A DNA stretch of 64,000 bases from positions 1,732,501 to 1,796,500 of the forward strand of contig NZ_AP018338.1 in the NCBI RefSeq assembly GCF_002356415.1. The letters run 5' to 3'. The position numbers were made by a program, and so were the translations under genes. This DNA is from Streptococcus oralis subsp. tigurinus (GTDB taxonomy: Bacteria; Bacillota; Bacilli; Lactobacillales; Streptococcaceae). This document shows, piece by piece, positions 1 through 64,000 of this stretch. The notes below the pieces were generated by a model, which saw nothing but the letters and a program-made list of their open reading frames with translations, made no database searches and had not been told where the DNA came from. Position 1 is the stretch's first letter, and every line of letters starts with the position of its first letter.

Positions 1-1599
1 TCTTGGCAGTGTGACGTCACTAACTTCGCTACTAAACTTCGCTCCCCATTACAGCTCAATGTTATAGATATAAGCATTTGACTCATATCACACCTCACTG
101 CTTAGACAGACACTTCCATTCGTCTGCTTTAGTTAGCCTACTGCGTCCCTCCATCACTACATACTCTAGTACAGGAATATCAACCTGTTGTCCATCGGAT
201 ACACCTTTCGGTCTCTCCTTAGGTCCCGACTAACCCAGGGCGGACGAGCCTTCCCCTGGAAACCTTAGTCTTACGGTGGACAGGATTCTCACCTGTCTTT
301 CGCTACTCATACCGGCATTCTCACTTCTATGCGTTCCAGCGCTCCTCACGGTACACCTTCTCCACACATAGAACGCTCTCCTACCATACCTATAAAGGTA
401 TCCACAGCTTCGGTAAATTGTTTTAGCCCCGGTACATTTTCGGCGCAGGGTCACTCGACTAGTGAGCTATTACGCACTCTTTGAATGAATAGCTGCTTCT
501 AAGCTAACATCCTAGTTGTCTGTGCAACCCCACATCCTTTTCCACTTAACAATTATTTTGGGACCTTAGCTGGTGGTCTGGGCTGTTTCCCTTTCGACTA
601 CGGATCTTAGCACTCGCAGTCTGACTGCCGACCATAATTCTTTGGCATTCGGAGTTTATCTGAGATTGGTAATCCGGGATGGACCCCTCACCCAAACAGT
701 GCTCTACCTCCAAGAATCTCTAATGTCGACGCTAGCCCTAAAGCTATTTCGGAGAGAACCAGCTATCTCCAAGTTCGTTTGGAATTTCTCCGCTACCCAC
801 AAGTCATCCAAGCACTTTTCAACGTGCCCTGGTTCGGTCCTCCAGTGCGTCTTACCGCACCTTCAACCTGCTCATGGGTAGGTCACATGGTTTCGGGTCT
901 ACGACATGATACTAATGCGCCCTATTCAGACTCGGTTTCCCTACGGCTCCGTCTCTTCAACTTAACCTCGCATCATATCGTAACTCGCCGGTTCATTCTA
1001 CAAAAGGCACGCTCTCACCCATTAACGGGCTCGAACTTGTTGTAGGCACACGGTTTCAGGTTCTATTTCACTCCCCTCCCGGGGTGCTTTTCACCTTTCC
1101 CTCACGGTACTGGTTCACTATCGGTCACTAGGGAGTATTTAGGGTTGGGAGATGGTCCTCCCAGATTCCGACGGGATTTCTCGTGTCCCGCCGTACTCAG
1201 GATACTGCTAGGTACAAAGACTATTTTAAATACGAGGCTCTTACTCTCTTTGGCTGATCTTCCCAAATCATTCTTCTATAATCTTTGAGTCCACTTTGCA
1301 GTCCTACAACCCCGAAGAGTAAACTCTTCGGTTTGCCCTCCTGCCGTTTCGCTCGCCGCTACTAAGGCAATCGCTTTTGCTTTCTCTTCCTGCAGCTACT
1401 TAGATGTTTCAGTTCACTGCGTCTTCCTCCTCACATCCTTAACAGATGTGGGTAACAGGTAGTACCTGTTGGTTTCCCCCATTCGGAAATCCCTGGATCA
1501 TCGCTTACTTACAGCTACCCAAGGCATATCGTCGTTTGTCACGTCCTTCTTCGGCTCCTAGTGCCAAGGCATCCACCGTGCGCCCTTATTAACTTAACC
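1..1599 (-). rRNA. 23S ribosomal RNA, 5' part (cut by window start)
   Basis: The reverse complement begins GGTTAAGTTAATAAGGGCGC at about 1599 and continues through recognisable conserved 23S 5'-half sequence to base 1. About 1.6 kb of roughly 2.9 kb is present; the 3' half and any 5S gene lie outside. All open frames here are antisense or internal shadows of the rRNA. Confidence 0.97.
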
Positions 1600-1721
1600 T
1601 TATTTTCTGACCTTTCAGTCATAAACTCTTTTAATACTACAGCGTTTCGGTTTATTTTCTTGTTACTATTTGATATAGATATTCAATTTTCAATGTGCAT
1701 TACTTGGTGATCTCTCACCAA
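1600..1721 (-). other. 16S-23S spacer, 23S-proximal part
   Basis: Internal transcribed spacer between tRNA-Ala and 23S. It is AT-rich and would hold RNase III processing stems for the 23S precursor. I see no other gene in it. Confidence 0.7.
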
Positions 1722-1794
1722 TGGAGCCTAGCGGGATCGAACCGCTGACCTCCTGCGTGCAAAGCAGGCGCTCTCCCAGCTGAGCTAAGGCCCC
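1722..1794 (-). tRNA. tRNA-Ala (TGC) in rRNA spacer
   Basis: The reverse complement folds as a 73-nt cloverleaf starting GGGGCCT, with anticodon loop CTTTGCACG (anticodon TGC) and T-loop GGTTCGATCC. The discriminator is A and CCA is not encoded. Its position between 16S and 23S is usual for streptococcal rrn operons. Confidence 0.96.
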
Positions 1795-1839
1795 ACAAGA
1801 CCTCTCAAGACTAAACAAGACCAATGTGCAGTTCCTTAT

Positions 1840-3394
<1,555 letters not shown>

Positions 3395-3550
3395 AGTTTG
3401 AGTTCTCACTCATTTCTGTCACTGACAGATTTATTGTTTTTTTCATTGTTCAGTACTACAACATTAGTTGTAGTGCCCTGCACATTGGTTCGTCTTGTTC
3501 AGTTTTCAAAGGTCTTTGTCACTCAATCTCTCTCAAGCGACAACTATATT

Positions 3551-3579
3551 AGTATATCACAGCTAACTCTCTCTGTCAA
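3551..3579 (-). promoter_or_regulatory. rrn operon promoter
   Basis: On the minus strand there is a perfect -35 TTGACA (3579-3574), a 17-nt spacer and -10 TATACT (3556-3551), about 155 nt upstream of 16S. The 3395-3550 interval is the 16S leader with processing sequence; no gene is seen there. Confidence 0.85.
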
Positions 3580-3637
3580 CAGTTTTTTGAAACTTTTTTG
3601 AACTTTTTTCATCAAGTGTTCCATCCGCAATATACCA

Positions 3638-3709
3638 TAGTCCGTACGGGATTCGAACCCGTGTTACCGCCGTGAAAAGGCGGTGTCTTAACCCCTTGAC
3701 CAACGGACC
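3638..3709 (-). tRNA. tRNA-Glu (TTC)
   Basis: The reverse complement starts GGTCCGTTGGTCAAGGGGTT, with anticodon loop CTTTTCACG (anticodon TTC) and T-arm GGGTTCGAATCCC. It is 72 nt to the discriminator A and CCA is not encoded. It lies just upstream of the rrn promoter but has its own promoter. Confidence 0.95.
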
Positions 3710-3729
3710 TGAGCTTTTCAACTCTTTCT

Positions 3730-3757
3730 ATTATACCTACTTTTTCCCCTTTGTCAA
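3730..3757 (-). promoter_or_regulatory. tRNA-Glu promoter
   Basis: Minus strand: -35 TTGACA (3757-3752), 16-nt spacer, -10 TATAAT (3735-3730), placed about 20 nt before the tRNA 5' end. Confidence 0.8.
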
Positions 3758-3803
3758 GAACTTTTTTCCTCTTTATCGAAATTCTGAAAAAATAAGGGGA
3801 AAA

Positions 3804-3822
3804 GAGCCAGTAAAACTGACTC
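3804..3822 (-). terminator. terminator after gltX-cdd operon
   Basis: Minus strand: GAGTCAG, loop TTTTA, CTGGCTC (one G-U pair) followed by TTTTCCCCTTATTTTTT, directly after the deaminase stop codon. Confidence 0.65.
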
Positions 3823-3825
3823 CTT

Positions 3826-4260
3826 CTATTTATCTTGCCAATTAGTCGCACGTTCCTCTCCCCACCAGTATGGGATTAACTCGGCAACTTTGATTGTTTT
3901 TCTTGTTTTGTAGTCCATCATGAACTCTGCTTCTTTATTTTCAGCATTCAATTCTAAGAGAAATTCTCTGCATGCGCCACAGGGCATACCTGATCCTTCG
4001 CCGTAGGGAGGTTTATCTCGAAAGGCGAGGATTTTCTTAACTTTAGTTTGTCCTGAAAATTGATACATATTGAAGAGAGCCGCTCGTTCTGCACAAAGAT
4101 GAAAAACGCCACAAGTGCCCTCCATACAGAATCCTGTGAAGATTTGACCATCTTCTGCTTCTACCGCAGCAACAACATGATTAGCATAAACAAAGTCAGA
4201 AACTTCATGGGGATTGAATAGGATTCGTGCTTCTTCATACATCTTTTCCCATGTATCCAT
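3826..4260 (-). CDS. cytidine/deoxycytidylate deaminase family protein
   Basis: This 144-residue protein has the zinc-dependent cytidine deaminase fold: CAERAA (residues 57-62) supplies the first zinc ligand and the catalytic Glu, and PCGACRE (about 93-99) supplies the other two Cys ligands. The length suits the small tetrameric Cdd/blasticidin-S-deaminase-like class rather than dCMP deaminase. Family members deaminate cytosine nucleosides in pyrimidine salvage; the exact substrate cannot be read from sequence, and an orphan paralogue role is possible because streptococci usually carry a separate canonical cdd. The start lies 12 bp after the gltX stop, so it is probably co-transcribed with gltX. 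The ATG is preceded by the purine-rich GGACTTCC region, a weak ribosome site. Confidence 0.8.
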   Translation of the reverse strand: MDTWEKMYEEARILFNPHEVSDFVYANHVVAAVEAEDGQIFTGFCMEGTCGVFHLCAERAALFNMYQFSGQTKVKKILAFRDKPPYGEGSGMPCGACREFLLELNAENKEAEFMMDYKTRKTIKVAELIPYWWGEERATNWQDK

Positions 4261-4272
4261 TGGAAGTCCTTT

Positions 4273-5733
4273 TTATTTGGAAATCTCTTTCAGCATATTA
4301 TCGATATGCTGAATTGACTTTTCACGTCCGAGTAAGAAAATGGTGTCTGGTAATTCTGGTCCATGCATTTCACCTGATACAGCAATACGAATCGGCATGA
4401 AGAGATTTTTTCCTTTGATACCTGTTTCTTTTTGAACTGCTTTGATTTGTGGGAAGATGTTTTCTGTCACAAATTCATCGTCTGTCATTGCTTCTAGTTT
4501 CGCTTTGAAGGCTTCTAGAACAACCGGAACGGTTTCTCCTGCCATGACCTCACGCTCAGCGTCTGTCAACTCTGGGAAATCTGAGAAGAAAAGATCTGTC
4601 AATGGAACGATTTCATCCACTGACTTCATTTGTGGTTTGTATAGTTCCACCATTTTTTCAGACTTGTCAGTCAAACGCCCTGCTTCTTCTAAGTAAGGTT
4701 TAGCCATTTCAAAGATAGTAGCAAGTTCTGCTTTCTTGATGTAGTCGTTGCTCATCCAGTCTAGTTTCTTCTGATCAAATGCAGCTGGTGACTTGCTGAG
4801 ACGATTTTCATCAAAGAGTTTAATCAATTCCTCACGAGAGAAAATTTCATCTTCGCCACCTGGATTCCAACCAAGAAGGGCGATAAAGTTAAAGACTGCT
4901 TCTGGCAAATAGCCTTTTTTACGGTAGTCTTCTATAAACTGAAGGGTATTGGTGTCACGTTTAGACAATTTTTTACCTGTTTCAGAGTTGATGATCAAAG
5001 TCATGTGACCAAACTCTGGTGCTTCCCAACCAAGAGCCTCATAGACCATGAGTTGTTTTGGAGTATTAGCAATATGGTCATCACCGCGGATAACGTGAGA
5101 GATTTGCATATCGTGGTCATCGATCACAACGGCAAAATTGTATGTTGGGTAACCATCTTTCTTTTGGATAACCCAGTCACCACCGATGTTGCCACCTTCA
5201 AACTCGATATCACCTTTGACCATATCATGCCATTTGTAGATACCAGACTCGTTAACAGCCAAACGAACAGTTGGGATGATACCAGCTGCTTCACGTTCTG
5301 CGACGTAAGCTGCTTTTTCTTCTTCGCTCATGCCAAGATATTCATTGATGTAACGTGGTGTTTCGCCAGCTGCTTCTTGGCGTTCGCGCTCAGCTGCCAA
5401 CTCTTCTTCTGTAACGTAAGATTTGTAGGCTTTTCCTTCGGCTAGCAATTGGTCGATGTATTTTTGATAGAGTTCCAAACGCTCTGATTGGCGATAGTTT
5501 TCATGAGTTTCTGGACTTTCATCCCAGTCAATCCCCAACCAGCGAAGATTTTCAAGCTGTGAACGTTCCCCATCTTCGACATGGCGTTTACGGTCAGTAT
5601 CTTCGATACGAATGATAAAAGTTCCACCATGATGGCGTGCGTAAAGGTAGTTAAACAATGCTGTACGGGCATTTCCGATGTGTAGTAGTCCTGTTGGACT
5701 TGGTGCGTAGCGTACGCGGATATCTTTTGACAT
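4273..5733 (-). CDS. gltX: glutamate--tRNA ligase
   Basis: Class I aminoacyl-tRNA synthetase of 486 residues that charges tRNA-Glu and, in Firmicutes lacking GlnRS, also tRNA-Gln for later amidation. The N-terminus has the [16 protein letters not shown] block (residues 9-24) with the HIGH-class HIGN motif, and KKLSKRD (about 254-260) is the KMSKS loop. The length is full for the family. The start follows a GGAGAAACT ribosome site. It is the first gene of a two-gene unit with the deaminase and has its own promoter between itself and the pgi fragment. No T-box leader is visible. Confidence 0.96.
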
Positions 5734-5779
5734 AGTTTCTCCTATAAAGTCTCTAGGCGTCTGCCTTTTTGCTTTCTAT

Positions 5780-5808
5780 ATTATATCACAAGTCTCGCCT
5801 GAGTCCAA
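5780..5808 (-). promoter_or_regulatory. gltX promoter
   Basis: Minus strand: -35 TTGGAC (5808-5803), 17-nt spacer, -10 TATAAT (5785-5780), about 45 nt before the gltX ATG. Confidence 0.75.
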
Positions 5809-5831
5809 TGTCTACGAATAAAGAGAGTAAA

Positions 5832-5856
5832 AAAGAGTGGACAAGCCACTCTTTTC
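5832..5856 (-). terminator. terminator after the pgi 3' fragment
   Basis: Perfect 10-bp stem AAAAGAGTGG / CCACTCTTTT with a 5-nt loop; on the minus strand it runs into six T. It is evidently the native pgi terminator, kept beside gltX. Confidence 0.85.
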
Positions 5857-5861
5857 TTTTA

Positions 5862-6339
5862 TTATAGACGTGCGTTAAGCTCTTTGCTCAATTCTTCAAA
5901 TCCTGGTTTTCCAAGAAGGGCAAACATGTTGCGTTTGTAAGCTTCAACACCTGGTTGGTCAAATGGGTTGATGGCATTCAAGTAACCTGAAAGGGCGATA
6001 GCCAATTCGAAGAAGTAGATAGTGTATCCAAGAGTGAAGGCATCTTGCTCAGGAAGAGTTACGTACATGTTTGGTACGTCACCGTCAGTGTGGGCAAGAA
6101 GAACACCGTCAGTTGCTTTTTTGTTAACGAAGTCAACGTCTTTTCCCTGAAGGTAACCAAGTCCATCAAGATCTTCTTCCAAAGTAGGGATAATCACGTT
6201 CTTACGTGGTTTGTCAACACGGACAACTGTTTCAAACATGATACGAGTTCCTTCTTGGATAAATTGACCCAATGAGTGTAGGTCTGTTGAGAAATTAGCT
6301 GAAGTTGGGTAAATCCCTTTTTGGTCTTTTCCTTCTGTT
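5862..6339 (-). pseudogene. pgi: pgi 3' fragment (native copy remnant)
   Basis: The minus strand encodes the last ~157 codons of glucose-6-phosphate isomerase, matching residues about 293-449 of the complete pgi at 11910-13259. Homology starts near 6339 (frame [15 protein letters not shown]) and runs to the normal stop. The two copies differ at many third positions and several residues (RIMFETVV against [14 protein letters not shown] against [14 protein letters not shown] against GAELNARL), so this is not a recent tandem duplicate. No start codon or ribosome site precedes it, and the N-terminal isomerase domain is absent. From memory, the fragment resembles the pneumococcal Pgi C-terminus more than the intact copy does, suggesting it is the original gene cut off when the sorbitol operon arrived. 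Confidence 0.9.
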
Positions 6340-6451
6340 CAGGCACCCCTTGTGGATGCATCTGCTGGAAATTCCCTTGCACTGACTGGCTAGTTTGATT
6401 GACTTGCCAATCAACCACTGCGTCATCTATTTTTTCTAATTTAGACCCAGA

Positions 6452-6474
6452 AGCCTGGACTTTTGGTCCAGGCT
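6452..6474 (-). terminator. possible srl operon terminator
   Basis: Perfect 9-bp stem AGCCTGGAC / GTCCAGGCT with a 5-nt loop, about 60 nt after the srlB stop. The minus-strand tail (TCTGGGTCTAAATTAG) is not a clean T-run, so termination would be inefficient. Confidence 0.45.
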
Positions 6475-6534
6475 CTGAATCAATTTTTTAGACTTTTATT
6501 TTTCTAAATTGCTTGATTTGAAATTTTATTATGG

Positions 6535-6921
6535 TTAAGCAGTTTCAAAAATCTGAATGGTAGAATCTTTATCAATTACTACCGCTTGATCTGCTACAAC
6601 ATGGAGTGTACCAGGAAGGCTCCCCTCTTTTGAACCATCAAAAGAAATCGTGATATGTCCCAGTCCAGTTAAATTTTTTTCTACTACATTTCCTACGGAA
6701 CTAATCGAATATTCCTGATTATCTACCACCAGCTTGCCACCTTCTAGTATTGAACCTAGCAGATTTTTGTTATCAATCTTAAAACAATACTCTGATAAAT
6801 CTTCTGGTGCTTCTTCTCCAAATAAAATGAGCATATTGGCATCTTGAATCATATTCTGAGCTTCAGACCCTACTTGAATTACTTTAGTTTCAAAAATTTT
6901 CTTCATCTGATTTCTATTCAT
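6535..6921 (-). CDS. srlB: PTS sorbitol/glucitol transporter, EIIA component
   Basis: This 128-residue protein has the size and signature of glucitol-specific EIIA: a compact beta-rich cytoplasmic domain with the GLGHITISFDG stretch (about 85-95) and the conserved LPGTLHV segment (about 103-109). It would accept phosphate from HPr and pass it to the EIIB domain of SrlE. The first ATG (MNRNQMKK) follows AGAGAAAGT; a second in-frame ATG five codons on is possible. It is the last gene of the srl operon, 82 bp after srlE. Confidence 0.88.
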   Translation of the reverse strand: MNRNQMKKIFETKVIQVGSEAQNMIQDANMLILFGEEAPEDLSEYCFKIDNKNLLGSILEGGKLVVDNQEYSISSVGNVVEKNLTGLGHITISFDGSKEGSLPGTLHVVADQAVVIDKDSTIQIFETA

Positions 6922-7003
6922 ACTTTCTCTAATTTGTCATAAACTTAGGCTTATAGATAAGTTTAACATAATAGTTCTCTGTTTTCAGGCATCTATCAAA
7001 GGT

Positions 7004-7984
7004 CTACTGATAAAGACCAATACTAGCTATCCAAGCAACTAGCACCCGCGGAACACCATTGAGAAAGCGTGAATAAAGTACCGAAGGGACACCAACCTCA
7101 ACTGTTTCAGCCTTGGCTTCAGATAGGCCGAGTGCTACAGGAATGAAATCACAACCGTTTTGAGTGTTGATAGCAAATAAAGCTGGCAGAGCCATTTGGG
7201 GCGGAATAGTCCCTTTTCCGATTTCGACTCCAATTAAAGTTCCAATAATCTGACTAATAACAGCTCCGGGACCTAACAAAGGAGATAGGAATGGTAAGGA
7301 ACAGATAAAGCCAATTAAAACGAGTCCCCAGATGTTCCCCGCTAGGGGAACCATTAATTTTGCCAGCCAATTTCCAACACCAGATCCTTGAATAACCCCA
7401 ATCAGCAAGGAAACAAAGGCCATGAAAGGAATTATTGTATTGAGCATTGTTTGGATGGCTTCACGAGCAGCCTGGTTGAAAGTTGCAACGACCTTACCAG
7501 CCCCCATCCCAATTCGTGCTACAATACTTGTTTCAGCTTTTTGCTCTGTAATTTTTTTACTAGTATCGTAAGTTGGCTTTTCAGTTACCACAGTTGTCGC
7601 TTTTTCGTCTTCATTAGCAGCAGAAATTTGATTAAGGCCAACTGCTGACACATAGATTTCCTCGGTTATATATTGAGCTAGAGGCCCACTTTTCCCTGTA
7701 GCAACAATATTTATTGTAGGGATTCCCTTTTTAGGATAAATACCACAGCGAAGAGTACCGCCACAATCCACGATTGCTAAAGCAATTTCCTCATCTGGGA
7801 TAGAAGTTTTAAACCCATTAACAGCTTCCATACCGGTCAAATCAGCAATTTTATCTACAATATCTGGCTTTTCTCCGCCGCCAGTAATATAGATGAATTT
7901 ATGCTTAGCTTCACTAGGTGTAATGACCAAAGGTCCTCCGAAACCGCCATTTCCTTTAACAACTTTTATACTCTTATATGACAT
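7004..7984 (-). CDS. srlE: PTS sorbitol/glucitol transporter, EIIBC component
   Basis: 326 residues from the preferred ATG (MSYKSIK), which has an AGAAAGAG ribosome site; an upstream in-frame ATG at 8008 would overlap the srlA stop and is unlikely. The N-terminal half is the EIIB domain, with [15 protein letters not shown] (about 73-87) containing the likely phosphocysteine. A linker rich in T, E and K follows, then a membrane EIIC2 domain with about four hydrophobic segments, including [20 protein letters not shown]. With SrlA and SrlB it forms the complete glucitol permease that imports sorbitol as sorbitol-6-phosphate. It begins 13 bp after the srlA stop. Confidence 0.92.
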
Positions 7985-7997
7985 AATTTCACTCTTT

Positions 7998-8543
7998 CTA
8001 TAAATCAAATGTTTTACTCAAGGTAACACCTTGCTGTTTTGCTACATAAGCAGTTGTAAAATCGGTTACCCAACCACCTACAAAGTTCATGACAAGCCCA
8101 ACAAGCATGTAACGAATGGCTAAGTCCATTTGACTTAAACCTAAAGTTTGAATTCCTGTCGCAATTCCCATCCATACAAATAATTCCCCAGGATTGATAT
8201 GTGGAAATACACCATTTGAAGTATGGCAAAACTGCATCTGAGCTGCTACAAAACTAGGTTTATAATATTCTGGTAAGAAACGTCCCATACTGATTGCCAT
8301 CGGATTTCCCAGCATAAAAGCTGAAATGAAAGGTAAAATCATATACCGGCTAACAGGATTTTTGGCAGAAATCTTAGCCAAGGAATTGACCTTCTCTTCT
8401 CCCAAGAAAGCGATAAGGGTATTCATTGCAATCAATAGCATCAAGACAAGAGGTACAATATTTGTCATCCAGCTAATAAAGGTTTCTCCACCTAATTGGA
8501 AGAGTTTCATAAAACTCTCTGCAAATTTTGTAATGTGATTCAT
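7998..8543 (-). CDS. srlA: PTS sorbitol/glucitol transporter, EIIC component
   Basis: 181-residue polytopic membrane protein of the glucitol EIIC (GutA/SrlA) family. Hydrophobic segments lie at about 27-50, 68-85, 120-140 and 143-165. The conserved [13 protein letters not shown] and [19 protein letters not shown] blocks are typical of this permease half. It forms the channel with the C-domain of SrlE. The start overlaps the gutM stop by 4 bp, showing translational coupling. Confidence 0.92.
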
Positions 8544-9037
8544 AAGGAACTCCTTTTCTTATTTTTTTTAAATAACTGTTTAATAGATAATTGTAAGTAA
8601 TTCGCATAAAAGCCGAATCCCAGAAAAGAATCAGATGAACTTGTCTCTTTCTCAATACCTGCCTCATGCCAAAGATAGACTTTTCTAGCATCTTCTATGG
8701 CTGATTGCATCAACTTATTTTCTTTTCTCACAAGAGGATTATACTTGTCAAAATAATGGATGTCTTCTCCAACATAATCGTCCATATTTTGAAAACGCGC
8801 TAAGATTGTGACTCCTTGCATTTTGCTAGCTTTAAGAACCCGACCGTTTTCATCAACCGCGAACATGACAATCGTACCGGATTTTATTCTTCCGGACTTT
8901 CTGCCAATCGCTACGCGCCCCAGTTTTCGGAGCATCGTATAGGTCTTATTGAAGTCTTTGAGTTGCTGCCAGCCGAGGAACATTTGAAATATATAAGCTG
9001 CCATGACAAATACAGCGAAAATTATTAGCGAATTCAT
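8540..9037 (-). CDS. gutM: glucitol operon activator GutM
   Basis: 165 residues with an N-terminal membrane segment (about 4-21) and the GutM-family core (GWQQLKDFNKTYTMLRKLG then GRKSGRIKSGTIVMFAVDENG). In enteric bacteria and S. mutans GutM is an accessory activator of sorbitol operon transcription; how it acts is poorly defined. The ATG overlaps the gutR stop (TAATG), and its own stop overlaps srlA, so it sits tightly coupled in the middle of the operon. The C-terminal tail is Lys-rich. Confidence 0.85.
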   Translation of the reverse strand: MNSLIIFAVFVMAAYIFQMFLGWQQLKDFNKTYTMLRKLGRVAIGRKSGRIKSGTIVMFAVDENGRVLKASKMQGVTILARFQNMDDYVGEDIHYFDKYNPLVRKENKLMQSAIEDARKVYLWHEAGIEKETSSSDSFLGFGFYANYLQLSIKQLFKKNKKRSSL

Positions 9038-10902
9038 TAAAATACTCCTTTGCTCTTAGAAAATGATAGAAACTCTGTCTCTGTTTCTACAGCCCTCAAT
9101 GCTTCTTTTAGAGAAGGCTCTCCTGCAATTCGAAAAATGTCGTCATACAATTCCAGCAATTCACTTTCCATTTTTCTTTCAATTTCTGAGGGTATGGCGA
9201 CTAGAAAGATAAATTCAATCCATTCATCTCCTTTTTGATAAGGCTCTTCTAGTTTTCCAAACATTAAAATAGTCTTTGCATAACCCTGGTTAATTGTATG
9301 GGGGAAGGCAATTCCTCCACCAAAAATGGTTGATTGCTTTTTCTCCCTATCAATTATCCGATTTCTAAAACCTTCATCAATCATCTGAAGTTTCTCTAAC
9401 TCTGAAATCATATTTAGCAAGTATTGCTGATAGGTTTTTTGGGGGCTCAACCGAAGAAAACGTAAGCTGACTGTTTCTAGATTTTTTTGATGAAAAGCAT
9501 TGGCCCTCTGCCATTCTTCCTGCAGCCATTGATCATCAAAAAGATGATTAACTTGAATGACTGGAGATTTAGAATCTTTATATTTTAGAGGAACTGTCGT
9601 AAAAATCGCGAAATAGTCCTGATTTAAATCCACATTAAAATCCTCTTCAGAATACTGAGTAATGTCTACATCATTTCCAAGGACTCGTCTGAGTTGCTGA
9701 ATAATCATCGCAGCAGTTCCTCTTCCTGTTGTGCAAACTACAGCTATCTGCTTGCGATAACCCTTAACAGCAGAATTTTGCTTTCTTAAAATCATTTCAA
9801 AATACAAAGCCAGATATCCGATTTCAGATAATTCCATTTCAGAACCAAAAATTGCAGATAGTTCTTCTCCAGCTATTTTTGCCATTTCAAAAGCAAAAGG
9901 ATATTGAGTTTGAACCTCGCCATGAAATATATCATTAGCTTGCACATGGAAAATCAGTCGATTGATTAAGGGGCCTAGATGAGATTTGATTTCTTCAAAT
10001 AATTCTTCATCATCAAAGTGAACCAACATTGTTTCTTTGACTTTCTTGACAATCCCTTGAAAAATATTTGCAAGCTGTTCAGATTGATAAGATGTCTTGC
10101 TTAAAGTGTCAATAAAACGGACATTAAACGGAAAACACAAAAAGTCTATCTCAAACTGACTGAGAGAAATCTTATAAGTCATCTCAATATGATAGATTAA
10201 TTTCTCAGCTAAAGGTGTCTCTGTTAAATCATTCCTATAGTAAGGAATAGGACAATTCAACACTCTAGATGTATGAATACGCTCCACCATAATTGAAATG
10301 GTCTTTCGAAGGAGTTCCTGTGTTTCTTTAGGGATTTTATAGTCCTGGACTAGCGTCTCCAGAAAAGAAGATGTTGCCTCAGTGAGTGTCCTTCCTTCAA
10401 AGTAAGGAGCCACTTGGTGAATATAGAGCAAGCGCAAATTCAGCTCGCTCCCCAAGACCTCCAGCCCACGGTTGGGCTTTCCTGAAATAGTGATAGAGTA
10501 ACTCTCTGCCAAAGATTTTACTTGTTTTAAATCCTTATTAAGGGTACTTCTACTAACACCTACTTCCTCAGCCAAGTCGTCAATAAGAAGAGGGGAGGTT
10601 GACTCAATTAAACGTTTTAGCAAATAGGCAATTCTTTTACTGGAAGAATTGAAGTCACTCTCCTGTTTTAAACTACCAGATAAAATCCTTTCCAACTCTG
10701 TATAGTCATACACTTCTAACATTAACTGATCATCTTGTGCGATAATCTGGATATTAGGAGCCAAAACATCATTTAATTGTTGGATACTCTTTTGCAAGGT
10801 TTGCAAGCTAATATCCAGTTCTGAGCGCATATCTACCAAGGAATAAGTTGGCTGTGAGACCATTTTTTCTAAAATGTTATACCATCGATTTACTAAGGTC
10901 AA
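9037..10902 (-). CDS. gutR: PRD-containing transcriptional regulator of the sorbitol operon
   Basis: 621-residue BglG/MtlR-type regulator. In order: N-terminal winged-helix/HTH (about 1-85) and a second HTH (DDLAEEVGVSRSTLNKDLKQV, about 110-130), two PRD domains (about 175-385) with conserved His (IEMTYKISLSQFE, LIFHVQAN), an EIIB-Gat-like domain with VVCTTGRGTA (about 388-397), and a C-terminal EIIA-like domain with GGGIAFPHTINQGY (about 525-538) carrying the phosphorylatable His. Such proteins activate their operon when PTS phosphorylation signals substrate and low glucose. The gene lies inside the operon it probably controls, 23 bp after srlD and coupled to gutM. Confidence 0.9.
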   Translation of the reverse strand: MTLVNRWYNILEKMVSQPTYSLVDMRSELDISLQTLQKSIQQLNDVLAPNIQIIAQDDQLMLEVYDYTELERILSGSLKQESDFNSSSKRIAYLLKRLIESTSPLLIDDLAEEVGVSRSTLNKDLKQVKSLAESYSITISGKPNRGLEVLGSELNLRLLYIHQVAPYFEGRTLTEATSSFLETLVQDYKIPKETQELLRKTISIMVERIHTSRVLNCPIPYYRNDLTETPLAEKLIYHIEMTYKISLSQFEIDFLCFPFNVRFIDTLSKTSYQSEQLANIFQGIVKKVKETMLVHFDDEELFEEIKSHLGPLINRLIFHVQANDIFHGEVQTQYPFAFEMAKIAGEELSAIFGSEMELSEIGYLALYFEMILRKQNSAVKGYRKQIAVVCTTGRGTAAMIIQQLRRVLGNDVDITQYSEEDFNVDLNQDYFAIFTTVPLKYKDSKSPVIQVNHLFDDQWLQEEWQRANAFHQKNLETVSLRFLRLSPQKTYQQYLLNMISELEKLQMIDEGFRNRIIDREKKQSTIFGGGIAFPHTINQGYAKTILMFGKLEEPYQKGDEWIEFIFLVAIPSEIERKMESELLELYDDIFRIAGEPSLKEALRAVETETEFLSFSKSKGVF

Positions 10903-10925
10903 CTCTCTTCCTCACCTTCATTTTT

Positions 10926-11726
10926 TTAACCGCGAGTTTTCCCTCCAGCAATATTTGTAGTGACTCCAGTTATATAGCTAGAACGATCTGAAATATAGAA
11001 TGCTACAAGATCAGCTACTTCCCGTAGTTTACCACTTCGTCCCAAAGGAGTTGTTGAAGTTGAAGCATAACCAGCTCGAATATCTTCTACCGTCTTTCCA
11101 CGGGTATAAGCAAGAGCTTCCTCATAAGAAAGAGTTCGAAGCCCCGTAGCTTCCATAATTCCTGGAGCAATTCCAACCACACGTACACCATGCTTACCCA
11201 GCTCTTTCGCCCATGAACGAGTGTAACTATAGACTGCTGCTTTTGTTGCAGCATAGGCACTTTGTCCTTCAGAACCTTCCAAACCTGCTTCTGAAGCCAT
11301 GTTCACAATTACACCTTTTCTATTTTTCACTAAAATACGTCCTACTGCCTGACTAACCAAATACAAACCTTTTTGATTAATCATTGTTACTTTTTCAAAC
11401 GTTTCATCGTCTAACTCGTAAGGACCTTTAGGATTTTCTGCATCAATTAATAATCTGGGAACATTAATCCCTGCATTATTGACTACCGCATCAATATTGC
11501 CAAATCTTTCAACTATTTTGGCAACACCCTCTTCTACTTCAGAGCGAGAAGTTACATCAACTTTTACAAATAATAGATTCGGGTGACGCAAATCGTTGTC
11601 GCTAAGATCAAAATTCGCTACATTGACTCCTAATTCCAGCAATTCTTCAACGATTGCCTTACCGATCCCAGATGACGCGCCAGTCACAAGAACTGTTTTG
11701 CCTTTTATGTTTAACCAATCATTCAT
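10926..11726 (-). CDS. srlD: sorbitol-6-phosphate 2-dehydrogenase
   Basis: 266-residue short-chain dehydrogenase that oxidises sorbitol-6-phosphate to fructose-6-phosphate with NAD. The N-terminal Rossmann motif TGASSGIGKA (about 15-24), NNAG (about 83-86), and catalytic Ser and YAATK (about 155-159) are all present. The conserved N-terminal block NDWLNIKGKTVLVTG and the C-terminal ITGVTTNIAGGKTRG match the SrlD/SorD subfamily. I prefer ATG 11726, which has GAGAGG seven bases upstream; the longer frame would need a TTG. It is the first gene of the operon; its product enters glycolysis where Pgi, encoded just upstream, also acts. Confidence 0.92.
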   Translation of the reverse strand: MNDWLNIKGKTVLVTGASSGIGKAIVEELLELGVNVANFDLSDNDLRHPNLLFVKVDVTSRSEVEEGVAKIVERFGNIDAVVNNAGINVPRLLIDAENPKGPYELDDETFEKVTMINQKGLYLVSQAVGRILVKNRKGVIVNMASEAGLEGSEGQSAYAATKAAVYSYTRSWAKELGKHGVRVVGIAPGIMEATGLRTLSYEEALAYTRGKTVEDIRAGYASTSTTPLGRSGKLREVADLVAFYISDRSSYITGVTTNIAGGKTRG

Positions 11727-11758
11727 TTTGATACCTCTCAAATTTTATTTACAAGGCA

Positions 11759-11787
11759 ATTATACAGCGCTTTCATAAAAGAATTAA
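11759..11787 (-). promoter_or_regulatory. srl operon promoter with overlapping cre-like site
   Basis: Minus strand: -10 TATAAT (11764-11759) with 17-nt spacing from a poor -35 TTAATT (11787-11782), as expected for an activator-dependent promoter. The sequence TGAAAGCGCTGTAT (11775-11762) matches the CcpA cre consensus TGNAANCGNWNNCA at all fixed positions except the last two, and overlaps the -10, fitting glucose repression. Confidence 0.65.
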
Positions 11788-11847
11788 GACACTCTTTTTT
11801 ACACTTTTAAAAAAAATAATAAACTAATTAAGAGGCTTGTACTAAAA

Positions 11848-11872
11848 ATCCACAAGAAATGAACTTGTGGAT
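11848..11872 (-). terminator. pgi terminator
   Basis: Perfect 9-bp stem ATCCACAAG / CTTGTGGAT with a 7-nt loop, followed on the minus strand by TTTTTAG. It separates pgi from the srl promoter. Confidence 0.8.
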
Positions 11873-11909
11873 CTTTTTATATTCTAAATGAACTCAAAGC
11901 ATATGAGAA

Positions 11910-13259
11910 TCAAAGGCGTGCATTCAACTCAGCACCCAGCTCTTCAAAGCCTGGTTTCCCAAGAAGAGCAAACATGTTTTTCTTATAAGCTTCAACTCCA
12001 GGCTGGTCAAATGGATTGATACCATTCAGGTAGCCAGAAAGAGCAATAGCCAACTCAAAGAAGTAAATAGTGTAGCCCAAAGTGAACTCATCTTGCTCAG
12101 GCAGTGTCACAAACATATTTGGAACTCCACCATCAGTGTGTGCTAACAGCACTCCATCTGTAGCTTTTTTATTGACAAAGTCAACATCTTTTCCTTGCAA
12201 GTAGCCAAGACCGTCCAAGTCTTCTGCCAATTCAGGAATCAGCACATTTTTGCGAGGTTTATCTACACGGATAACTGTTTCAAAGAGGATACGGGTACCT
12301 TCCTGGATAAATTGTCCCAGAGAGTGCAAGTCTGTTGAGAAGTTAGCTGAAGTTGGATAAATCCCTTTTTGGTCTTTCCCTTCTGACTCACCAGCCAGTT
12401 GCTTCCACCACTCAGAGAAGTATTGCAGAGATGGTTCATAGTTAGCTAGAACTTCTGTCAGATAACCTTTACGGTACAAGATATTGCGTACAACTGCATA
12501 TTGATATGCTTCATTTTCAGCCAACTTATCAGAAGCATAAGCCTTGCGAGCAGCATTTGCTCCTTCCATTAACTTGCTGATATCAGCTCCTGCAGCTGCG
12601 ATTGGCAAGAGCCCCACTGCTGTCAATACTGTAAAACGACCACCTACACTATCAGGCACTACAAAAGTATCCCAGCCATTAGCATCTGCTTCAACCTTAA
12701 CTGCACCTTTAGCGCGGTCTGTAGTTGCGTAGATACGTTGGTTAGCTTCTTCTTGACCGTACTTCTTAACCAAGAGTTCTTTGAAGACACGGAAAGCAAT
12801 AGCCGGTTCAGTTGTTGTACCTGATTTAGAAATCACGTTTACTGAGAAATCTTTGTCTGATACATAGTCTACCAAATCAGCCAAATAGCTTGAAGAGATA
12901 GAGTTTCCAGCATAGAGGATCTGAGGTGCCTTGCGTTCTTCCTTTCTTTGCAAGTTTACAAATGAATTATTCAAGAAATCAATAGCTGCACGAGCTCCTA
13001 AATAGGAACCACCAATACCGATTACGATCAATACCTCACTATCAGATTGGATTTTAGCAGCAGCCTTTTGAATACGAGCAAATTCATCTTTGTCATATTC
13101 TTCAGGTAAGTTCAACCAGCCAGTCATTTCTGCCCCAGGACCTGTACCATTTCGCAGAGCAGAATCTGCTGCAGTCACTTGAGGCTGCATATAATCTAGT
13201 TCATGTGGTGCAACAAATTTATCTAATACTTTTGAATAATCAAATTTAATATGTGACAT
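11910..13259 (-). CDS. pgi: glucose-6-phosphate isomerase
   Basis: 449 residues from ATG 13259, preceded by GGAGGAATATT; longer in-frame starts lack a ribosome site. It interconverts glucose-6-phosphate and fructose-6-phosphate in the cytoplasm. Signatures include [12 protein letters not shown] (substrate phosphate loop region), [14 protein letters not shown] (about 143-156) and the C-terminal [16 protein letters not shown] with the catalytic Lys region. It is the only complete pgi in the window. It differs from the stranded 3' fragment at 5862 and is followed immediately by the sorbitol operon, the arrangement I recall from S. mutans, so this copy was probably imported together with srl. Confidence 0.95.
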
Positions 13260-13287
13260 AATATTCCTCCAAAATTTCTTCTCTTCT

Positions 13288-13316
13288 ATCATAACCCTTA
13301 CCTTAGATTTTTTCAA
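13288..13316 (-). promoter_or_regulatory. pgi promoter
   Basis: Minus strand: -35 TTGAAA (13316-13311), 17-nt spacer, -10 TATGAT (13293-13288), about 30 nt before the pgi ATG. Confidence 0.65.
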
Positions 13317-13411
13317 GTTTTTATACTGAATTTTTCCAAATTTTATCATAATTTAAACATTTGCGTAAAAAATGTTACAATATTAAAATTTGAACGAAAT
13401 AAGACAAAAAA

Positions 13412-13431
13412 ACGACTAGGTTTCCAGTCGT
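13412..13431 (-). terminator. terminator of the amidotransferase gene
   Basis: Stem ACGACT / AGTCGT, 8-nt loop, followed by seven T on the minus strand. The upstream arm starts inside the stop codon. Confidence 0.75.
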
Positions 13432-14120
13432 TATAATTCATTCAATAAATACTCAAATAATTCTAAGTTGCCATCTTCTTCATTGACCAAAAATTCTGGA
13501 TGCCACTGGAGACCAATAATACGGTGCTCATCAATAGATTCGATTGCTTCAACAGTTTGATCACGTGGATCCACAGCCGTCACGCGGAAATTGGGTGCCA
13601 AGTCTTTAATACTCTGACGATGTACTGAGTTAACCTGACTTTCTTTACCAAATAATTTAGACACTACACTGCCATCCACTGTCTCAATAGAATGTGAAGT
13701 CCCAAAAGGTAGACCTTGCCAATGACCTTCAATATCCTGATTGAGTGTCCCACCAAAAGCAACGTTGACAAGCTGAACGCCACGGCAAATGGCTAAGATT
13801 GGTTTGTTCTGACGCAAGGCTTCTTGTAGAAGAGCTAGCTCAAACTCGTCGCGAGCTAGGTTATAGTCGTCGCTATCAATTGTTTTTTCCTCACCATAAA
13901 ACTGAGGATGAACATTTTGTCCCCCAGTCAAGATGAGCTTATCAATCATTTCTACATAGTCATGGACAAGTGTCTCATCACCAACCGGAATGACCAAAGG
14001 AAGTCCGCCAATCTGACGAATACTTTCAGCAAATTTACAGGATACAGATGAGTGGATGTTTTTTCCTTCTGCGTCTACAGGACATAGGTTTGCCGCTACT
14101 CCAACAACTGTTCTTACCAT
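13431..14120 (-). CDS. class I glutamine amidotransferase / gamma-glutamyl-gamma-aminobutyrate hydrolase family protein
   Basis: 229 residues from ATG 14120 (GAAAGGAAG ribosome site). The triad is visible: nucleophile Cys in AICRGVQLVNVAFGG (about 109-123) and the His-x-Glu of LQWHPEF (about 205-211). This matches the PuuD-like peptidase C26 branch, which hydrolyses gamma-glutamyl amides; the substrate is unknown here and no synthetase partner is adjacent. In pneumococcus the same gene lies between pgi and patB, and that order is kept here. Confidence 0.8.
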   Translation of the reverse strand: MVRTVVGVAANLCPVDAEGKNIHSSVSCKFAESIRQIGGLPLVIPVGDETLVHDYVEMIDKLILTGGQNVHPQFYGEEKTIDSDDYNLARDEFELALLQEALRQNKPILAICRGVQLVNVAFGGTLNQDIEGHWQGLPFGTSHSIETVDGSVVSKLFGKESQVNSVHRQSIKDLAPNFRVTAVDPRDQTVEAIESIDEHRIIGLQWHPEFLVNEEDGNLELFEYLLNEL

Positions 14121-14257
14121 TACTGACTTCCTTTCGTTCTCCATTGATAATCTTATCTTATCACCCTTACCCACTCCTGTCTAATATGTATTTTTTAAGT
14201 CCGTGATAAAATTTTTTTATCAGAAAAAGTTGCCCAAAATTAGGACAACTTTTTTGC

Positions 14258-16024
14258 TTATTCAAAGACAAATTGATTATGGTACAGTTCGGAGTAAAAG
14301 CCTCCAAGCTTGAGTAATTCGTGATGATTTCCTTGTTCGATAACCTCACCATCCTTAAGGACAATAATCTGATCGGCATTGAGAATAGTTTTCAAGCGAT
14401 GGGCAATCACAAAGCTCGTTCTTCCTGCCACAATTGCCTCCATAGCATTTTGAATCTTGCTCTCTGTTACAGTATCCACGTTTGATGTTGCCTCATCCAA
14501 GATTAAGACCTGGGGATCCGTCATTAAGGTTCGAGCGATGGAAATCAACTGCTTCTGACCGGTTGAGAAGACGCTCTGGTCATCATTAATCAGAGTATCG
14601 TACTTATCTGGTAGACTTTCGATATATTCATGGATATGCGTAGCCTTAGCAGCTGCTTCTACCATCTCCTGACTAGCATCTGGCACACCGAAGCGGATAT
14701 TATCCCGAATCGTTCCACTAAACAAGACCGAATCCTGCAAGACAATCCCGACCTTGCTCCGCAGGCTGTCCAAGTCGTAGTCACGAATGTCTTTGCCATC
14801 AAAAGAAATGCTACCTGCATCCACATCGTAGAAACGATTGATGAGGTTCATGATGGTTGTTTTCCCCGAACCAGTCGGGCCTACAACTGCTATCATCTGC
14901 CCCTTAGGAGCTGAAATGCTAACATCTTTTAAAATCGGCTTGTCTGGCACATAAGAGAAATCAATGTGACTGATTTCAACACCTTCTCGCAATTCCGTAA
15001 AGGCAGGCGCATTTTGCGGACGAATCTCTTCTTCTGCATCGAACATTTCTTGGATACGATCCGCCCCAGTAAAGGCCAACTGGAGGCTCCCCCAACTCGC
15101 AGCCACCTGGATAATCGGCTGGTAGTACTGCTGAGAAAATTGGGTAAACATGACGATCAAACCTAGGGCTGTCGTTGTTTCGATACTTGGATCGTTCAGC
15201 AAGACCGCAGAACCTGCAAAAATAACGATGGCCGTATTGACCAAGCTCATCCCATTCATAACAGGAAAGAGGATGCCTGAGAACATTCTCCCTTTAAAGG
15301 TTGCCTTGCGCACGCGCTCATTTTGCTCCACAAAGCCTGCTACGATGTCGTCTTGAATTCCTTGTACGATAACAGCTTTCTGTCCAGAAATACTCTCATC
15401 CATGTAGGCGTTGAGTTTCCCAACCTCTTTTTGCTGGAGATTGGTGTACTTGCGGGCCATCTTCACGATGAAAACCAACATGAGAAAGGCCACTGGGGTG
15501 CTGGCTACTGTTATCAGGGCTAGCGTCACATTTCTTGAAAACATGACAAAAATCAAACCGATGTAAAGAGCAATATTGCTCATGACCTGAACTAGGCTTT
15601 CATTGAAGGCTTGAAGGATGTTATCCAAGTCACTCGTGAAGTGAGAAAGGATGTCGCCATCCTGATGGCGGTCAAAGAAAGAAACCGTCAAACGAGAGAG
15701 TTTGCCAAAGAGGCCCTTACGCATCTCATTTGTTGACTCAGCAATCACACGGGTCATCAAGGTCATGTAAATCAAACTGGATACCACTAGGGCGAGAACA
15801 ACCAGAGCTAAATTCAGCATCAGAGCTGACAAACTCTGCCAGGCTAGTTCGGAAGTTCCATTTTGATAAGCCAGAACTAGGTTAGCGAGCTCCGTCACTG
15901 CTTGACCTGAAAAAACTGGAAAGAGGGCTTGGGCAATCGTCGCAACTGCAACCATCAGAACCACAATGACAAAGGAGAACTTGTAAACTTTAAAATAATT
16001 CCAGAAAAATCGAACGGTTTTCAT
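14258..16024 (-). CDS. patB: ABC exporter half, fluoroquinolone-efflux PatB-like
   Basis: 588 residues from ATG 16024 (ribosome site GGAGG). N-terminal six-helix ABC exporter domain (about 15-310), then nucleotide-binding domain with Walker A VVGPTGSGKTT, a degenerate signature FSTGQKQ in place of LSGGQ, and a canonical Walker B LILDEATSNVD. Together with PatA it would form a heterodimeric exporter with one degenerate ATP site; in pneumococcus PatAB extrudes fluoroquinolones and dyes. Its start lies 1 bp after the patA stop, so the two are translationally linked. Confidence 0.88.
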   Translation of the reverse strand: MKTVRFFWNYFKVYKFSFVIVVLMVAVATIAQALFPVFSGQAVTELANLVLAYQNGTSELAWQSLSALMLNLALVVLALVVSSLIYMTLMTRVIAESTNEMRKGLFGKLSRLTVSFFDRHQDGDILSHFTSDLDNILQAFNESLVQVMSNIALYIGLIFVMFSRNVTLALITVASTPVAFLMLVFIVKMARKYTNLQQKEVGKLNAYMDESISGQKAVIVQGIQDDIVAGFVEQNERVRKATFKGRMFSGILFPVMNGMSLVNTAIVIFAGSAVLLNDPSIETTTALGLIVMFTQFSQQYYQPIIQVAASWGSLQLAFTGADRIQEMFDAEEEIRPQNAPAFTELREGVEISHIDFSYVPDKPILKDVSISAPKGQMIAVVGPTGSGKTTIMNLINRFYDVDAGSISFDGKDIRDYDLDSLRSKVGIVLQDSVLFSGTIRDNIRFGVPDASQEMVEAAAKATHIHEYIESLPDKYDTLINDDQSVFSTGQKQLISIARTLMTDPQVLILDEATSNVDTVTESKIQNAMEAIVAGRTSFVIAHRLKTILNADQIIVLKDGEVIEQGNHHELLKLGGFYSELYHNQFVFE

Positions 16025-16025
16025 T

Positions 16026-17732
16026 TTATTCCTCCTTTCCCTTTTGTGTTTCGTAGATTTCGCGGTAGACGGCATTGTTAGCTACCAAGTCTGCATGCCG
16101 TCCTTCTCCAATCAAGCGTCCTTGGTCCAAGACCAAAATCTTGTCTGCATGGACGACTGAACTAATCTTTTGAGCGATGATAATGGTTGTCGTCCCTTTC
16201 AGGTCTTTATTCAAAGCTTCCTGCACGAGTCTCTCTGACTTGGCATCCAAGGCCGAAGTCGAATCGTCAAAAATCAGGATACGGGGATTGCTGACAATCC
16301 CACGGGCAATCGACATCCGTTGCTTTTGTCCACCAGAAAAGTTGGTGCCACGTTCTTCGACCTGACTCTCAAATTTGTTTTCCATACGCCCAATAAATTC
16401 GCTGGCTTGAGCAATTCGTGCTGCACGTTCCATTTCTGACACGCTGGCATTGCCTTTTCCTTGACGAAGATTATCTGCAATGGTCCCGCTAAAGAGAATA
16501 GCACGTTGCAAGACGATGGAAACTGTTTTACGTAAGGTTCCCTCGCTGACGTCTCGAATATCCTTGCCACCAATCTTAATAGATCCCTCCTGTGGATCAA
16601 ACAGTCGTGGAATTAACTGAGCCAAGGTAGACTTCCCTGCTCCAGTAGCCCCAACCACACCGACCATCTGACCGGGCGCAATATCAAAGCTTACATTCTT
16701 CAGCATAGGCTCGTCATCATTGGGATAGGTAAAGGTCACATTTTTAAAAGAGAGACTTCCTTCTAACTCTTCATCTGGGAGATCTTTAAAGGTCATCGCT
16801 GGCTCGGTATCTAGAATTTCGCGGATACGACGCAAGGAAATCATGGCACGACTGACAGAATTCCCTAAAAATCCAACCATGATGATGGTAAAGATAATCT
16901 GGCTGAGATAGTTGATAAAGGAAGCAATCGAGCCCACTACAGACGGATCTGACTGAGCCATTCCAGCCACCAACCAGATAGAGAGGAAGACCGCTCCATA
17001 GCCGACTAGCATCATAACGGGTTCTATAACTGAGAAGGCATAACCGATATAAAGATTTTGGCCGAGAAGTTCATCAGAAACATCGGTAAATTTGTCAAAT
17101 TGTGCTTTTTCTTGTACAAAGGATTTGACCACGCGCACACCACGTAGATTTTCCTTGGCGATAGCATTGATCCGTTCAAGAAGGGTTTGAAACTTAGCAA
17201 ATCGTGGCCCCATCATTCCCATCATGATAGCAGTTAGTGCAAAGATTAGGAGCACCATGAGGACAATCACCCACCAAAGTGACGGAAGAGTGTGAACCGC
17301 CAAGATAAAGGAACCGATAAAGAGAAGAGGGAGACGGAAGAGAATTTGAAAAGCCATCATCACCACGTTCTGAATTTGGTTGATATCATTGGTCATACGG
17401 ACGACAAGGTTCCCCGCATTGAATTGCTCGATATTGGCATAAGAAAAAGTCTGGATCTTGCGAAAAGCGTCTTCACGAAGGTCCGAAGACACTCCTTGAG
17501 CAATGTAGGCTGCAAGTGTTACATTGACCCCACCTGCAACCAGACCGACTAGGGCTACTCCTATCAGCCAAGCGCCAATACTATAAATAGCCTCATTTTG
17601 ACCGGCCAGCAAAGCCTCTAACACCTCTTGCAAATAGCGCGGTTGCAAGAGCGAACTCGCAACCATCAAGCCTGTCATCATTAAGGATGCCAAGGCCTGC
17701 CATTTATAGGTTTTTATTTTTTTAATGAGCAT
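16026..17732 (-). CDS. patA: ABC exporter half, fluoroquinolone-efflux PatA-like
   Basis: 568 residues from ATG 17732 (AGGAGG). It has six predicted membrane helices, then an ATPase domain with Walker A VVGATGAGKST, intact signature FSGGQKQR, and Walker B LIFDDSTSALD in which the catalytic Glu is replaced by Asp. The complementary defects in PatA (Walker B) and PatB (signature) are the classic pattern of heterodimeric exporters. First gene of the patA-patB operon. The pneumococcal small gene recalled between patB and patA is absent here. Confidence 0.88.
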   Translation of the reverse strand: MLIKKIKTYKWQALASLMMTGLMVASSLLQPRYLQEVLEALLAGQNEAIYSIGAWLIGVALVGLVAGGVNVTLAAYIAQGVSSDLREDAFRKIQTFSYANIEQFNAGNLVVRMTNDINQIQNVVMMAFQILFRLPLLFIGSFILAVHTLPSLWWVIVLMVLLIFALTAIMMGMMGPRFAKFQTLLERINAIAKENLRGVRVVKSFVQEKAQFDKFTDVSDELLGQNLYIGYAFSVIEPVMMLVGYGAVFLSIWLVAGMAQSDPSVVGSIASFINYLSQIIFTIIMVGFLGNSVSRAMISLRRIREILDTEPAMTFKDLPDEELEGSLSFKNVTFTYPNDDEPMLKNVSFDIAPGQMVGVVGATGAGKSTLAQLIPRLFDPQEGSIKIGGKDIRDVSEGTLRKTVSIVLQRAILFSGTIADNLRQGKGNASVSEMERAARIAQASEFIGRMENKFESQVEERGTNFSGGQKQRMSIARGIVSNPRILIFDDSTSALDAKSERLVQEALNKDLKGTTTIIIAQKISSVVHADKILVLDQGRLIGEGRHADLVANNAVYREIYETQKGKEE

Positions 17733-17806
17733 ATTTCCTCCTAATAAAATAGATAAAGGGAGCGACATCCTGCGTCAGCTCCTTCTCATTCGTTCATATT
17801 GATGCT

Positions 17807-17835
17807 ATTCTAGCAAAAAAGAGGCATCTTGTCAA
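17807..17835 (-). promoter_or_regulatory. patA promoter
   Basis: Minus strand: -35 TTGACA (17835-17830), 17-nt spacer, -10 TAGAAT (17812-17807). The leader of about 65 nt contains AGAAGGAGCTGACGCAGG, which could pair with upstream sequence, but I see no clear attenuator. Confidence 0.75.
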
Positions 17836-17899
17836 AGAAGTCTCCTTATTATAAATTAGTGCGCTTTCATCTACAGGTGATGCATGAAAAGGCTTTTTA

Positions 17900-17908
17900 T
17901 GGTAAAAT
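17900..17908 (+). promoter_or_regulatory. gpsA-galU extended -10 promoter
   Basis: TGGTAAAAT is an extended -10 about 30 nt before gpsA; the corresponding -35 region is weak. Confidence 0.5.
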
Positions 17909-17938
17909 GAAAGGAAGAACTCTTACAAGGAGGAAAAG

Positions 17939-18955
17939 ATGAAGAAACAAACCATCGCTGTCTTGGGTCCTGGTTCTTGGGGAACTGCCCTTTCGCAGGT
18001 CCTAAACGACAATGGACACGAGGTTCGAATTTGGGGAAATATTTCTGACCAAATTGATGAAATCAATAACCAACATACAAACAAACGCTACTTCAAAGAT
18101 ATCCTACTCGACGAAAAAATCAAAGCCTATCATGACTTGGAAGAAACACTAAAGGATGTGGATGCTGTTTTATTTGTGGTCCCAACAAAAGTAACGAGAC
18201 TGGTTGCCCAACAAGTAGCAAAGGTGCTTGATCACAAGGTTGTCATCATGCATGCCTCCAAAGGATTGGAACCAGATAGCCACAAACGTCTATCAACTAT
18301 TCTTGAAGAGGAAATTCCAGTCGATCTCCGTAGTGAAGTCGTCGTTGTTTCAGGACCTAGCCATGCTGAGGAAACTATTGTGCGGGATATTACTTTGATC
18401 ACTGCAGCCTCTAAAGACCTTGAAACGGCCCAGTACGTCCAAAATCTCTTTAGCAATCACTACTTCCGTCTCTATACTAATACGGATGTTATCGGAGTTG
18501 AAACCGCTGGTGCTCTCAAAAACATTATCGCAGTTGGCGCTGGAGCACTACATGGTCTAGGATTTGGCGACAATGCCAAGGCGGCTATCATTGCCCGTGG
18601 CTTGGCTGAAATCACCCGTCTAGGGGTCGCTCTGGGAGCTAATCCTCTGACTTATAGCGGTCTTTCTGGAGTTGGAGATTTGATTGTAACGGGGACATCT
18701 GTCCACTCTCGTAACTGGAGGGCAGGTGATGCTCTCGGTCGTGGAGAATCCCTCGCAGACATCGAAGCTAATATGGGCATGGTCATCGAAGGAATCTCAA
18801 CAACTCGAGCAGCTTACGAACTAGCTCAGGAATTGGGTGTCTACATGCCAATCACACAGGCTATTTACCGAGTGATCTACGAAGGTGTCAATATCAAAGA
18901 AGCAATCACTGACATCATGAGCAATGAATTTAAAGCAGAAAACGAATGGTCATAG
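17939..18955 (+). CDS. gpsA: NAD(P)H-dependent glycerol-3-phosphate dehydrogenase
   Basis: 338 residues starting at an ATG with AGGAGG. It reduces dihydroxyacetone phosphate to sn-glycerol-3-phosphate for phospholipid synthesis. N-terminal Rossmann motif [12 protein letters not shown] (about 8-19), conserved catalytic Lys in [12 protein letters not shown] (about 191-202) and the [11 protein letters not shown] block (about 241-251) are family diagnostics. It is in a two-gene operon with galU, 21 bp downstream, an association conserved in streptococci. Confidence 0.95.
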
Positions 18956-18976
18956 ACCCTTATAGAAAGGAACATC

Positions 18977-19876
18977 ATGAAACAAAAAGTCAGAAAAGCA
19001 GTCATCCCTGCCGCTGGATTGGGAACTCGTTTCCTCCCAGCAACTAAGGCCTTGGCCAAGGAAATGTTGCCAATCGTAGACAAGCCCACTATCCAGTTTA
19101 TCGTTGAAGAAGCTCTCAAATCTGGTATCGAAGATATCTTGGTTGTTACGGGTAAGTCAAAACGTTCCATCGAGGACCACTTCGACTCAAACTTCGAATT
19201 GGAATACAACCTCAAAGAAAAAGGGAAAACAGATCTTCTGAAGCTAGTTGATGAAACAACTGGCATGCGCCTGCATTTTATCCGTCAAACACATCCACGT
19301 GGTCTCGGAGATGCTGTCTTGCAAGCCAAAGCTTTCGTCGGAAATGAACCTTTTGTCGTTATGCTTGGTGATGACTTGATGGATATCACGAACGAAAAGG
19401 CTGTTCCACTTACCAAACAACTCATGGATGACTACGAGCGTACCCACGCGTCTACTATCGCTGTTATGCCAGTCCCTCACGACGAAGTCTCTGCTTACGG
19501 GGTTATTGCTCCACAAGGCGAAGGAAAAGACGGCCTTTATAGCGTTGAAACCTTCGTTGAAAAACCTGCGCCAGAGGATGCTCCTAGCGACCTTGCTATC
19601 ATCGGACGCTACCTCCTCACTCCTGAAATTTTCCAAATCCTCGAAAACCAAGCTCCAGGTGCAGGAAATGAAATTCAGCTGACAGATGCAATCGATACCC
19701 TCAATAAAACACAACGTGTGTTTGCTCGTGAGTTCAAGGGGGCTCGTTACGATGTCGGGGACAAGTTTGGCTTTATGAAAACATCCATCGACTACGCTCT
19801 CAAACACCCACAAGTTAAAGACGACTTGAAAGACTACCTCATCCAACTTGGGAAAGAGTTAGCTGAGGGGGAATAG
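18977..19876 (+). CDS. galU: UTP--glucose-1-phosphate uridylyltransferase
   Basis: 299 residues. The nucleotidyltransferase motif [19 protein letters not shown] (about 12-30), the [11 protein letters not shown]sp block (about 126-136) and VEKP (about 196-199) are intact. It makes UDP-glucose for capsule, galactose and glycolipid pathways in the cytoplasm. The start follows AGAAAGGAAC. It is the second gene after gpsA, and a strong terminator follows. Confidence 0.95.
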
Positions 19877-19880
19877 AAGA

Positions 19881-19913
19881 AAAACAAAGCTCTTAAATAA
19901 GGGCTTTGTTTTT
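19881..19913 (+). terminator. galU terminator
   Basis: Arms AAAACAAAGC and GCTTTGTTTT flank an 11-nt loop and run into a T-tract. Confidence 0.8.
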
Positions 19914-19937
19914 TTGTTGAAGCTTGCAATAAAAAAA

Positions 19938-19955
19938 GCCATCTTTGCAGATGAC
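19938..19955 (-). terminator. rhomboid operon terminator
   Basis: Minus strand: GTCATC, loop TGCAAA, GATGGC, then seven T. It lies about 45 nt after the rhomboid stop and is convergent with the galU terminator. Confidence 0.65.
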
Positions 19956-19997
19956 TTATTAGCAACCGAATCGGTGCTCGCTTTTAACTATTCCCCC

Positions 19998-20678
19998 CTA
20001 CACATAGTTCATTCCTTTATAGAAAAGGAAAACGGCTAGTGCGATAAAAAATAGGGCTGCTCCGATTCGCTGGCTGGTACTATACATCCTTTTTCCCCAT
20101 TTGACTGGAAAGATGATTGCTAGAAAGGCCCCACCTACTGCGCCGCCAATATGCCCTGCTAGGCTGATTCCTGGGATCAGAACACTTCCAATGATATTTA
20201 TCACAAAAAGCGTCAGGTAGGATTGCCCTAACTGCTGGATATAGGGGTTGCGAGTTGCGTAGCGCAAAACAATAATCGTAGCAAATAGTCCGTAAAGAGA
20301 AGTGGATGCTCCTGCTGCAAGGACTTTCGGTGTAAAAGCAAACACAAAGAGATTGCCCATCATTCCTGATAAGAGATAGAGAAAGAAGAACTGCTTAGAG
20401 CCGAAAATCTCCTCCACCTGTCGTCCAAGAAAGTAGAGAGAAAGCATATTGACAATGAAATGCTCCCAGCCTATGTGCACAAATATAGCCGAAAAAAGGC
20501 GCCAGATCTGCTCTGGAAACAGACGAATAGTCGGTCCATACATAGCTCCAAACTGAAAAAGAGTTTTTGCCTGATCAAAGTTCACACCCGTAGTAATCAG
20601 CATCAGTAGAAATACAAAGCCAGTCACTAGGAGAAAAAAACTAGTCACAGGGTAACGTTTGTCAAAAATTTCCTTCAT
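19998..20678 (-). CDS. rhomboid family intramembrane serine protease
   Basis: 226 residues with about seven hydrophobic segments. The catalytic Ser lies in GASTSLYGLFA (GxS motif, about 123-133) and the His in LAGHIGGAVGGAF (about 173-185); the HFIVNM block in L1/TM2 is also typical. Rhomboids cleave transmembrane substrates within the membrane; the substrate is unknown. Its start overlaps the end of fthC by 17 bp, so it is the last gene of the dapH-dapL-fthC-rhomboid unit. Confidence 0.9.
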   Translation of the reverse strand: MKEIFDKRYPVTSFFLLVTGFVFLLMLITTGVNFDQAKTLFQFGAMYGPTIRLFPEQIWRLFSAIFVHIGWEHFIVNMLSLYFLGRQVEEIFGSKQFFFLYLLSGMMGNLFVFAFTPKVLAAGASTSLYGLFATIIVLRYATRNPYIQQLGQSYLTLFVINIIGSVLIPGISLAGHIGGAVGGAFLAIIFPVKWGKRMYSTSQRIGAALFFIALAVFLFYKGMNYV

Positions 20679-21201
20679 AGATTAGCACCTCCTGAACGGG
20701 AATATCATGGTCTTCCGAGTTGAAATTCTGGATTTGACAAGGATAGATTGTACTCATGGTCTGACCAGCAAAATTCTCCAGATAGCGGTCGTAATAGCCT
20801 CCGCCATATCCGATCCGATAACCCTCTGTCGTAAAAGCCAAGCCCGGAACATGAATCAGATCAATCCGGGAGGTATCCACCACTTCCAAGCCCCCTTGGG
20901 GCTCCAGTAAACCAAAGGAAGTTTTTTTCAACTGCTGTGGATTGTAGACCACAAACTCCATGAAACCCTTGGGATAGGTTTTAGGTATCAAAACCTTTTT
21001 GCCGTCCTTCAATGCCTGGTTGATCAGTCCCTGCGTTTGAAACTCATGCGGAAAAGAGAGGTAGGTTGCGATGACCCTGGCTTCTTGGTAAAAAGGATGA
21101 TTCAAAAATCGTTCTGTTAAGGCTTGATCCATAGCCATTTTTTGTTTCTGAGGGGTAGACTTCATTTCTTGCAAGACTTGCTTGCGCAATTCCGATTTCA
21201 T
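20662..21201 (-). CDS. 5-formyltetrahydrofolate cyclo-ligase
   Basis: 179 residues from ATG 21201, with GAGGG seven bases upstream. It converts 5-formyl-THF to 5,10-methenyl-THF with ATP (YgfA/FthC family). The N-terminal LRKQVLQEM basic block and the C-terminal GYRIGYGGGYYDRYL (about 130-144) are the family signature around the ATP and folate sites. It lies 11 bp after the dapL stop. Confidence 0.93.
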   Translation of the reverse strand: MKSELRKQVLQEMKSTPQKQKMAMDQALTERFLNHPFYQEARVIATYLSFPHEFQTQGLINQALKDGKKVLIPKTYPKGFMEFVVYNPQQLKKTSFGLLEPQGGLEVVDTSRIDLIHVPGLAFTTEGYRIGYGGGYYDRYLENFAGQTMSTIYPCQIQNFNSEDHDIPVQEVLIYEGNF

Positions 21202-21212
21202 AGACAATCCCT

Positions 21213-22343
21213 CTACTCTGCCGCCTTCTTTTGAAGAAAGCTAGAGACCGCATCCACCCCAATGGCTAAGGCTTCTTCCTTGGGGCTCATCTGAGGGTGG
21301 TGAAGGGCGTAAGGACTATCGATACCTAGCCAGAACATAACACCGTCTACCTTCGAAAGGAGGTAACCAAAATCTTCACCTGTCATAGCAGGCTCGATAT
21401 CAATCAACTCGATTCCTTCTTTTTCTTCAAAGAATGTCATCAGTTCACGCGCCAAGGCTGGATTATTCTCAACAGGCAGGTAACCTCCTTGTTTGAGTTC
21501 CACTTCGACTTCCATATCAAAGGCTGCTGCAACACCTTCTGCGACTGTCTTGACTCTTTTTTGCACCAAGAGGCTCATGTCCTGAGTCAAAGCTCGAATG
21601 GTTCCGTGTAAAAAGGCTGTGTCTGTAATGACATTGTTAGTTGTTCCAGCCTGAAAAACGCCAAAGGTGACCACTGCTCCTTCGATTGGATTGACATTGC
21701 GGCTGACAACTGACTGTACCTGGGTCACAAAGTAACTAGCGGCCACTAAGGCGTCATTGGCTTCATGTGGAAAGGCTGCGTGTCCTCCTTTTCCTTTGAA
21801 ACGAATCTTCACCTCACAAGTCCCTGCAAAAAGTGTATGGGTATTGGTCGCAATCTGGCCGACTTTCAAATCTGGACGAACATGGAGTCCATAAAACTGG
21901 TCTGGCAACCAGTCCCCAAAAGCACCGTCCTCATACATGAGCATACCACCAGCTTCATTTTCTTCAGCAGGTTGAAACAGAAAAAGCAGATTATTCTTTG
22001 GTTGCTCCTCAAGAGCTCGTTCGAGACAGCCCAAGGCAATGGTCATGTGAAAATCATGGCCACAAGCATGCATACGACCGTGATGTTGGGAAGAAAAAGG
22101 AAGGCCCGTTTGTTCGACGATAGGTAGGCCATCAATATCTGTCCGCCAACCAATGGTCCGCTCTGGCTGGCTTCCCTGCAGGTAGACCAAAATCCCTGTC
22201 CGCCAGGTACGAACTTGAACAAAGTCCTTGCCCGCAGTCAATTTCTCAATCACAGCCAACAAATAAGCCTGAGTCTTGAACTCCTCCAAGCCAATCTCTG
22301 GAATTTGGTGTAAATCTCGTCTAGTCTGAATCAAATCTAACAT
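21213..22343 (-). CDS. dapL: N-acetyldiaminopimelate deacetylase (M20 peptidase family)
   Basis: 376 residues of the M20D amidohydrolase fold. Metal-site features include [14 protein letters not shown] (about 92-105), the [11 protein letters not shown]lu block (about 126-135) and GLHVRPD (about 155-161), with [12 protein letters not shown] near the end. By homology alone it could be an indole-acetyl- or aminoacyl-hydrolase, but directly after dapH the acetylated diaminopimelate pathway for lysine and cross-link precursors is the likely role. The gene starts 59 bp after the dapH stop. Confidence 0.85.
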
Positions 22344-22367
22344 CTATCTGTCCTCCTATATAGCAGA

Positions 22368-22399
22368 AAGAGGCTGGGAGAAGTATCCGCCTCTTTTTA
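22368..22399 (-). terminator. hairpin between dapH and dapL (possible attenuator)
   Basis: AAAGAGGC / GCCTCTTT arms with a long loop lie in the dapH-dapL gap. The minus-strand tail CTGC is a poor terminator; the other strand has TTTTTATTTTT but nothing upstream to terminate. Part of it resembles the tip AGAGACTGGGA of the MITE at 58357. Confidence 0.35.
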
Positions 22400-22402
22400 T
22401 TT

Positions 22403-23101
22403 TTACAAGGTACGAAGCGCATCTTCTAGCGCTGTTTTTTGTTGGGTTTGGGCATCAATCTCTTTGATAATACGAGCTGGAACGCCTGCTACCACTACAT
22501 TTTCTGGAACATCTTGAGTCACGATAGCTCCTGCAGCGACAACTGAACCACTACCGATTTGGACACCTTCGATGACCACTGCATTGGCTCCGATGAGAAC
22601 ATTGTCCCCGACACGGACTGGATCGGCACTAGCTGGTTCAATCACACCTGCCAAAACTGCCCCTGCACCAACGTGGCTGTTCTTCCCAACGATGGCACGA
22701 CCACCAAGGATAGCACCCATATCAATCATGGTTCCTGCACCGATTTCTGCTCCAATATTGATAACAGCTCCCATCATGATAACAGCATTGTCACCAATTT
22801 CCACTTGGTCGCGGATAATAGCACCTGGCTCGATACGAGCATTGATAGCACGTTTATCTAACAAAGGAACGGCAGAATTACGAGCATCTTGTTCGACAAC
22901 ATAATCTTGATTTTCTACCAAGCCTTCGAGAAGCGGAGCGATATCCTTCCAATCTCCAAAAAGAACATTGCCTAATTTGACAACAGAGCTAGGAACAGCA
23001 GACGCTAGTTGTCCTTCAAAGGTTACTTTGACACTGGTTTTCTTCTCTGCATTGGCGATAAATTGGATGATTTCTTGGGCATTCATTTTTGTGGCAGTCA
23101 T
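22403..23101 (-). CDS. dapH: tetrahydrodipicolinate N-acetyltransferase
   Basis: 232 residues. The N-terminal alpha/beta domain (about 1-85) is followed by a left-handed beta-helix of hexapeptide repeats (about 88-205, such as [24 protein letters not shown]). DapH acetylates tetrahydrodipicolinate in the acetylase branch of diaminopimelate/lysine synthesis. The ATG follows AGGAGG by five bases. It is the first gene of the operon with dapL. Confidence 0.93.
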
Positions 23102-23145
23102 AGGCGCCTCCTAGTTCATTATAATGATACCTATTCTACCAAAAA

Positions 23146-23165
23146 AGGCTTCAAATTTGAAGCCT
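23146..23165 (-). terminator. terminator of the EamA gene
   Basis: Perfect 20-bp palindrome AGGCTTCAAATTTGAAGCCT, then TTTTTGG on the minus strand, between the transporter and dapH. Confidence 0.8.
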
Positions 23166-23186
23166 AAACTATCAAAATAATCGTCT

Positions 23187-24098
23187 TTACTTCCCTTCTT
23201 TGGCTTCTTCGATAGACAAGAAGACCATAGGGACGATGATCAAAATCATGGCCAAAACTAGAAATCCATCTAGGACCAGACCGAGAAAGAGAACGCTCAA
23301 TAGGGCCGAAGAGAGAGGCTCGCTAGCGCTCACTACAGAGACAACGAGAGGAGAAACGAGAGAGACGGCCTTCATAGACAGGAAGAAGGCAAAAGCTGTT
23401 CCAAATACGGCAATCGTCAGACAAATTAGCACACTTACCAGATCCACTTGAAAACTTATCCGATAAATAGGGTAAAGAAAATTACTAAAGAGCCCTGCCA
23501 GAATCATCCCCCAACCAACAGTCGGAACAAATCCGTAACGCCGTGCAAAACGCTGAGGCAGGATAACATTAAACATGACCCCTACTGCACTGAGCAAACC
23601 TGTTACTAGAGCCAAAGGTGTCATGGACAGCTGGGACAAATCCCCTTTTGTAGCCATCAAAAAAACACCTAGCATGGCAATCAAAACATAGAAAACAGCT
23701 GTAATCGAAGCCTTCTTCTGGTAAATGATTCGATTGTAAAACAGGATAAAAATAGGGCTGATAAATTGCAAAATGGTCGCCGTCGTCGCATTGGAATACT
23801 CAACGCAGAGATAAAAGAAAAACTGCACAGAAAAAATACCTAGAATAGCATAGGCTAAAAAAGGTAGATAATTTTTCTTATCTTTCCAGATATCCAACAA
23901 ACGGCTACGCAACTGAAAGGCAGATAACCCTAAAACCAAACTCCCCGCCACAAGCAACCGCATAGAGGTAATCCAACCTGACGATACTGGGTAATGAGTG
24001 AAAAAATACTCTCCTAAAATCCCGCAAATCCCCCAGATAAGACCCGAGAACAGTGAATAAAAGGTTCCCTTCAAAATCTTCTTTTGATACTTATTCAT
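23187..24098 (-). CDS. EamA/DMT-superfamily membrane transporter
   Basis: 303 residues with about ten hydrophobic helices in two EamA halves (about 10-140 and 155-295), a Lys/Arg-rich N-terminus and an acidic C-terminal tail. The family exports amino acids or other metabolites; the substrate cannot be told from sequence. It has a TGTTACAAT extended -10 only six bases before the ATG and no room for a normal leader. It stands alone between two terminators. Confidence 0.85.
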   Translation of the reverse strand: MNKYQKKILKGTFYSLFSGLIWGICGILGEYFFTHYPVSSGWITSMRLLVAGSLVLGLSAFQLRSRLLDIWKDKKNYLPFLAYAILGIFSVQFFFYLCVEYSNATTATILQFISPIFILFYNRIIYQKKASITAVFYVLIAMLGVFLMATKGDLSQLSMTPLALVTGLLSAVGVMFNVILPQRFARRYGFVPTVGWGMILAGLFSNFLYPIYRISFQVDLVSVLICLTIAVFGTAFAFFLSMKAVSLVSPLVVSVVSASEPLSSALLSVLFLGLVLDGFLVLAMILIIVPMVFLSIEEAKEGK

Positions 24099-24128
24099 TC
24101 CCTTATTGTAACACGAAATAGAAAAAGA

Positions 24129-24170
24129 AAAAAGTAGCTAAGAGAAGAAAAATTGCCTCTTGCTACTTTT
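24129..24170 (-). terminator. pbp1b terminator
   Basis: Arms AAAAAAGTAGC-TAAGAG and CTCTT-GCTACTTTTTT around an A-rich loop; U-rich on both strands, directly after the pbp1b stop. Confidence 0.75.
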
Positions 24171-24174
24171 TTTA

Positions 24175-26676
24175 TTATCGATTAAATAGACGGGAACGAC
24201 CTGAAGAGCCACTCTGAGTATTTCCACTCGAACTTGTTGTTCCCGAACCGCTACTTGAGCTTGGAGGAGTTACTGCAGGAATGCTTCCTAGGATATTCTT
24301 CCACGCATTCTGATAATCTGCATCGCTTCCTCCAATAGCGAAGCGGTAGGTGGTTACTGGCGCTCCTTCTTTAGTAGCCCAGTAACTTGTTACGGTAGAA
24401 CCGAAAACGTTAACTTCTTTGCCATTAATTGAAACCTTGCCCGGTTTCTCCCCTGTCGACTTGAGAACTTGTGACTTGGTCACACTTGAGTCGAGATTAA
24501 AGCGCTCATTCCCCCAAATGCCAGGTTTTGCTTGTTGAATGGCATTAACCAAGTGGGCCATATAGTTGGCATTGCGGTAGTGGCCCGCCCCTTTGGCTAG
24601 CGGGCGGTTGTCATCATGACCTAGCCAGCCACCCAAGGTCAAGCGAGGCGTAGAAAGCATAAGCCACATATTTTCATCTTCATTGGTTGTACCAGTTTTT
24701 CCAATCCAGTCGGCGCTAGCAAGGCTTGGATTGATGGTAGCCAAGTCTGTCTGGAAACTTGAGGTAATCCGAGATGAGATAACATCGCGAAGCAAACTTT
24801 GCATGATGGTCGCTGTCGCTTTTGAATAAACTTGGACAGGTTTATCCTTGTGCTCGTATACCACTCGACCATCTGTTGACTCGATCTTCGCGATCATATG
24901 TTTCTTATGGTAAACTCCGTTGTTGGCCAAAGTCTGATATCCGTTAGTATGCTGAGCAACTGTAACGTCAATTCCTCCGCCCATCGGTAAACTCTCAATA
25001 CCATATTCTGGGATTTCGTAACCCATTTTTTCCATATAGCCTTTAACATCAACACCCTTCTCTCGGAGTGTACGATAAGTCCAGTAGGCTGGGATATTCC
25101 ATGAGTAGTTGAGGGCCTCCCCTAACGTCATCATCCCTGTACCAGGACTATTGACATACATGATAGGATTGCCGTTTGAAAAGTTGGTTGGATAGTTTGA
25201 TAAGATACTTGCACTTCCCATCAGACCTTGGTCAATGGCAATACTGTAAGCCAATATCGGCTTAGTAGTCGAAGCAGGAGAACGTTTTGTGTCGATAGCA
25301 TGGTTATTCTGATTTTTTTGATAATTGCGACCACCGACAAATCCAAGAATAGCTCCCGTTTGGTTGTCCATGAGGACATTCCCCACCTCAGGCTGGCCTG
25401 TCGAATCATCTAGCAGATAGCCGTAGGTTGCCACCGCATTTTGCATCGCAGCATGAACATTTTTATTAATAGTCGTCGTAATCTTATATCCACCATTTTC
25501 AATTTCCTTAGTCGCTAAATCACGATAAGCTTTCTGGATGGATTCATTCTTTTGCTCTTTTACAGAAACATTATCTCTCTGAATCAGATAGTCATACATC
25601 CGATCAGTAGCTTCTGCCAAGGTTGCGAAGTAGAGATAGTCACGCGAAGTACCACTGACACTACCAGATGGTAAGAAGTCGTTCTTAAAATCATAATCCT
25701 TGTACTTGTCGTAATCTTCCTGACTTAGAGCCCCTGTCCGGTACATATTATAGAGAACATCTCTAGCCCGTTTGACCCCCAGAGCCAAATCCTCCTCGCT
25801 CTTCATACTACCGTCAGATTCATAAGGAGAGTAACTAATTGGGCTCTGTGGCAATCCTGCGATAAAGGCTGCTTGAGGGACCGTTAAATCCGAAGCCTTA
25901 ACCCCAAAGATCCCTTCTGCAGCCTGTTGGGCACCTGCAATATTTTGTCCTTTATGATTGCGACCAAAAGGAGCAATGTTAAGGTAGGTTGTTAAAATCT
26001 CATCCTTACCCATAGCTCGCTCTAAAGCTAGAGCATCAATGATTTCTTTAGCCTTACGAGCTAGAGTGGGAGCATCTCCCACCACTTGTTGCTTGATAAC
26101 CTGCTGAGTCAAGGTCGAACCACCACTGGATGACCCCAGACCGACAAAAGTTCCCAAGGTCGCACGAATAACGGCCTTAGGCACGACTCCCTTGTGCTCG
26201 TTGAAATTCTCGTCTTCTGTCGCAATGATAGCCTTTTTAAGATTATCCGAAATAGCGCCTGAAGCGACTGAAGTGCGCAACAAATCGCCCTCGATCGAGG
26301 CAATGGCACTGCCGTCAGAATAAGTGATTTCTGAGATAGAGGCAATATCCTTCACTTGCTTGACCAACTCTTCTGCTTGAGGAACTTGGGCCTTGTCAAA
26401 TAGGGCAACTCCATAACCCATAGCCGCCCCAGCACCAAACAGTCCACCGATAAAACCTAGGATAAAGAGAGTGTTAAAGACTATTTTAAACCCACTCAAA
26501 ATCTTAGCGAAAATAGGCCCTGCCTTTCTAACTTTATCAGAAGAGGTCCCCTTTTTACCGGTTTTCTTATCAGCTAGTTTTTCTGCTAGTCTTTTCTTCC
26601 ATTTTGCAATTCGTTGCATTAGTTGCTGGAAAAAATGCAGCATTTTTGTTTTTAATTCATCAATTCTTTTTTTCAT
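24175..26676 (-). CDS. pbp1b: bifunctional class A penicillin-binding protein 1b
   Basis: 833 residues. A basic cytoplasmic tail (about 1-65) and a membrane anchor (about 68-95) precede the GT51 glycosyltransferase domain, with [11 protein letters not shown] (about 152-162) and [13 protein letters not shown] (about 184-196). The transpeptidase domain then shows SPASTTKP (STTK nucleophile, about 464-471), YSWN (SxN motif, about 528-531) and KTGTT (about 656-660). The C-terminus is a Ser/Gly/Thr-rich tail. It polymerises and cross-links peptidoglycan outside the membrane. It is divergent from tyrS. All catalytic motifs are intact. Confidence 0.95.
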
Positions 26677-26695
26677 GAATGTCCTCGCTTTCTCT

Positions 26696-26701
26696 ATTAT
26701 A
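26696..26701 (-). promoter_or_regulatory. pbp1b -10 element
   Basis: Minus strand TATAAT about 20 nt before the ATG. The best -35 candidates are TTGAAA at 15-bp or TTATTG at 18-bp spacing. Confidence 0.55.
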
Positions 26702-26816
26702 CCATAAAAGGAAAACTTTCAATAAAATAGCCACTTTCTTCCCTATTCCACTAGGCTATTAATCAAGTTTGTGATACAATAGGTAGAAACAATATTTTAT
26801 AAAGGAGAAAAGACAC

Positions 26817-28073
26817 ATGCACATTTTTGATGAGCTAAAAGAGCGTGGTTTGATTTTTCAAACGACTGATGAAGAAGCTTTGCGTAAAGCCCTAGAAGAA
26901 GGTCAAGTTTCTTATTATACTGGCTACGATCCAACTGCTGACAGCCTTCACCTCGGTCACCTTGTCGCAATCTTGACAAGTCGTCGTTTGCAACTAGCAG
27001 GTCACAAACCTTATGCGCTCGTTGGCGGTGCTACAGGTCTCATCGGAGATCCGTCCTTCAAAGATGCTGAGCGTAGTCTCCAAACAAAAGACACAGTAGA
27101 GGGCTGGGTCAAGTCTATCCAAGGACAACTTTCTCGTTTTCTTGACTTTGAAAATGGGGAAAATAAAGCTGTCATGGTCAACAACTACGACTGGTTTGGC
27201 AGCATCAGCTTCATTGACTTCCTCCGTGATGTCGGAAAATACTTCACTGTCAACTACATGATGAGCAAGGAGTCTGTGAAGAAACGGATTGAAACAGGGA
27301 TTTCTTACACTGAGTTTGCCTACCAAATCATGCAAGGGTATGACTTCTACGTCCTTAACCAAGAGCACAACGTAACGCTACAAATCGGTGGTTCTGACCA
27401 GTGGGGAAATATGACCGCAGGTACCGAATTGCTTCGTCGTAAGGCTGACAAGACTGGTCACGTTATTACTGTTCCACTCATCACAGACGCAACTGGTAAG
27501 AAATTTGGTAAATCTGAAGGAAACGCTGTTTGGCTCAACCCTGAAAAGACTTCTCCATACGAAATGTACCAATTCTGGATGAACGTCATGGACGCTGACG
27601 CTGTTCGCTTCTTGAAGATCTTTACCTTCTTGTCACTGGACGAGATTGAAGACATCCGCAAACAATTTGAAGCAGCACCACACGAACGCTTGGCTCAAAA
27701 AGTCTTGGCTCGTGAAGTCGTGACACTTGTTCACGGTGAAGAAGCTTACAAGGAAGCCCTCAATATCACCGAGCAACTCTTTGCAGGAAACATCAAAAAC
27801 CTTTCTGTCAAAGAACTCAAACAAGGACTTCGTGGTGTGCCAAACTACCAAGTACAAGCAGACGAAAACCACAACATCGTAGAACTCCTCGTATCTTCTG
27901 GTGTGGTTAATTCAAAACGTCAAGCCCGCGAGGATGTTCAAAATGGAGCTATCTACGTCAACGGTGATCGTATCCAAGACCTTGACTATGTCTTGAATGA
28001 CGCAGATAAGTTAGAGAACGAACTCACTGTTATCCGTCGTGGTAAGAAAAAATACTTTGTATTGACTTACTAA
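26817..28073 (+). CDS. tyrS: tyrosine--tRNA ligase
   Basis: 418 residues, class I synthetase. The HIGH-class motif HLGHLV is at about 47-52 and the KMSKS-class motif KFGKSEG at about 229-235; a C-terminal S4 RNA-binding domain (about 350-415) carries [20 protein letters not shown]. The ATG follows AAAGGAGAAAAG. An extended -10 (TGATACAAT) sits about 38 nt upstream. The leader is too short for a T-box, so tRNA-dependent antitermination seems absent. Confidence 0.96.
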
Positions 28074-28097
28074 ACTGTTCAACATTTATCTATAAAC

Positions 28098-28133
28098 AAA
28101 GGAGTTAACCTCGAGAAAGGTAACTCCTTTTTG
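28098..28133 (+). terminator. bidirectional terminator between tyrS and the ATPase gene
   Basis: Arms AAAGGAGTTA and TAACTCCTTT with a 13-nt loop, T-rich on the plus strand. It separates the two convergent genes. Confidence 0.75.
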
Positions 28134-28150
28134 CTGTTAATAACTCTCAT

Positions 28151-30214
28151 CTATCTATTTTTAATAGACAGACTACGCAAGACAATGCGCAAGGTTGTTA
28201 GATTATGTAAGATAGAGAGATTTGAAGGACTGAGCCAATTAAACAAGCCAAAGCCAATCAAACTACTATTTACGACAACGGTATCTTGAATATTCTTCTT
28301 GATGAGTATTTGCAAAGATGATGATAGCCAATCCAACTCTTGGAAGAAATCCAAGCGATTATCTAACAATAAGATATCACTCATCTGCTTAGAAATATCT
28401 GCGCTTTCATTCATCACCACACCGATATCTGATAGGGTTAGAGCCGCTGAGTCATTCAATCCATCTCCAACCATCAAAATCGTGTGACCTGCTTTCTGCA
28501 GTTCCTCTACTAACTCAAATTTCCCATCAGGTTTCAAGTCTGTATAGACCTGATCAAAGGGCAAATCTTTGACTAATTCCTCTGTCCTAACCAAGGTGTC
28601 CCCTGTTGCCAGAATCAATTTTTTCCCTTGTGCCTTAAGTTTCTCCAAGGCTGCTTTTGCTTCTTTTCTCAAAGGAGTATGAATGCAGAACATTCCAATC
28701 AATTCATTCTGATAAGCCAAGAATAAGAGATTGTAGTGACTCTTGTACTCTTCAATTAAAGCATTTTGTTCTGAACTGATATGAATCTGCTCATCCTGCA
28801 TCAAGACATAATTCCCAATAAGAACTGGTTGGCCATCTATATGAGATTTGATCCCCTTGCTTGCAATATATTGGAGTTTCCCATGCATTTCCTCATGTTC
28901 AATTCCCTCTATCTCAGCTTGCTTGACGATGGCATTAGCAATAGGATGATAAATGTGTTCCTCAAGACAGGCACTGATTCTGAGAATATCTTCCTCACTA
29001 TAGTCCCCAAAAGGTAACACCTTTTCAACTATAGGATAACTAGTTGTGATTGTTCCTGTCTTATCAAACAAGAAAGTATCAACTTCCAGATATTTCTCTA
29101 GAACATCCCCATCCTTAATCACCATTTCACGGTTCAACCCCTCTTTGATAGCTGTCAAATAAGCTACAGGAGTAGAGATTTTCAAAGCGCAGGAGAAATC
29201 AACCAATAGGAATGAAATAGCCTTAGAAAAAGAACCTGTTAATAAGTAAGTCAGACCAGCCCCCAAGAAATTATATTTGACGACCTTGTCCGCCATCTTG
29301 ATGAAATAGCGTTGTTTAGTTTTCTTGTTTTCTTCAGATTTCTTCATCAACTCAATCAGCTGTAAAATACGGCTGTTCATCTGATTATCGGTTACACGAA
29401 TGCGTAGCTCCCCAGTTTCCAAGACTGTGTTTGCACAAACCGAATCAGACTCTCTTTTTTCAACTGGAAAACTCTCTCCCGTCAAGGAACTTTCGTTGAC
29501 CATACCTAAACCTGAAACTACTTGTCCATCAAACAGAATTTCATTTCCTTGAGATAGGACCAAGACATCTCCTATTTGAACATCGGAACTCTTGATACTA
29601 ACGACCGTATCGCCCTGTACTAAGAATACATCGCTCTCTTTTGCAAGAAGACTCTGTTCTAAATCTGTTGCAGTTTTTTTCAAGGACCACTGATCTAAAT
29701 GATTCCCCAAATCAAGCATAAACATGATGTTGCTGGCAGTCTTGGATTGGTTCATAAACAAAGACAATAAAATAGCCGAACAGTCCAAGACTTCCATCGT
29801 TAGTTCCTTACGCGCTAGTGTTTGATAGGCTTCTTTAACATATCCAAAAGCCTGATAACAAGTCCATATATAGCGAATAGGAGACGGCACAAGACTACGA
29901 AAAAGCACACGCTTAATCGCTGCACCTGAAACGATAGAATAGGCACTCTCTTCTCTACGAACAGGAAGAGTCATCAACTCAGAAACTTTCCCTTTATCAA
30001 TCCTTTTTAAAAAGGCTTCTGCATTGTCTAATACAGAGAAGCCTTCTTTTATACGTAGGGTAAAGTGCTGTTGATCCATGTAAAACTGGATAGACTCAAT
30101 TCCCTTCTCATCTCTCGCCAAGGAACGAAGATAGTCTTGAATATCCAAGGTAAGTGAAAAAGAAGATGATAGTCGGATATGTTGATATCCTCTATATAGC
30201 ACTTTAAAAGACAT
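28151..30214 (-). CDS. heavy-metal-type (P1B-like) cation-transporting ATPase with altered M4 motif
   Basis: 687 residues. Order: an N-terminal HMA-like region (about 1-90) without any CxxC metal motif, membrane helices, actuator loop with LTGESFPVEK (about 243-252), M4 segment DFSCALKISTP, phosphorylation motif FDKTGTITT (Asp about 395) and hinge VGDGLNDSAAL (about 588-598), then two final helices. The M4 sequence reads FSC where P1B pumps have CPC or SPC, so the helix-breaking proline is missing. Transported ion unknown. It is preceded 1 bp upstream by a 92-residue membrane protein that is probably its partner. In pneumococcus the homologue is annotated only as an E1-E2 cation ATPase. Confidence 0.85.
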   Translation of the reverse strand: MSFKVLYRGYQHIRLSSSFSLTLDIQDYLRSLARDEKGIESIQFYMDQQHFTLRIKEGFSVLDNAEAFLKRIDKGKVSELMTLPVRREESAYSIVSGAAIKRVLFRSLVPSPIRYIWTCYQAFGYVKEAYQTLARKELTMEVLDCSAILLSLFMNQSKTASNIMFMLDLGNHLDQWSLKKTATDLEQSLLAKESDVFLVQGDTVVSIKSSDVQIGDVLVLSQGNEILFDGQVVSGLGMVNESSLTGESFPVEKRESDSVCANTVLETGELRIRVTDNQMNSRILQLIELMKKSEENKKTKQRYFIKMADKVVKYNFLGAGLTYLLTGSFSKAISFLLVDFSCALKISTPVAYLTAIKEGLNREMVIKDGDVLEKYLEVDTFLFDKTGTITTSYPIVEKVLPFGDYSEEDILRISACLEEHIYHPIANAIVKQAEIEGIEHEEMHGKLQYIASKGIKSHIDGQPVLIGNYVLMQDEQIHISSEQNALIEEYKSHYNLLFLAYQNELIGMFCIHTPLRKEAKAALEKLKAQGKKLILATGDTLVRTEELVKDLPFDQVYTDLKPDGKFELVEELQKAGHTILMVGDGLNDSAALTLSDIGVVMNESADISKQMSDILLLDNRLDFFQELDWLSSSLQILIKKNIQDTVVVNSSLIGFGLFNWLSPSNLSILHNLTTLRIVLRSLSIKNR

Positions 30215-30215
30215 A

Positions 30216-30494
30216 TTATTCTCCTATAAGGCTATCTAATTGCTCTTCTTTTTTCTCTTGCTCATACAAATATTTAGCATCTTGCAAAACATCGTCTCCA
30301 TGTTGTTTCACAACAGAAACAGATGCATCTAGCTCGTCTTTCAACTTGTAAGCCTTAGCCAAAGCTTTAGAATAACCTTTTTTAGCTTCCTTACTTGCTA
30401 AGATTTTCAAACCAAGGGTACCAAATGCGACACCACCCAAAAATAATGAAGATTTTTTCGCAACTTTTGCAACGGTTAATACTTCTTTTAACAT
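30216..30494 (-). CDS. small membrane protein (DUF6110-like), putative partner of the P-type ATPase
   Basis: 92 residues from ATG 30494, with AAGGAGGAAAT upstream; a longer frame has no ribosome site. One Gly-rich hydrophobic helix (about 15-34, LFLGGVAFGTLG) is followed by a charged Lys/Glu/Ala-rich helix that looks coiled-coil. No Cys and no His cluster apart from one QHGDD. It lies 1 bp before the ATPase start and shares its promoter. The arrangement recalls mycobacterial PacL proteins encoded with CtpC-type pumps; that likeness is topological and inferred. Confidence 0.75.
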   Translation of the reverse strand: MLKEVLTVAKVAKKSSLFLGGVAFGTLGLKILASKEAKKGYSKALAKAYKLKDELDASVSVVKQHGDDVLQDAKYLYEQEKKEEQLDSLIGE

Positions 30495-30515
30495 ACTTAT
30501 TTCCTCCTTATCATT

Positions 30516-30544
30516 ATTATATAGCAATTTAGATATAAAAGCAA
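30516..30544 (-). promoter_or_regulatory. promoter of the ATPase operon
   Basis: Minus strand: -35 TTGCTT (30544-30539), 17-nt spacer, -10 TATAAT (30521-30516), about 20 nt before the small gene. No MerR-, CsoR- or Fur-like palindrome was obvious. Confidence 0.7.
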
Positions 30545-30610
30545 TTTCATTTTATAAATTGGAGAATTAGTTTTATTTCTACTGAATCTCCCATCTACTT
30601 GCTCCTAAAG

Positions 30611-30639
30611 TTGCTTTCACTTGCCTCTTTTGATACACT
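30611..30639 (+). promoter_or_regulatory. rlmA promoter, apparently leaderless
   Basis: -35 TTGCTT (30611-30616), 17-nt spacer, extended -10 TGATACACT ending at 30639. The expected start site falls at or within a base or two of the ATG at 30646. Confidence 0.7.
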
Positions 30640-30645
30640 TAAACT

Positions 30646-31494
30646 ATGAATACAAATCTCAAACCCAAACTTCAGCGCTTCGCTGCTGCGACTGCCTTTG
30701 CCTGTCCTATCTGCCAAGAAAATCTAACCTTAGTAGAGAGCAGTCTCAAGTGTAGCAATCGTCATTCTTTTGACTTGGCAAAATTTGGCTATGTCAACTT
30801 GGCTCCTCAAATCAAGCAATCTGCCAACTACGACAAGGAAAACTTTCAAAACCGCCAAGAAATCCTAGAGGCTGGCTTTTATCAGGCTATCTTAGAAGGT
30901 ATCTCCGACTTACTAGCCACTAAACCATCCGCAAAAACAGTCTTGGATATCGGTTGTGGCGAAGGCTTCTACTCTCGCAAGCTCCAAGAAAGTCACTCTG
31001 ACAAAACCTTTTACGCCTTTGATATTTCAAAAGATTCCGTTCAAATCGCTGCCAAGAGCGAACCAAACTGGGCGGTCAACTGGTTTGTCGGCGACCTGGC
31101 TCGTCTTCCTATAAAAGACGCCAGCATGGATATCCTGCTTGATATCTTCTCGCCTGCCAACTATGGGGAATTCCGTCGCGTTTTATCCAAAGACGGTATT
31201 TTGATCAAGGTCATCCCAACCGAAAATCACCTCAAAGAAATCCGTCAAATGGTGCAGGACCAGCTGACAAAGAAGGACTATTCTAATCAAGATATCAAAG
31301 AACATTTCCAGGAACATTTCAGCACCCAATTTCGTCAGATTGCTTCTTTAACAAAACCTATCACAGCAGAGCAACGCCAAGCTCTGCTTGCCATGACGCC
31401 TCTCCTCTTTCACGTTGACCAAAGCAAGATTGACTGGAGTCAGTTGACTGAGATTACCATCGAAGCAGAGATTTTGGTTGGGAAAGCACTGTAA
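30646..31494 (+). CDS. rlmA: 23S rRNA (guanine-N1-)-methyltransferase RlmA
   Basis: 282 residues. The N-terminal zinc ribbon is CPIC (about 20-23) with C and H ligands in LKCSNRHSFDLAKFGYVNL. A SAM-binding domain has VLDIGCGEGFYSRKL (about 98-112). In streptococci this enzyme (RlmA-II/TlrB type) methylates N1 of G748 in 23S hairpin 35, which affects macrolide/telithromycin binding. No Shine-Dalgarno precedes the ATG, and the promoter abuts the start, so translation is probably leaderless. It stands alone, convergent with malP. Confidence 0.9.
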   Translation: MNTNLKPKLQRFAAATAFACPICQENLTLVESSLKCSNRHSFDLAKFGYVNLAPQIKQSANYDKENFQNRQEILEAGFYQAILEGISDLLATKPSAKTVLDIGCGEGFYSRKLQESHSDKTFYAFDISKDSVQIAAKSEPNWAVNWFVGDLARLPIKDASMDILLDIFSPANYGEFRRVLSKDGILIKVIPTENHLKEIRQMVQDQLTKKDYSNQDIKEHFQEHFSTQFRQIASLTKPITAEQRQALLAMTPLLFHVDQSKIDWSQLTEITIEAEILVGKAL

Positions 31495-31515
31495 ATAAAA
31501 CTTTCAGATAAGACA

Positions 31516-31542
31516 AAACCCGCACCTTCAAGGTACGGGTTT
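31516..31542 (+). terminator. shared rlmA / malP terminator
   Basis: Arms AAACCCG-C-ACCTT and AGGT-A-CGGGTTT with a tight loop between the convergent stops; U-rich in part on both strands. Confidence 0.7.
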
Positions 31543-31556
31543 AAATTATGTAATTA

Positions 31557-33815
31557 TTAGTTCAAGTGCCAGATATCTTCGTTGTACTGAGCAATTGTAC
31601 GGTCAGATGAGAAGAATCCTGCTTTGGCAATGTTGACGATGACTTTATCCAACCATGCGTCACGGTTTTCGTAGTCAGCAAGCATTTGCTCTTTCACCTT
31701 GATGTAGTCTTCCAAGTCAAGGAGAGTCATGAACCAGTCTTTGTTGATCAATTCCTTGTGAAGACGTTCCAAGCGTTCTTTCTTACCTACTGCAAGAACA
31801 GCGTCGCTGACGATGAAGTCAACCAATGGTTTGATGGCTTTGCGTGCGTAGAATTCGCTTGACTTGTAAGCTGCTTTTGCGTAAAGGTCAATAACAGTTT
31901 CTGAATCTTCTCCAAAGATGTAGATGTTGTCGTCGCCAACCAACTCAGCAATTTCCACGTTAGCTCCGTCCATAGTACCAAGAGTCAAAGCTCCGTTCAA
32001 CATGAATTTCATGTTACCAGTACCTGAAGCTTCTTTAGATGCAAGTGAAATTTGTTCAGAAATGTCACATGCTGGAATCAAGAAGCTTGCTGCAGTAACG
32101 TTGTAGTTTTCAACCATAACTACTTGCAAGTGTGGTGCTACTTTTGGATCATTTGCAATCACTTCTGACAAGCAAAGGATCAAGTGAATGATGTCTTGGG
32201 CAATTGTGTAGGCAGGAGCTGCTTTACCACCAAAGAGCACTGTGATTGGGCGAGCAGGGATGTTGCCAGCCTTGATATCAAGGTATTTGTGAATCACATA
32301 CAAAGCGTTCATTTGTTGACGTTTGTACTCGTGAAGACGTTTAATTTGGATATCAAAGATAGAGTTTGTATTGATTTCAACACCTTGGTGCTCTTTCAAA
32401 TGACGAGCCAATTTACGTTTGTTGTGAGCTTTGATATCTTCCAATTTTTCTTTGACAGCAGCTTTGTCTTCATAAAACATTAGATTTTGTAGCTCTTCTG
32501 CTTGATGGTGCCAACCACGTCCAATAATATAGTCTAGATAGTGAGACAAGCGTGGGTTAGCATGCATGAGCCAACGACGGAAAGTGATACCGTTTGTTTT
32601 ATTGTTGAATTTTTCTGGATAAATATCATAGAAGGCTTTCAACTCAGAGTTCTTCAGGATTTCAGTGTGGAGTGCTGCTACCCCGTTAACACTGTATCCG
32701 TAGTGGATATCCATGTGAGCCATGTGAACACGTCCGCTCTCGTCGATGATTTGGACAGCTGGATCTTTGTATTCTGCCTTCACACGACGGTCCAATTCTT
32801 CAATGATTGGTACCAAGTGTGGAACCACTTCTTGCAAGAATTCAAGTGGCCATTTTTCAAGGGCTTCAGCAAGGATGGTGTGGTTAGTGTAGGCTGTCAT
32901 GCTGCGAACGATTGAGATGGCTTCGTCAAGTTCGATACCACGAGCAGTCAAAAGACGGATCAACTCAGGGATCACCATTGATGGGTGAGTATCGTTGATT
33001 TGGACAACTGCGTAGTCAGCAAGGTCATGCAAGTTGCTTCCTTTTTCAATTGCTTCGTCGATGATCAATTGCGCACCGTTTGAAACCATGAAGTATTGTT
33101 GGAAGATACGGAGCAATTCACCTTGACGATCACTATCATCTGGGTAAAGGAAAAGAGTCAAGTTACGAGCGATGTCTGTCTTGTCAAAGTTGATACCATC
33201 TTGGATGATTGAAGAATCAACTGAATCCAAGTCAAACAAACGCAAACGGTTTTTAGTTGCTGTTTTGTAACCAGGCACATCGATATCGTAAAGAGTAGAT
33301 GTCAATGTAAAGTGCGCAAATGGCACTTGGTAGCTACGACTTGAGCGAACCAACCAGTTTTGGTCAGTCAACCAAGCGTTAGGAACCGTTTCTTGTTGGT
33401 TGTTTTTAAGAACTTGTTGGAAAAGACCAAAGTGGTAGTTCAAACCAACACCGTCACCGTTCAGACCAAGTGTAGCGATTGAGTCAATAAAGCAGGCTGC
33501 CAAACGTCCCAAACCACCATTCCCTAGAGATGGTTCCAATTCGACTTCTTCGATTTCGATCAACTCTTTACCTGCATCAGCAAGTTCTTTCTTAACGTCG
33601 TCATAAAGACCAAGGTTAATCAAGTTGTTAGACAAGAGTTTACCGATCAAGAATTCAGCTGAGATATAGTAAACTTTTTTCTTACCAGTATTTAATTTCT
33701 TTTGCGCACTAGCTTGCTTGGTGTAGTTGAGCAAGGCAATGTATAATTCTTCGTTTGAACATTCAGCAATTGTTTTTTGATGATGATCAATCACATATTT
33801 TTGTAATGATTCCAT
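31557..33815 (-). CDS. malP: glycogen/maltodextrin phosphorylase
   Basis: 752 residues from ATG 33815 (AAAAGGAGACTC). It releases glucose-1-phosphate from maltodextrins. Glycosyltransferase-35 features include [12 protein letters not shown] (about 107-118), the pyridoxal-phosphate site [14 protein letters not shown] (Lys about 600) and [20 protein letters not shown]. Second gene of the malQ(malM)-malP operon, 77 bp after malM. Confidence 0.95.
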
Positions 33816-33892
33816 GTTGAGAGTCTCCTTTTGTTTCAACAATAATTGTAAATAGAGGAAAGCCTACTTGTGTAAGCACGCTTTCAGTATGA

Positions 33893-35425
33893 TTAGGATT
33901 CTGCTTTTTGAACTTCTTTTGGCTTCAAGTCTTTATTTTCACGGCGATAGATGGTTGTAAAATCAAGCAATTCTTGCTCGACAGCAGGAGTCAATTGATC
34001 TTCAGTCATACGCCAAGACCAGTTTCCGCCAAGAGTAGATGGGTAGTTCATGCGAGCTGACTCATCTAGTTCTAGCAAGTCTTGCATGGTTGCAATAGCC
34101 ATGAAGCTAACGGATGAAAAGACTGTGCGAAGCATTGCGTGTGGCACTGTTTCGTACTCTTTACGGTTCGTGTAACGAGCCATGTATTCACGAGTTGGAT
34201 CGTCGATTTCATTACGGTACCAACCAAGAACCGTATTGTTATCGTGTGTTCCTGTGTACATAACAGAGTTGGCAGGTGCCAAGTGTGGACTATCGATACT
34301 TTCGTCTTCTGGGTTGAAGGCGAATTGAAGAATCTTCATTCCTGGAAAGCCAGTACGTTCACGTAACTCAATCACTTCATTTGTCATGAAACCAAGGTCT
34401 TCCGCGATGATGTTTAGCTCACCAAGCTCTTCCTTAACGGCTGCAAAAAGCTTATAGCCTGGGCCTTTCACCCATTTACCAGGGGCCGCTGTATCGGAAC
34501 CAGCAGGGATTTCCCAGTAAGATTCAAAGCCACGGAAGTGGTCGATACGAACGATATCGTAGATCTTGAAGCTTTCGCGCAAGCGTTCAATCCACCATTT
34601 GTAACCGTCTTTGTCCATTGCTTCCCAGTCGTAGATTGGGTTTCCCCAAAGCTGACCAGTGGCAGAAAACTCATCTGGTGGGCAACCTGCGATGCAGGTT
34701 GCTTTACCAGTGGCATCTGTCTTGAAGAGATGTGGATTTGCCCACATGTCGCTTGAATCTTCCGCAACGTAGATAGGCATGTCTCCAACAATTTCGATGT
34801 GGTTGTCGTTAGCGTAGGCTTTCAATTTCAACCATTGTTGGAAGAAGAAATATTGAGTCACACGGTGGTAAACCAACTTGTCTGCCAATTTCTCACGGTA
34901 GCTTTCAAGTGCTGAAGCTTTACGCGCACGAGCATCTGCATCTGGCCATTCTGTCCAAGCAAGATTGTCAAAATGCTCTTTGATAGCCATATACTCTGCG
35001 AAGAGTTCGAGCCATGATTGGTTATCTTGAGCAAACTTCTCAAAATCTTTGACATCACCCACTTCCAAGAAGCGTTTAACTGCTTTTTCTAAAAGCGGAC
35101 GACGTGCGTAATAAATCTTCGCATAGTCAACTTCAGATGCATCGCTACCAAAGTCAACACCTTCAAGGTCACTAGCTTCGAGCAAGCCTTGCTCTACCAA
35201 GATATCAAGGTCGATAAAATGCGTATTTCCAGCAAAGGCTGAGAATGATTGGTATGGAGAATCTCCATAGCTTGTTGTCCCAAGAGGGAGGATTTGCCAG
35301 TAACGTTGCTTCGTACGAACCAAGAAATCAACGAAATCATAGGCAGTCTGACCAAATGATCCAATCCCGTATGCTCCTGGCAGAGAAGAGACGTGCATCA
35401 ACACACCACTTTGACGTTTTTTCAT
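33893..35425 (-). CDS. malM: 4-alpha-glucanotransferase (amylomaltase)
   Basis: 510 residues, GH77. N-terminal block GVLMHVSSLPGAYGIGSFG, then catalytic-region motifs VRIDHFRGFESYWEIPAG (about 290-307), IAEDLGFMT (about 338-346) and YTGTHDNNTVLGW (about 388-400). It disproportionates maltodextrins so that MalP can act; cytoplasmic. The first gene of the operon, transcribed divergently from malX across the shared MalR region. The symbol malQ is equivalent. Confidence 0.94.
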   Translation of the reverse strand: MKKRQSGVLMHVSSLPGAYGIGSFGQTAYDFVDFLVRTKQRYWQILPLGTTSYGDSPYQSFSAFAGNTHFIDLDILVEQGLLEASDLEGVDFGSDASEVDYAKIYYARRPLLEKAVKRFLEVGDVKDFEKFAQDNQSWLELFAEYMAIKEHFDNLAWTEWPDADARARKASALESYREKLADKLVYHRVTQYFFFQQWLKLKAYANDNHIEIVGDMPIYVAEDSSDMWANPHLFKTDATGKATCIAGCPPDEFSATGQLWGNPIYDWEAMDKDGYKWWIERLRESFKIYDIVRIDHFRGFESYWEIPAGSDTAAPGKWVKGPGYKLFAAVKEELGELNIIAEDLGFMTNEVIELRERTGFPGMKILQFAFNPEDESIDSPHLAPANSVMYTGTHDNNTVLGWYRNEIDDPTREYMARYTNRKEYETVPHAMLRTVFSSVSFMAIATMQDLLELDESARMNYPSTLGGNWSWRMTEDQLTPAVEQELLDFTTIYRRENKDLKPKEVQKAES

Positions 35426-35469
35426 AATAGCACCTCATGTGTTTGTTATAAAACGCTGCGCAATTAAGG

Positions 35470-35483
35470 CGCAAACGTTTGCG
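35470..35483. promoter_or_regulatory. MalR operator, malM side
   Basis: Perfect palindrome CGCAAACGTTTGCG, a LacI-family half-site pair, just downstream of the malM -10 where a bound repressor would block transcription. Confidence 0.75.
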
Positions 35484-35491
35484 TTGAATTA

Positions 35492-35529
35492 AGTATAGCG
35501 TATTTCAAAGACAAATGCAAGCGTTTTTA
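35492..35529 (-). promoter_or_regulatory. malM promoter with overlapping cre-like site
   Basis: Minus strand: -35 TTGCAT (35520-35515), 17-nt spacer, -10 TATACT (35497-35492). TGCAAGCGTTTTTA (35516-35529, plus strand) matches the CcpA cre consensus except near its last bases and covers the -35. Confidence 0.75.
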
Positions 35530-35649
35530 AAATTTTTTTTGAATTATTTTTATCTAACTAAAACTTATTTCCACTGATATTTTACGAAATAAGCGAAAAA
35601 ATTTTTAAAGATTTTCTGATTTAAGATAATTCATTCCGAACATATCCTA

Positions 35650-35664
35650 TATTTTCTGAAAATC
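35650..35664. promoter_or_regulatory. CodY-box-like site in mal region
   Basis: Matches AATTTTCWGAAAATT at 13 of 15 positions (first and last base differ). Midway between the two mal promoters. Confidence 0.4.
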
Positions 35665-35677
35665 GGGCTAAATTAAC

Positions 35678-35690
35678 GCAATCGTTTCCC
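35678..35690. promoter_or_regulatory. second MalR/cre-like half-palindrome
   Basis: GCAATCGTTTCCC resembles the flanking MalR operators with a weaker left arm; possible auxiliary site for looping. Confidence 0.35.
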
Positions 35691-35801
35691 TTGGTTTTCA
35701 CAAAATAAGAAAATCAGCGTTTAGGATGTTTTCTTCCTATTAAAGGCAATCATATCCACTTCCAAACCTTAAAAATTTTTTAAAATTTTTTCAAAAAAAC
35801 C

Positions 35802-35860
35802 TTGCAACCGTTTTCTATTTGTGCTATACTAAGCTCATGAAGGAAAACGTTTGCGTTTCC
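35802..35860 (+). promoter_or_regulatory. malX promoter and MalR operator
   Basis: -35 TTGCAA (35802-35807), 17-nt spacer, -10 TATACT (35825-35830). TGCAACCGTTTTCT (35803-35816) is a cre-like match over the -35. Downstream, GAAAACGTTTGCGTTTC (35843-35859) is a MalR operator resembling the malM one. Confidence 0.8.
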
Positions 35861-35900
35861 CGAATAAATTATAACTGTTATTCTTTAGGAGGAATACACT

Positions 35901-37169
35901 ATGTCATCTAAATTCATGAAGAGCGCTGCTGTGCTCGGAACTGCTACTCTAGCTAGCTTGCTTTTGGTAGCTTGCGGAAGCAAATCTGCTGACAAAGCTG
36001 CTGATACTAGCTCTTCAGAAGCAAAAGAACTTACTTTCTACGTTGAAGACCAATATAAAGCCTTCGCTGAATCTGCTGCAAAAGCTTATGAAAAGGAATC
36101 TGGCGTAAAAGTTACTATCAAAACAGGGGACCAAATGGGTGGTCTTGACAACCTTTCTCTAGACAACCAATCTGGTAAGGCTGCTGACGTTATGATGGCT
36201 CCATACGACCGTGTAGGTAGCCTTGGTACTGACGGACAACTTTCAGAAGTAACTCTTAGTGATGGTGCGAAAACAGACGATAAAACAAAATCACTTGTAA
36301 CTGTTGGCGGTAAAGTCTACGGTGCTCCAGCTGTCATCGAATCACTCGTTTTGTACTATAACAAAGACTTGCTTAAAGAAGCTCCAAAAACTTTTGCTGA
36401 ATTAGAAGAACTTGCTAAAGACAGCAAATACGCTTTCGCTGGTGAAGATGGCAAAACTACTGCATTCCTAGCTGACTGGACAAACTTCTACTACGCATAC
36501 GGACTCCTTGCTGGTAACGGTGGTTACGTATTCGGACAAAACGGTAAAGACGCTAAAGACATCGGTCTTGCAAACGACGGTTCTATCACTGGTGTCAACT
36601 ACGCTAAATCTTGGTATGAAAAATGGCCTAAAGGTATGCAAGATACTGAAGGTGCTGCAAACTTGATCCAAACTCAATTCCAAGAAGGTAAAACAGCTGC
36701 TATCATCGATGGACCTTGGAAAGCTCAAGCATTCAAAGATGCTAAAGTAAACTACGGTGTTGCTACTATTCCAACTCTTCCAAATGGTAAAGAATACACA
36801 CCATTCGGTGGTGGTAAAGCTTGGATCATCCCATCAAGCACTAAGAACCTTGAAGCTGCACAAAAATTTGTAGACTTCCTTGTTTCAACTGAACAACAAA
36901 AAGCATTCTACGATGCAACTAACGAAATCCCAGCTAACACTGAAGCTCGTTCATACGCTGAAGGTAAAAACGATGAGTTGACAACAGCTGTTATCAAACA
37001 GTTCAAGAACGCTCAACCAATGCCAAACATTTCTCAAATGTCAGCTGTTTGGGATCCAGCTAAAACAATGCTCTTTGACGCTGTAAGTGGTAAAAAAGAT
37101 GCTAAGACAGCTGCTAACGATGCTGTAACATTGATCAAAGAAACAATCAAACAAAAATTTGGTGAATAA
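35901..37169 (+). CDS. malX: maltodextrin-binding lipoprotein
   Basis: 422 residues. A lipoprotein signal peptide ends in LLLVACGS with lipidated Cys at about 25. The mature protein is a family 1 solute-binding protein with the VYGAPAVIESLVLYYNKDLLK region and the GGGKAWIIPSS hinge. It captures maltodextrins at the cell surface for MalCD. The ATG follows TAGGAGGAATACACT. First gene of malXCD; codon use is strongly biased to abundant tRNAs, fitting high expression. Confidence 0.95.
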   Translation: MSSKFMKSAAVLGTATLASLLLVACGSKSADKAADTSSSEAKELTFYVEDQYKAFAESAAKAYEKESGVKVTIKTGDQMGGLDNLSLDNQSGKAADVMMAPYDRVGSLGTDGQLSEVTLSDGAKTDDKTKSLVTVGGKVYGAPAVIESLVLYYNKDLLKEAPKTFAELEELAKDSKYAFAGEDGKTTAFLADWTNFYYAYGLLAGNGGYVFGQNGKDAKDIGLANDGSITGVNYAKSWYEKWPKGMQDTEGAANLIQTQFQEGKTAAIIDGPWKAQAFKDAKVNYGVATIPTLPNGKEYTPFGGGKAWIIPSSTKNLEAAQKFVDFLVSTEQQKAFYDATNEIPANTEARSYAEGKNDELTTAVIKQFKNAQPMPNISQMSAVWDPAKTMLFDAVSGKKDAKTAANDAVTLIKETIKQKFGE

Positions 37170-37181
37170 TTGAATTCGTTA

Positions 37182-37208
37182 CAAGGGGGGAGAATACAAA
37201 TCCCCCTT
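37182..37208 (+). terminator. malX-malC intergenic hairpin (partial terminator)
   Basis: AAGGGGGGA / TCCCCCTT arms with one bulge, followed by TTTGATTTTAT. It would let malX be made in excess over malCD. Confidence 0.55.
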
Positions 37209-37295
37209 TGATTTTATAAATTTACGAATGATTGCAGTTGCCTATCTAGTGATTGGAGACAAACTTCAATCTCGTATCCTATGAAAGGAGTATTC

Positions 37296-38588
37296 ATGGA
37301 AAACCAACAACCTAGCAAAGCAGCCTTGCTTTCAGTGATTCCTGGGTTAGGACAGATTTACAATAAACAAAAGGCCAAAGGTTTTATCTTCCTTGGTGTA
37401 ACTATCGTATTTGTTCTTTATTTCCTAGCACTTGCAGCCCCTGAATTGCACAATTTGATCACTCTTGGTGACAAGCCAGGTCGTGATAATTCCCTCTTTA
37501 TGCTGATTCGTGGTGCCTTCCATTTAATCTTTGTAGTCGTTTATGTGCTCTTTTATTTCTCAAATATTAAAGATGCACATACAATCGCAAAACGTATTAA
37601 CAATGGAATTCCTGTCCCACGTACTTTTAAAGATATGATCAAAGGTATTTATGAGAATGGTTTCCCTTACCTCTTGATCATCCCATCTTACGTCGCTATG
37701 ACATTTGCGATTATCTTCCCAGTTATCGTAACCTTGATGATTGCCTTTACCAACTATGACTTCCAACACTTGCCACCAAACAAATTGTTGGACTGGGTTG
37801 GTTTGACTAACTTTACAAACATCTGGAGCTTAAGTACCTTCCGTTCAGCCTTCGGTGCGGTTCTTTCTTGGACCATCATCTGGGCCTTGTCTGCTTCTAC
37901 TTTGCAGATTGTGATTGGTATCTTCACTGCTATCATTGCTAACCAACCATTTATCAAAGGAAAACGTATCTTTGGTGTTATTTTCCTTCTTCCTTGGGCA
38001 GTTCCAGCCTTCATCACTATCTTGACATTCTCAAACATGTTTAACGATAGTGTCGGAGCGATCAACACTCAAGTATTGCCTATCTTGGCTAAGGTTCTTC
38101 CTTTCCTTGACGGTGCTCTTATCCCTTGGAAAACAGACCCAACTTGGACGAAGATTGCCTTGATTATGATGCAAGGTTGGCTAGGATTCCCATACATCTA
38201 CGTTTTGACTTTGGGTATCTTGCAGTCAATTCCTAACGACCTCTACGAAGCGGCTTATATCGATGGTGCCAATGCTTGGCAAAAATTCCGCAACATCACT
38301 TTCCCTATGATTTTGGCTGTTGCAGCACCAACATTGATCAGCCAATACACCTTCAACTTTAACAACTTCTCTATCATGTACCTCTTCAACGGCGGAGGTC
38401 CTGGTAGCGTTGGTGGTGGAGCCGGTTCAACTGATATCTTGATCTCATGGATTTATCGCTTGACAACAGGTACATCTCCTCAATACTCTATGGCGGCAGC
38501 TGTTACCTTGATCATCTCTATCATTGTCATCTCTATCTCTATGATCGCATTCAAGAAACTACACGCATTTGATATGGAGGACGTCTAA
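37296..38588 (+). CDS. malC: maltodextrin ABC transporter permease MalC
   Basis: 430 residues from ATG 37296, with AAAGGAG upstream; the frame could also start at 37281 but without a better site. MalF-type permease with an N-terminal pair of helices (about 12-90) and six core helices, including the cytoplasmic EAA loop [20 protein letters not shown] (about 315-334). It pairs with MalD; no ATPase gene is in the operon, so the shared ATPase MsmK encoded elsewhere is the likely partner. Confidence 0.92.
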
Positions 38589-38589
38589 G

Positions 38590-39432
38590 ATGAATAACTC
38601 AATCAAACTCAAACGTAGACTGACTCAAACCCTCACTTACCTCTACTTGATTGGTCTTTCAATCGTGATTATCTATCCACTTTTGATTACTATTATGTCA
38701 GCCTTCAAGACTGGTAACGTCGTAGCTTTTAAACTAGATGCTAACGTCGACTTTAGCTTTGCCAACTTCCAAGGGCTCTTCACTGAAACCTTGTACGGCA
38801 CTTGGTACCTCAACACTTTGATTATCGCCTTGATTACAATGGCTGTTCAAACAAGTATCATCGTACTTGCTGGTTATGCCTACAGCCGTTACAACTTCTT
38901 GGCTCGTAAACAAAGTTTGGTCTTCTTCTTGATTATCCAAATGGTGCCAACTATGGCCGCTTTGACAGCCTTCTTCGTTATGGCCCTTATGTTGAATGCC
39001 CTTAACCAAAGCTGGTTCCTCATCTTCCTATATGTCGGTGGTGGTATCCCGATGAATGCTTGGTTGATGAAAGGCTACTTCGACACAGTACCGATGTCTC
39101 TTGATGAATCAGCAAAACTAGATGGTGCAGGACACTTCCGTCGCTTCTGGCAAATTGTTCTCCCACTCGTTCGCCCAATGGTTGCAGTACAAGCGCTCTG
39201 GGCCTTCATGGGACCTTTCGGAGACTATATCCTCTCTAGTTTCTTGCTTCGTGAGAAAGAATACTTTACAGTTGCCGTTGGTCTACAGACCTTTGTCAGC
39301 AATGTGAAAAACTTGAAGATCGCCTACTTCTCAGCAGGTGCTATCCTCATCGCGCTTCCAATCTGTATTCTCTTCTTCTTCCTACAAAAGAACTTTGTTT
39401 CAGGACTTACAAGTGGTGGCGACAAGGGATAA
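38590..39432 (+). CDS. malD: maltodextrin ABC transporter permease MalD
   Basis: 280 residues from ATG 38590, one base after the malC stop, with GGAGG in the end of malC. MalG-type permease with six helices and the EAA loop [21 protein letters not shown] (about 185-205). An in-frame upstream ATG at 38569 would overlap malC and lacks a ribosome site. Confidence 0.92.
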
Positions 39433-39453
39433 TCTATCCCCGCCACCCTTTTT
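39414..39453 (+). terminator. malXCD terminator
   Basis: Arms GGTGGCG and CGCCACC, with an inner GGATA/TATCC pair, followed by CTTTTTC. The upstream arm lies in the last malD codons. Confidence 0.7.
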
Positions 39454-39546
39454 CATTTTGATCTTGTTTCTAAAGTTGAAAGATTAGACACAAGACCGCA
39501 AATAGTAGCAAAATCAGCTTTTCAGTAAGCAATTTATCTACTAGAC

Positions 39547-39575
39547 TTGAAATAAAGCACATTTCTCTATATAAT
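39547..39575 (+). promoter_or_regulatory. malAR promoter
   Basis: -35 TTGAAA (39547-39552), 17-nt spacer, -10 TATAAT (39570-39575), about 38 nt before malA. No MalR palindrome overlaps it. Confidence 0.75.
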
Positions 39576-39612
39576 AATACTCATATAGAAAACACCTTTT
39601 AGAAAGATACAA

Positions 39613-40413
39613 ATGCTTCCATATCCATTTTCATATTTTTCAAGTATTTGGGGATTTCGTAAGCCCCTGTCAAAACGTTTTGGACTCAACTGGTTTCAAC
39701 TCCTCTTTACCAGTCTCTTCCTTATCAGCTTGTCTATGGTACCCATTGCCATTCAAAACAGCTCACAGGAAACGTATCCACTGGATACGTTTATCGATAA
39801 TGTCTATACACCCCTGACAGATGAAGCCATCATGGACTTGTCAGAGAATGCACAAATCGTTGATGGAAAGCTGAACTACTCAGGTACAAAGAATCAGCAG
39901 CCTTCTCTTTTGATTGGCCCAAGTCCAAGTAAGGAATTGCCAAAGGATTTGCAACTTCATTTTGATACGAAAGAACTCGTCATCAGTAAGGAAAGTAAGG
40001 AACTAACTCGCATTCGCTACCACGCCATTCAAACGGAGAGTTTCCAGAGTAAGGAAACTTTAACCCAGGCTATTTCTAAAGACTGGTACCAACAGAACCG
40101 TGTCTATATCAGTCTCTTTCTCGTTCTTGGTGCAAGCTTCCTCTTTGGATTGAATTTCTTTATTGTCTCTCTTGGAGCTAGTCTCCTCCTTTATATCACC
40201 AAAAAATCACGCCTCTTTTCATTTAGGAGCTTTAAAGAGTGCTACCATTTTATCTTGAACTGTTTAGGATTACCCACTCTGATTACGCTTATTTTGGGAC
40301 TTTTTGGCCAAAATATGGCGACCCTTATCACTGTACAAAACATTCTTTTTGTTCTTTATCTGGTCACCATTTTTTACAAGACACACTTCCGTGATCCAGA
40401 TTATCATAAATAG
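39613..40413 (+). CDS. malA: maltodextrin utilization membrane protein MalA (DUF1189-like)
   Basis: 266 residues with an N-terminal membrane helix (about 27-46), a soluble segment (about 50-155) and about four C-terminal helices. The family is found beside mal genes in streptococci; its biochemical role is not established. It starts the malA-malR unit, 9 bp before malR. Confidence 0.8.
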
Positions 40414-40422
40414 GAGATTTTT

Positions 40423-41409
40423 ATGCCCGTTACGATTAAAGACGTGGCCAAGGCAGCAGGTGTCTCACCTTCAACTGTTACCCGCGTTATTCAAAACAAA
40501 TCAACGATTAGTGATGAAACCAAAAAACGAGTTCGCAAGGCGATGAAGGAGCTCAACTACCACCCCAATCTCAATGCTCGTAGCTTGGTAAGTAGCTATA
40601 CTCAAGTTATCGGCTTGGTGCTCCCTGACGACTCAGATGCCTTTTACCAAAATCCTTTCTTCCCATCTGTCCTTCGTGGTATCGCCCAAGTCGCGTCTGA
40701 AAACCACTATGCTATTCAGATTGCAACGGGGAAAGATGCAAAAGAGCGGCTCAAAGCTATTTCCCAGATGGTCTATGGTAAGCGTGTAGATGGTTTGATT
40801 TTCCTCTATGCCCAAGAAGAAGATCCTTTGGTTAAGCTAGTAGCAGATGAGCAATTTCCTTTCCTTATCTTAGGTAAATCTCTATCTCCCTTCATTCCGC
40901 TCGTCGATAATGACAATGTCCAGGCAGGTTTTGATGCAACAGAATATTTCATCAAAAAAGGATGCAAGCGAATTGCCTTCATCGGAGGAACCAAAAAACT
41001 TTTCGTAACACAAGATCGTCTAATGGGTTATGAGTTAGCTCTTAAACAATACCAACTTCCTATTGATCCAAATCTGACCTACTTTGCGACCGAATTTCTT
41101 GAAGATAATGGTTATCGCTTTAGTAAACTTCTCTTCGAGCATGATCCAAATATTGATGCTATTATTACTATTGATAGCCTTCTTGCTGCAGGGGTCTGTG
41201 ATTACATCGCAAAACACCAACTGGATGTCCCTGTCCTCAGCTTTGACTCGGTCAACCCTAAACTGAACTTGGCAGCCTATGTGGATATCAATAGCTTAGA
41301 ACTCGGGCGCGTTTCCTTTGAAACCATTCTCCAGATTATTAACGATGCCAAAAACAATAAACAGATTTGTTACCGCCAGTTGATTGGACACAAAATTATC
41401 GAAAAATAA
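40423..41409 (+). CDS. malR: LacI-family maltose operon repressor
   Basis: 328 residues. N-terminal LacI helix-turn-helix TIKDVAKAAGVSPSTVTRVI (about 4-23), hinge helix with NLNARSLVSSYTQ (about 50-62), and a periplasmic-binding-like sensor domain. It represses malXCD and malMP by binding CGCAAACGTTTGCG-like operators and is released by maltose/maltodextrin. ATG after AGGAGATTTTT. Confidence 0.94.
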   Translation: MPVTIKDVAKAAGVSPSTVTRVIQNKSTISDETKKRVRKAMKELNYHPNLNARSLVSSYTQVIGLVLPDDSDAFYQNPFFPSVLRGIAQVASENHYAIQIATGKDAKERLKAISQMVYGKRVDGLIFLYAQEEDPLVKLVADEQFPFLILGKSLSPFIPLVDNDNVQAGFDATEYFIKKGCKRIAFIGGTKKLFVTQDRLMGYELALKQYQLPIDPNLTYFATEFLEDNGYRFSKLLFEHDPNIDAIITIDSLLAAGVCDYIAKHQLDVPVLSFDSVNPKLNLAAYVDINSLELGRVSFETILQIINDAKNNKQICYRQLIGHKIIEK

Positions 41410-41433
41410 AGACCAGCCCCAAGGCTGGTCTTT
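41408..41433 (+). terminator. malR terminator
   Basis: 11-bp perfect stem AAAGACCAGCC / GGCTGGTCTTT with tetraloop CCAA, starting in the stop codon; can also serve the convergent yitT gene. Confidence 0.85.
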
Positions 41434-41442
41434 TGAGTATGA

Positions 41443-42384
41443 TTAATTGTCTGTTTCTACGAATCGTCCTAGGATGTGGACATTTTCAGATACAGAGACA
41501 AAGGCTGTTGGATCGACCTGTTTCATGATGTGTTTAAAATCATTAAACTCTGCTCGCGTGATAACAGTGATCAAGACTGCTTTTCTCTCATGATTATAGG
41601 TTCCTTCTGCATCGTGGATCATGGTTGCTCCACGGTGCAATTTTTTATGGATTTTTGCGATTACCTTGTCAGGATTATTGGTCACAATCATGGCCTGCAT
41701 TCGTTTTTGCTTTGTAAAGACCGCGTCTGTCACACGGCTCGATACAAAAATGGTAATCATAGAGTAGAGGGCGTATTTCCAACCAAAGGTCAGACCTGCT
41801 ATCAGCATAATCATCCCATTTACCAAGAAAGAAATACTGCCGACATTCTTACCCGTTTTCTTTCGAATGGTGAGACTGACGATATCTGTACCTCCGCTAG
41901 AAATATTGTTACGGAGTGCAAAACCAATCCCCAAGCCCATGACAACACCCCCAAAAAGAGCATTGATGATGGGATCCTCTGTCAAGGTCACAACTGGCAC
42001 AAGCTGGATAAAGAGGGAACTCATGGATACTGTGATAAAGGTAAAGATTGTAAACTTATGCCCAATCTGATACCAAGCCAAAATCATCAACGGAAAATTG
42101 ATGGCATAAAAGGTCAGCGATATCGGAATATAAAAACCAAACCAGTGATTACTCAAAGCAGAGATAATCTGTGCCAAACCCGTCGCACCACTGGAGTAAA
42201 CGTGTCCTGGTTGAAAAAAGAAATTGACTGCTACTGCTGACAGAAAGCCATAAACCAGAGAAGCCGATACTTTCTCATCGTATTTTTCCCGAGAGATACT
42301 TTGTAAAACTCGTAAGATTTTTATCTGATAAGCAAAGCGGCGCAGATAATAGCGCCACCGCTTAATTCGTTTTGCTTGTTTCAT
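41443..42384 (-). CDS. YitT family membrane protein (DUF2179)
   Basis: 313 residues. A basic N-terminus (about 1-40) precedes five or six membrane helices with [17 protein letters not shown] (about 58-74) and [13 protein letters not shown] (about 160-172), then the cytoplasmic DUF2179 domain (about 230-305). Transport or sensory function unknown. Its start overlaps the 3' end of aspS by 23 bp, indicating co-transcription. Confidence 0.88.
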
Positions 42385-44125
42385 CTTCTTCTACTTGTAA
42401 GCTGAGTTCCTCTAGTTGTTTGAGAGCGACTGTTGATGGAGCTTGTGTCATTGGGTCGGTTGCCTTATTGTTCTTAGGAAAGGCAATGACTTCACGAATG
42501 TTTTCTTCTCCTGCTAAGAGCATGACAAAACGGTCAAGACCGATCGCCAAACCACCGTGTGGTGGGAAACCATAGTCCATGGCTTCAAGAAGGAAGCCAA
42601 ACTGATCATTTGCTTCTTCAGCTGAGAAACCAAGAGCCTTGAACATGCGTTCTTGAAGGTCTTTTTGATTGATACGAAGACTACCACCACCAAGTTCATA
42701 ACCGTTCAAGACGATATCGTAAGCAATGGCACGAACCTTAGCCAAATCACCTTCTAGTTCGTGGACTGTCTCTTCCTGTGGAAGAGTGAATGGATGGTGG
42801 GCGCTCATGTAACGACCTTCTTCTTCAGACCATTCAAACATTGGCCAGTCAACCACCCAAAGGAAATTGAATTGATCGTTATCAATCAAGTCAAGCTCTT
42901 TGGCGATACGGCCACGAAGGGCACCTAGTGTTGCATTAGCTACCTCAAGCGTATCCGCCACAAATAGAACTAAATCCTTATCTTCAAGACCAAGTGCTGC
43001 AGTCAATTCTGCTTGGATACCAGTCAAGAATTTGGCAACTGGTCCGTTTAATTCTCCATCAACAACCTTGACCCAAGCAAGACCTTTGGCACCGTACTGC
43101 TTGGCTACTTCGGTCATCTTGTCGATGTCTTTACGTGAGTAGTTATCTGCTGCGCCTTTGACCACAATGGCTTTAACGGCAGGTGCTTCTGAAAAGACTT
43201 TGAAATCAACACCTTTAACCGCTTCTGTCAAGTCCTGAAGCAACATATCAAAACGGGTATCAGGCTTATCAGAACCGTAAAGATCCATCGCATCATCGTA
43301 TTTCATACGAGGAAATGGAAGCGTTACTTCGATGCCTTTGGTTTCTTTCATCACGCGCGCAATCAAGCCTTCTGTGATATCTTGGATCTCTTGCTCCGTA
43401 AGGAAAGACGTTTCCAAGTCGACCTGGGTGAACTCAGGCTGACGGTCACCACGCAAGTCCTCATCACGGAAACATTTGACGATTTGGTAATAGCGGTCGA
43501 AACCAGCATTCATCAAGAGCTGTTTCGTGATTTGTGGGCTCTGAGGAAGAGCGTAGAAATGCCCTTTATTGACACGAGATGGCACCAAATAGTCGCGCGC
43601 CCCTTCTGGCGTTGATTTAGAAAGGAATGGCGTCTCCACATCGATAAACTCCAACTCATCCAAGTAATTACGGATAGAGTGGGTCACCTTGGCACGAAGT
43701 TTGAGATTTTCCAACATCTCTGGACGACGAAGGTCAAGGTAACGGTAACGCAAACGTGTATCGTCATTGGCCTCAATCCCATCTTTAATCTCAAAAGGCG
43801 TTGTTTTAGCTGTATTAAGCACTGTCAAAGCTGTCACGTTCAACTCAACCACACCAGTTGGCAACTTATCATTGGCTTGTTCACGCGCTACGACTTGTCC
43901 AGTCACCTCAATGACAAATTCGCTACGAAGGCTTTCAGCTGTTGCCATAACCTCTGCAGATACTTTTTCAGGGTTGATAACCAACTGCATAATCCCTTCA
44001 CGGTCACGAAGGTCGATAAAGATCAAACCACCCAAGTCACGACGACGGCCAACCCATCCTTTCAAAGTAATTTCTTGTCCGATGTGTTCCTCACGAACAC
44101 GACCAGCATACATACTACGTTTCAT
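42362..44125 (-). CDS. aspS: aspartate--tRNA ligase
   Basis: 587 residues, bacterial-type class IIb synthetase: OB-fold anticodon domain (about 1-105), motif 2 [18 protein letters not shown] (about 217-234), a GAD insertion domain (about 300-410) and motif 3 [15 protein letters not shown] (about 523-537). Ribosome site AGGAGAG. No T-box in the leader. Confidence 0.96.
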
Positions 44126-44237
44126 GTTTTCTCTCCTCTTTTATTCTGTTACTATTTTACCACAAAAGCGCAGGCTCTTCATGAAAATCAGCAGAAAAGT
44201 TTGATTGTCTTTAGAAATCAAAACGAACAGACAAAAA

Positions 44238-44262
44238 ATCCGATGAAAACGTCATCGGATTC
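44238..44262 (-). terminator. terminator upstream of aspS
   Basis: 10-bp perfect stem AATCCGATGA / TCATCGGATT, followed by TTTTTTG on the minus strand, directly after the 72-residue gene. Confidence 0.85.
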
Positions 44263-44276
44263 TCTGATTATGATTC

Positions 44277-44495
44277 TTAACCTTTTTTACGCTTTTCAGC
44301 AATCTCAGCTGCCTTTTTAGGTAGAACAATCTCCGTAGCATAAGCCGAAGCAAAACGCAAGACACCTGCAATAGACGCAAAGACAACTGCTAGATAGTTG
44401 TAAAAGAAGTCGCCTTTAAAGGCATAGGCAAGTGCCCCGATGATAAAGAAGAGAACGACCGCCTGTATCACTGCTAATAAAATTACTCGTTTCAT
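44277..44495 (-). CDS. small hypothetical membrane protein
   Basis: 72 residues with two hydrophobic helices (about 4-25 and 32-52) and a basic tail (EKRKKG). I do not recognise a defined family. ATG follows AGGAGGTCAC. It starts 17 bp after the CPBP protease stop, probably in the same transcript. Confidence 0.7.
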   Translation of the reverse strand: MKRVILLAVIQAVVLFFIIGALAYAFKGDFFYNYLAVVFASIAGVLRFASAYATEIVLPKKAAEIAEKRKKG

Positions 44496-44512
44496 GTGAC
44501 CTCCTGACTCTA

Positions 44513-45154
44513 TTATAGCATGAGTATCATCAAAAAGCCGATTAAATTATTCAAAGCGTGGAGAGAAATGCTGTAAAGAAGGCCTTTCCTATTGATATAA
44601 GCCAACCCTAAACTAAAACCCAGACTAGCATAGACTAAAAACTGTTGTAAAGTCCCTGGAAAATGAATCAAGGCAAAAAGCACACCTGATACGAGGAGAA
44701 ACAGAGCTGTCTGTTTGCTGTTGTTCTGCTTAGGAAAGAGATAGCGCGCCAGCATCCCTCTAAAGATGAGTTCTTCCGTCAGAGGAGCAAAGACTACCAC
44801 CATAAAGAAACCAAATACAGGCTGAGCAACTGTCAATTGTGATACGATTTGTTGATTGACCGACGGATCATCTGGCAAAAAGAACTGTGCTGTAATCGCC
44901 ACTAGCAAAACCAGAGTAGGCAACCAGATATAACGATTAAAAACCGTCGTCTGGATGCTAACCTTTTCTGTCTGATACCATCTGTAAACTCCATAAACAT
45001 AGGCCCCTGACAGGACGATATAAAGTGGCAAAACTTCAAAGATTGAAGCCCCTAGTCCAAGAGCTGACAGAGCCATACTCTGAACCAGACCATAACCAAA
45101 GAAAAAGGATAGAACAGCTAGAAGAAACCAGCCAATATTTTTAAGTATTTTCAT
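44513..45154 (-). CDS. CPBP family intramembrane metalloprotease
   Basis: 213 residues, about six helices. The Abi/CAAX-protease motifs are present: EELIFRGMLAR (EExxxR, about 131-141), FALIHFPG (FxxxH, about 161-168) and SLHALNN near the end. In lactic acid bacteria such proteins are often linked to bacteriocin self-immunity or peptide processing; no bacteriocin gene is evident nearby. ATG follows TAGGAGATCTTT. Confidence 0.88.
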   Translation of the reverse strand: MKILKNIGWFLLAVLSFFFGYGLVQSMALSALGLGASIFEVLPLYIVLSGAYVYGVYRWYQTEKVSIQTTVFNRYIWLPTLVLLVAITAQFFLPDDPSVNQQIVSQLTVAQPVFGFFMVVVFAPLTEELIFRGMLARYLFPKQNNSKQTALFLLVSGVLFALIHFPGTLQQFLVYASLGFSLGLAYINRKGLLYSISLHALNNLIGFLMILML

Positions 45155-45163
45155 AAAGATCTC

Positions 45164-45319
45164 CTATTTGAAATGAAGACTTAGCATTGTTATTCGCATC
45201 ATTTTGATAAAAATGTGGAATACAGTAGCAACTAAAAGGGCTAATAAGCGAATTCCTCTTGCAAAAATGGAAACAATAGTAATGGTTTTATAAAGATATT
45301 TTTGAGTAAGCAAGAGCAA
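45164..45319 (-). CDS. possible 51-residue membrane peptide with TTG start
   Basis: An open frame runs from a stop at 45367 to TAG at 45164 and encodes a hydrophobic, basic peptide (segments TITIVSIFARGIRLLALLVA and VFHIFIKMMRI). There is no ATG near its beginning, but TTG at 45319 has AGGA six bases upstream. It ends 9 bp before the CPBP protease start. It may be a real small gene, or the remnant of one. Confidence 0.3.
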   Translation of the reverse strand: MLLLTQKYLYKTITIVSIFARGIRLLALLVATVFHIFIKMMRITMLSLHFK

Positions 45320-45374
45320 TGTTAATCCTAGAAAAAGTGGGTTAGGAATAAGTTCCTGACCAATTTATCTGTCA

Positions 45375-46655
45375 TTAAAAGCCTAATTTTTCAAAGATTT
45401 CTGAGAAGTTTTGGCTAATAGCATCAAGTGACACTTGAACTTCTTCTCGAGTTTGGTTGTTCTTAACCGTCACTTGTCCGCTTTCAACTTCACTCTCGCC
45501 TAGAGTAATGAGAGTCTTAGCCGCAAAGACATCGGCGGACTTGAACTGAGCTTTGAGCTTCCGGTTAAGGTAGTCACGCTCTGCTTTGAATCCTTGTTGG
45601 CGAAGGGCTTGTACCAATTCCAAGGCCTTAACATTTGCGCCTTCTCCCAAGACTGCGATATAGACATCTAGAGCGTTTTCGATAGGGAGGGCCACACCTT
45701 GCTTTTCAAGGATAAGAAGCAGACGCTCTACACCAAGTCCAAAGCCAAAGCCTGCAGTTTCAGGACCACCAAAGTAGGCAACCAAACCATCGTAACGACC
45801 ACCCGCACAGACTGTCAAATCATTGCCCTCAATCTCAGTGATAAACTCGAAAATGGTGTGGTTGTAGTAGTCCAAACCACGTACCATATTGGTATCGATG
45901 AGATAGTCTACACCCAGATTTTCCAACATCTGACGGACGGCATCAAAATGAGCTTGGCTTTCTTCATCAAGGAAATCCAAGATAGACGGTGCATTTTCTA
46001 CTGCCACCTTGTCTTCTTTTTCCTTAGAGTCCAAGACACGGAGAGGATTTTCCTCCAAACGACGTTGGCTATCCTTAGACAAGGTCTCCTTGAGCGGTGT
46101 CAAATAATCAATCAAGGCTTGACGGTAAGCCGCACGACTCTCAGGATTTCCAAGAGTGTTAAGATGCAATTTGACACCTTGGATGCCGATTTCTTTCAAG
46201 AAATGAGCTGCCATAGCGATTGTTTCCACATCGGTAGCTGGATTGCTAGAGCCAAAACACTCGACACCAATCTGGTGGAACTGGCGTAAACGACCTGCTT
46301 GTGGACGCTCATAACGGAACATAGGGCCCATATAGTAGAACTTACTTGGCTTTTGCACTTCTGGGGCGAAGAGTTTATTTTCCACATAGGAACGGACAAC
46401 AGGCGCAGTTCCTTCTGGACGGAGGGTAATATGGCGGTCACCCTTGTCATAAAAATCGTACATTTCCTTGGTTACGATATCCGTTGTATCTCCGACAGAG
46501 CGGCTGATGACCTCGTAATGCTCAAAAATAGGCGTGCGCACTTCCGCATAGTTATAGCGCTTGAAAATTTCACGGGCAAAGCCCTCAACGTACTGCCACT
46601 TAGCAGACTCAGCAGGTAAAATATCCTGCGTTCCTTTTGGTTTTTGTAATTTCAT
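45375..46655 (-). CDS. hisS: histidine--tRNA ligase
   Basis: 426 residues, class II synthetase. N-terminal PKGTQDILP (about 5-13), motif 2 [19 protein letters not shown] (about 112-130), the His-specific [13 protein letters not shown] (about 258-270) and [14 protein letters not shown] (about 281-294), then a C-terminal anticodon-binding domain (about 330-420). Full length for the family. Confidence 0.96.
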
Positions 46656-46731
46656 AGGGTATCCTCTTTAAACTTAATAGTCTTATTTTACCATAAATAG
46701 AGGGATTAAAACAGTGAGAAAAAATTAGGAT

Positions 46732-47979
46732 TCAAATATCATTTTTGAGATTAAGACTTGTCAAAAGGATAGCCAGCAAAGAAAGACCAACAAATAAGAT
46801 CCAAGTCAACTGCATATTCCATACGGCTACAAGTGAAAAACAGGCTGTTCCCACAGGTATGGATAAGGTAAACAATAGACCTAAAAAATTACTTGTGCGA
46901 GCTAGAACCTCTGAAGCTAGATTTTTCATGAGCATGGCACTAATCTTTGGTTGAACTTTACCAGACACATACAGAGTTAGAAAGAGGAATAGCAAACCAA
47001 GCACGACTTGATTGAATACATTCGCCAGACCAACTAAACTAAGTCCTACGGTCGCCCACATCATCAATCTAGGCAGGGACTGCTTCCCAAAATAATCATT
47101 GCCTGTAAGGCTACTGACGATAAGTGCTAATAAAATACAGGATTGCTCGATAAATAACGCCTCTGTGTAAGAAAAGTTTAAAAGAGAATGGTTCAAAAAG
47201 AAGATATTATAAATGCCTCCCAAAGCACCACCCAAGGCATTGATAAGCAAGACAGCAAAGAGCATAAAACCAAAGTTTTTCTGTCCACTTTTAAGAAAAA
47301 CGAGGCGTAAATTTCGATAAATCGTTAGAAATTGGTCTTTGATAGAAAGCTTCTCATTTTTTAGGATTTCACCATCAGCAGATGAAATCGACAGGCTTAA
47401 TTTGCTTTTTCCTAAAAAGAGAATAGCCGCTGATACTAGGAAAAAACAGGCATTGATTCCCGCAACGAGAGAAAAATTATTGATCGATAGCCCTAAGAGC
47501 CAGACTCCGAAAGCTTGACCACCAATAGCTGAAATATAGGTGATAAACTGGGAAAAAGAATAAGCCTCCATCAAATCATTTTCAGCTACCTTTTCCTTAA
47601 TAAGAGGCATGCGCAAACCACCAGCAAAATCACTGATGATATCACTAATGACATTGATTAAACACAGGCTAGAAAAGGCAAATAAACTAGCTTGCTGAAC
47701 AACTAAAGCTACTAGAAAAAATAAAACTGCCTGAAACAAACCGCTGTAGACCATCCATTTGACCTTGTCCCTCGTGTAATCTGCCCGAATCCCTACAAAA
47801 ACTGTAAAGAGAGTCGGAAGAATCATCACAATATTTGCTACAGCAACCGCAAAAGATGCTTGTGGCAAGGTCGATGCATAGACGATAAATACCAGGTTAA
47901 AAATCGAAGCACCAAAAGCATTGAAGAATCGTGACAAAGTCAACAGTCGATAAGCTTGATTTCTAAACAATAATTTCAT
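46732..47979 (-). CDS. MFS transporter
   Basis: 415 residues with 12 predicted helices. The loop between helices 2 and 3 carries GIRADYTRDKVKW, a variant of the MFS motif A. This is the drug/small-molecule efflux-like type; substrate unknown. ATG follows GAAGGGAGA, with a TATACT -10 about 65 nt upstream. Confidence 0.82.
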   Translation of the reverse strand: MKLLFRNQAYRLLTLSRFFNAFGASIFNLVFIVYASTLPQASFAVAVANIVMILPTLFTVFVGIRADYTRDKVKWMVYSGLFQAVLFFLVALVVQQASLFAFSSLCLINVISDIISDFAGGLRMPLIKEKVAENDLMEAYSFSQFITYISAIGGQAFGVWLLGLSINNFSLVAGINACFFLVSAAILFLGKSKLSLSISSADGEILKNEKLSIKDQFLTIYRNLRLVFLKSGQKNFGFMLFAVLLINALGGALGGIYNIFFLNHSLLNFSYTEALFIEQSCILLALIVSSLTGNDYFGKQSLPRLMMWATVGLSLVGLANVFNQVVLGLLFLFLTLYVSGKVQPKISAMLMKNLASEVLARTSNFLGLLFTLSIPVGTACFSLVAVWNMQLTWILFVGLSLLAILLTSLNLKNDI

Positions 47980-48090
47980 AGAAAATCTCCCTTCTTGCTC
48001 TAAGTTCTATATGAAGTATGACTACAGTATAGCACTTATGAATTAGCGAAAAAATTTTTTGAATATATGCAACACACAAAATAAGAAAAA

Positions 48091-48140
48091 AGCGATAGAA
48101 CTCCTTTAATGACCTGAAAGAGGTCTGGAGTTCTATCGCT
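48091..48140 (-). terminator. long hairpin terminator of the second MFS gene
   Basis: 14-bp perfect stem AGCGATAGAACTCC / GGAGTTCTATCGCT enclosing a smaller GACCT/AGGTC stem, followed on the minus strand by TTTTTTCTTATTTT. Confidence 0.8.
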
Positions 48141-48197
48141 TCAAATTTTAAATCATACTTCTTTAGTAATAAAAAATGAATCTTATCTAAATATAGA

Positions 48198-49469
48198 TTA
48201 CTCTAATCTTAGTATTCTAAAAATTTTAGGTAACATTATAGTTATATATATTAGGAGGGTTACTCCCCCAAATATGAATATCAACCCTCCATTCACTTCT
48301 TTTTGAAAAAGATAAGTGAATACTATGGTACCTATCGGCATGATAGATGTATTTAGTGTAAATAAAGTACTCATTACTCTGCCTAAAAATTTTGTTTCGA
48401 TGGTACTTTGAAGGTAAGTCATCACAATAATATTTAAAACAACAAGAGTAAACGCTATGATTCCCATAAATATACTACCAAGAAAAGAAATAATAATTTG
48501 AGAGTTAGTTGATGCAAATGTGATGCCTAAACCAATAATAGCCATAGTTAAGAGAACAAGTGGCATGGTTATCTTACTCGAGAGTAAGATGTTGTTTTCT
48601 TTCTTATCTGGCAATAGTGACATTGAAATACTGGCTAAAAGCATTCCTACTGCGGCCATAGTTTCAAGCATCCCTACTGTCGAGTTATCTAACAGAAGTT
48701 GCTCTTTTAATACAAAGGGCACCCCAATACTGATAGATGTGTAGAAAAAATTGAGGATAACACTTACAAGAATAATGTATTTTACAATTTGATTTTCTTT
48801 AAGAAATTGAATGATTTCTTTGATTCCATGCAGAGGATTTTCACAATTCGTAGCCTTGTTCTCTTGCTCGTTATATTCATAGTAAAATTTCATACTAAGT
48901 AGAACTCCTAAAGAGAGGAGGTTTGCAAAGATTTCAATTAGAATAAAACCTGCAAAACCTAACCAACCATAAAAAATGACTCCAATAGCTGGAGAAAGCA
49001 TGGTTGCAATTGCAATGGCAGTCTGTGTAACAGAACTTAATCTTTGAATTTTTTTATCATTTACTAATTCATGAATTGAGGCTGAATAACAAGTATCACT
49101 TATATTTACTGTAATAGAGTGAAGTATTACAAACGGAATTACTAGGTATAAAATACTCGAAGAATCCATAAGAAAATAAAAAGCATAGAACAAAAGAAAG
49201 GTAAAAATTCTAAAGATGAAATTATATATCAAAATTTTCTTGTGTGGGTATCTATCTACTAGATTACCAATGGGAACTAAGAAAATCAAACTGACTAAAG
49301 GATAAATAATCATATTAATCCCAAAACTCATTGCAGATTTTGTTTGATCCAGTAGCATCAAACCTAAAGCAAAATTGAAAGATTTCCCGCTCAAAGAGCC
49401 AATGAAATTGCTAATAAAATCTTTTATAATTTGCTTATTTGAGATACGGTCACTAATTATATTTTTCAT
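48198..49469 (-). CDS. MFS transporter next to an Rgg-type regulator
   Basis: 423 residues, 12 helices, motif A form GNLVDRYPHKKIL (about 63-75). It differs from the neighbouring MFS gene in composition: very AT-rich with many Ile/Asn codons, suggesting horizontal origin. It starts 33 bp after the rgg reading frame ends, on the same strand, so it is probably the target of that regulator and may export a peptide or drug. Confidence 0.82.
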   Translation of the reverse strand: MKNIISDRISNKQIIKDFISNFIGSLSGKSFNFALGLMLLDQTKSAMSFGINMIIYPLVSLIFLVPIGNLVDRYPHKKILIYNFIFRIFTFLLFYAFYFLMDSSSILYLVIPFVILHSITVNISDTCYSASIHELVNDKKIQRLSSVTQTAIAIATMLSPAIGVIFYGWLGFAGFILIEIFANLLSLGVLLSMKFYYEYNEQENKATNCENPLHGIKEIIQFLKENQIVKYIILVSVILNFFYTSISIGVPFVLKEQLLLDNSTVGMLETMAAVGMLLASISMSLLPDKKENNILLSSKITMPLVLLTMAIIGLGITFASTNSQIIISFLGSIFMGIIAFTLVVLNIIVMTYLQSTIETKFLGRVMSTLFTLNTSIMPIGTIVFTYLFQKEVNGGLIFIFGGVTLLIYITIMLPKIFRILRLE

Positions 49470-49502
49470 TTACATTCTCCCCTCTTCTTAATTTACAGAT
49501 AT

Positions 49503-50353
49503 TCAACAATCAGTCGTTTTTCTATAGTATTCGGCAGATTTGTTACAGCCAAGCATCTCAAAAATACGGACAGCATCTTCCATCTTTTTTTGTCCTTCCT
49601 TGACTCTGCCTTGCTTGCTATCAAGGAGACCTTCCGCCCACAAATAGACAATTCGGAAATAGGTTTCATTTTCCTTGTAGAAATGCTCTTCTATGACATC
49701 TTTAAAATAATAGGCATTGGTAAATTCTTCACACTCAATACTAGCTAAAAACCATTCAATAGCATCGTATGAAAAAGGTTTCGGTTCCCCTTCGTCTCCA
49801 TTAGAAAATCGGATTTGCGTACCATCTCTCTAACATACCTAGTGAAAAGAGAAACAGATAAGAGAGGTGAACTGACTGAGAACAAATTGAGTTCATAGTT
49901 TCCCCAAATCTCGGTCGAAAACAGATAATCATGAAGGACTTTTCCTTCCTCTGCTGTTAACTCTACCCTTTCATCCATGCTCTTCATATAAGACTTGATA
50001 ATAATGGCATTTAGAATATGTTTCTGTTTGTTTTGAGAATGGGTTTGCTTTTGATACTCCTTACGATACAAGTCTTCAAGAGGTGCTATATTCTTTGGAT
50101 CCAAGACATCTATGATTTCTTTTCTCAACTCAGAATCTGTATCATAGTGAAAACCTCTAGCCAAAAAGAGGATTTCCTCCACACTGGCAGATATATTTTC
50201 TAGGGCAAATAGAAACTTTTCTACCGAAAGCTCACTCTGACCTGTTTCAAAGCGAGACAACATAGACGGCGAAAATTGTCCTCCAGTTGCTTGTCTCAGC
50301 GAGATATTTCTTGACTCTCGTAATTGTCTAAAGACTTTTCCAATCTGCTCCAT
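49503..50353 (-). pseudogene. Rgg-family transcriptional regulator, frameshifted
   Basis: The first 202 codons encode a typical Rgg: N-terminal XRE helix-turn-helix (QLRESRNISLRQATGGQFSPSMLSRFETG, in parts about 9-37) and the start of the peptide-binding TPR domain. The frame ends early at 49745, but the shifted frame continues SNGDEGEPKPFSYDAIEWF and runs to TGA at 49503, encoding the rest of the TPR domain (ENETYFRIVYLWAEGLLDSK). A single frameshift near 49790-49815 therefore splits the gene. The loss would remove peptide sensing unless it is a sequencing error. Confidence 0.75.
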
Positions 50354-50392
50354 AGGCTTCCCCTTGATTCAGTATTTTCTTCATTTTATCAT

Positions 50393-50407
50393 ATTTTTCA
50401 GAAAATT
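50393..50407. promoter_or_regulatory. CodY-box-like site upstream of rgg and sufT-like gene
   Basis: ATTTTTCAGAAAATT matches AATTTTCWGAAAATT at 14 of 15 positions, in the divergent gap between rgg and the DUF59 gene. Confidence 0.6.
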
Positions 50408-50476
50408 CATCAAAAACTTGCCAAATTGTCAGAATTATGAGAAAATAGAGGATATTTATCAGGTGGAGGGACTGTT

Positions 50477-50818
50477 ATGAGAGACGATATCAAAATCAAT
50501 GACCGCGCTTTGGCCTTACAAGACCAAATTATCGAAAAACTAGAGAAGGTTTTTGATACAGATGTGGAATTGGATGTTTACAATCTAGGATTGATTTATG
50601 AAATCAATCTGGACGAAACGGGTCTCTGCAAGATTGTCATGACCTTCACTGATACTGCCTGTGATTGCGCCGAAAGCCTGCCTATCGAAATCGTCGCAGG
50701 TCTGAAACAAATCGAGGGTATCGAAGATGTCAAGGTTGAAGTTACCTGGTCGCCTGCCTGGAAGATCACACGAATCAGTCGCTACGGCCGTATTGCCCTT
50801 GGACTGCCACCTCGTTAA
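50477..50818 (+). CDS. MIP18/DUF59 family iron-sulfur assembly factor (SufT-like)
   Basis: 113 residues with the DUF59 core VYNLGLIYEI (about 35-44), MTFTDTACDCAESLP (about 55-69, with the conserved Cys) and VEVTWSPAWKITRIS (about 87-101). Family members help mature Fe-S proteins. It faces ilvD, which needs an Fe-S cluster. The ATG follows GGTGGAGGGACTGTT. Confidence 0.85.
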   Translation: MRDDIKINDRALALQDQIIEKLEKVFDTDVELDVYNLGLIYEINLDETGLCKIVMTFTDTACDCAESLPIEIVAGLKQIEGIEDVKVEVTWSPAWKITRISRYGRIALGLPPR

Positions 50819-50932
50819 TACTCTTCAAAAATCTCTTCAAACCACGTCAGCTTTATCTCCAACCTCAAAGCTGTGCTTTGAGCAACCTGCGCCTAGCTTT
50901 TTAGTTTGCTCTTTGATTTTTATTGAGTATAA
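50818..50932. repeat. BOX element (boxA-boxC type)
   Basis: Begins ATACTCTTCAAAAATCTCTT and ends CTTTGATTTTTATTGAGTAT, the known termini of pneumococcal BOX repeats (boxA AAACCACGTCAGC segment, boxC AGCTTTTTAGTTTGCTC segment). At about 115 bp no boxB copy fits. It abuts the sufT-like stop codon and precedes the ilvD terminator. Confidence 0.8.
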
Positions 50933-50959
50933 GTAGGCAAATCACTTTTGAAGATGAAA

Positions 50960-50987
50960 AAAAGCAAGCCGAAGTTGGCTTGCTTTT
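50960..50987 (-). terminator. ilvD terminator
   Basis: 11-bp perfect stem AAAAGCAAGCC / GGCTTGCTTTT with a 6-nt loop; T-rich on the minus strand. Confidence 0.85.
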
Positions 50988-50992
50988 CTTGT

Positions 50993-52696
50993 TTATTTTT
51001 TACCTGACTTGTCCATATTCCAGAAATCTGTCACGGCTCCGCGTGAAGCAGATGATACAATGTGGGCATATTTGCCAAGGACACCACGGCTGTAAAGTGG
51101 TGGCAAGGTTGTTTCTGTCTTGCGTTTTTCAAGTTCTTCTTCGGATACGGCCATAGAAATTTCTTTGGTATCTTGGTCAACCGTAACGATATCACCTGTA
51201 CGAAGGTAAGCAATTGGTCCACCATCCTGAGCTTCAGGGGCGATATGTCCAACAACCAGACCATAAGTACCACCAGAGAAACGGCCATCCGTCAAGAGGG
51301 CAACCTTGTCTCCTTGACCTTTACCAACGATCATGGATGAAAGTGACAGCATCTCAGGCATACCAGGACCACCCTTAGGTCCAACGAAACGGACAACGAC
51401 TACATCGCCATCAACGATTTCGTCTGTCAGAACGGCCTGAATCGCATCTTCTTCTGAGTCAAAGACCTTAGCTGGTCCAACGTGGCGACGCACTTTAACA
51501 CCTGATACTTTAGCAACCGCACCATCAGGGGCAAGGTTCCCGTTCAAGATGATCAGCGGTCCATCTGCACGTTTTGGATTTTCAAGTGGCATGATGACTT
51601 TTTGACCTGATGTAAGGTCTGCAAAGTCAGCCAAGTTTTCAGCGACAGTCTTACCAGTACATGTGATACGGTCTCCGTGGAGGAAACCATTCGCCAAGAG
51701 ATATTTCATAACCGCTGGAACTCCACCGACTTCGTAGAGATCTTGGAAGACATACTGACCAGATGGTTTCAAGTCAGCCAAGTGAGGCACACGTTCTTGG
51801 ATCGTATTGAAGTCCTCAAGTGACAAGTCAACATTAGCCGCATGGGCAATGGCAAGCAAGTGAAGAGTGGCATTGGTTGACCCACCGAGAGCCATGGTTA
51901 CTGTAATGGCATCTTCAAAAGCTTCACGAGTCAAGATATCTGATGGTTTGAGGCCAAGCTCCAACATCTTAACAACAGCACGTCCTGCTGCTTCGATATC
52001 TTCTTTCTTATCAGCTGATTCAGCTGGGTGAGAGGATGATCCTGGCAAACTCATCCCTAGAACTTCGATAGCAGTCGCCATGGTATTAGCTGTATACATA
52101 CCACCACAGCCACCAGGGCCAGGGCAGGCATTGCATTCGAGACGCTTCACGTCCTCAGCTGTCATGTCACCGTGGTTCCACTTACCGATTCCTTCAAATA
52201 CCGAAACCAAGTCGATGTCTTTGCCATCAAGATTTCCAGGCGCAATGGTTCCCCCATAAGCGAAAATAGCCGGGATATCCATATTGGCAATGGCAATCAT
52301 AGAACCAGGCATGTTCTTGTCACAGCCACCGATAGCCACAAAGGCATCCACATTGTGACCACCCATTGCCGCTTCGATTGAGTCCGCAATGATATCGCGA
52401 GATGTTAGAGAGAAACGCATCCCAGGCGTTCCCATAGCGATCCCGTCTGCTACGGTAATGGTTCCAAACTGTACCGGCCAAGCGCCCGCAGATTTGACAC
52501 CTTCTTTAGCCAATTTCCCAAAATCATGCAAGTGAATGTTACATGGTGTATTTTCCGCCCAAGTTGAAATCACTCCCACAATCGGTGTTTCAAAGTCCTT
52601 ATCTGTCATACCAGTCGCACGAAGCATAGCACGGTTTGGTGATTTAACCATGCTGTCATAAACGCTACTGCGGTGACGTGTATCTAATTCTGTCAT
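50993..52696 (-). CDS. ilvD: dihydroxy-acid dehydratase
   Basis: 567 residues. Cluster-binding Cys lie in [10 protein letters not shown] (about 123-132) and [19 protein letters not shown] (about 191-209), and a C-terminal [20 protein letters not shown] block (about 473-492) completes the family signature. It forms 2-oxo acids for Ile and Val synthesis. It is monocistronic here; ribosome site GGGAGGGAT. Confidence 0.96.
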
Positions 52697-52725
52697 CTTA
52701 TCCCTCCCGTTTCAGTTTTTACTAT

Positions 52726-52731
52726 TATAGC
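52726..52731 (-). promoter_or_regulatory. ilvD -10 element
   Basis: Minus strand TATAAT about 30 nt before the ATG; no good -35 at 17 bp, so activation or a non-consensus promoter is likely. Confidence 0.55.
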
Positions 52732-52766
52732 ACAATTTCCGCATGAAGAACAGAATAAAATTCTTG

Positions 52767-52781
52767 AATTTTCAGAAAATT
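52767..52781. promoter_or_regulatory. CodY box upstream of ilvD
   Basis: AATTTTCAGAAAATT matches the CodY consensus AATTTTCWGAAAATT at all 15 positions, about 43 bp upstream of the ilvD -10. CodY controlling branched-chain amino acid synthesis is well established. Confidence 0.85.
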
Positions 52782-52926
52782 TCGATTAATTCAATTGAAT
52801 GACTTCTAATTTTTTCATCTTTTTTTGTCAAGTAACTTTACTTTACAAAAAAAATGTGTTATCCTAGTATGGTTGATGAAAATCACTAGATTGAATCGAA
52901 TTTAAATACCTAAAGGAGAAATCAAA

Positions 52927-53109
52927 ATGGCAGTACCTGCACGTCGCACTTCAAAAGCGAAGAAAAACAAACGTCGTACACACTACAAAGTAACAGCTCC
53001 ATCTGTAAACTTTGACGAAACTACTGGAGATTACTCACGTTCTCATCGTGTATCACTTAAAGGATACTACAAAGGACGTAAAATCGCTAAAGCTGCATCA
53101 GCTGAATAA
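52927..53109 (+). CDS. rpmF: 50S ribosomal protein L32
   Basis: 60 residues, [21 protein letters not shown]-terminus typical of L32. The CxxC zinc motifs of the C+ form are absent, so it is the zinc-independent type. ATG follows AAAGGAG. A promoter with TTTACT, 17-nt spacing and TATCCT lies upstream. Heads a two-gene unit with rpmG. Confidence 0.96.
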
Positions 53110-53124
53110 TAGAAGGGAGATACC

Positions 53125-53274
53125 ATGCGCGTAAATATTACACTTGAACACAAAGAATCTGGTGAACGCTTGTACCTTACTTCTAAAAACAAACGTAACA
53201 CTCCAGACCGTCTTCAATTGAAGAAATACTCACCAAAACTTCGCAAACACGTCGTGTTTACAGAAGTGAAATAA
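53125..53274 (+). CDS. rpmG: 50S ribosomal protein L33
   Basis: 49 residues ([20 protein letters not shown] start, KHVVFTEVK end). Also lacks the four zinc-binding Cys, so it is a C- form like its neighbour L32. It starts 15 bp after the rpmF stop with GAAGGGAGA. Confidence 0.95.
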
Positions 53275-53287
53275 GCATACCTAACTC

Positions 53288-53311
53288 AAAACGCCTTACT
53301 GGGCGTTTTTT
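53288..53311 (+). terminator. rpmFG terminator
   Basis: AAAACGCC / GGGCGTTTT with loop TTACT, then TTTTTT. Confidence 0.85.
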
Positions 53312-53352
53312 GCTTGATTGGCGAGCGATCTATAGTTTTTCAGGAGAGATTT

Positions 53353-53871
53353 ATGGCATTTTATCTTTGGATGTTTCCTCTACTTTTTATCTTTCACGAT
53401 ATGGAAGAAATTATCGGTCTTGTCCCTTGGATTCATCTCAACGAAACCTTGCTGGCTCAAAAGGCTCCAGCTATTCTCAAAATCCACAAAGAAATGACAA
53501 CAGAGGGATTTGCCCTTGCTGTTTTTGAGGAGTTTATTCTTGTCTTATCCATCACTTTATTAGCGTATTTTAGTCAATCTAGAGCGCTCGAATTAGTTTG
53601 GTTGGGGGGATTTGTAGCCTTTGCACTCCATCTCTTGCTCCATATTGGACAATCAATTCTTCTCCGTAAGTATATCCCTGCTCTCATCACTTCCATCCTT
53701 TGTTTTCCTGTCAGTGCTTATTTGATTACAGACATCGTGCATTTGTGGCAGGTTTCGACTAGCGAATTTTTCCTATTTTCACTGGTCGGTTCAGGCATCG
53801 TCGTCATCAATCTCCTCTTTGCTCTCTGGCTTGGGGTAAAGTATTCCGCCTGGCTTGCCCATAACCATTAA
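53353..53871 (+). CDS. HXXEE domain membrane protein
   Basis: 172 residues from ATG 53353 (AGGAGAG upstream). The HDMEE motif (about 13-17) in the first helix and a later LHLLLHIGQS segment match the HXXEE family of five- to six-helix membrane proteins of unknown function. Longer in-frame starts run into the rpmG terminator and are unlikely. Confidence 0.82.
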   Translation: MAFYLWMFPLLFIFHDMEEIIGLVPWIHLNETLLAQKAPAILKIHKEMTTEGFALAVFEEFILVLSITLLAYFSQSRALELVWLGGFVAFALHLLLHIGQSILLRKYIPALITSILCFPVSAYLITDIVHLWQVSTSEFFLFSLVGSGIVVINLLFALWLGVKYSAWLAHNH

Positions 53872-53876
53872 CAAAA

Positions 53877-53907
53877 GTTCCTTGCAATTTCAATTTGCAG
53901 GGAATTT
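53877..53907 (+). terminator. terminator of the HXXEE gene
   Basis: TTCCTTGCAA / TTTGCAGGGAA arms followed by six T. Confidence 0.7.
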
Positions 53908-54540
53908 TTTATCCCCCTCACAGTTAAGAAGTGTTCTATAGTTTTTTAGGCTCTATAATATTTGTAGTGGGTAAATCCCCTATGGATATTATGGAGCCTA
54001 TTTTGTTGCAGAAAAAAAGTTCCACATGACCTATAATGAAAAGCGACAAAACAACTCATTAGAAAGAATCATATGGAACCATTACATTTTATCACAAAAC
54101 TACTCGATATCAAAGACCCTAATATCCAAATTATGGATGTTGTTAATAGAGATACCCACAAGGAAATCATCGCCAAACTGGACTACGAGGCTCTATCTTG
54201 TTCTGATTGCGGAAATCAAATGAAGAAATATGATTTTCAAAAACCGTCTAAGATCCCTTACCTCGAAACGGCCGTATGCCTACTAGAATTTATGAAAAGC
54301 GTCGTTTCAAGTGCTATCATTGCTCGAAAATAGCGGTCGCTGAGACTTCTCTCGTCAAGAAGAATCATCAAATTCCTCGTATTATCAACCAAAAAATTGC
54401 TCAAAAGTCGATTGAAAAAACTTCTATGACCGACATTGCCCATCAACTTTCCATCTCAACTTCAACTGTTATTCGAAAGCTTAATGACTTTCACTTTAAA
54501 CATGATTTTTCTCGTCTTCCTGAGATTATGTCTTGGGATG

Positions 54541-54570
54541 TTGAAACAGTCAGGGGAGTGACTGTTTCAA
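54541..54570. repeat. short palindromic insertion A
   Basis: 12-bp perfect arms TTGAAACAGTCA / TGACTGTTTCAA with loop GGGGAG, placed where the transposase should read SWDEYAF. Confidence 0.7.
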
Positions 54571-54757
54571 TCGGGAGATGAAGATAAGTTTCATTGCGTA
54601 AGATTTTAAAAAGCTCGATATCATCACTGTCCTTGAAGGCAGGACACAAACTATCATCCGAAATTACTTTCTTCGATACGATAGAAGTGTCCGTTGCCAG
54701 GTGAAAATCATTACGATGGATCGGTTTAGTCCTTATTATGACTTAGCTAGACAACTT

Positions 54758-54808
54758 CGCTTTCGAATTTCTAGGCTCAGGCTGAAACAGTCTCCCAGAC
54801 TGTTTCAC
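54758..54808. repeat. short palindromic insertion B
   Basis: About 51 bp interrupting the transposase between AKQL and the PNAKIVLDRF segment. Contains TTCTAGGCTCAGGC followed by TGAAACAGTC-TCCCA-GACTGTTTCA. Confidence 0.7.
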
Positions 54809-54843
54809 TCCCAAATGCTAAAATCGTTCTGGATCGCTTTCAC

Positions 54844-54900
54844 CCTTCGTTATTATACTTCTAAACTCAGGCTAAAACAGTTCACTGGACTGTTTTACTC
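54844..54900. repeat. short palindromic insertion C
   Basis: About 57 bp in the same transposase, 35 bp after B. Contains TTCTAAACTCAGGC then TAAAACAGT-TCACTGG-ACTGTTTTA: the same plan as B with changes in both arms that keep pairing. Confidence 0.7.
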
Positions 54901-55527
54901 CAACACTTAAGCCGTGCTATGAATCGTGTGCGTGTCCAAATTATGAATCAATTTGAGCGAAAATCTCATGAATACAAGGCTATCAAGCGCTACTGGAAGA
55001 TCATCCAGCAGGATAACCGTACATTGAGTGATAAGCGATTTTATCGCCCTACTTTTCATATGCACTTGACGAATAAAGAAATTCTAGACAAGCTTTTGAG
55101 CTATTCAGAAGACTTGAAACACCACTATAATGTCTATCAGCTCTTGCTTTTTCACTTTCAGAACAAGGAGCCTGAGAAATTTTTCGGACTTATTGAGGAC
55201 AATCTAAAGCAGGTTCATCCTCTCTTTCATACTGTCTTTAAAACCTTTCTAAAGAACAAAGAGAAAATCGTCAACGCTCTTCAATTACCCTATTCCGACG
55301 CAAAACTAGAAGCTACTAACAACCTCATCAAACTCATCAAGCGCAATGCCTTTGGTTTTCGGGACTTTGAAAATTTTAAAACGAGAATTCTCATCGCTTT
55401 GAATATCAAAAAGGAGAGAACCAATTTGGTCCTCTCTAGGTTGTAACTTTTTATCAACCCACTACAGTTGACAAAAAGCCGATTTTCTAGGCCTTTTTAG
55501 CATATTTAAAACCACAATTATAATCGC

Positions 55528-55716
55528 TTATAATTTCTCAACATCCTTCACAAAACTTCTACGAACAGTACCACAATTTTGACAAATTTCATGATAGAGG
55601 GCAATACCTCCTGAAACGAATTTAGCCTCTTCACTGACTAATCCTGCATAACCTTTCAGTTGTTTTTTTACGACAAATTGGTCAGCACCACAGTGGGTAC
55701 AAATTTGATTTTTCAT
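55528..55716 (-). CDS. small zinc-ribbon protein
   Basis: 62 residues with two CxxC pairs (CTHCGA at 6-11 and CQNCGT at 45-50), which would bind one zinc. Function unknown. It follows the XRE regulator by 2 bp and is the last gene of the cassette carried between the IS copies. No adjacent enzyme suggests a role. Confidence 0.7.
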   Translation of the reverse strand: MKNQICTHCGADQFVVKKQLKGYAGLVSEEAKFVSGGIALYHEICQNCGTVRRSFVKDVEKL

Positions 55717-55718
55717 GA

Positions 55719-55928
55719 CTAGACCTCTTCATTTAAGCGGAAAATATCTTCAACGGACATGCCAAAGACACGTGCGATTTTAAGCGCCATTTCAAGTGAA
55801 GGGTTATATCGATTATTCTCCAAGTGGAGAATAGTTTCCCGTCGTACACCAATCTTATCCGCCAATTCTTGCTGGGTCATGCGGGCGTCTTCTCGGATGC
55901 CTTTTAAGTTTGTTAGAATTTTTCCCAT
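55719..55928 (-). CDS. XRE-family transcriptional regulator
   Basis: 69 residues, almost entirely a Cro/CI helix-turn-helix: MTQQELADKIGVRRETILHL (about 18-37), then NRYNPSLEMALKIARVFG. This short YozG/PlcR-like form commonly regulates a neighbouring membrane-protein operon. It starts 2 bp after the membrane gene upstream; ribosome site GAGGGGGTAGAT. Confidence 0.88.
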   Translation of the reverse strand: MGKILTNLKGIREDARMTQQELADKIGVRRETILHLENNRYNPSLEMALKIARVFGMSVEDIFRLNEEV

Positions 55929-55930
55929 AT

Positions 55931-56500
55931 CTACCCCCTCTTTTCAAATATGAGGAAAAACAGGTCAAAAAACACAATCATGGATGCAGTAAAAATCAAA
56001 ACCATGCCTGTTCTTAGGGTGAAGGGAAGGAAAAATGTTACTATGCTCAACACTATCAGAGATAGAACTATCAGTACCAGGGTTGTGCAGGCTGCCTTTG
56101 CCAAGTTCATATAGAAACGCTCGTCTGCTTGTTCATCAACTTTTTTTAATGCAAAATAGAGAAAGCAAAGAATGAGGACAAACAAGCCAGAACCTAGAAA
56201 AAGGTGTTTCAGCCAGATAGGACTAGTAGCTGGTGTGATTATCCAGATACCTTTAGTGTAAATGGCCATAGCGGTAAATAAGGTCATACCATATAACTTC
56301 TCTGTCAGTCCAAAATACTTTCCCTCGTCTGCTTGAGATTGTGCCTTGGAAACAAGCCAGAAAATAAGTCCTTGCATGGTAATCGTGACTAGAAAAACAG
56401 TGTGTTTTATCCAGGGGGAATTACTTGGCGGAGTTAATAGCCACAGTAGTAGCATAACAGGTAACCAAGTCCAAATTAACCATTTTTTGATGTGTTTCAT
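55931..56500 (-). CDS. hypothetical polytopic membrane protein
   Basis: 189 residues from ATG 56500 (AAGAAGAAT upstream), with about six hydrophobic segments in three pairs separated by acidic loops (SQADEGKYFG, KVDEQADERFY). The paired, repeated loop pattern resembles DUF3169/DUF2178-like proteins coupled to XRE regulators, but I do not recognise the family with certainty. Confidence 0.65.
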   Translation of the reverse strand: MKHIKKWLIWTWLPVMLLLWLLTPPSNSPWIKHTVFLVTITMQGLIFWLVSKAQSQADEGKYFGLTEKLYGMTLFTAMAIYTKGIWIITPATSPIWLKHLFLGSGLFVLILCFLYFALKKVDEQADERFYMNLAKAACTTLVLIVLSLIVLSIVTFFLPFTLRTGMVLIFTASMIVFFDLFFLIFEKRG

Positions 56501-56501
56501 C

Positions 56502-56687
56502 TTATTCTTCTTTCCTGTCTTTAAAGTAGAAGGCAGAAAATCCAATGGCACTACCGATAATTGGTGTAAGGCTAATCAATATTTTAGCCAAAAGACTGAG
56601 GTTTGTAGCTAGAAAAACGTAGCTAATAATGGAAATATTGGTCATCAGTGTCGAAATGATGAGCCCTATTTTTTGTGATTTAAACAT
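56502..56687 (-). CDS. small two-helix membrane protein
   Basis: 61 residues with hydrophobic stretches at about 8-30 and 35-55 and a charged end (YFKDRKEE). First gene of the four-gene cassette; ATG follows AAAGGAGGAAC. Function unknown. Confidence 0.6.
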   Translation of the reverse strand: MFKSQKIGLIISTLMTNISIISYVFLATNLSLLAKILISLTPIIGSAIGFSAFYFKDRKEE

Positions 56688-56823
56688 GATGTGTTCCTCC
56701 TTTGTTAGAAATAGTTCACATTGAACAGTAAAATTTTTAGGCTTGTGCCTAATGGCAGATTTTCTTGTGAGAAAGGATTGGTGACCGTAGCATTTGTTAT
56801 AAATATCTCACCTCTACGTTATA

Positions 56824-56852
56824 ATTATATCACATTAAAAAAGAGAATACAA
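56824..56852 (-). promoter_or_regulatory. promoter of the XRE cassette
   Basis: Minus strand: -35 TTGTAT (56852-56847), 17-nt spacer, -10 TATAAT (56829-56824). The leader of about 130 nt holds a small TTAGGC/GCCTAA stem. Confidence 0.65.
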
Positions 56853-57074
56853 GTATTAAATCAAAAGATATTTTCTAATCTTTTCTCAATCAGACAAAAT
56901 TTATCCAGAAGAATAGTTTAAGCAGGAAAAAAGCCCAGAAACGTTGGTTTCAGGCTCTATAATTTCTGTAGCGGGTAAAACCACTGTAGGAATTATGGAG
57001 TCTATTTTTTGTAGAAAAAAGCCCCATAAGACCTATAATGAAAAAGTGACCAAACCCTCATTAGAAAGAATCTT

Positions 57075-58376
57075 ATGGAACAATTAAATTTTATCACAAA
57101 CATACTTGGAATTAATGACAAAAATATTATTATCTTAGATTATCTTGATACTGGAACGCATAAAGAAGTCATTGCTAAGCTCGATTATCCTGCCTCTAAA
57201 TGTCACAACTATCAAGGACAAATGGCTAAATATGACTTTCAAATAGAATCCAAAATCCGCTACCTCGAATGTGCTGGCTACAAGACTCTCATTCGATTGA
57301 AAAAACACCGTTTCCGCTGTAAAGACTGTGGAAAAATAGCCGTCTCAGAGACTTCCTTAGTCAAGAAGAATCACCAGATCGCAACCATCGTCAAACAGAA
57401 AATCACTCAAAAATTGATTGAGAAAGTCCCTATGACAGCTATCTCCGAAAGTTTATCTGTCTCCACTTCGACAGTCATTCGTCAGTTACATAAATTCAAA
57501 TTTAAGACTGATCTTAACCACCTTCCAGAACACATGAGTTGGGATGAATATAGCTTCAAGAAAAGAAAGATAATCTTTGTTGCACAGGACTACGATACAA
57601 GAAAGATCCTAGCTATCTTAGATGGGCGGACTCAAGCAACGATTCGCAATCACTTCCTGCGCTATTCCAGACAGGTCCGAAATAGCGTGAAAATCATTAC
57701 CATGGACATGTTTAGTCCCTACTATGACTTAGCTAAACAGCTTCGATTTCTAATTTCTAGGCTCAGGCTGAAACAGGCCCCCAGACTGTTTCACTCCCAA
57801 ATGCTAAAATCATGCTGGACCGTTTTCACATTGTACAACATCTCAGTCAGCCTATGAGTCATGTCCGTGTTCAAATCATGAATCAGTTTCATCGAAAGTC
57901 TCATGAATACAAGGCTATCAAGCGCTACTGAAAGATCATCCAGCAGGATAGCCGTAAATTTAGTGATAAGCGATTTTATCGCCCTACTTTTCGTCTGCAC
58001 TTGACGAATAAAGAAATTCTAGGCAAGCTTTACAAGCTTTTGAGCTATTCAGAAGACTTGAAATACCACTATAATGTCTATCAGCTCTTGCTTTTTCACT
58101 TTCAGAACAAGGAGCCTGAGAAATTTTTCGGACTTATTGAGGACAATCTAAAGCAGGTTCATCCTCTCTTTCATACTGTCTTTAAAACCTTTCTAAAGAA
58201 CAAAGAGAAAATCGTCAACCTCTCCAATTACCCTATTCCAACGCAAAATTAGAAGCAACGAATAATCTCATCAAACTCATCAAGCGCAATGCCTTTGGTT
58301 TTCGGAACTTTGAAAACTTCAAAAAACGGATTTTTATCGCTCTGAACATCAAAAAAGAAAGAGACTGGGACAAAAG
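57075..58376 (+). pseudogene. ISL3 transposase, copy 2, disrupted
   Basis: The frame from MEQLNFITNILGINDKN is open to 57857 and includes the ribbon region RFRCKDCGKIAVSETSLVKK and SWDEYSF, then is thrown out of frame by the palindromic insertion at 57744-57794. A stop (TGA) follows in the next segment near 57928, a piece remains open at 58001-58252, and a base change before ATNNLIKLIKR breaks it again. The last codons run into the MITE. Confidence 0.85.
57744..57794. repeat. short palindromic insertion D
   Basis: Same element and same insertion point in the transposase as insertion B of copy 1: TTCTAGGCTCAGGC, then TGAAACAGGC-CCCCA-GACTGTTTCA, with one arm mutated. Confidence 0.7.
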
Positions 58377-58522
58377 TCTAACCTTAAATATAAAAAGCGA
58401 ACAAAATCAGTTATCTGACACTCAGAATTCTGTCTTGTTCGCTTTTTTGTCTAATCTATCGATTTTAAAAATTTATAATAAAGAATTCCTAAAATCAAAA
58501 TCTTTTTGTTCCAGACTCTTTC
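58357..58522. repeat. 166-bp MITE-like element
   Basis: 19-bp terminal inverted repeats GAAAGAGACTGGGACAAAA and TTTTGTTCCAGACTCTTTC (two mismatches). Inside is a second inverted pair AAAAAGCGAACAA (58392-58404) and TTGTTCGCTTTTT (58435-58447). No coding capacity of its own. It sits at the 3' end of the copy 2 transposase. Confidence 0.7.
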
Positions 58523-58582
58523 TAGATCTTAGCTGACTTCAACCCACTACAGTTGATAAAGAGCCGTTTTTTAAGACAAAGC

Positions 58583-58607
58583 AAAAAGCCCACTGTTGTA
58601 GGCTTTC
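58583..58607 (-). terminator. rpsD terminator
   Basis: Minus strand AAAGCC-TACAACAGTG-GGCTTT followed by TTGC, after the rpsD stop. Confidence 0.6.
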
Positions 58608-58626
58608 TGTAAGATATTTCTTAAAA

Positions 58627-59238
58627 TTAAAGCATTTTGTTGTAGAATTCAACGACAAGTGCTTCGTTGATTTCTGGGTTGATTTCGTCGCGTTCTGGCA
58701 AGCGAGTCAATGAACCTTCCAATTTTTCAGCGTCGAATGAAACGAATGCTGGACGTCCAAGAGTAGCTTCTACTGCTTCAAGGATAGCTGGAACTTTCAA
58801 TGATTTCTCACGAACTGAAATCACTTGACCTGGAGTTACGCGGTATGATGGGATATCAACGCGTTTTCCGTCAACAAGGATGTGACCGTGGTTTACGAAT
58901 TGACGAGCTTGACGACGAGTAGTCGCAAGACCAAGACGGTAAACAACGTTATCCAAACGACGTTCCAAAAGAAGCATAAAGTTGAAACCTAGGATTCCGC
59001 CTTTGATCTTAGTAGCTTGTACGAACAAGTTACGGAATTGTTTTTCACCTACACCGTAAGTGAAACGAAGTTTTTGTTTTTCAGCCAATTGCAAACCATA
59101 TTCTGACAATTTAGAACGGTTGTTTGGTCCGTGTTGTCCTGGTACGTAGTTACGACGTGCCAATTCTTTACCTGTACCTGTAAGTGAAAGGCCAAGGCGA
59201 CGAGCTTGTTTCCAAGATGGTCCTGTATAACGTGACAT
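58627..59238 (-). CDS. rpsD: 30S ribosomal protein S4
   Basis: 203 residues from ATG 59238 (AGGAGGACATAC). N-terminal [16 protein letters not shown], the S4 RNA-binding fold at about 93-155 ([30 protein letters not shown]) and C-terminal [11 protein letters not shown]4 nucleates 16S assembly and is often autoregulatory. Monocistronic with a long leader. Confidence 0.97.
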
Positions 59239-59395
59239 ATGTATGTCCTCCTGATATAAATAATATTTGGCGGAAATAGTCACTTAGAAAGCCCTGATTC
59301 GTGCAGATGCCCTTCGCCTAAACAGCCAAGGTTACTTGTCATAAGACACCTGTTGACGAGCTTCATGCTTTCCTGCTGCTATTTCACACAAAGGC
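59239..59395 (-). promoter_or_regulatory. rpsD leader, probable S4 autoregulatory RNA
   Basis: About 150 nt of non-coding leader between the promoter and rpsD with complementary segments (GGCGAAGG and CCGCC ends; AGCAGCAGGAAAGC). A structured leader of this length before rpsD in Firmicutes usually binds S4. I cannot confirm a known Rfam fold by eye. Confidence 0.45.
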
Positions 59396-59396
59396 T

Positions 59397-59425
59397 ATTG
59401 TACCATGAAAAGCTAGATTTGTAAA
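59397..59425 (-). promoter_or_regulatory. rpsD promoter
   Basis: Minus strand: -35 TTTACA (59425-59420), 17-nt spacer, extended -10 TGGTACAAT with hexamer 59402-59397. Confidence 0.75.
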
Positions 59426-59439
59426 GGGGTTTTACGCCT

Positions 59440-60474
59440 TTATTTTAAATTAAGGCTGAATGTAAACTTGCTTCCTAAGCCATATTGACTTTCTGCTGTG
59501 ATTTCCCCACCAAGCTGATGGGCTAGTTCTCGCGCAATCGCAAGACCAAGACCATGACCACCTGTCTTCATGTTACGCGAAGTTTCTACACGATAAAGTC
59601 GTTTAAAGATCTTTTCCAAATCCTCAGGAAGGATCCCCTGACCCTCGTCTTTCACACTGATTCTCAGCTCTTGTTCTGTTAATTGGGCAAGAACCTCGAT
59701 TCTGGTTCCTGGTTCTGAATATTTAAAGGCATTGTTTAACAAATTGACCAGAATGCGGGAAAGTTTGTCAGGATGGCTCTTGATTTTCGCCAACTCAGGT
59801 GATACTTGAATGTAAACATCCCGCTCCTCTTGTTCAATCTGGAGTTGAAATTCACTCATTGACTCAATCAACAGCTGATCTAAAAAGACCTCTTCGACTT
59901 CCTCATCAGCAGTTTCTTGAGGTTGTGTATTGAGAGTCAAAACATCCAATTCCTCCACTAGCTTGTTTAGACGCTCAGTTTGCCGACCAATCGTGGTTAA
60001 GTAGTGGAGTCGCTCCTCTTCCTTAATAACTCCATCTAGAATTCCCTCCACAGTAACCTGAATAGAGGTAATGGGAGTTTTAATATCGTGAGAGAGCTGC
60101 GCAATCATCATTCTCTTTTCTTGCTCGCTCTCATCAAGTGATTGAAAGGTAGCTTGCAAATTGTGGGACATGTCATTAAAAGCCTGGCCCAGCTCTTGAA
60201 ATTCTAATGGGCCTTTGGTTTCAATTTCTGCGCTGAAATCCTTGCCTGCTATATCCTGAGCTTGTTTTTTCAAATGTTTCAGAGAAGAAAAAACAGGCGA
60301 CAAAAGAAAGATGCTCACTGCAGCGCCAATGAAACTAGCAATCAAGGTCATTCCAACTAGAAAGTAAACTTCACTTTTCTCGATCAACATTCGTTGGACT
60401 GCCCAGAAAACGACCAAAATCGTTAGCAGAGTCGACACTAGATACCCCACTAAAATATAGTTTTTTAATTTCAT
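59440..60474 (-). CDS. hk08: sensor histidine kinase of TCS08 (SaeS-like)
   Basis: 344 residues. Two N-terminal helices (about 7-28 and 36-58) are separated by a very short outer loop, so it is an intramembrane-sensing kinase. Then come HAMP (about 60-112), the H-box LSHDIKTPITSIQVTVEGIL (His about 129), N-box NLLNNAFKYS, and G-boxes DEGQGILPEDLEKIF and GGHGLGLAIA. It phosphorylates the response regulator encoded upstream, whose stop it overlaps by 4 bp. Confidence 0.9.
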   Translation of the reverse strand: MKLKNYILVGYLVSTLLTILVVFWAVQRMLIEKSEVYFLVGMTLIASFIGAAVSIFLLSPVFSSLKHLKKQAQDIAGKDFSAEIETKGPLEFQELGQAFNDMSHNLQATFQSLDESEQEKRMMIAQLSHDIKTPITSIQVTVEGILDGVIKEEERLHYLTTIGRQTERLNKLVEELDVLTLNTQPQETADEEVEEVFLDQLLIESMSEFQLQIEQEERDVYIQVSPELAKIKSHPDKLSRILVNLLNNAFKYSEPGTRIEVLAQLTEQELRISVKDEGQGILPEDLEKIFKRLYRVETSRNMKTGGHGLGLAIARELAHQLGGEITAESQYGLGSKFTFSLNLK

Positions 60475-61169
60475 TTTCTACCTCTTGATCTTTCCATCTT
60501 ATAGCCCAAACCCCAGACAGTTTTGATAGCAGGAGCATTTGAATTTGTATACTTGGTCAACTCTTGCCTCAAAGCATGGATATGAACATTGAGTGTATTG
60601 GTATCATCCACATAGTCCTCTTGCCATACCTTCTCGTAAAGTTCCGTCTTTGAAAAGACTCTCTCGGGATTGCTGGCTAATACCCATAGAAGTTCAAAGG
60701 ATTTTACTGTCAATTCCAAAGGTTGCTCCCCAATGCGAACTTCATGAGTCACATGGTTGATTACCAAGTCACCAAACTCGATCTGTTCTGTCTCTCCTCC
60801 ACGGCTAAGGCGACGCAAGATATTATTCACTCTTAAAACCAATTCGCGTGGGCTAAAGGGCTTGACTATAAAATCATCTGCCCCCAAACTTAAGCCATAA
60901 ATCTTATCCTGTTCGCTTGTCTTAGCAGTTGTAAAGAGGAAGGGTTGATCCGGAGCGATATACTGAACTTCACTGATAAAATCATAACCGTCCATATTGG
61001 GCATCATGATATCTGTGATGATGAGGTCGATAGATTTTTTTCTGAAAAGTTCTAATCCCTCCTTGCCATCATGGGCGACTAAAACATCGTATCCTGCCTG
61101 TAAAAGATAGCGGTTTTGAATATCTAGAATATCTATCTCATCATCAACCAGCAAAATTGTCTTTTTCAT
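60471..61169 (-). CDS. rr08: response regulator of TCS08 (SaeR-like)
   Basis: 232 residues, OmpR family. Receiver domain with VDDEIDILD, phosphorylated Asp in LIITDIMMPNMDGYD (about 52) and FIVKPFSPREL Lys (about 102); C-terminal winged helix (about 130-230). In pneumococcus TCS08 controls pavB and pilus genes, and pavB is the next gene upstream here. ATG after AAGGAGTGTCAG. Confidence 0.92.
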   Translation of the reverse strand: MKKTILLVDDEIDILDIQNRYLLQAGYDVLVAHDGKEGLELFRKKSIDLIITDIMMPNMDGYDFISEVQYIAPDQPFLFTTAKTSEQDKIYGLSLGADDFIVKPFSPRELVLRVNNILRRLSRGGETEQIEFGDLVINHVTHEVRIGEQPLELTVKSFELLWVLASNPERVFSKTELYEKVWQEDYVDDTNTLNVHIHALRQELTKYTNSNAPAIKTVWGLGYKMERSRGRK

Positions 61170-61191
61170 CTGACACTCCTTCGATAAAAAC

Positions 61192-61219
61192 AGTGTTATA
61201 CTTGCTTTAGTATAACACT
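61192..61219. terminator. pavB terminator / rr08 upstream palindrome
   Basis: 10-bp perfect arms AGTGTTATAC / GTATAACACT with an 8-nt loop. On the minus strand it is followed by GTTTTTAT, ending pavB. Both arms also contain TATAC/TATAAC sequences that may form the rr08 -10. Confidence 0.65.
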
Positions 61220-61249
61220 ATTTTCTCTAATATTTAAATGATTTGAATC

Positions 61250-63370
61250 TTAATCTTCTCGTTTGGTTGTCAAACCCAAAAGTCCAACAAGGCCTGCCAA
61301 GGCTAGACCAAAGATACCAAGGCCAGCTGTAGCTGTTTTAGCTTCCCCAGTATTTGGTAGCATCGCTTTATCATCTTTTTTCATCATATTAGTCATTGGG
61401 CTAGAAGCTGGTTGATCGGTCTTCATGTCTGACATACGATGATTTGTGCCCATCATACCCTCAGTTGTACCTGTAGAGCCTGTTTCAGAAGGTTTCGTAT
61501 TCATCTGACCTTGTTGAGATGGTGTTGACGCCATTTCTTTTCCACGAAGCTGAATCGTTACTTGACGAGTAGCTACTAGATTGCTCAAATCAGGTTTGCC
61601 ATCTTTAGCTCCATAGACTTTAACAGTAGCTAGATATGTATGGGTTCCGTTAGCTCGAAGTTGATCCAGCAAGGCCTGACCATCTTTGCCAACCGTATTG
61701 CCATTCAAATCCACTTCGTAGAAATATTGGCCTTTAGCCAAGCCTTCAAGTGGCAATAGGGCAGGATTTTTAGCTGTTCCGTTGTCTGACCATGGGGCTT
61801 TGTCTGAAGCTTTTAACAAGAGGCGAGTCAACATACCATCTCCACCAAAAGCTTCGTACGGAATAACTTGGTTAACACCTGCCAAGAATGGACCTGGAAC
61901 ATTTGCTTTTTCAAGGTAGCTAGCTGGAACATCAATGCTATTTTTGATGTTATTAGCAACAGAGTCTTTAACCTGATTTGATGTGGTCAAGCCAGACTCT
62001 TTAACCTGATTTGGTGTGGTCAAACCATTCAAATTAACAGTCAAATCTTTAGTCGCTACCAGATTAGTTAAGTCAGGCTTGCCGTCTTTTGCACCGTACA
62101 CCTTGATAGTAGCTTTATAGCTTTGTGTACCATTTTGTTTTAAGAGATCAAGTAGCTCTTTATCAGATTTACCTTGGGTGCCTGCTAAATCCACTTCGTA
62201 GAAGTAAAGGCCTTTGCCCAATTTTTCTACTGGTGGAAGAGCAGGATTTTTAGCTGAACCGTTGTCTGACCATGGAGCCTTGTCGGATGCTTTCAAGATC
62301 AGGCGAGTTAACATGCCGTCTCCAGCGAAGAATTCATATGGAATGACTTGGTTGACACCAGCTGTAAATGGGCCTGGGAAATTGGCTTTGTCAAGGTAGC
62401 TAGCCGGAACATCTACTGTGTCTTTAGTATTGTCAGCCACACCTTTTTGGACTTCAGCTGAGGTGGTCAAACCATTCAAGTTGACATCCAAATCTTTAGT
62501 TGCTACCAGATTAGTTAAGTCAGGCTTGCCGTCTTTTGCACCGTACACTTTGATGGTAGCTTTATAGCTATGTGTGCCATTTTGTTTCAACAAGTCAAGC
62601 AGCTCTTTATCAGATTTACCTTGGGTGCCTGCCAAGTCCACTTCATAGAAGTAAAGGCCTTTGCCCAATTTTTCTACTGGTGGAAGAGCGGGATTTTTAG
62701 CTGTTCCGTTGTCTGACCATGGAGCCTTGTCAGAAGCTTTCAAGATAAGGCGAGTCAACATACCGTCTCCAGCGAAGAATTCGTATGGGATGACTTGGTT
62801 GATACCGGCGGTGAAGGGACCAGGAAAGTTAGCCTTGTCCAAGTAAGTGGCTGGGACATCTACTGTATCTTTTGTATTGTCAGCCACACCTTTTTGGACT
62901 TCAGCTGGGGTGGTCGCTGGTTGTGCTTCACTAGCTTCACGGTCTTGTCCAGAAACTGTAGGCGCAGGACTTTCCACAGGTTTAACTGCATCTTCTGTTT
63001 GTTTCTTAGAGTCAGGTTGTGCTTGTACTTCTTCTTTTGGCGCTACTGCCGGCTCTTTAGCAGTTGCGTCCGCTTTTTCTGAAGAGCTTGTAGTATCCAA
63101 GCTTGCTTTAGGTGCTGAGTCTGCTTGTTCTGAAGGAAGAGCTACATCGACTGCTTTTTTGAGAACCTCTGCTGGTAAGTCGCTCTTTTCACTCACCGAA
63201 GCAGCGTCTGGCACGACTTGGGCAGGGGTCGGATTGACGACATCAGCACGTGCAGAACTTGGTTGACCAACTAGGACAAAGAAGCCACTAGCCACAACAA
63301 CTGAAGCAACACCGACACTGAGACGGCGAATAGACCAACGAGTATATCTCTGATTTGGATTGAATTTCAT
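61250..63370 (-). CDS. pavB: SSURE-repeat LPXTG surface adhesin (PavB-like)
   Basis: 706 residues. N-terminal YSIRK-type signal (YTRWSIRRLSVGVASVVVAS, about 9-28), a charged Ala/Pro/Glu linker (about 40-152), three SSURE repeats of about 150 residues (about 153-302, 303-452, 460-609), a Met/Ser/Thr linker (about 612-670) and a sorting signal LPNTG (671-675), hydrophobic helix and KRED tail. PavB binds fibronectin and plasminogen in pneumococcus and is sortase-anchored. Repeats 1 and 2 are almost identical; repeat 3 is diverged. Pneumococcal forms often have five or more repeats. Confidence 0.92.
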   Translation of the reverse strand: MKFNPNQRYTRWSIRRLSVGVASVVVASGFFVLVGQPSSARADVVNPTPAQVVPDAASVSEKSDLPAEVLKKAVDVALPSEQADSAPKASLDTTSSSEKADATAKEPAVAPKEEVQAQPDSKKQTEDAVKPVESPAPTVSGQDREASEAQPATTPAEVQKGVADNTKDTVDVPATYLDKANFPGPFTAGINQVIPYEFFAGDGMLTRLILKASDKAPWSDNGTAKNPALPPVEKLGKGLYFYEVDLAGTQGKSDKELLDLLKQNGTHSYKATIKVYGAKDGKPDLTNLVATKDLDVNLNGLTTSAEVQKGVADNTKDTVDVPASYLDKANFPGPFTAGVNQVIPYEFFAGDGMLTRLILKASDKAPWSDNGSAKNPALPPVEKLGKGLYFYEVDLAGTQGKSDKELLDLLKQNGTQSYKATIKVYGAKDGKPDLTNLVATKDLTVNLNGLTTPNQVKESGLTTSNQVKDSVANNIKNSIDVPASYLEKANVPGPFLAGVNQVIPYEAFGGDGMLTRLLLKASDKAPWSDNGTAKNPALLPLEGLAKGQYFYEVDLNGNTVGKDGQALLDQLRANGTHTYLATVKVYGAKDGKPDLSNLVATRQVTIQLRGKEMASTPSQQGQMNTKPSETGSTGTTEGMMGTNHRMSDMKTDQPASSPMTNMMKKDDKAMLPNTGEAKTATAGLGIFGLALAGLVGLLGLTTKRED
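61544..62914 (-). repeat. three tandem SSURE-domain repeats in pavB
   Basis: Units of about 450 bp at 62914-62465, 62464-62015 and 61993-61544. Shared landmarks are IPYEFFAGDGMLTRL, KASDKAPWSDNG and ATIKVYGAKDGKPDL. A short PNQVKESGLTTS insertion separates units 2 and 3. Confidence 0.9.
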
Positions 63371-63408
63371 AGGATTCTCCTTAGAGTTTTTCTTTATTTG
63401 ATGGCTCT

Positions 63409-63450
63409 AGTATAATCTCCTAAAATTAAAAAGGATTAAGAAAAAGTTAA
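63409..63450 (-). promoter_or_regulatory. pavB promoter region with SaeR-like site
   Basis: Minus-strand -10 TATACT (63414-63409) has no consensus -35. On the plus strand ATTAA-GAAAAA-GTTAA (63435-63450) matches the SaeR motif GTTAAN6GTTAA at 9 of 10 fixed bases and covers the -35 position. A larger inverted repeat (TTAAGAAAAA / TTTTTCTTAA) overlaps it. Confidence 0.55.
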
Positions 63451-63527
63451 AATTTTTCTTAAATCCCTCTTATAAAATACTTATATTGATTCATTAATCA
63501 TTGGGGAAGAAAACAGCCCTTCCTCTC

Positions 63528-64000
63528 CTACTCACTAAGCTCTGTTAGAGTATCCAAATGTTGGTTATTAATCACCGCCATGATATAGGCGCCTGACCGT
63601 AAAAGGTCATCGGGGCCGAATTGAACATCTAGAGGAGAATTTTCATAGTCACGAAATCCAAGTACATTGAGATTGTATCGCCCACGTAAATCTAGCTGGC
63701 TAAGGCTTTTCCCCGCCCAAGATTGGGGGATTCTCATCTCGACAATTGAAACATTCTTGTCCAACTGAAAGACATCTACGCTGTTATGAAAGAGAATTCT
63801 CTGCGCTAACGAACGCCCCATTTCAAATTCCGGTGAGATGACCGAGTCCGCACCAATTTTCTCCAGTACCTTTTTGGCCATATGACTTTTTACCTTGGCA
63901 ATGACGGTCGGCACCCCTAGACTTTTACAGTGCATGACTGCAAGAACACTGGATTCTAGATTTTCCCCCGTTGCGACAACCACGGTATCGCAGGTGTCAA
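63528..64000 (-). CDS. Trk/Ktr potassium uptake regulatory subunit (TrkA family), 3' part
   Basis: The frame is open to the window edge and lacks its start. Residues visible cover the end of the RCK-N Rossmann domain (DTVVVATGENLESSVLAVMHCKSL in parts, VPTVIAKVKSH) and a complete RCK-C domain (SLSQLDLRGRYNLNVLGFR, DLLRSGAYIMAVI). It gates a Trk/Ktr potassium channel subunit probably encoded beyond the window. In pneumococcus the same gene neighbours pavB. Confidence 0.88.
   Translation of the reverse strand, partial: DTCDTVVVATGENLESSVLAVMHCKSLGVPTVIAKVKSHMAKKVLEKIGADSVISPEFEMGRSLAQRILFHNSVDVFQLDKNVSIVEMRIPQSWAGKSLSQLDLRGRYNLNVLGFRDYENSPLDVQFGPDDLLRSGAYIMAVINNQHLDTLTELSE

Follow-up and report, generated by a model that had tools for sequence, protein, structure and literature searches.

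The accessory sorbitol operon (srl) very probably moves among oral streptococci together with a core gene, its own allele of pgi, to which it is physically linked. The window, the whole stretch of 64,000 nucleotides of Streptococcus oralis subsp. tigurinus analysed here, contains a complete pgi, the srl operon and the 3' end of a second pgi. More tentatively, we propose that this unit may act as a recombinase-free portable cassette with a complete core gene on the left and a truncated copy on the right, which relatives possessing the gene could take up anywhere while keeping a working copy. On the portable-cassette reading the truncated copy would stay native in form, because every transfer crosses over inside it. 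If the operon does pass between species with pgi, the broken old pgi being the exchange site, new abilities can spread among oral streptococci without jumping-gene machinery.

The source genome is a single 1.889-Mb contig and the same arrangement of pgi, srl and pgi remnant recurs in 17 further genomes, which makes an assembly artefact unlikely. Every gene of the locus lies on the minus strand. The order given in the preliminary description (complete pgi, srlD-gutR-gutM-srlA-srlE-srlB, a pgi 3' end with its own terminator, gltX) is borne out by the coordinates and profile matches:

14258-16030, minus strand: abc2, ABC-transporter gene (PF00664 and PF00005)
13431-14126, minus strand: gat, peptidase C26 / glutamine-amidotransferase-like gene, carried in with the imported tract (PF07722, 232.5 bits; PF00117, 62.5 bits)
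11910-13259, minus strand: complete pgi, incoming srl-linked allele, 449 aa (NF010697, 772.7 bits; cut-off 443)
11848-11872, minus strand: terminator-like hairpin between pgi and srlD, with a short T run after the hairpin on the minus strand (the hairpin program reported the plus strand only)
11760-11775, minus strand: candidate site upstream of srlD, which we take to be cre-like from a loose pattern match to a remembered consensus; it overlaps a TATAAT-like -10
10926-11726, minus strand: srlD, sorbitol-6-phosphate 2-dehydrogenase (NF004817, 443.3 bits; cut-off 304)
9037-10902, minus strand: gutR, probable PTS-regulated activator of the operon, from operon position (top NCBIfam match NF053736, 67.3 bits, under the cut-off of 130)
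8540-9037, minus strand: gutM, activator-like protein (NF007592, 76.8 bits, under the cut-off of 148)
7998-8543, minus strand: srlA, sorbitol PTS IIC (NF049923, 306.7 bits; cut-off 150)
7004-7987, minus strand: srlE, sorbitol PTS IIB (NF049924, 531.5 bits; cut-off 400)
6535-6921, minus strand: srlB, sorbitol PTS IIA (TIGR00849, 115.6 bits, under the cut-off of 189.55; a clear homologue, E 1e-33)
6341-6405, minus strand: S. sanguinis gene remnant, the start of the gene 3' of pgi there, between srlB and the pgi remnant
6330-6336, minus strand: putative microhomology of the original joint, AGAAGGG in L124 and L119 and AGAAGGA in the window
5862-6335, minus strand: pgi 3' remnant, 474 nt with stop, corresponding to codons 293-449 (157 codons) plus stop, in frame with pgi
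5829-5857, minus strand: terminator-like hairpin of the original pgi, beside gltX
4273-5733, minus strand: gltX, native neighbour, S. oralis-type

The genes form a predicted glucitol/sorbitol PTS operon, in which IIC, IIB and the dehydrogenase score above the curated cut-offs and IIA below. S. mitis is described as sorbitol-negative (PMC12451636). The second pgi end had been called clearly diverged, and it is indeed only 79.1% identical to the 3' end of the full pgi of the window (474 nt); across the 18 carriers the same within-genome comparison gives 78.1-81.4%. All 18 remnants are 474 nt long and contain no internal stop, and their private codons are almost all synonymous.

Of 284 Streptococcus genomes, 18 share the joint between srl and the pgi remnant, with its trapped piece of the S. 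sanguinis gene, and they have it in two chromosomal contexts. As had been stated for related genomes, gltX and pgi are neighbours: the pgi 3' end adjoins gltX in at least 100 of the 284 (hand count; contiguous in 96, separated by an insert in 4). Far from srl lying between two pgi copies in most mitis-group genomes, the operon is carried by 12 of the 100 listed genomes with this pgi-gltX neighbourhood, and the other 88 have no SrlE match at E <= 1e-60. Linkage of srl to pgi is much wider than the joint. Of 68 srlE-positive Streptococcus genomes, 52 have srlE and pgi no more than about 6 kb apart, 8 do not and 8 are undetermined (hand count). A pgi before srlD is found in S. ratti, S. ferus, S. 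macacae and S. devriesei, and presumably pgi also immediately precedes the sorbitol operon in S. mutans. A pgi at least 96% identical to the window copy is present in 26 genomes, all with SrlE, the next pgi among the matches listed being at 91%. Chimeric pop-out products, with incoming 5' and native 3' pgi and without srl, were not seen among the pgi matches listed. In one carrier (G208), an insertion sequence with an integrase-core transposase sits between remnant and gltX. The srl-positive genomes of cristatus type that have no remnant (G192, G195) differ in their right-hand ends. One further genome, G155, was ruled out as the same event: its srl operon is a different one (srlE 86-88%), and its remnant starts from codon 388 and differs from its own pgi at 7 of 189 nt. 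It is an independent second case of a pgi 3' remnant behind an srl operon, which suggests that such a layout has arisen more than once.

Sequence comparison separates two distinct pgi allele clades, one srl-linked and one native. A tree of pgi 3' ends with 119 rows unites the 26 srl-linked full pgi of the mitis and sanguinis groups in one clade and places the 18 remnants within the native clade, each with support 100; all 26 panel members of the incoming clade carry srl. The two pgi 3' ends of the window thus stand in separate clades and not as sisters. Placing the 12 mitis-context full copies and 25 native mitis pgi in one clade is rejected by the AU test (p = 3e-9), in agreement with the earlier claim that the full pgi is incoming and the stranded end belongs to the native clade. 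The same holds for 5 srl-positive and 5 native S. sanguinis-type pgi (p = 8e-11). A test of the window pgi with native mitis pgi (p = 0.18) is uninformative because identical rows were left free. In the free tree the incoming allele lies next to mutans-group pgi, and since incoming and native alleles as one clade are not rejected (p = 0.60), we make no claim on the first donor. The native genomes in this panel were picked from listed coordinates and are a non-random sample, and recombination of pgi 3' ends among natives weakens trees of 474 nt. When 60 chosen genomes are arranged by rpoB, the distribution of srl requires 18 changes, 13 of them forced by starred branches, with about 20 for shuffled labels; their pgi tree requires 1. 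As a phylogenetic marker in these streptococci, pgi can be misleading. A single clade of all 18 remnants is rejected by the AU test (p = 1e-4; 3e-4 leaving out G225, whose remnant is identical to a native). Their scatter among native alleles fits repeated crossovers inside the remnant, and some of it could reflect later conversion of the remnant instead of the transfer itself.

The import into the window is delimited by sites that distinguish donor type from recipient type (S. oralis-type native):

14666-14684, no strand: left crossover of the imported tract, inside abc2
8885-10819, minus strand: S. sanguinis-like segment in the infantis-like block, most of gutR and the start of gutM
5910-6126, no strand: right crossover of the imported tract, inside the remnant

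Alignment places both breakpoints. On the left, 1.4 kb upstream of pgi, 218 consecutive recipient-type sites are followed by 235 donor-type sites with no exception. The right crossover rests on few sites, with five of donor type at remnant offsets 50, 54, 188, 206 and 209 and three of recipient type at 425, 455 and 464; beyond the remnant there are 33 recipient-type sites and 2 isolated donor-type sites at offsets 1031 and 1192. The tract is 8.5-8.8 kb long. Since its right crossover falls within the remnant, the remnant itself is a mosaic: the first ~210 nt arrived with the import and the last ~50 nt are S. oralis-type, so that the stranded end, which had been taken as native, is native only in part. 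The pgi-srl block is 97.5-98.9% identical to the blocks of the other 11 mitis-context carriers, and upstream of the left breakpoint identity to the seven infantis-type carriers drops to 65-85%. The gat protein is 97-100% identical to those of seven infantis-type srl-positive genomes, 96-97% to infantis-type natives and 91-93% to S. oralis-type natives. Within the block, the segment 8885-10819 has 36 sanguinis-type vs 2 infantis-type sites, while outside it 144 sites are infantis-type and none is sanguinis-type. Left breakpoints in the four other oralis-type carriers differ from that of the window, and the left crossovers of later transfers fall in shared DNA (abc2, the region before pgi, the pgi 5' end). 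In these four, donor-type remnant sites occur at offset 50 in L114 and at offsets 50 and 206 in L115, so one or two sites per genome, and are absent in L117 and L120. Later erosion after fewer imports could account for part of the differences between breakpoints in S. oralis-type genomes. No recombinase was found among the minus-strand genes of the window from 5862 to 14684, and the one overlapping plus-strand ORF scanned gave no match.

The joint itself is older than this import. Four of the 18 carriers keep a longer form, and the other 14 share a deletion of about 240 bp, by which the window joint, too, is shorter than the undeleted form. In the longer form, 299 bp match the srl-positive genomes G188, G189 and G191 (S. 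sanguinis type) at 89-90%. The S. sanguinis gene piece of the window is 97% identical to the undeleted joint (65 bp) and 83% to S. sanguinis-type L131 (83 columns). As judged from these alignments, the joint and its S. sanguinis piece are common to the carriers. The motif AGAAGGG (7 bp) is common to the S. sanguinis downstream gene and pgi, and at least 7 bp of microhomology arose in 155 of 200,000 random joins; for the measurement of the motif a present-day relative stood in for the real donor, to which it is about 90% alike, and the two bases adjoining the motif differ. The lineage of the first joint was sought in the first 110 nt of the remnants, which hold too few informative sites. Apparently the joint formed once at the 7 bp microhomology and then spread by homologous recombination.

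According to the preliminary description, a donor block of pgi plus srl had directly replaced the 5' part of the native pgi in the lineage of the window. The replacement stands in part, as the full pgi is incoming and the remnant belongs to the native clade, and the end of the remnant and the gltX side are S. oralis-type. Such a single import is nevertheless very unlikely: 14 genomes from several lineages have the joint with the identical ~240-bp deletion and 4 others have it undeleted, so it was not made in this lineage and arrived inside the imported tract, and the left breakpoint upstream of pgi and the mosaic remnant also speak against it. Nor was the donor block only pgi and srl, as the founding piece also held the start of the S. 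sanguinis gene after pgi, later shortened. Equally improbable is vertical inheritance, in which an ancestor of the group had the whole arrangement and most lineages lost it. Because pgi-srl linkage is so widespread, loss of an old pgi-srl unit probably did happen somewhere, but pgi allele and srl presence agree with each other and both conflict with rpoB, the breakpoints in S. oralis-type genomes are sharp, and the block of the window is nearly identical to those of the other mitis-context carriers, while upstream of the left breakpoint the seven infantis-type carriers diverge from it.

A full copy, cargo and a truncated copy is also the layout predicted by Campbell-type integration of a circular DNA with srl and part of pgi, which would yield a full hybrid pgi. 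The hybrid should carry a native 5' part, but the native first ~180 nt are found only in G007; 17 of the 18 carriers have a full pgi whose protein matches that of the window at 99-100% identity, with 0-8 nt differences in the first 180, and the S. sanguinis piece at the joint is left unexplained. We therefore give this route very little weight. Least probable of all is an integrative mobile element with a recombinase targeting pgi. The use of one site in many species and the insertion sequence of G208 would suit it, but it is contradicted by the lack of a recombinase among the minus-strand genes from 5862 to 14684, by left ends that vary among carriers and by the differing right ends of G192 and G195.

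Spread of a pgi-linked operon accounts for these observations as follows. With srl located behind pgi in many streptococci, an srl-linked pgi allele would have replaced the native pgi in S. sanguinis-type strains, with srl just behind. A fragment of this type, ending shortly into the next gene, may then have entered a relative, where its left end would have recombined by homology and its right end joined illegitimately to the resident pgi near codon 291, at the 7 bp microhomology, so that the last 157 codons stayed behind. Homologous recombination would subsequently have carried full pgi, srl and the pgi 3' piece into genomes of parasanguinis/australis, infantis and oralis type; in the window genome, about 8.6 kb from abc2 to the middle of the remnant was replaced by the import. 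Because the pgi 3' piece supplies the right-hand homology, the unit could enter any pgi-bearing streptococcus whatever lies downstream. We infer that natural transformation was the transfer route, that the unit arose at the illegitimate joint, in which order the lineages followed and that sorbitol use was selected for. Identical tracts would result if large DNA arrived by conjugation or transduction and then underwent homologous recombination. The remnant-less S. sanguinis type, the first illegitimate joint, the later deletion and repeated transfers with mapped crossovers would form a natural series of cargo gain by gene replacement. This suggests a route for metabolic genes across species borders despite different neighbours and without mobile-element machinery.

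The proposed origin of the joint resembles homology-facilitated illegitimate recombination, in which incoming DNA has homology at one end and is joined illegitimately at the other (PMC3240628). The likeness is the 7-bp microhomology between unrelated sequences; in contrast to that process as outlined there, the pgi-srl product would later have spread between species by ordinary recombination with the leftover as an arm. In exchange of the pneumococcal capsule locus, the neighbouring core genes pbp2x and pbp1a travel along. As proposed for pgi-srl, cargo and linked core genes are swapped jointly via homologous recombination in the flanks. Papers on the exchange of this locus include PMC3537446 and PMC4380333. 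There, both flanks are intact shared genes, whereas the right arm of pgi-srl is a truncated duplicate from the first insertion, which would make its transfer independent of the downstream neighbour. Transformation of S. pneumoniae also produces merodiploids, partial duplications involving an essential gene that are long, tandem and located at repeats, one of 107 kb being unstable (PMC3784515). They share with pgi-srl the partial duplication with an essential gene, but the pgi remnant is a short, cross-species partial copy. In S. ratti, S. ferus, S. macacae and S. devriesei, the operon genes srlD, gutM, srlA, srlE and srlB lie behind pgi in the same order, and the proteins listed share 54-90% identity with their window counterparts, gutR being under the 60% listing threshold; unlike in the window, no pgi remnant was seen at these loci. 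A search of titles and abstract beginnings on sorbitol and pgi in streptococci, with most subscription journals outside its coverage, did not find the arrangement, and a literature search on homology arms found nothing. Spread of core-gene-linked cargo by recombination is thus known; what appears to be new here is the proposed role of the vestige of the replaced gene as a homology arm.

On the minus strand, the window carries a complete pgi, the sorbitol (srl) operon and, before gltX, a remnant of a second pgi (codons 293-449 plus stop).

Minus strand, in order: ABC transporter pair, gat, complete pgi, srlD, gutR, gutM, srlA, srlE, srlB, 474-nt pgi 3' end, gltX
Minus strand, between the ABC transporter pair and pgi: gat, a peptidase C26 / glutamine-amidotransferase-like gene

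The preliminary description had the order from pgi to gltX right, as well as the divergence of the second 3' end: the two ends share 79.1% identity over 474 nt. The source assembly is one 1.889-Mb contig. On the rpoB tree its genome adjoins G130, inside a 16-genome clade including S. oralis subsp. dentisani Y_5914_11 (G131; G numbers denote genomes of a 284-genome Streptococcus set, L numbers extracted loci). All operon genes in the window are open. SrlA, SrlE and SrlD pass their curated profile cut-offs; SrlB, GutM and GutR are recognisable, yet fall under theirs. Between pgi and srlD lies a terminator-like hairpin, and upstream of srlD a cre-like stretch containing TATAAT (a loose pattern match). 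The product of SrlD would be fructose-6-phosphate, on which Pgi acts, and linkage of pgi and srl would therefore make metabolic sense. Sorbitol use by the source strain is predicted; a passage in PMC12451636 describes S. mitis as sorbitol non-fermenting. The window also holds two copies of the Streptococcus sRNA Srn266 (RF02822), at 53949-54060 and 56953-57062.

A pgi is present in 283 of 284 Streptococcus genomes and SrlE in 68 (E <= 1e-60). In 52 of these 68, srlE follows pgi at a distance of up to about 6 kb, in 8 it does not, and 8 have no pgi coordinate (hand count); srlE close behind pgi is directly visible in 51 of the 101 loci examined. In eighteen genomes, srl and a full pgi occur together with a pgi remnant of identical start point; the remnant of a nineteenth genome, G155, is of another kind. 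Twelve of the 18 carry the remnant before gltX (G208 with an insert); in the six of parasanguinis/australis context it is not before gltX. The expectation that gltX and pgi are direct neighbours in relatives is borne out by at least 100 genomes in which gltX adjoins a pgi 3' end (by hand count, 96 without interruption and 4 with an insert between). Among the 100 listed, 12 carry srl, so that it is not the case that most mitis-group genomes have srl between two pgi copies. The 1,570-bp gap between remnant and gltX in G208 (L121 4377-5946) holds an insertion-sequence-like ORF pair with integrase core matches (PF13333/PF00665) and weak transposase helix-turn-helix matches, and an insert of about 105 bp separates pgi from gltX in G101, G108 and G272. 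L072 (Streptococcus sp. CSL10205-OR2), with srl directly before gltX and no pgi within the 21-kb locus, is another srl site at gltX.

The 3'-end phylogeny that the preliminary description had proposed (last 474 nt, 119 rows from 101 loci) places the two pgi ends in different clades. One clade unites the 26 full pgi of srl+ genomes from the mitis/sanguinis groups, and a second the 18 remnants with 45 of 48 srl-less panel copies, each with support 100; the remaining three srl-less copies, from more distant groups, are placed elsewhere. Trees that unite the 12 mitis-context full pgi with 25 native mitis copies are rejected (p 3e-9), and so are trees uniting five srl+ with five native S. sanguinis-type copies (p 8e-11). 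The data do not reject a tree that sets the incoming, srl-linked allele next to the native clade (p 0.60). Across 60 chosen genomes, 28 with srl and 32 without, srl presence requires 18 changes on the rpoB tree (13 forced by starred branches) against about 20 for shuffled labels; the distribution of srl thus shows next to no relation to rpoB. The pgi tree of these 60 genomes needs just 1 change, which indicates that srl moves together with its pgi allele. The label S. pseudopneumoniae 1172 on G172 (L033) looks doubtful, as this genome lies among infantis-like genomes on rpoB.

The interval between srlB and the remnant holds DNA belonging to neither. It measures about 440 bp in four genomes (L124, L126, L128, L129); the window and 13 further genomes have this joint minus about 240 bp. 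Within the undeleted joint, a 299-bp piece is contiguously alignable, at 89-90%, to DNA behind srlB in the srl+ S. sanguinis-type genomes G188, G189 and G191. Positions 89-299 of the piece match at 87-93% just behind pgi in six srl-less S. sanguinis-type genomes, and positions 1-93 are an interspersed repeat. The piece stops in the first part of the gene that comes next in S. sanguinis, where pgi takes over at about codon 291. The switch lies at a common AGAAGGG, with the two preceding bases differing between the joint and present-day S. sanguinis; 155 of 200,000 random joins of S. sanguinis and pgi sequences have 7 bp or more. The undeleted joint, closest to S. sanguinis, is seen in the parasanguinis/australis context only, which suggests, from few genomes, a lineage order from S. 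sanguinis type through that context to mitis/oralis type. The 93-bp repeat (L124:6388-6480) occurs in many genomes; in loci of S. sanguinis type and those derived from them it lies at the boundary of srl and native sequence, and it may have contributed to the placement of srl at that boundary.

The comparison set for the window genome comprised 16 natives of S. oralis type, 11 of which are on the rpoB tree, and seven mitis-context srl+ "infantis-type" genomes, six of which on rpoB fall in the clade of S. infantis SO, or are that strain, with G240 beside the clade.

Window 14,666-14,684: left crossover, switch between -1425 and -1407 relative to the pgi start
Window 5,910-6,126: right crossover, donor-to-recipient switch within the remnant

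On the left, 218 recipient (S. oralis-type) sites up to -1425 give way to 235 donor (incoming-type) sites from -1407, with zero exceptions. On the right, five donor sites, the last at remnant offset 209, are followed by three recipient sites in the remnant from offset 425 and, past the remnant, by 33 recipient and 2 isolated donor-type sites. Most of gutR and the start of gutM (window 8885-10819) are S. sanguinis-like (36 sites versus 2), a second exchange inside the imported tract; the rest of the block is infantis-like (144 sites versus none). In the other four oralis-type carriers, the left switch falls at about -395, -523, -50 and -142, and some isolated sites depart from the pattern. Donor-type sites in their remnants lie at offset 50 in L114 and at offsets 50 and 206 in L115 (recipient site 119 between), with none in L117 and L120. 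The srlB of L114, L115 and L120 has 92% protein identity to that of the window and resembles the australis context, and L117 srlB is of the window type. These differing breakpoints and srlB alleles point to at least two imports into S. oralis-type genomes, and probably more than two; part of the breakpoint differences could also stem from flanks that eroded later. The left crossover of G007 lies within pgi, the first ~180 nt being native.

A remnant that was simply carried along would give its own clade of 18. The 18 remnants are not one clade (10 label changes in the 63-row tree, AU p 1e-4; p 3e-4 without the G225 copy, which is identical to a native allele), which argues against simple co-carriage. 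Every remnant is 474 nt long with no stop and no indel. Private codons comprise 22 synonymous and 2 non-synonymous (both one shared change) in the 18 remnants, and 32 and 2 in the 45 natives. Such scatter, and private codons that are nearly all synonymous, would be expected if right-hand crossovers had repeatedly fallen inside the remnant; the codon data could also be read as extreme youth of the whole series. If crossovers recurred, each transfer would place the right-hand one inside the remnant, which would act as landing site. Between the window (gltX context) and L125 (other context), no shared DNA other than the remnant was found behind srl.

The eight srl+ S. sanguinis- and cristatus-type genomes without remnant have one pgi each and no single constant right end: native sequence restarts 30 bp after the pgi stop in three genomes, at the stop in G192, after 3.2 kb in G195 and, for three genomes of cristatus type, at +10/11. 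The pgi-srl block of G192 (L137), just 87-89% identical to the other 25, is a separate import into an S. sanguinis-type genome. G155 (L163 4001-11580) is a case independent of the 18-genome joint. Behind its pgi come an srl operon of another type (srlE 86-88%), a gene for a transaldolase/fructose-6-phosphate aldolase (PF00923) and the last 62 codons of pgi, which differ from its own full copy at 7 of 189 nt.

The proposal that donor pgi plus srl replaced the 5' part of this strain's native pgi is right in kind and wrong in time and place, as the joint is common to 18 genomes and the remnant in the window is itself a mosaic. The compared sequences argue for one founding joint, which would have formed once, and for later spread by repeated homologous transfer of pgi-srl between genomes.
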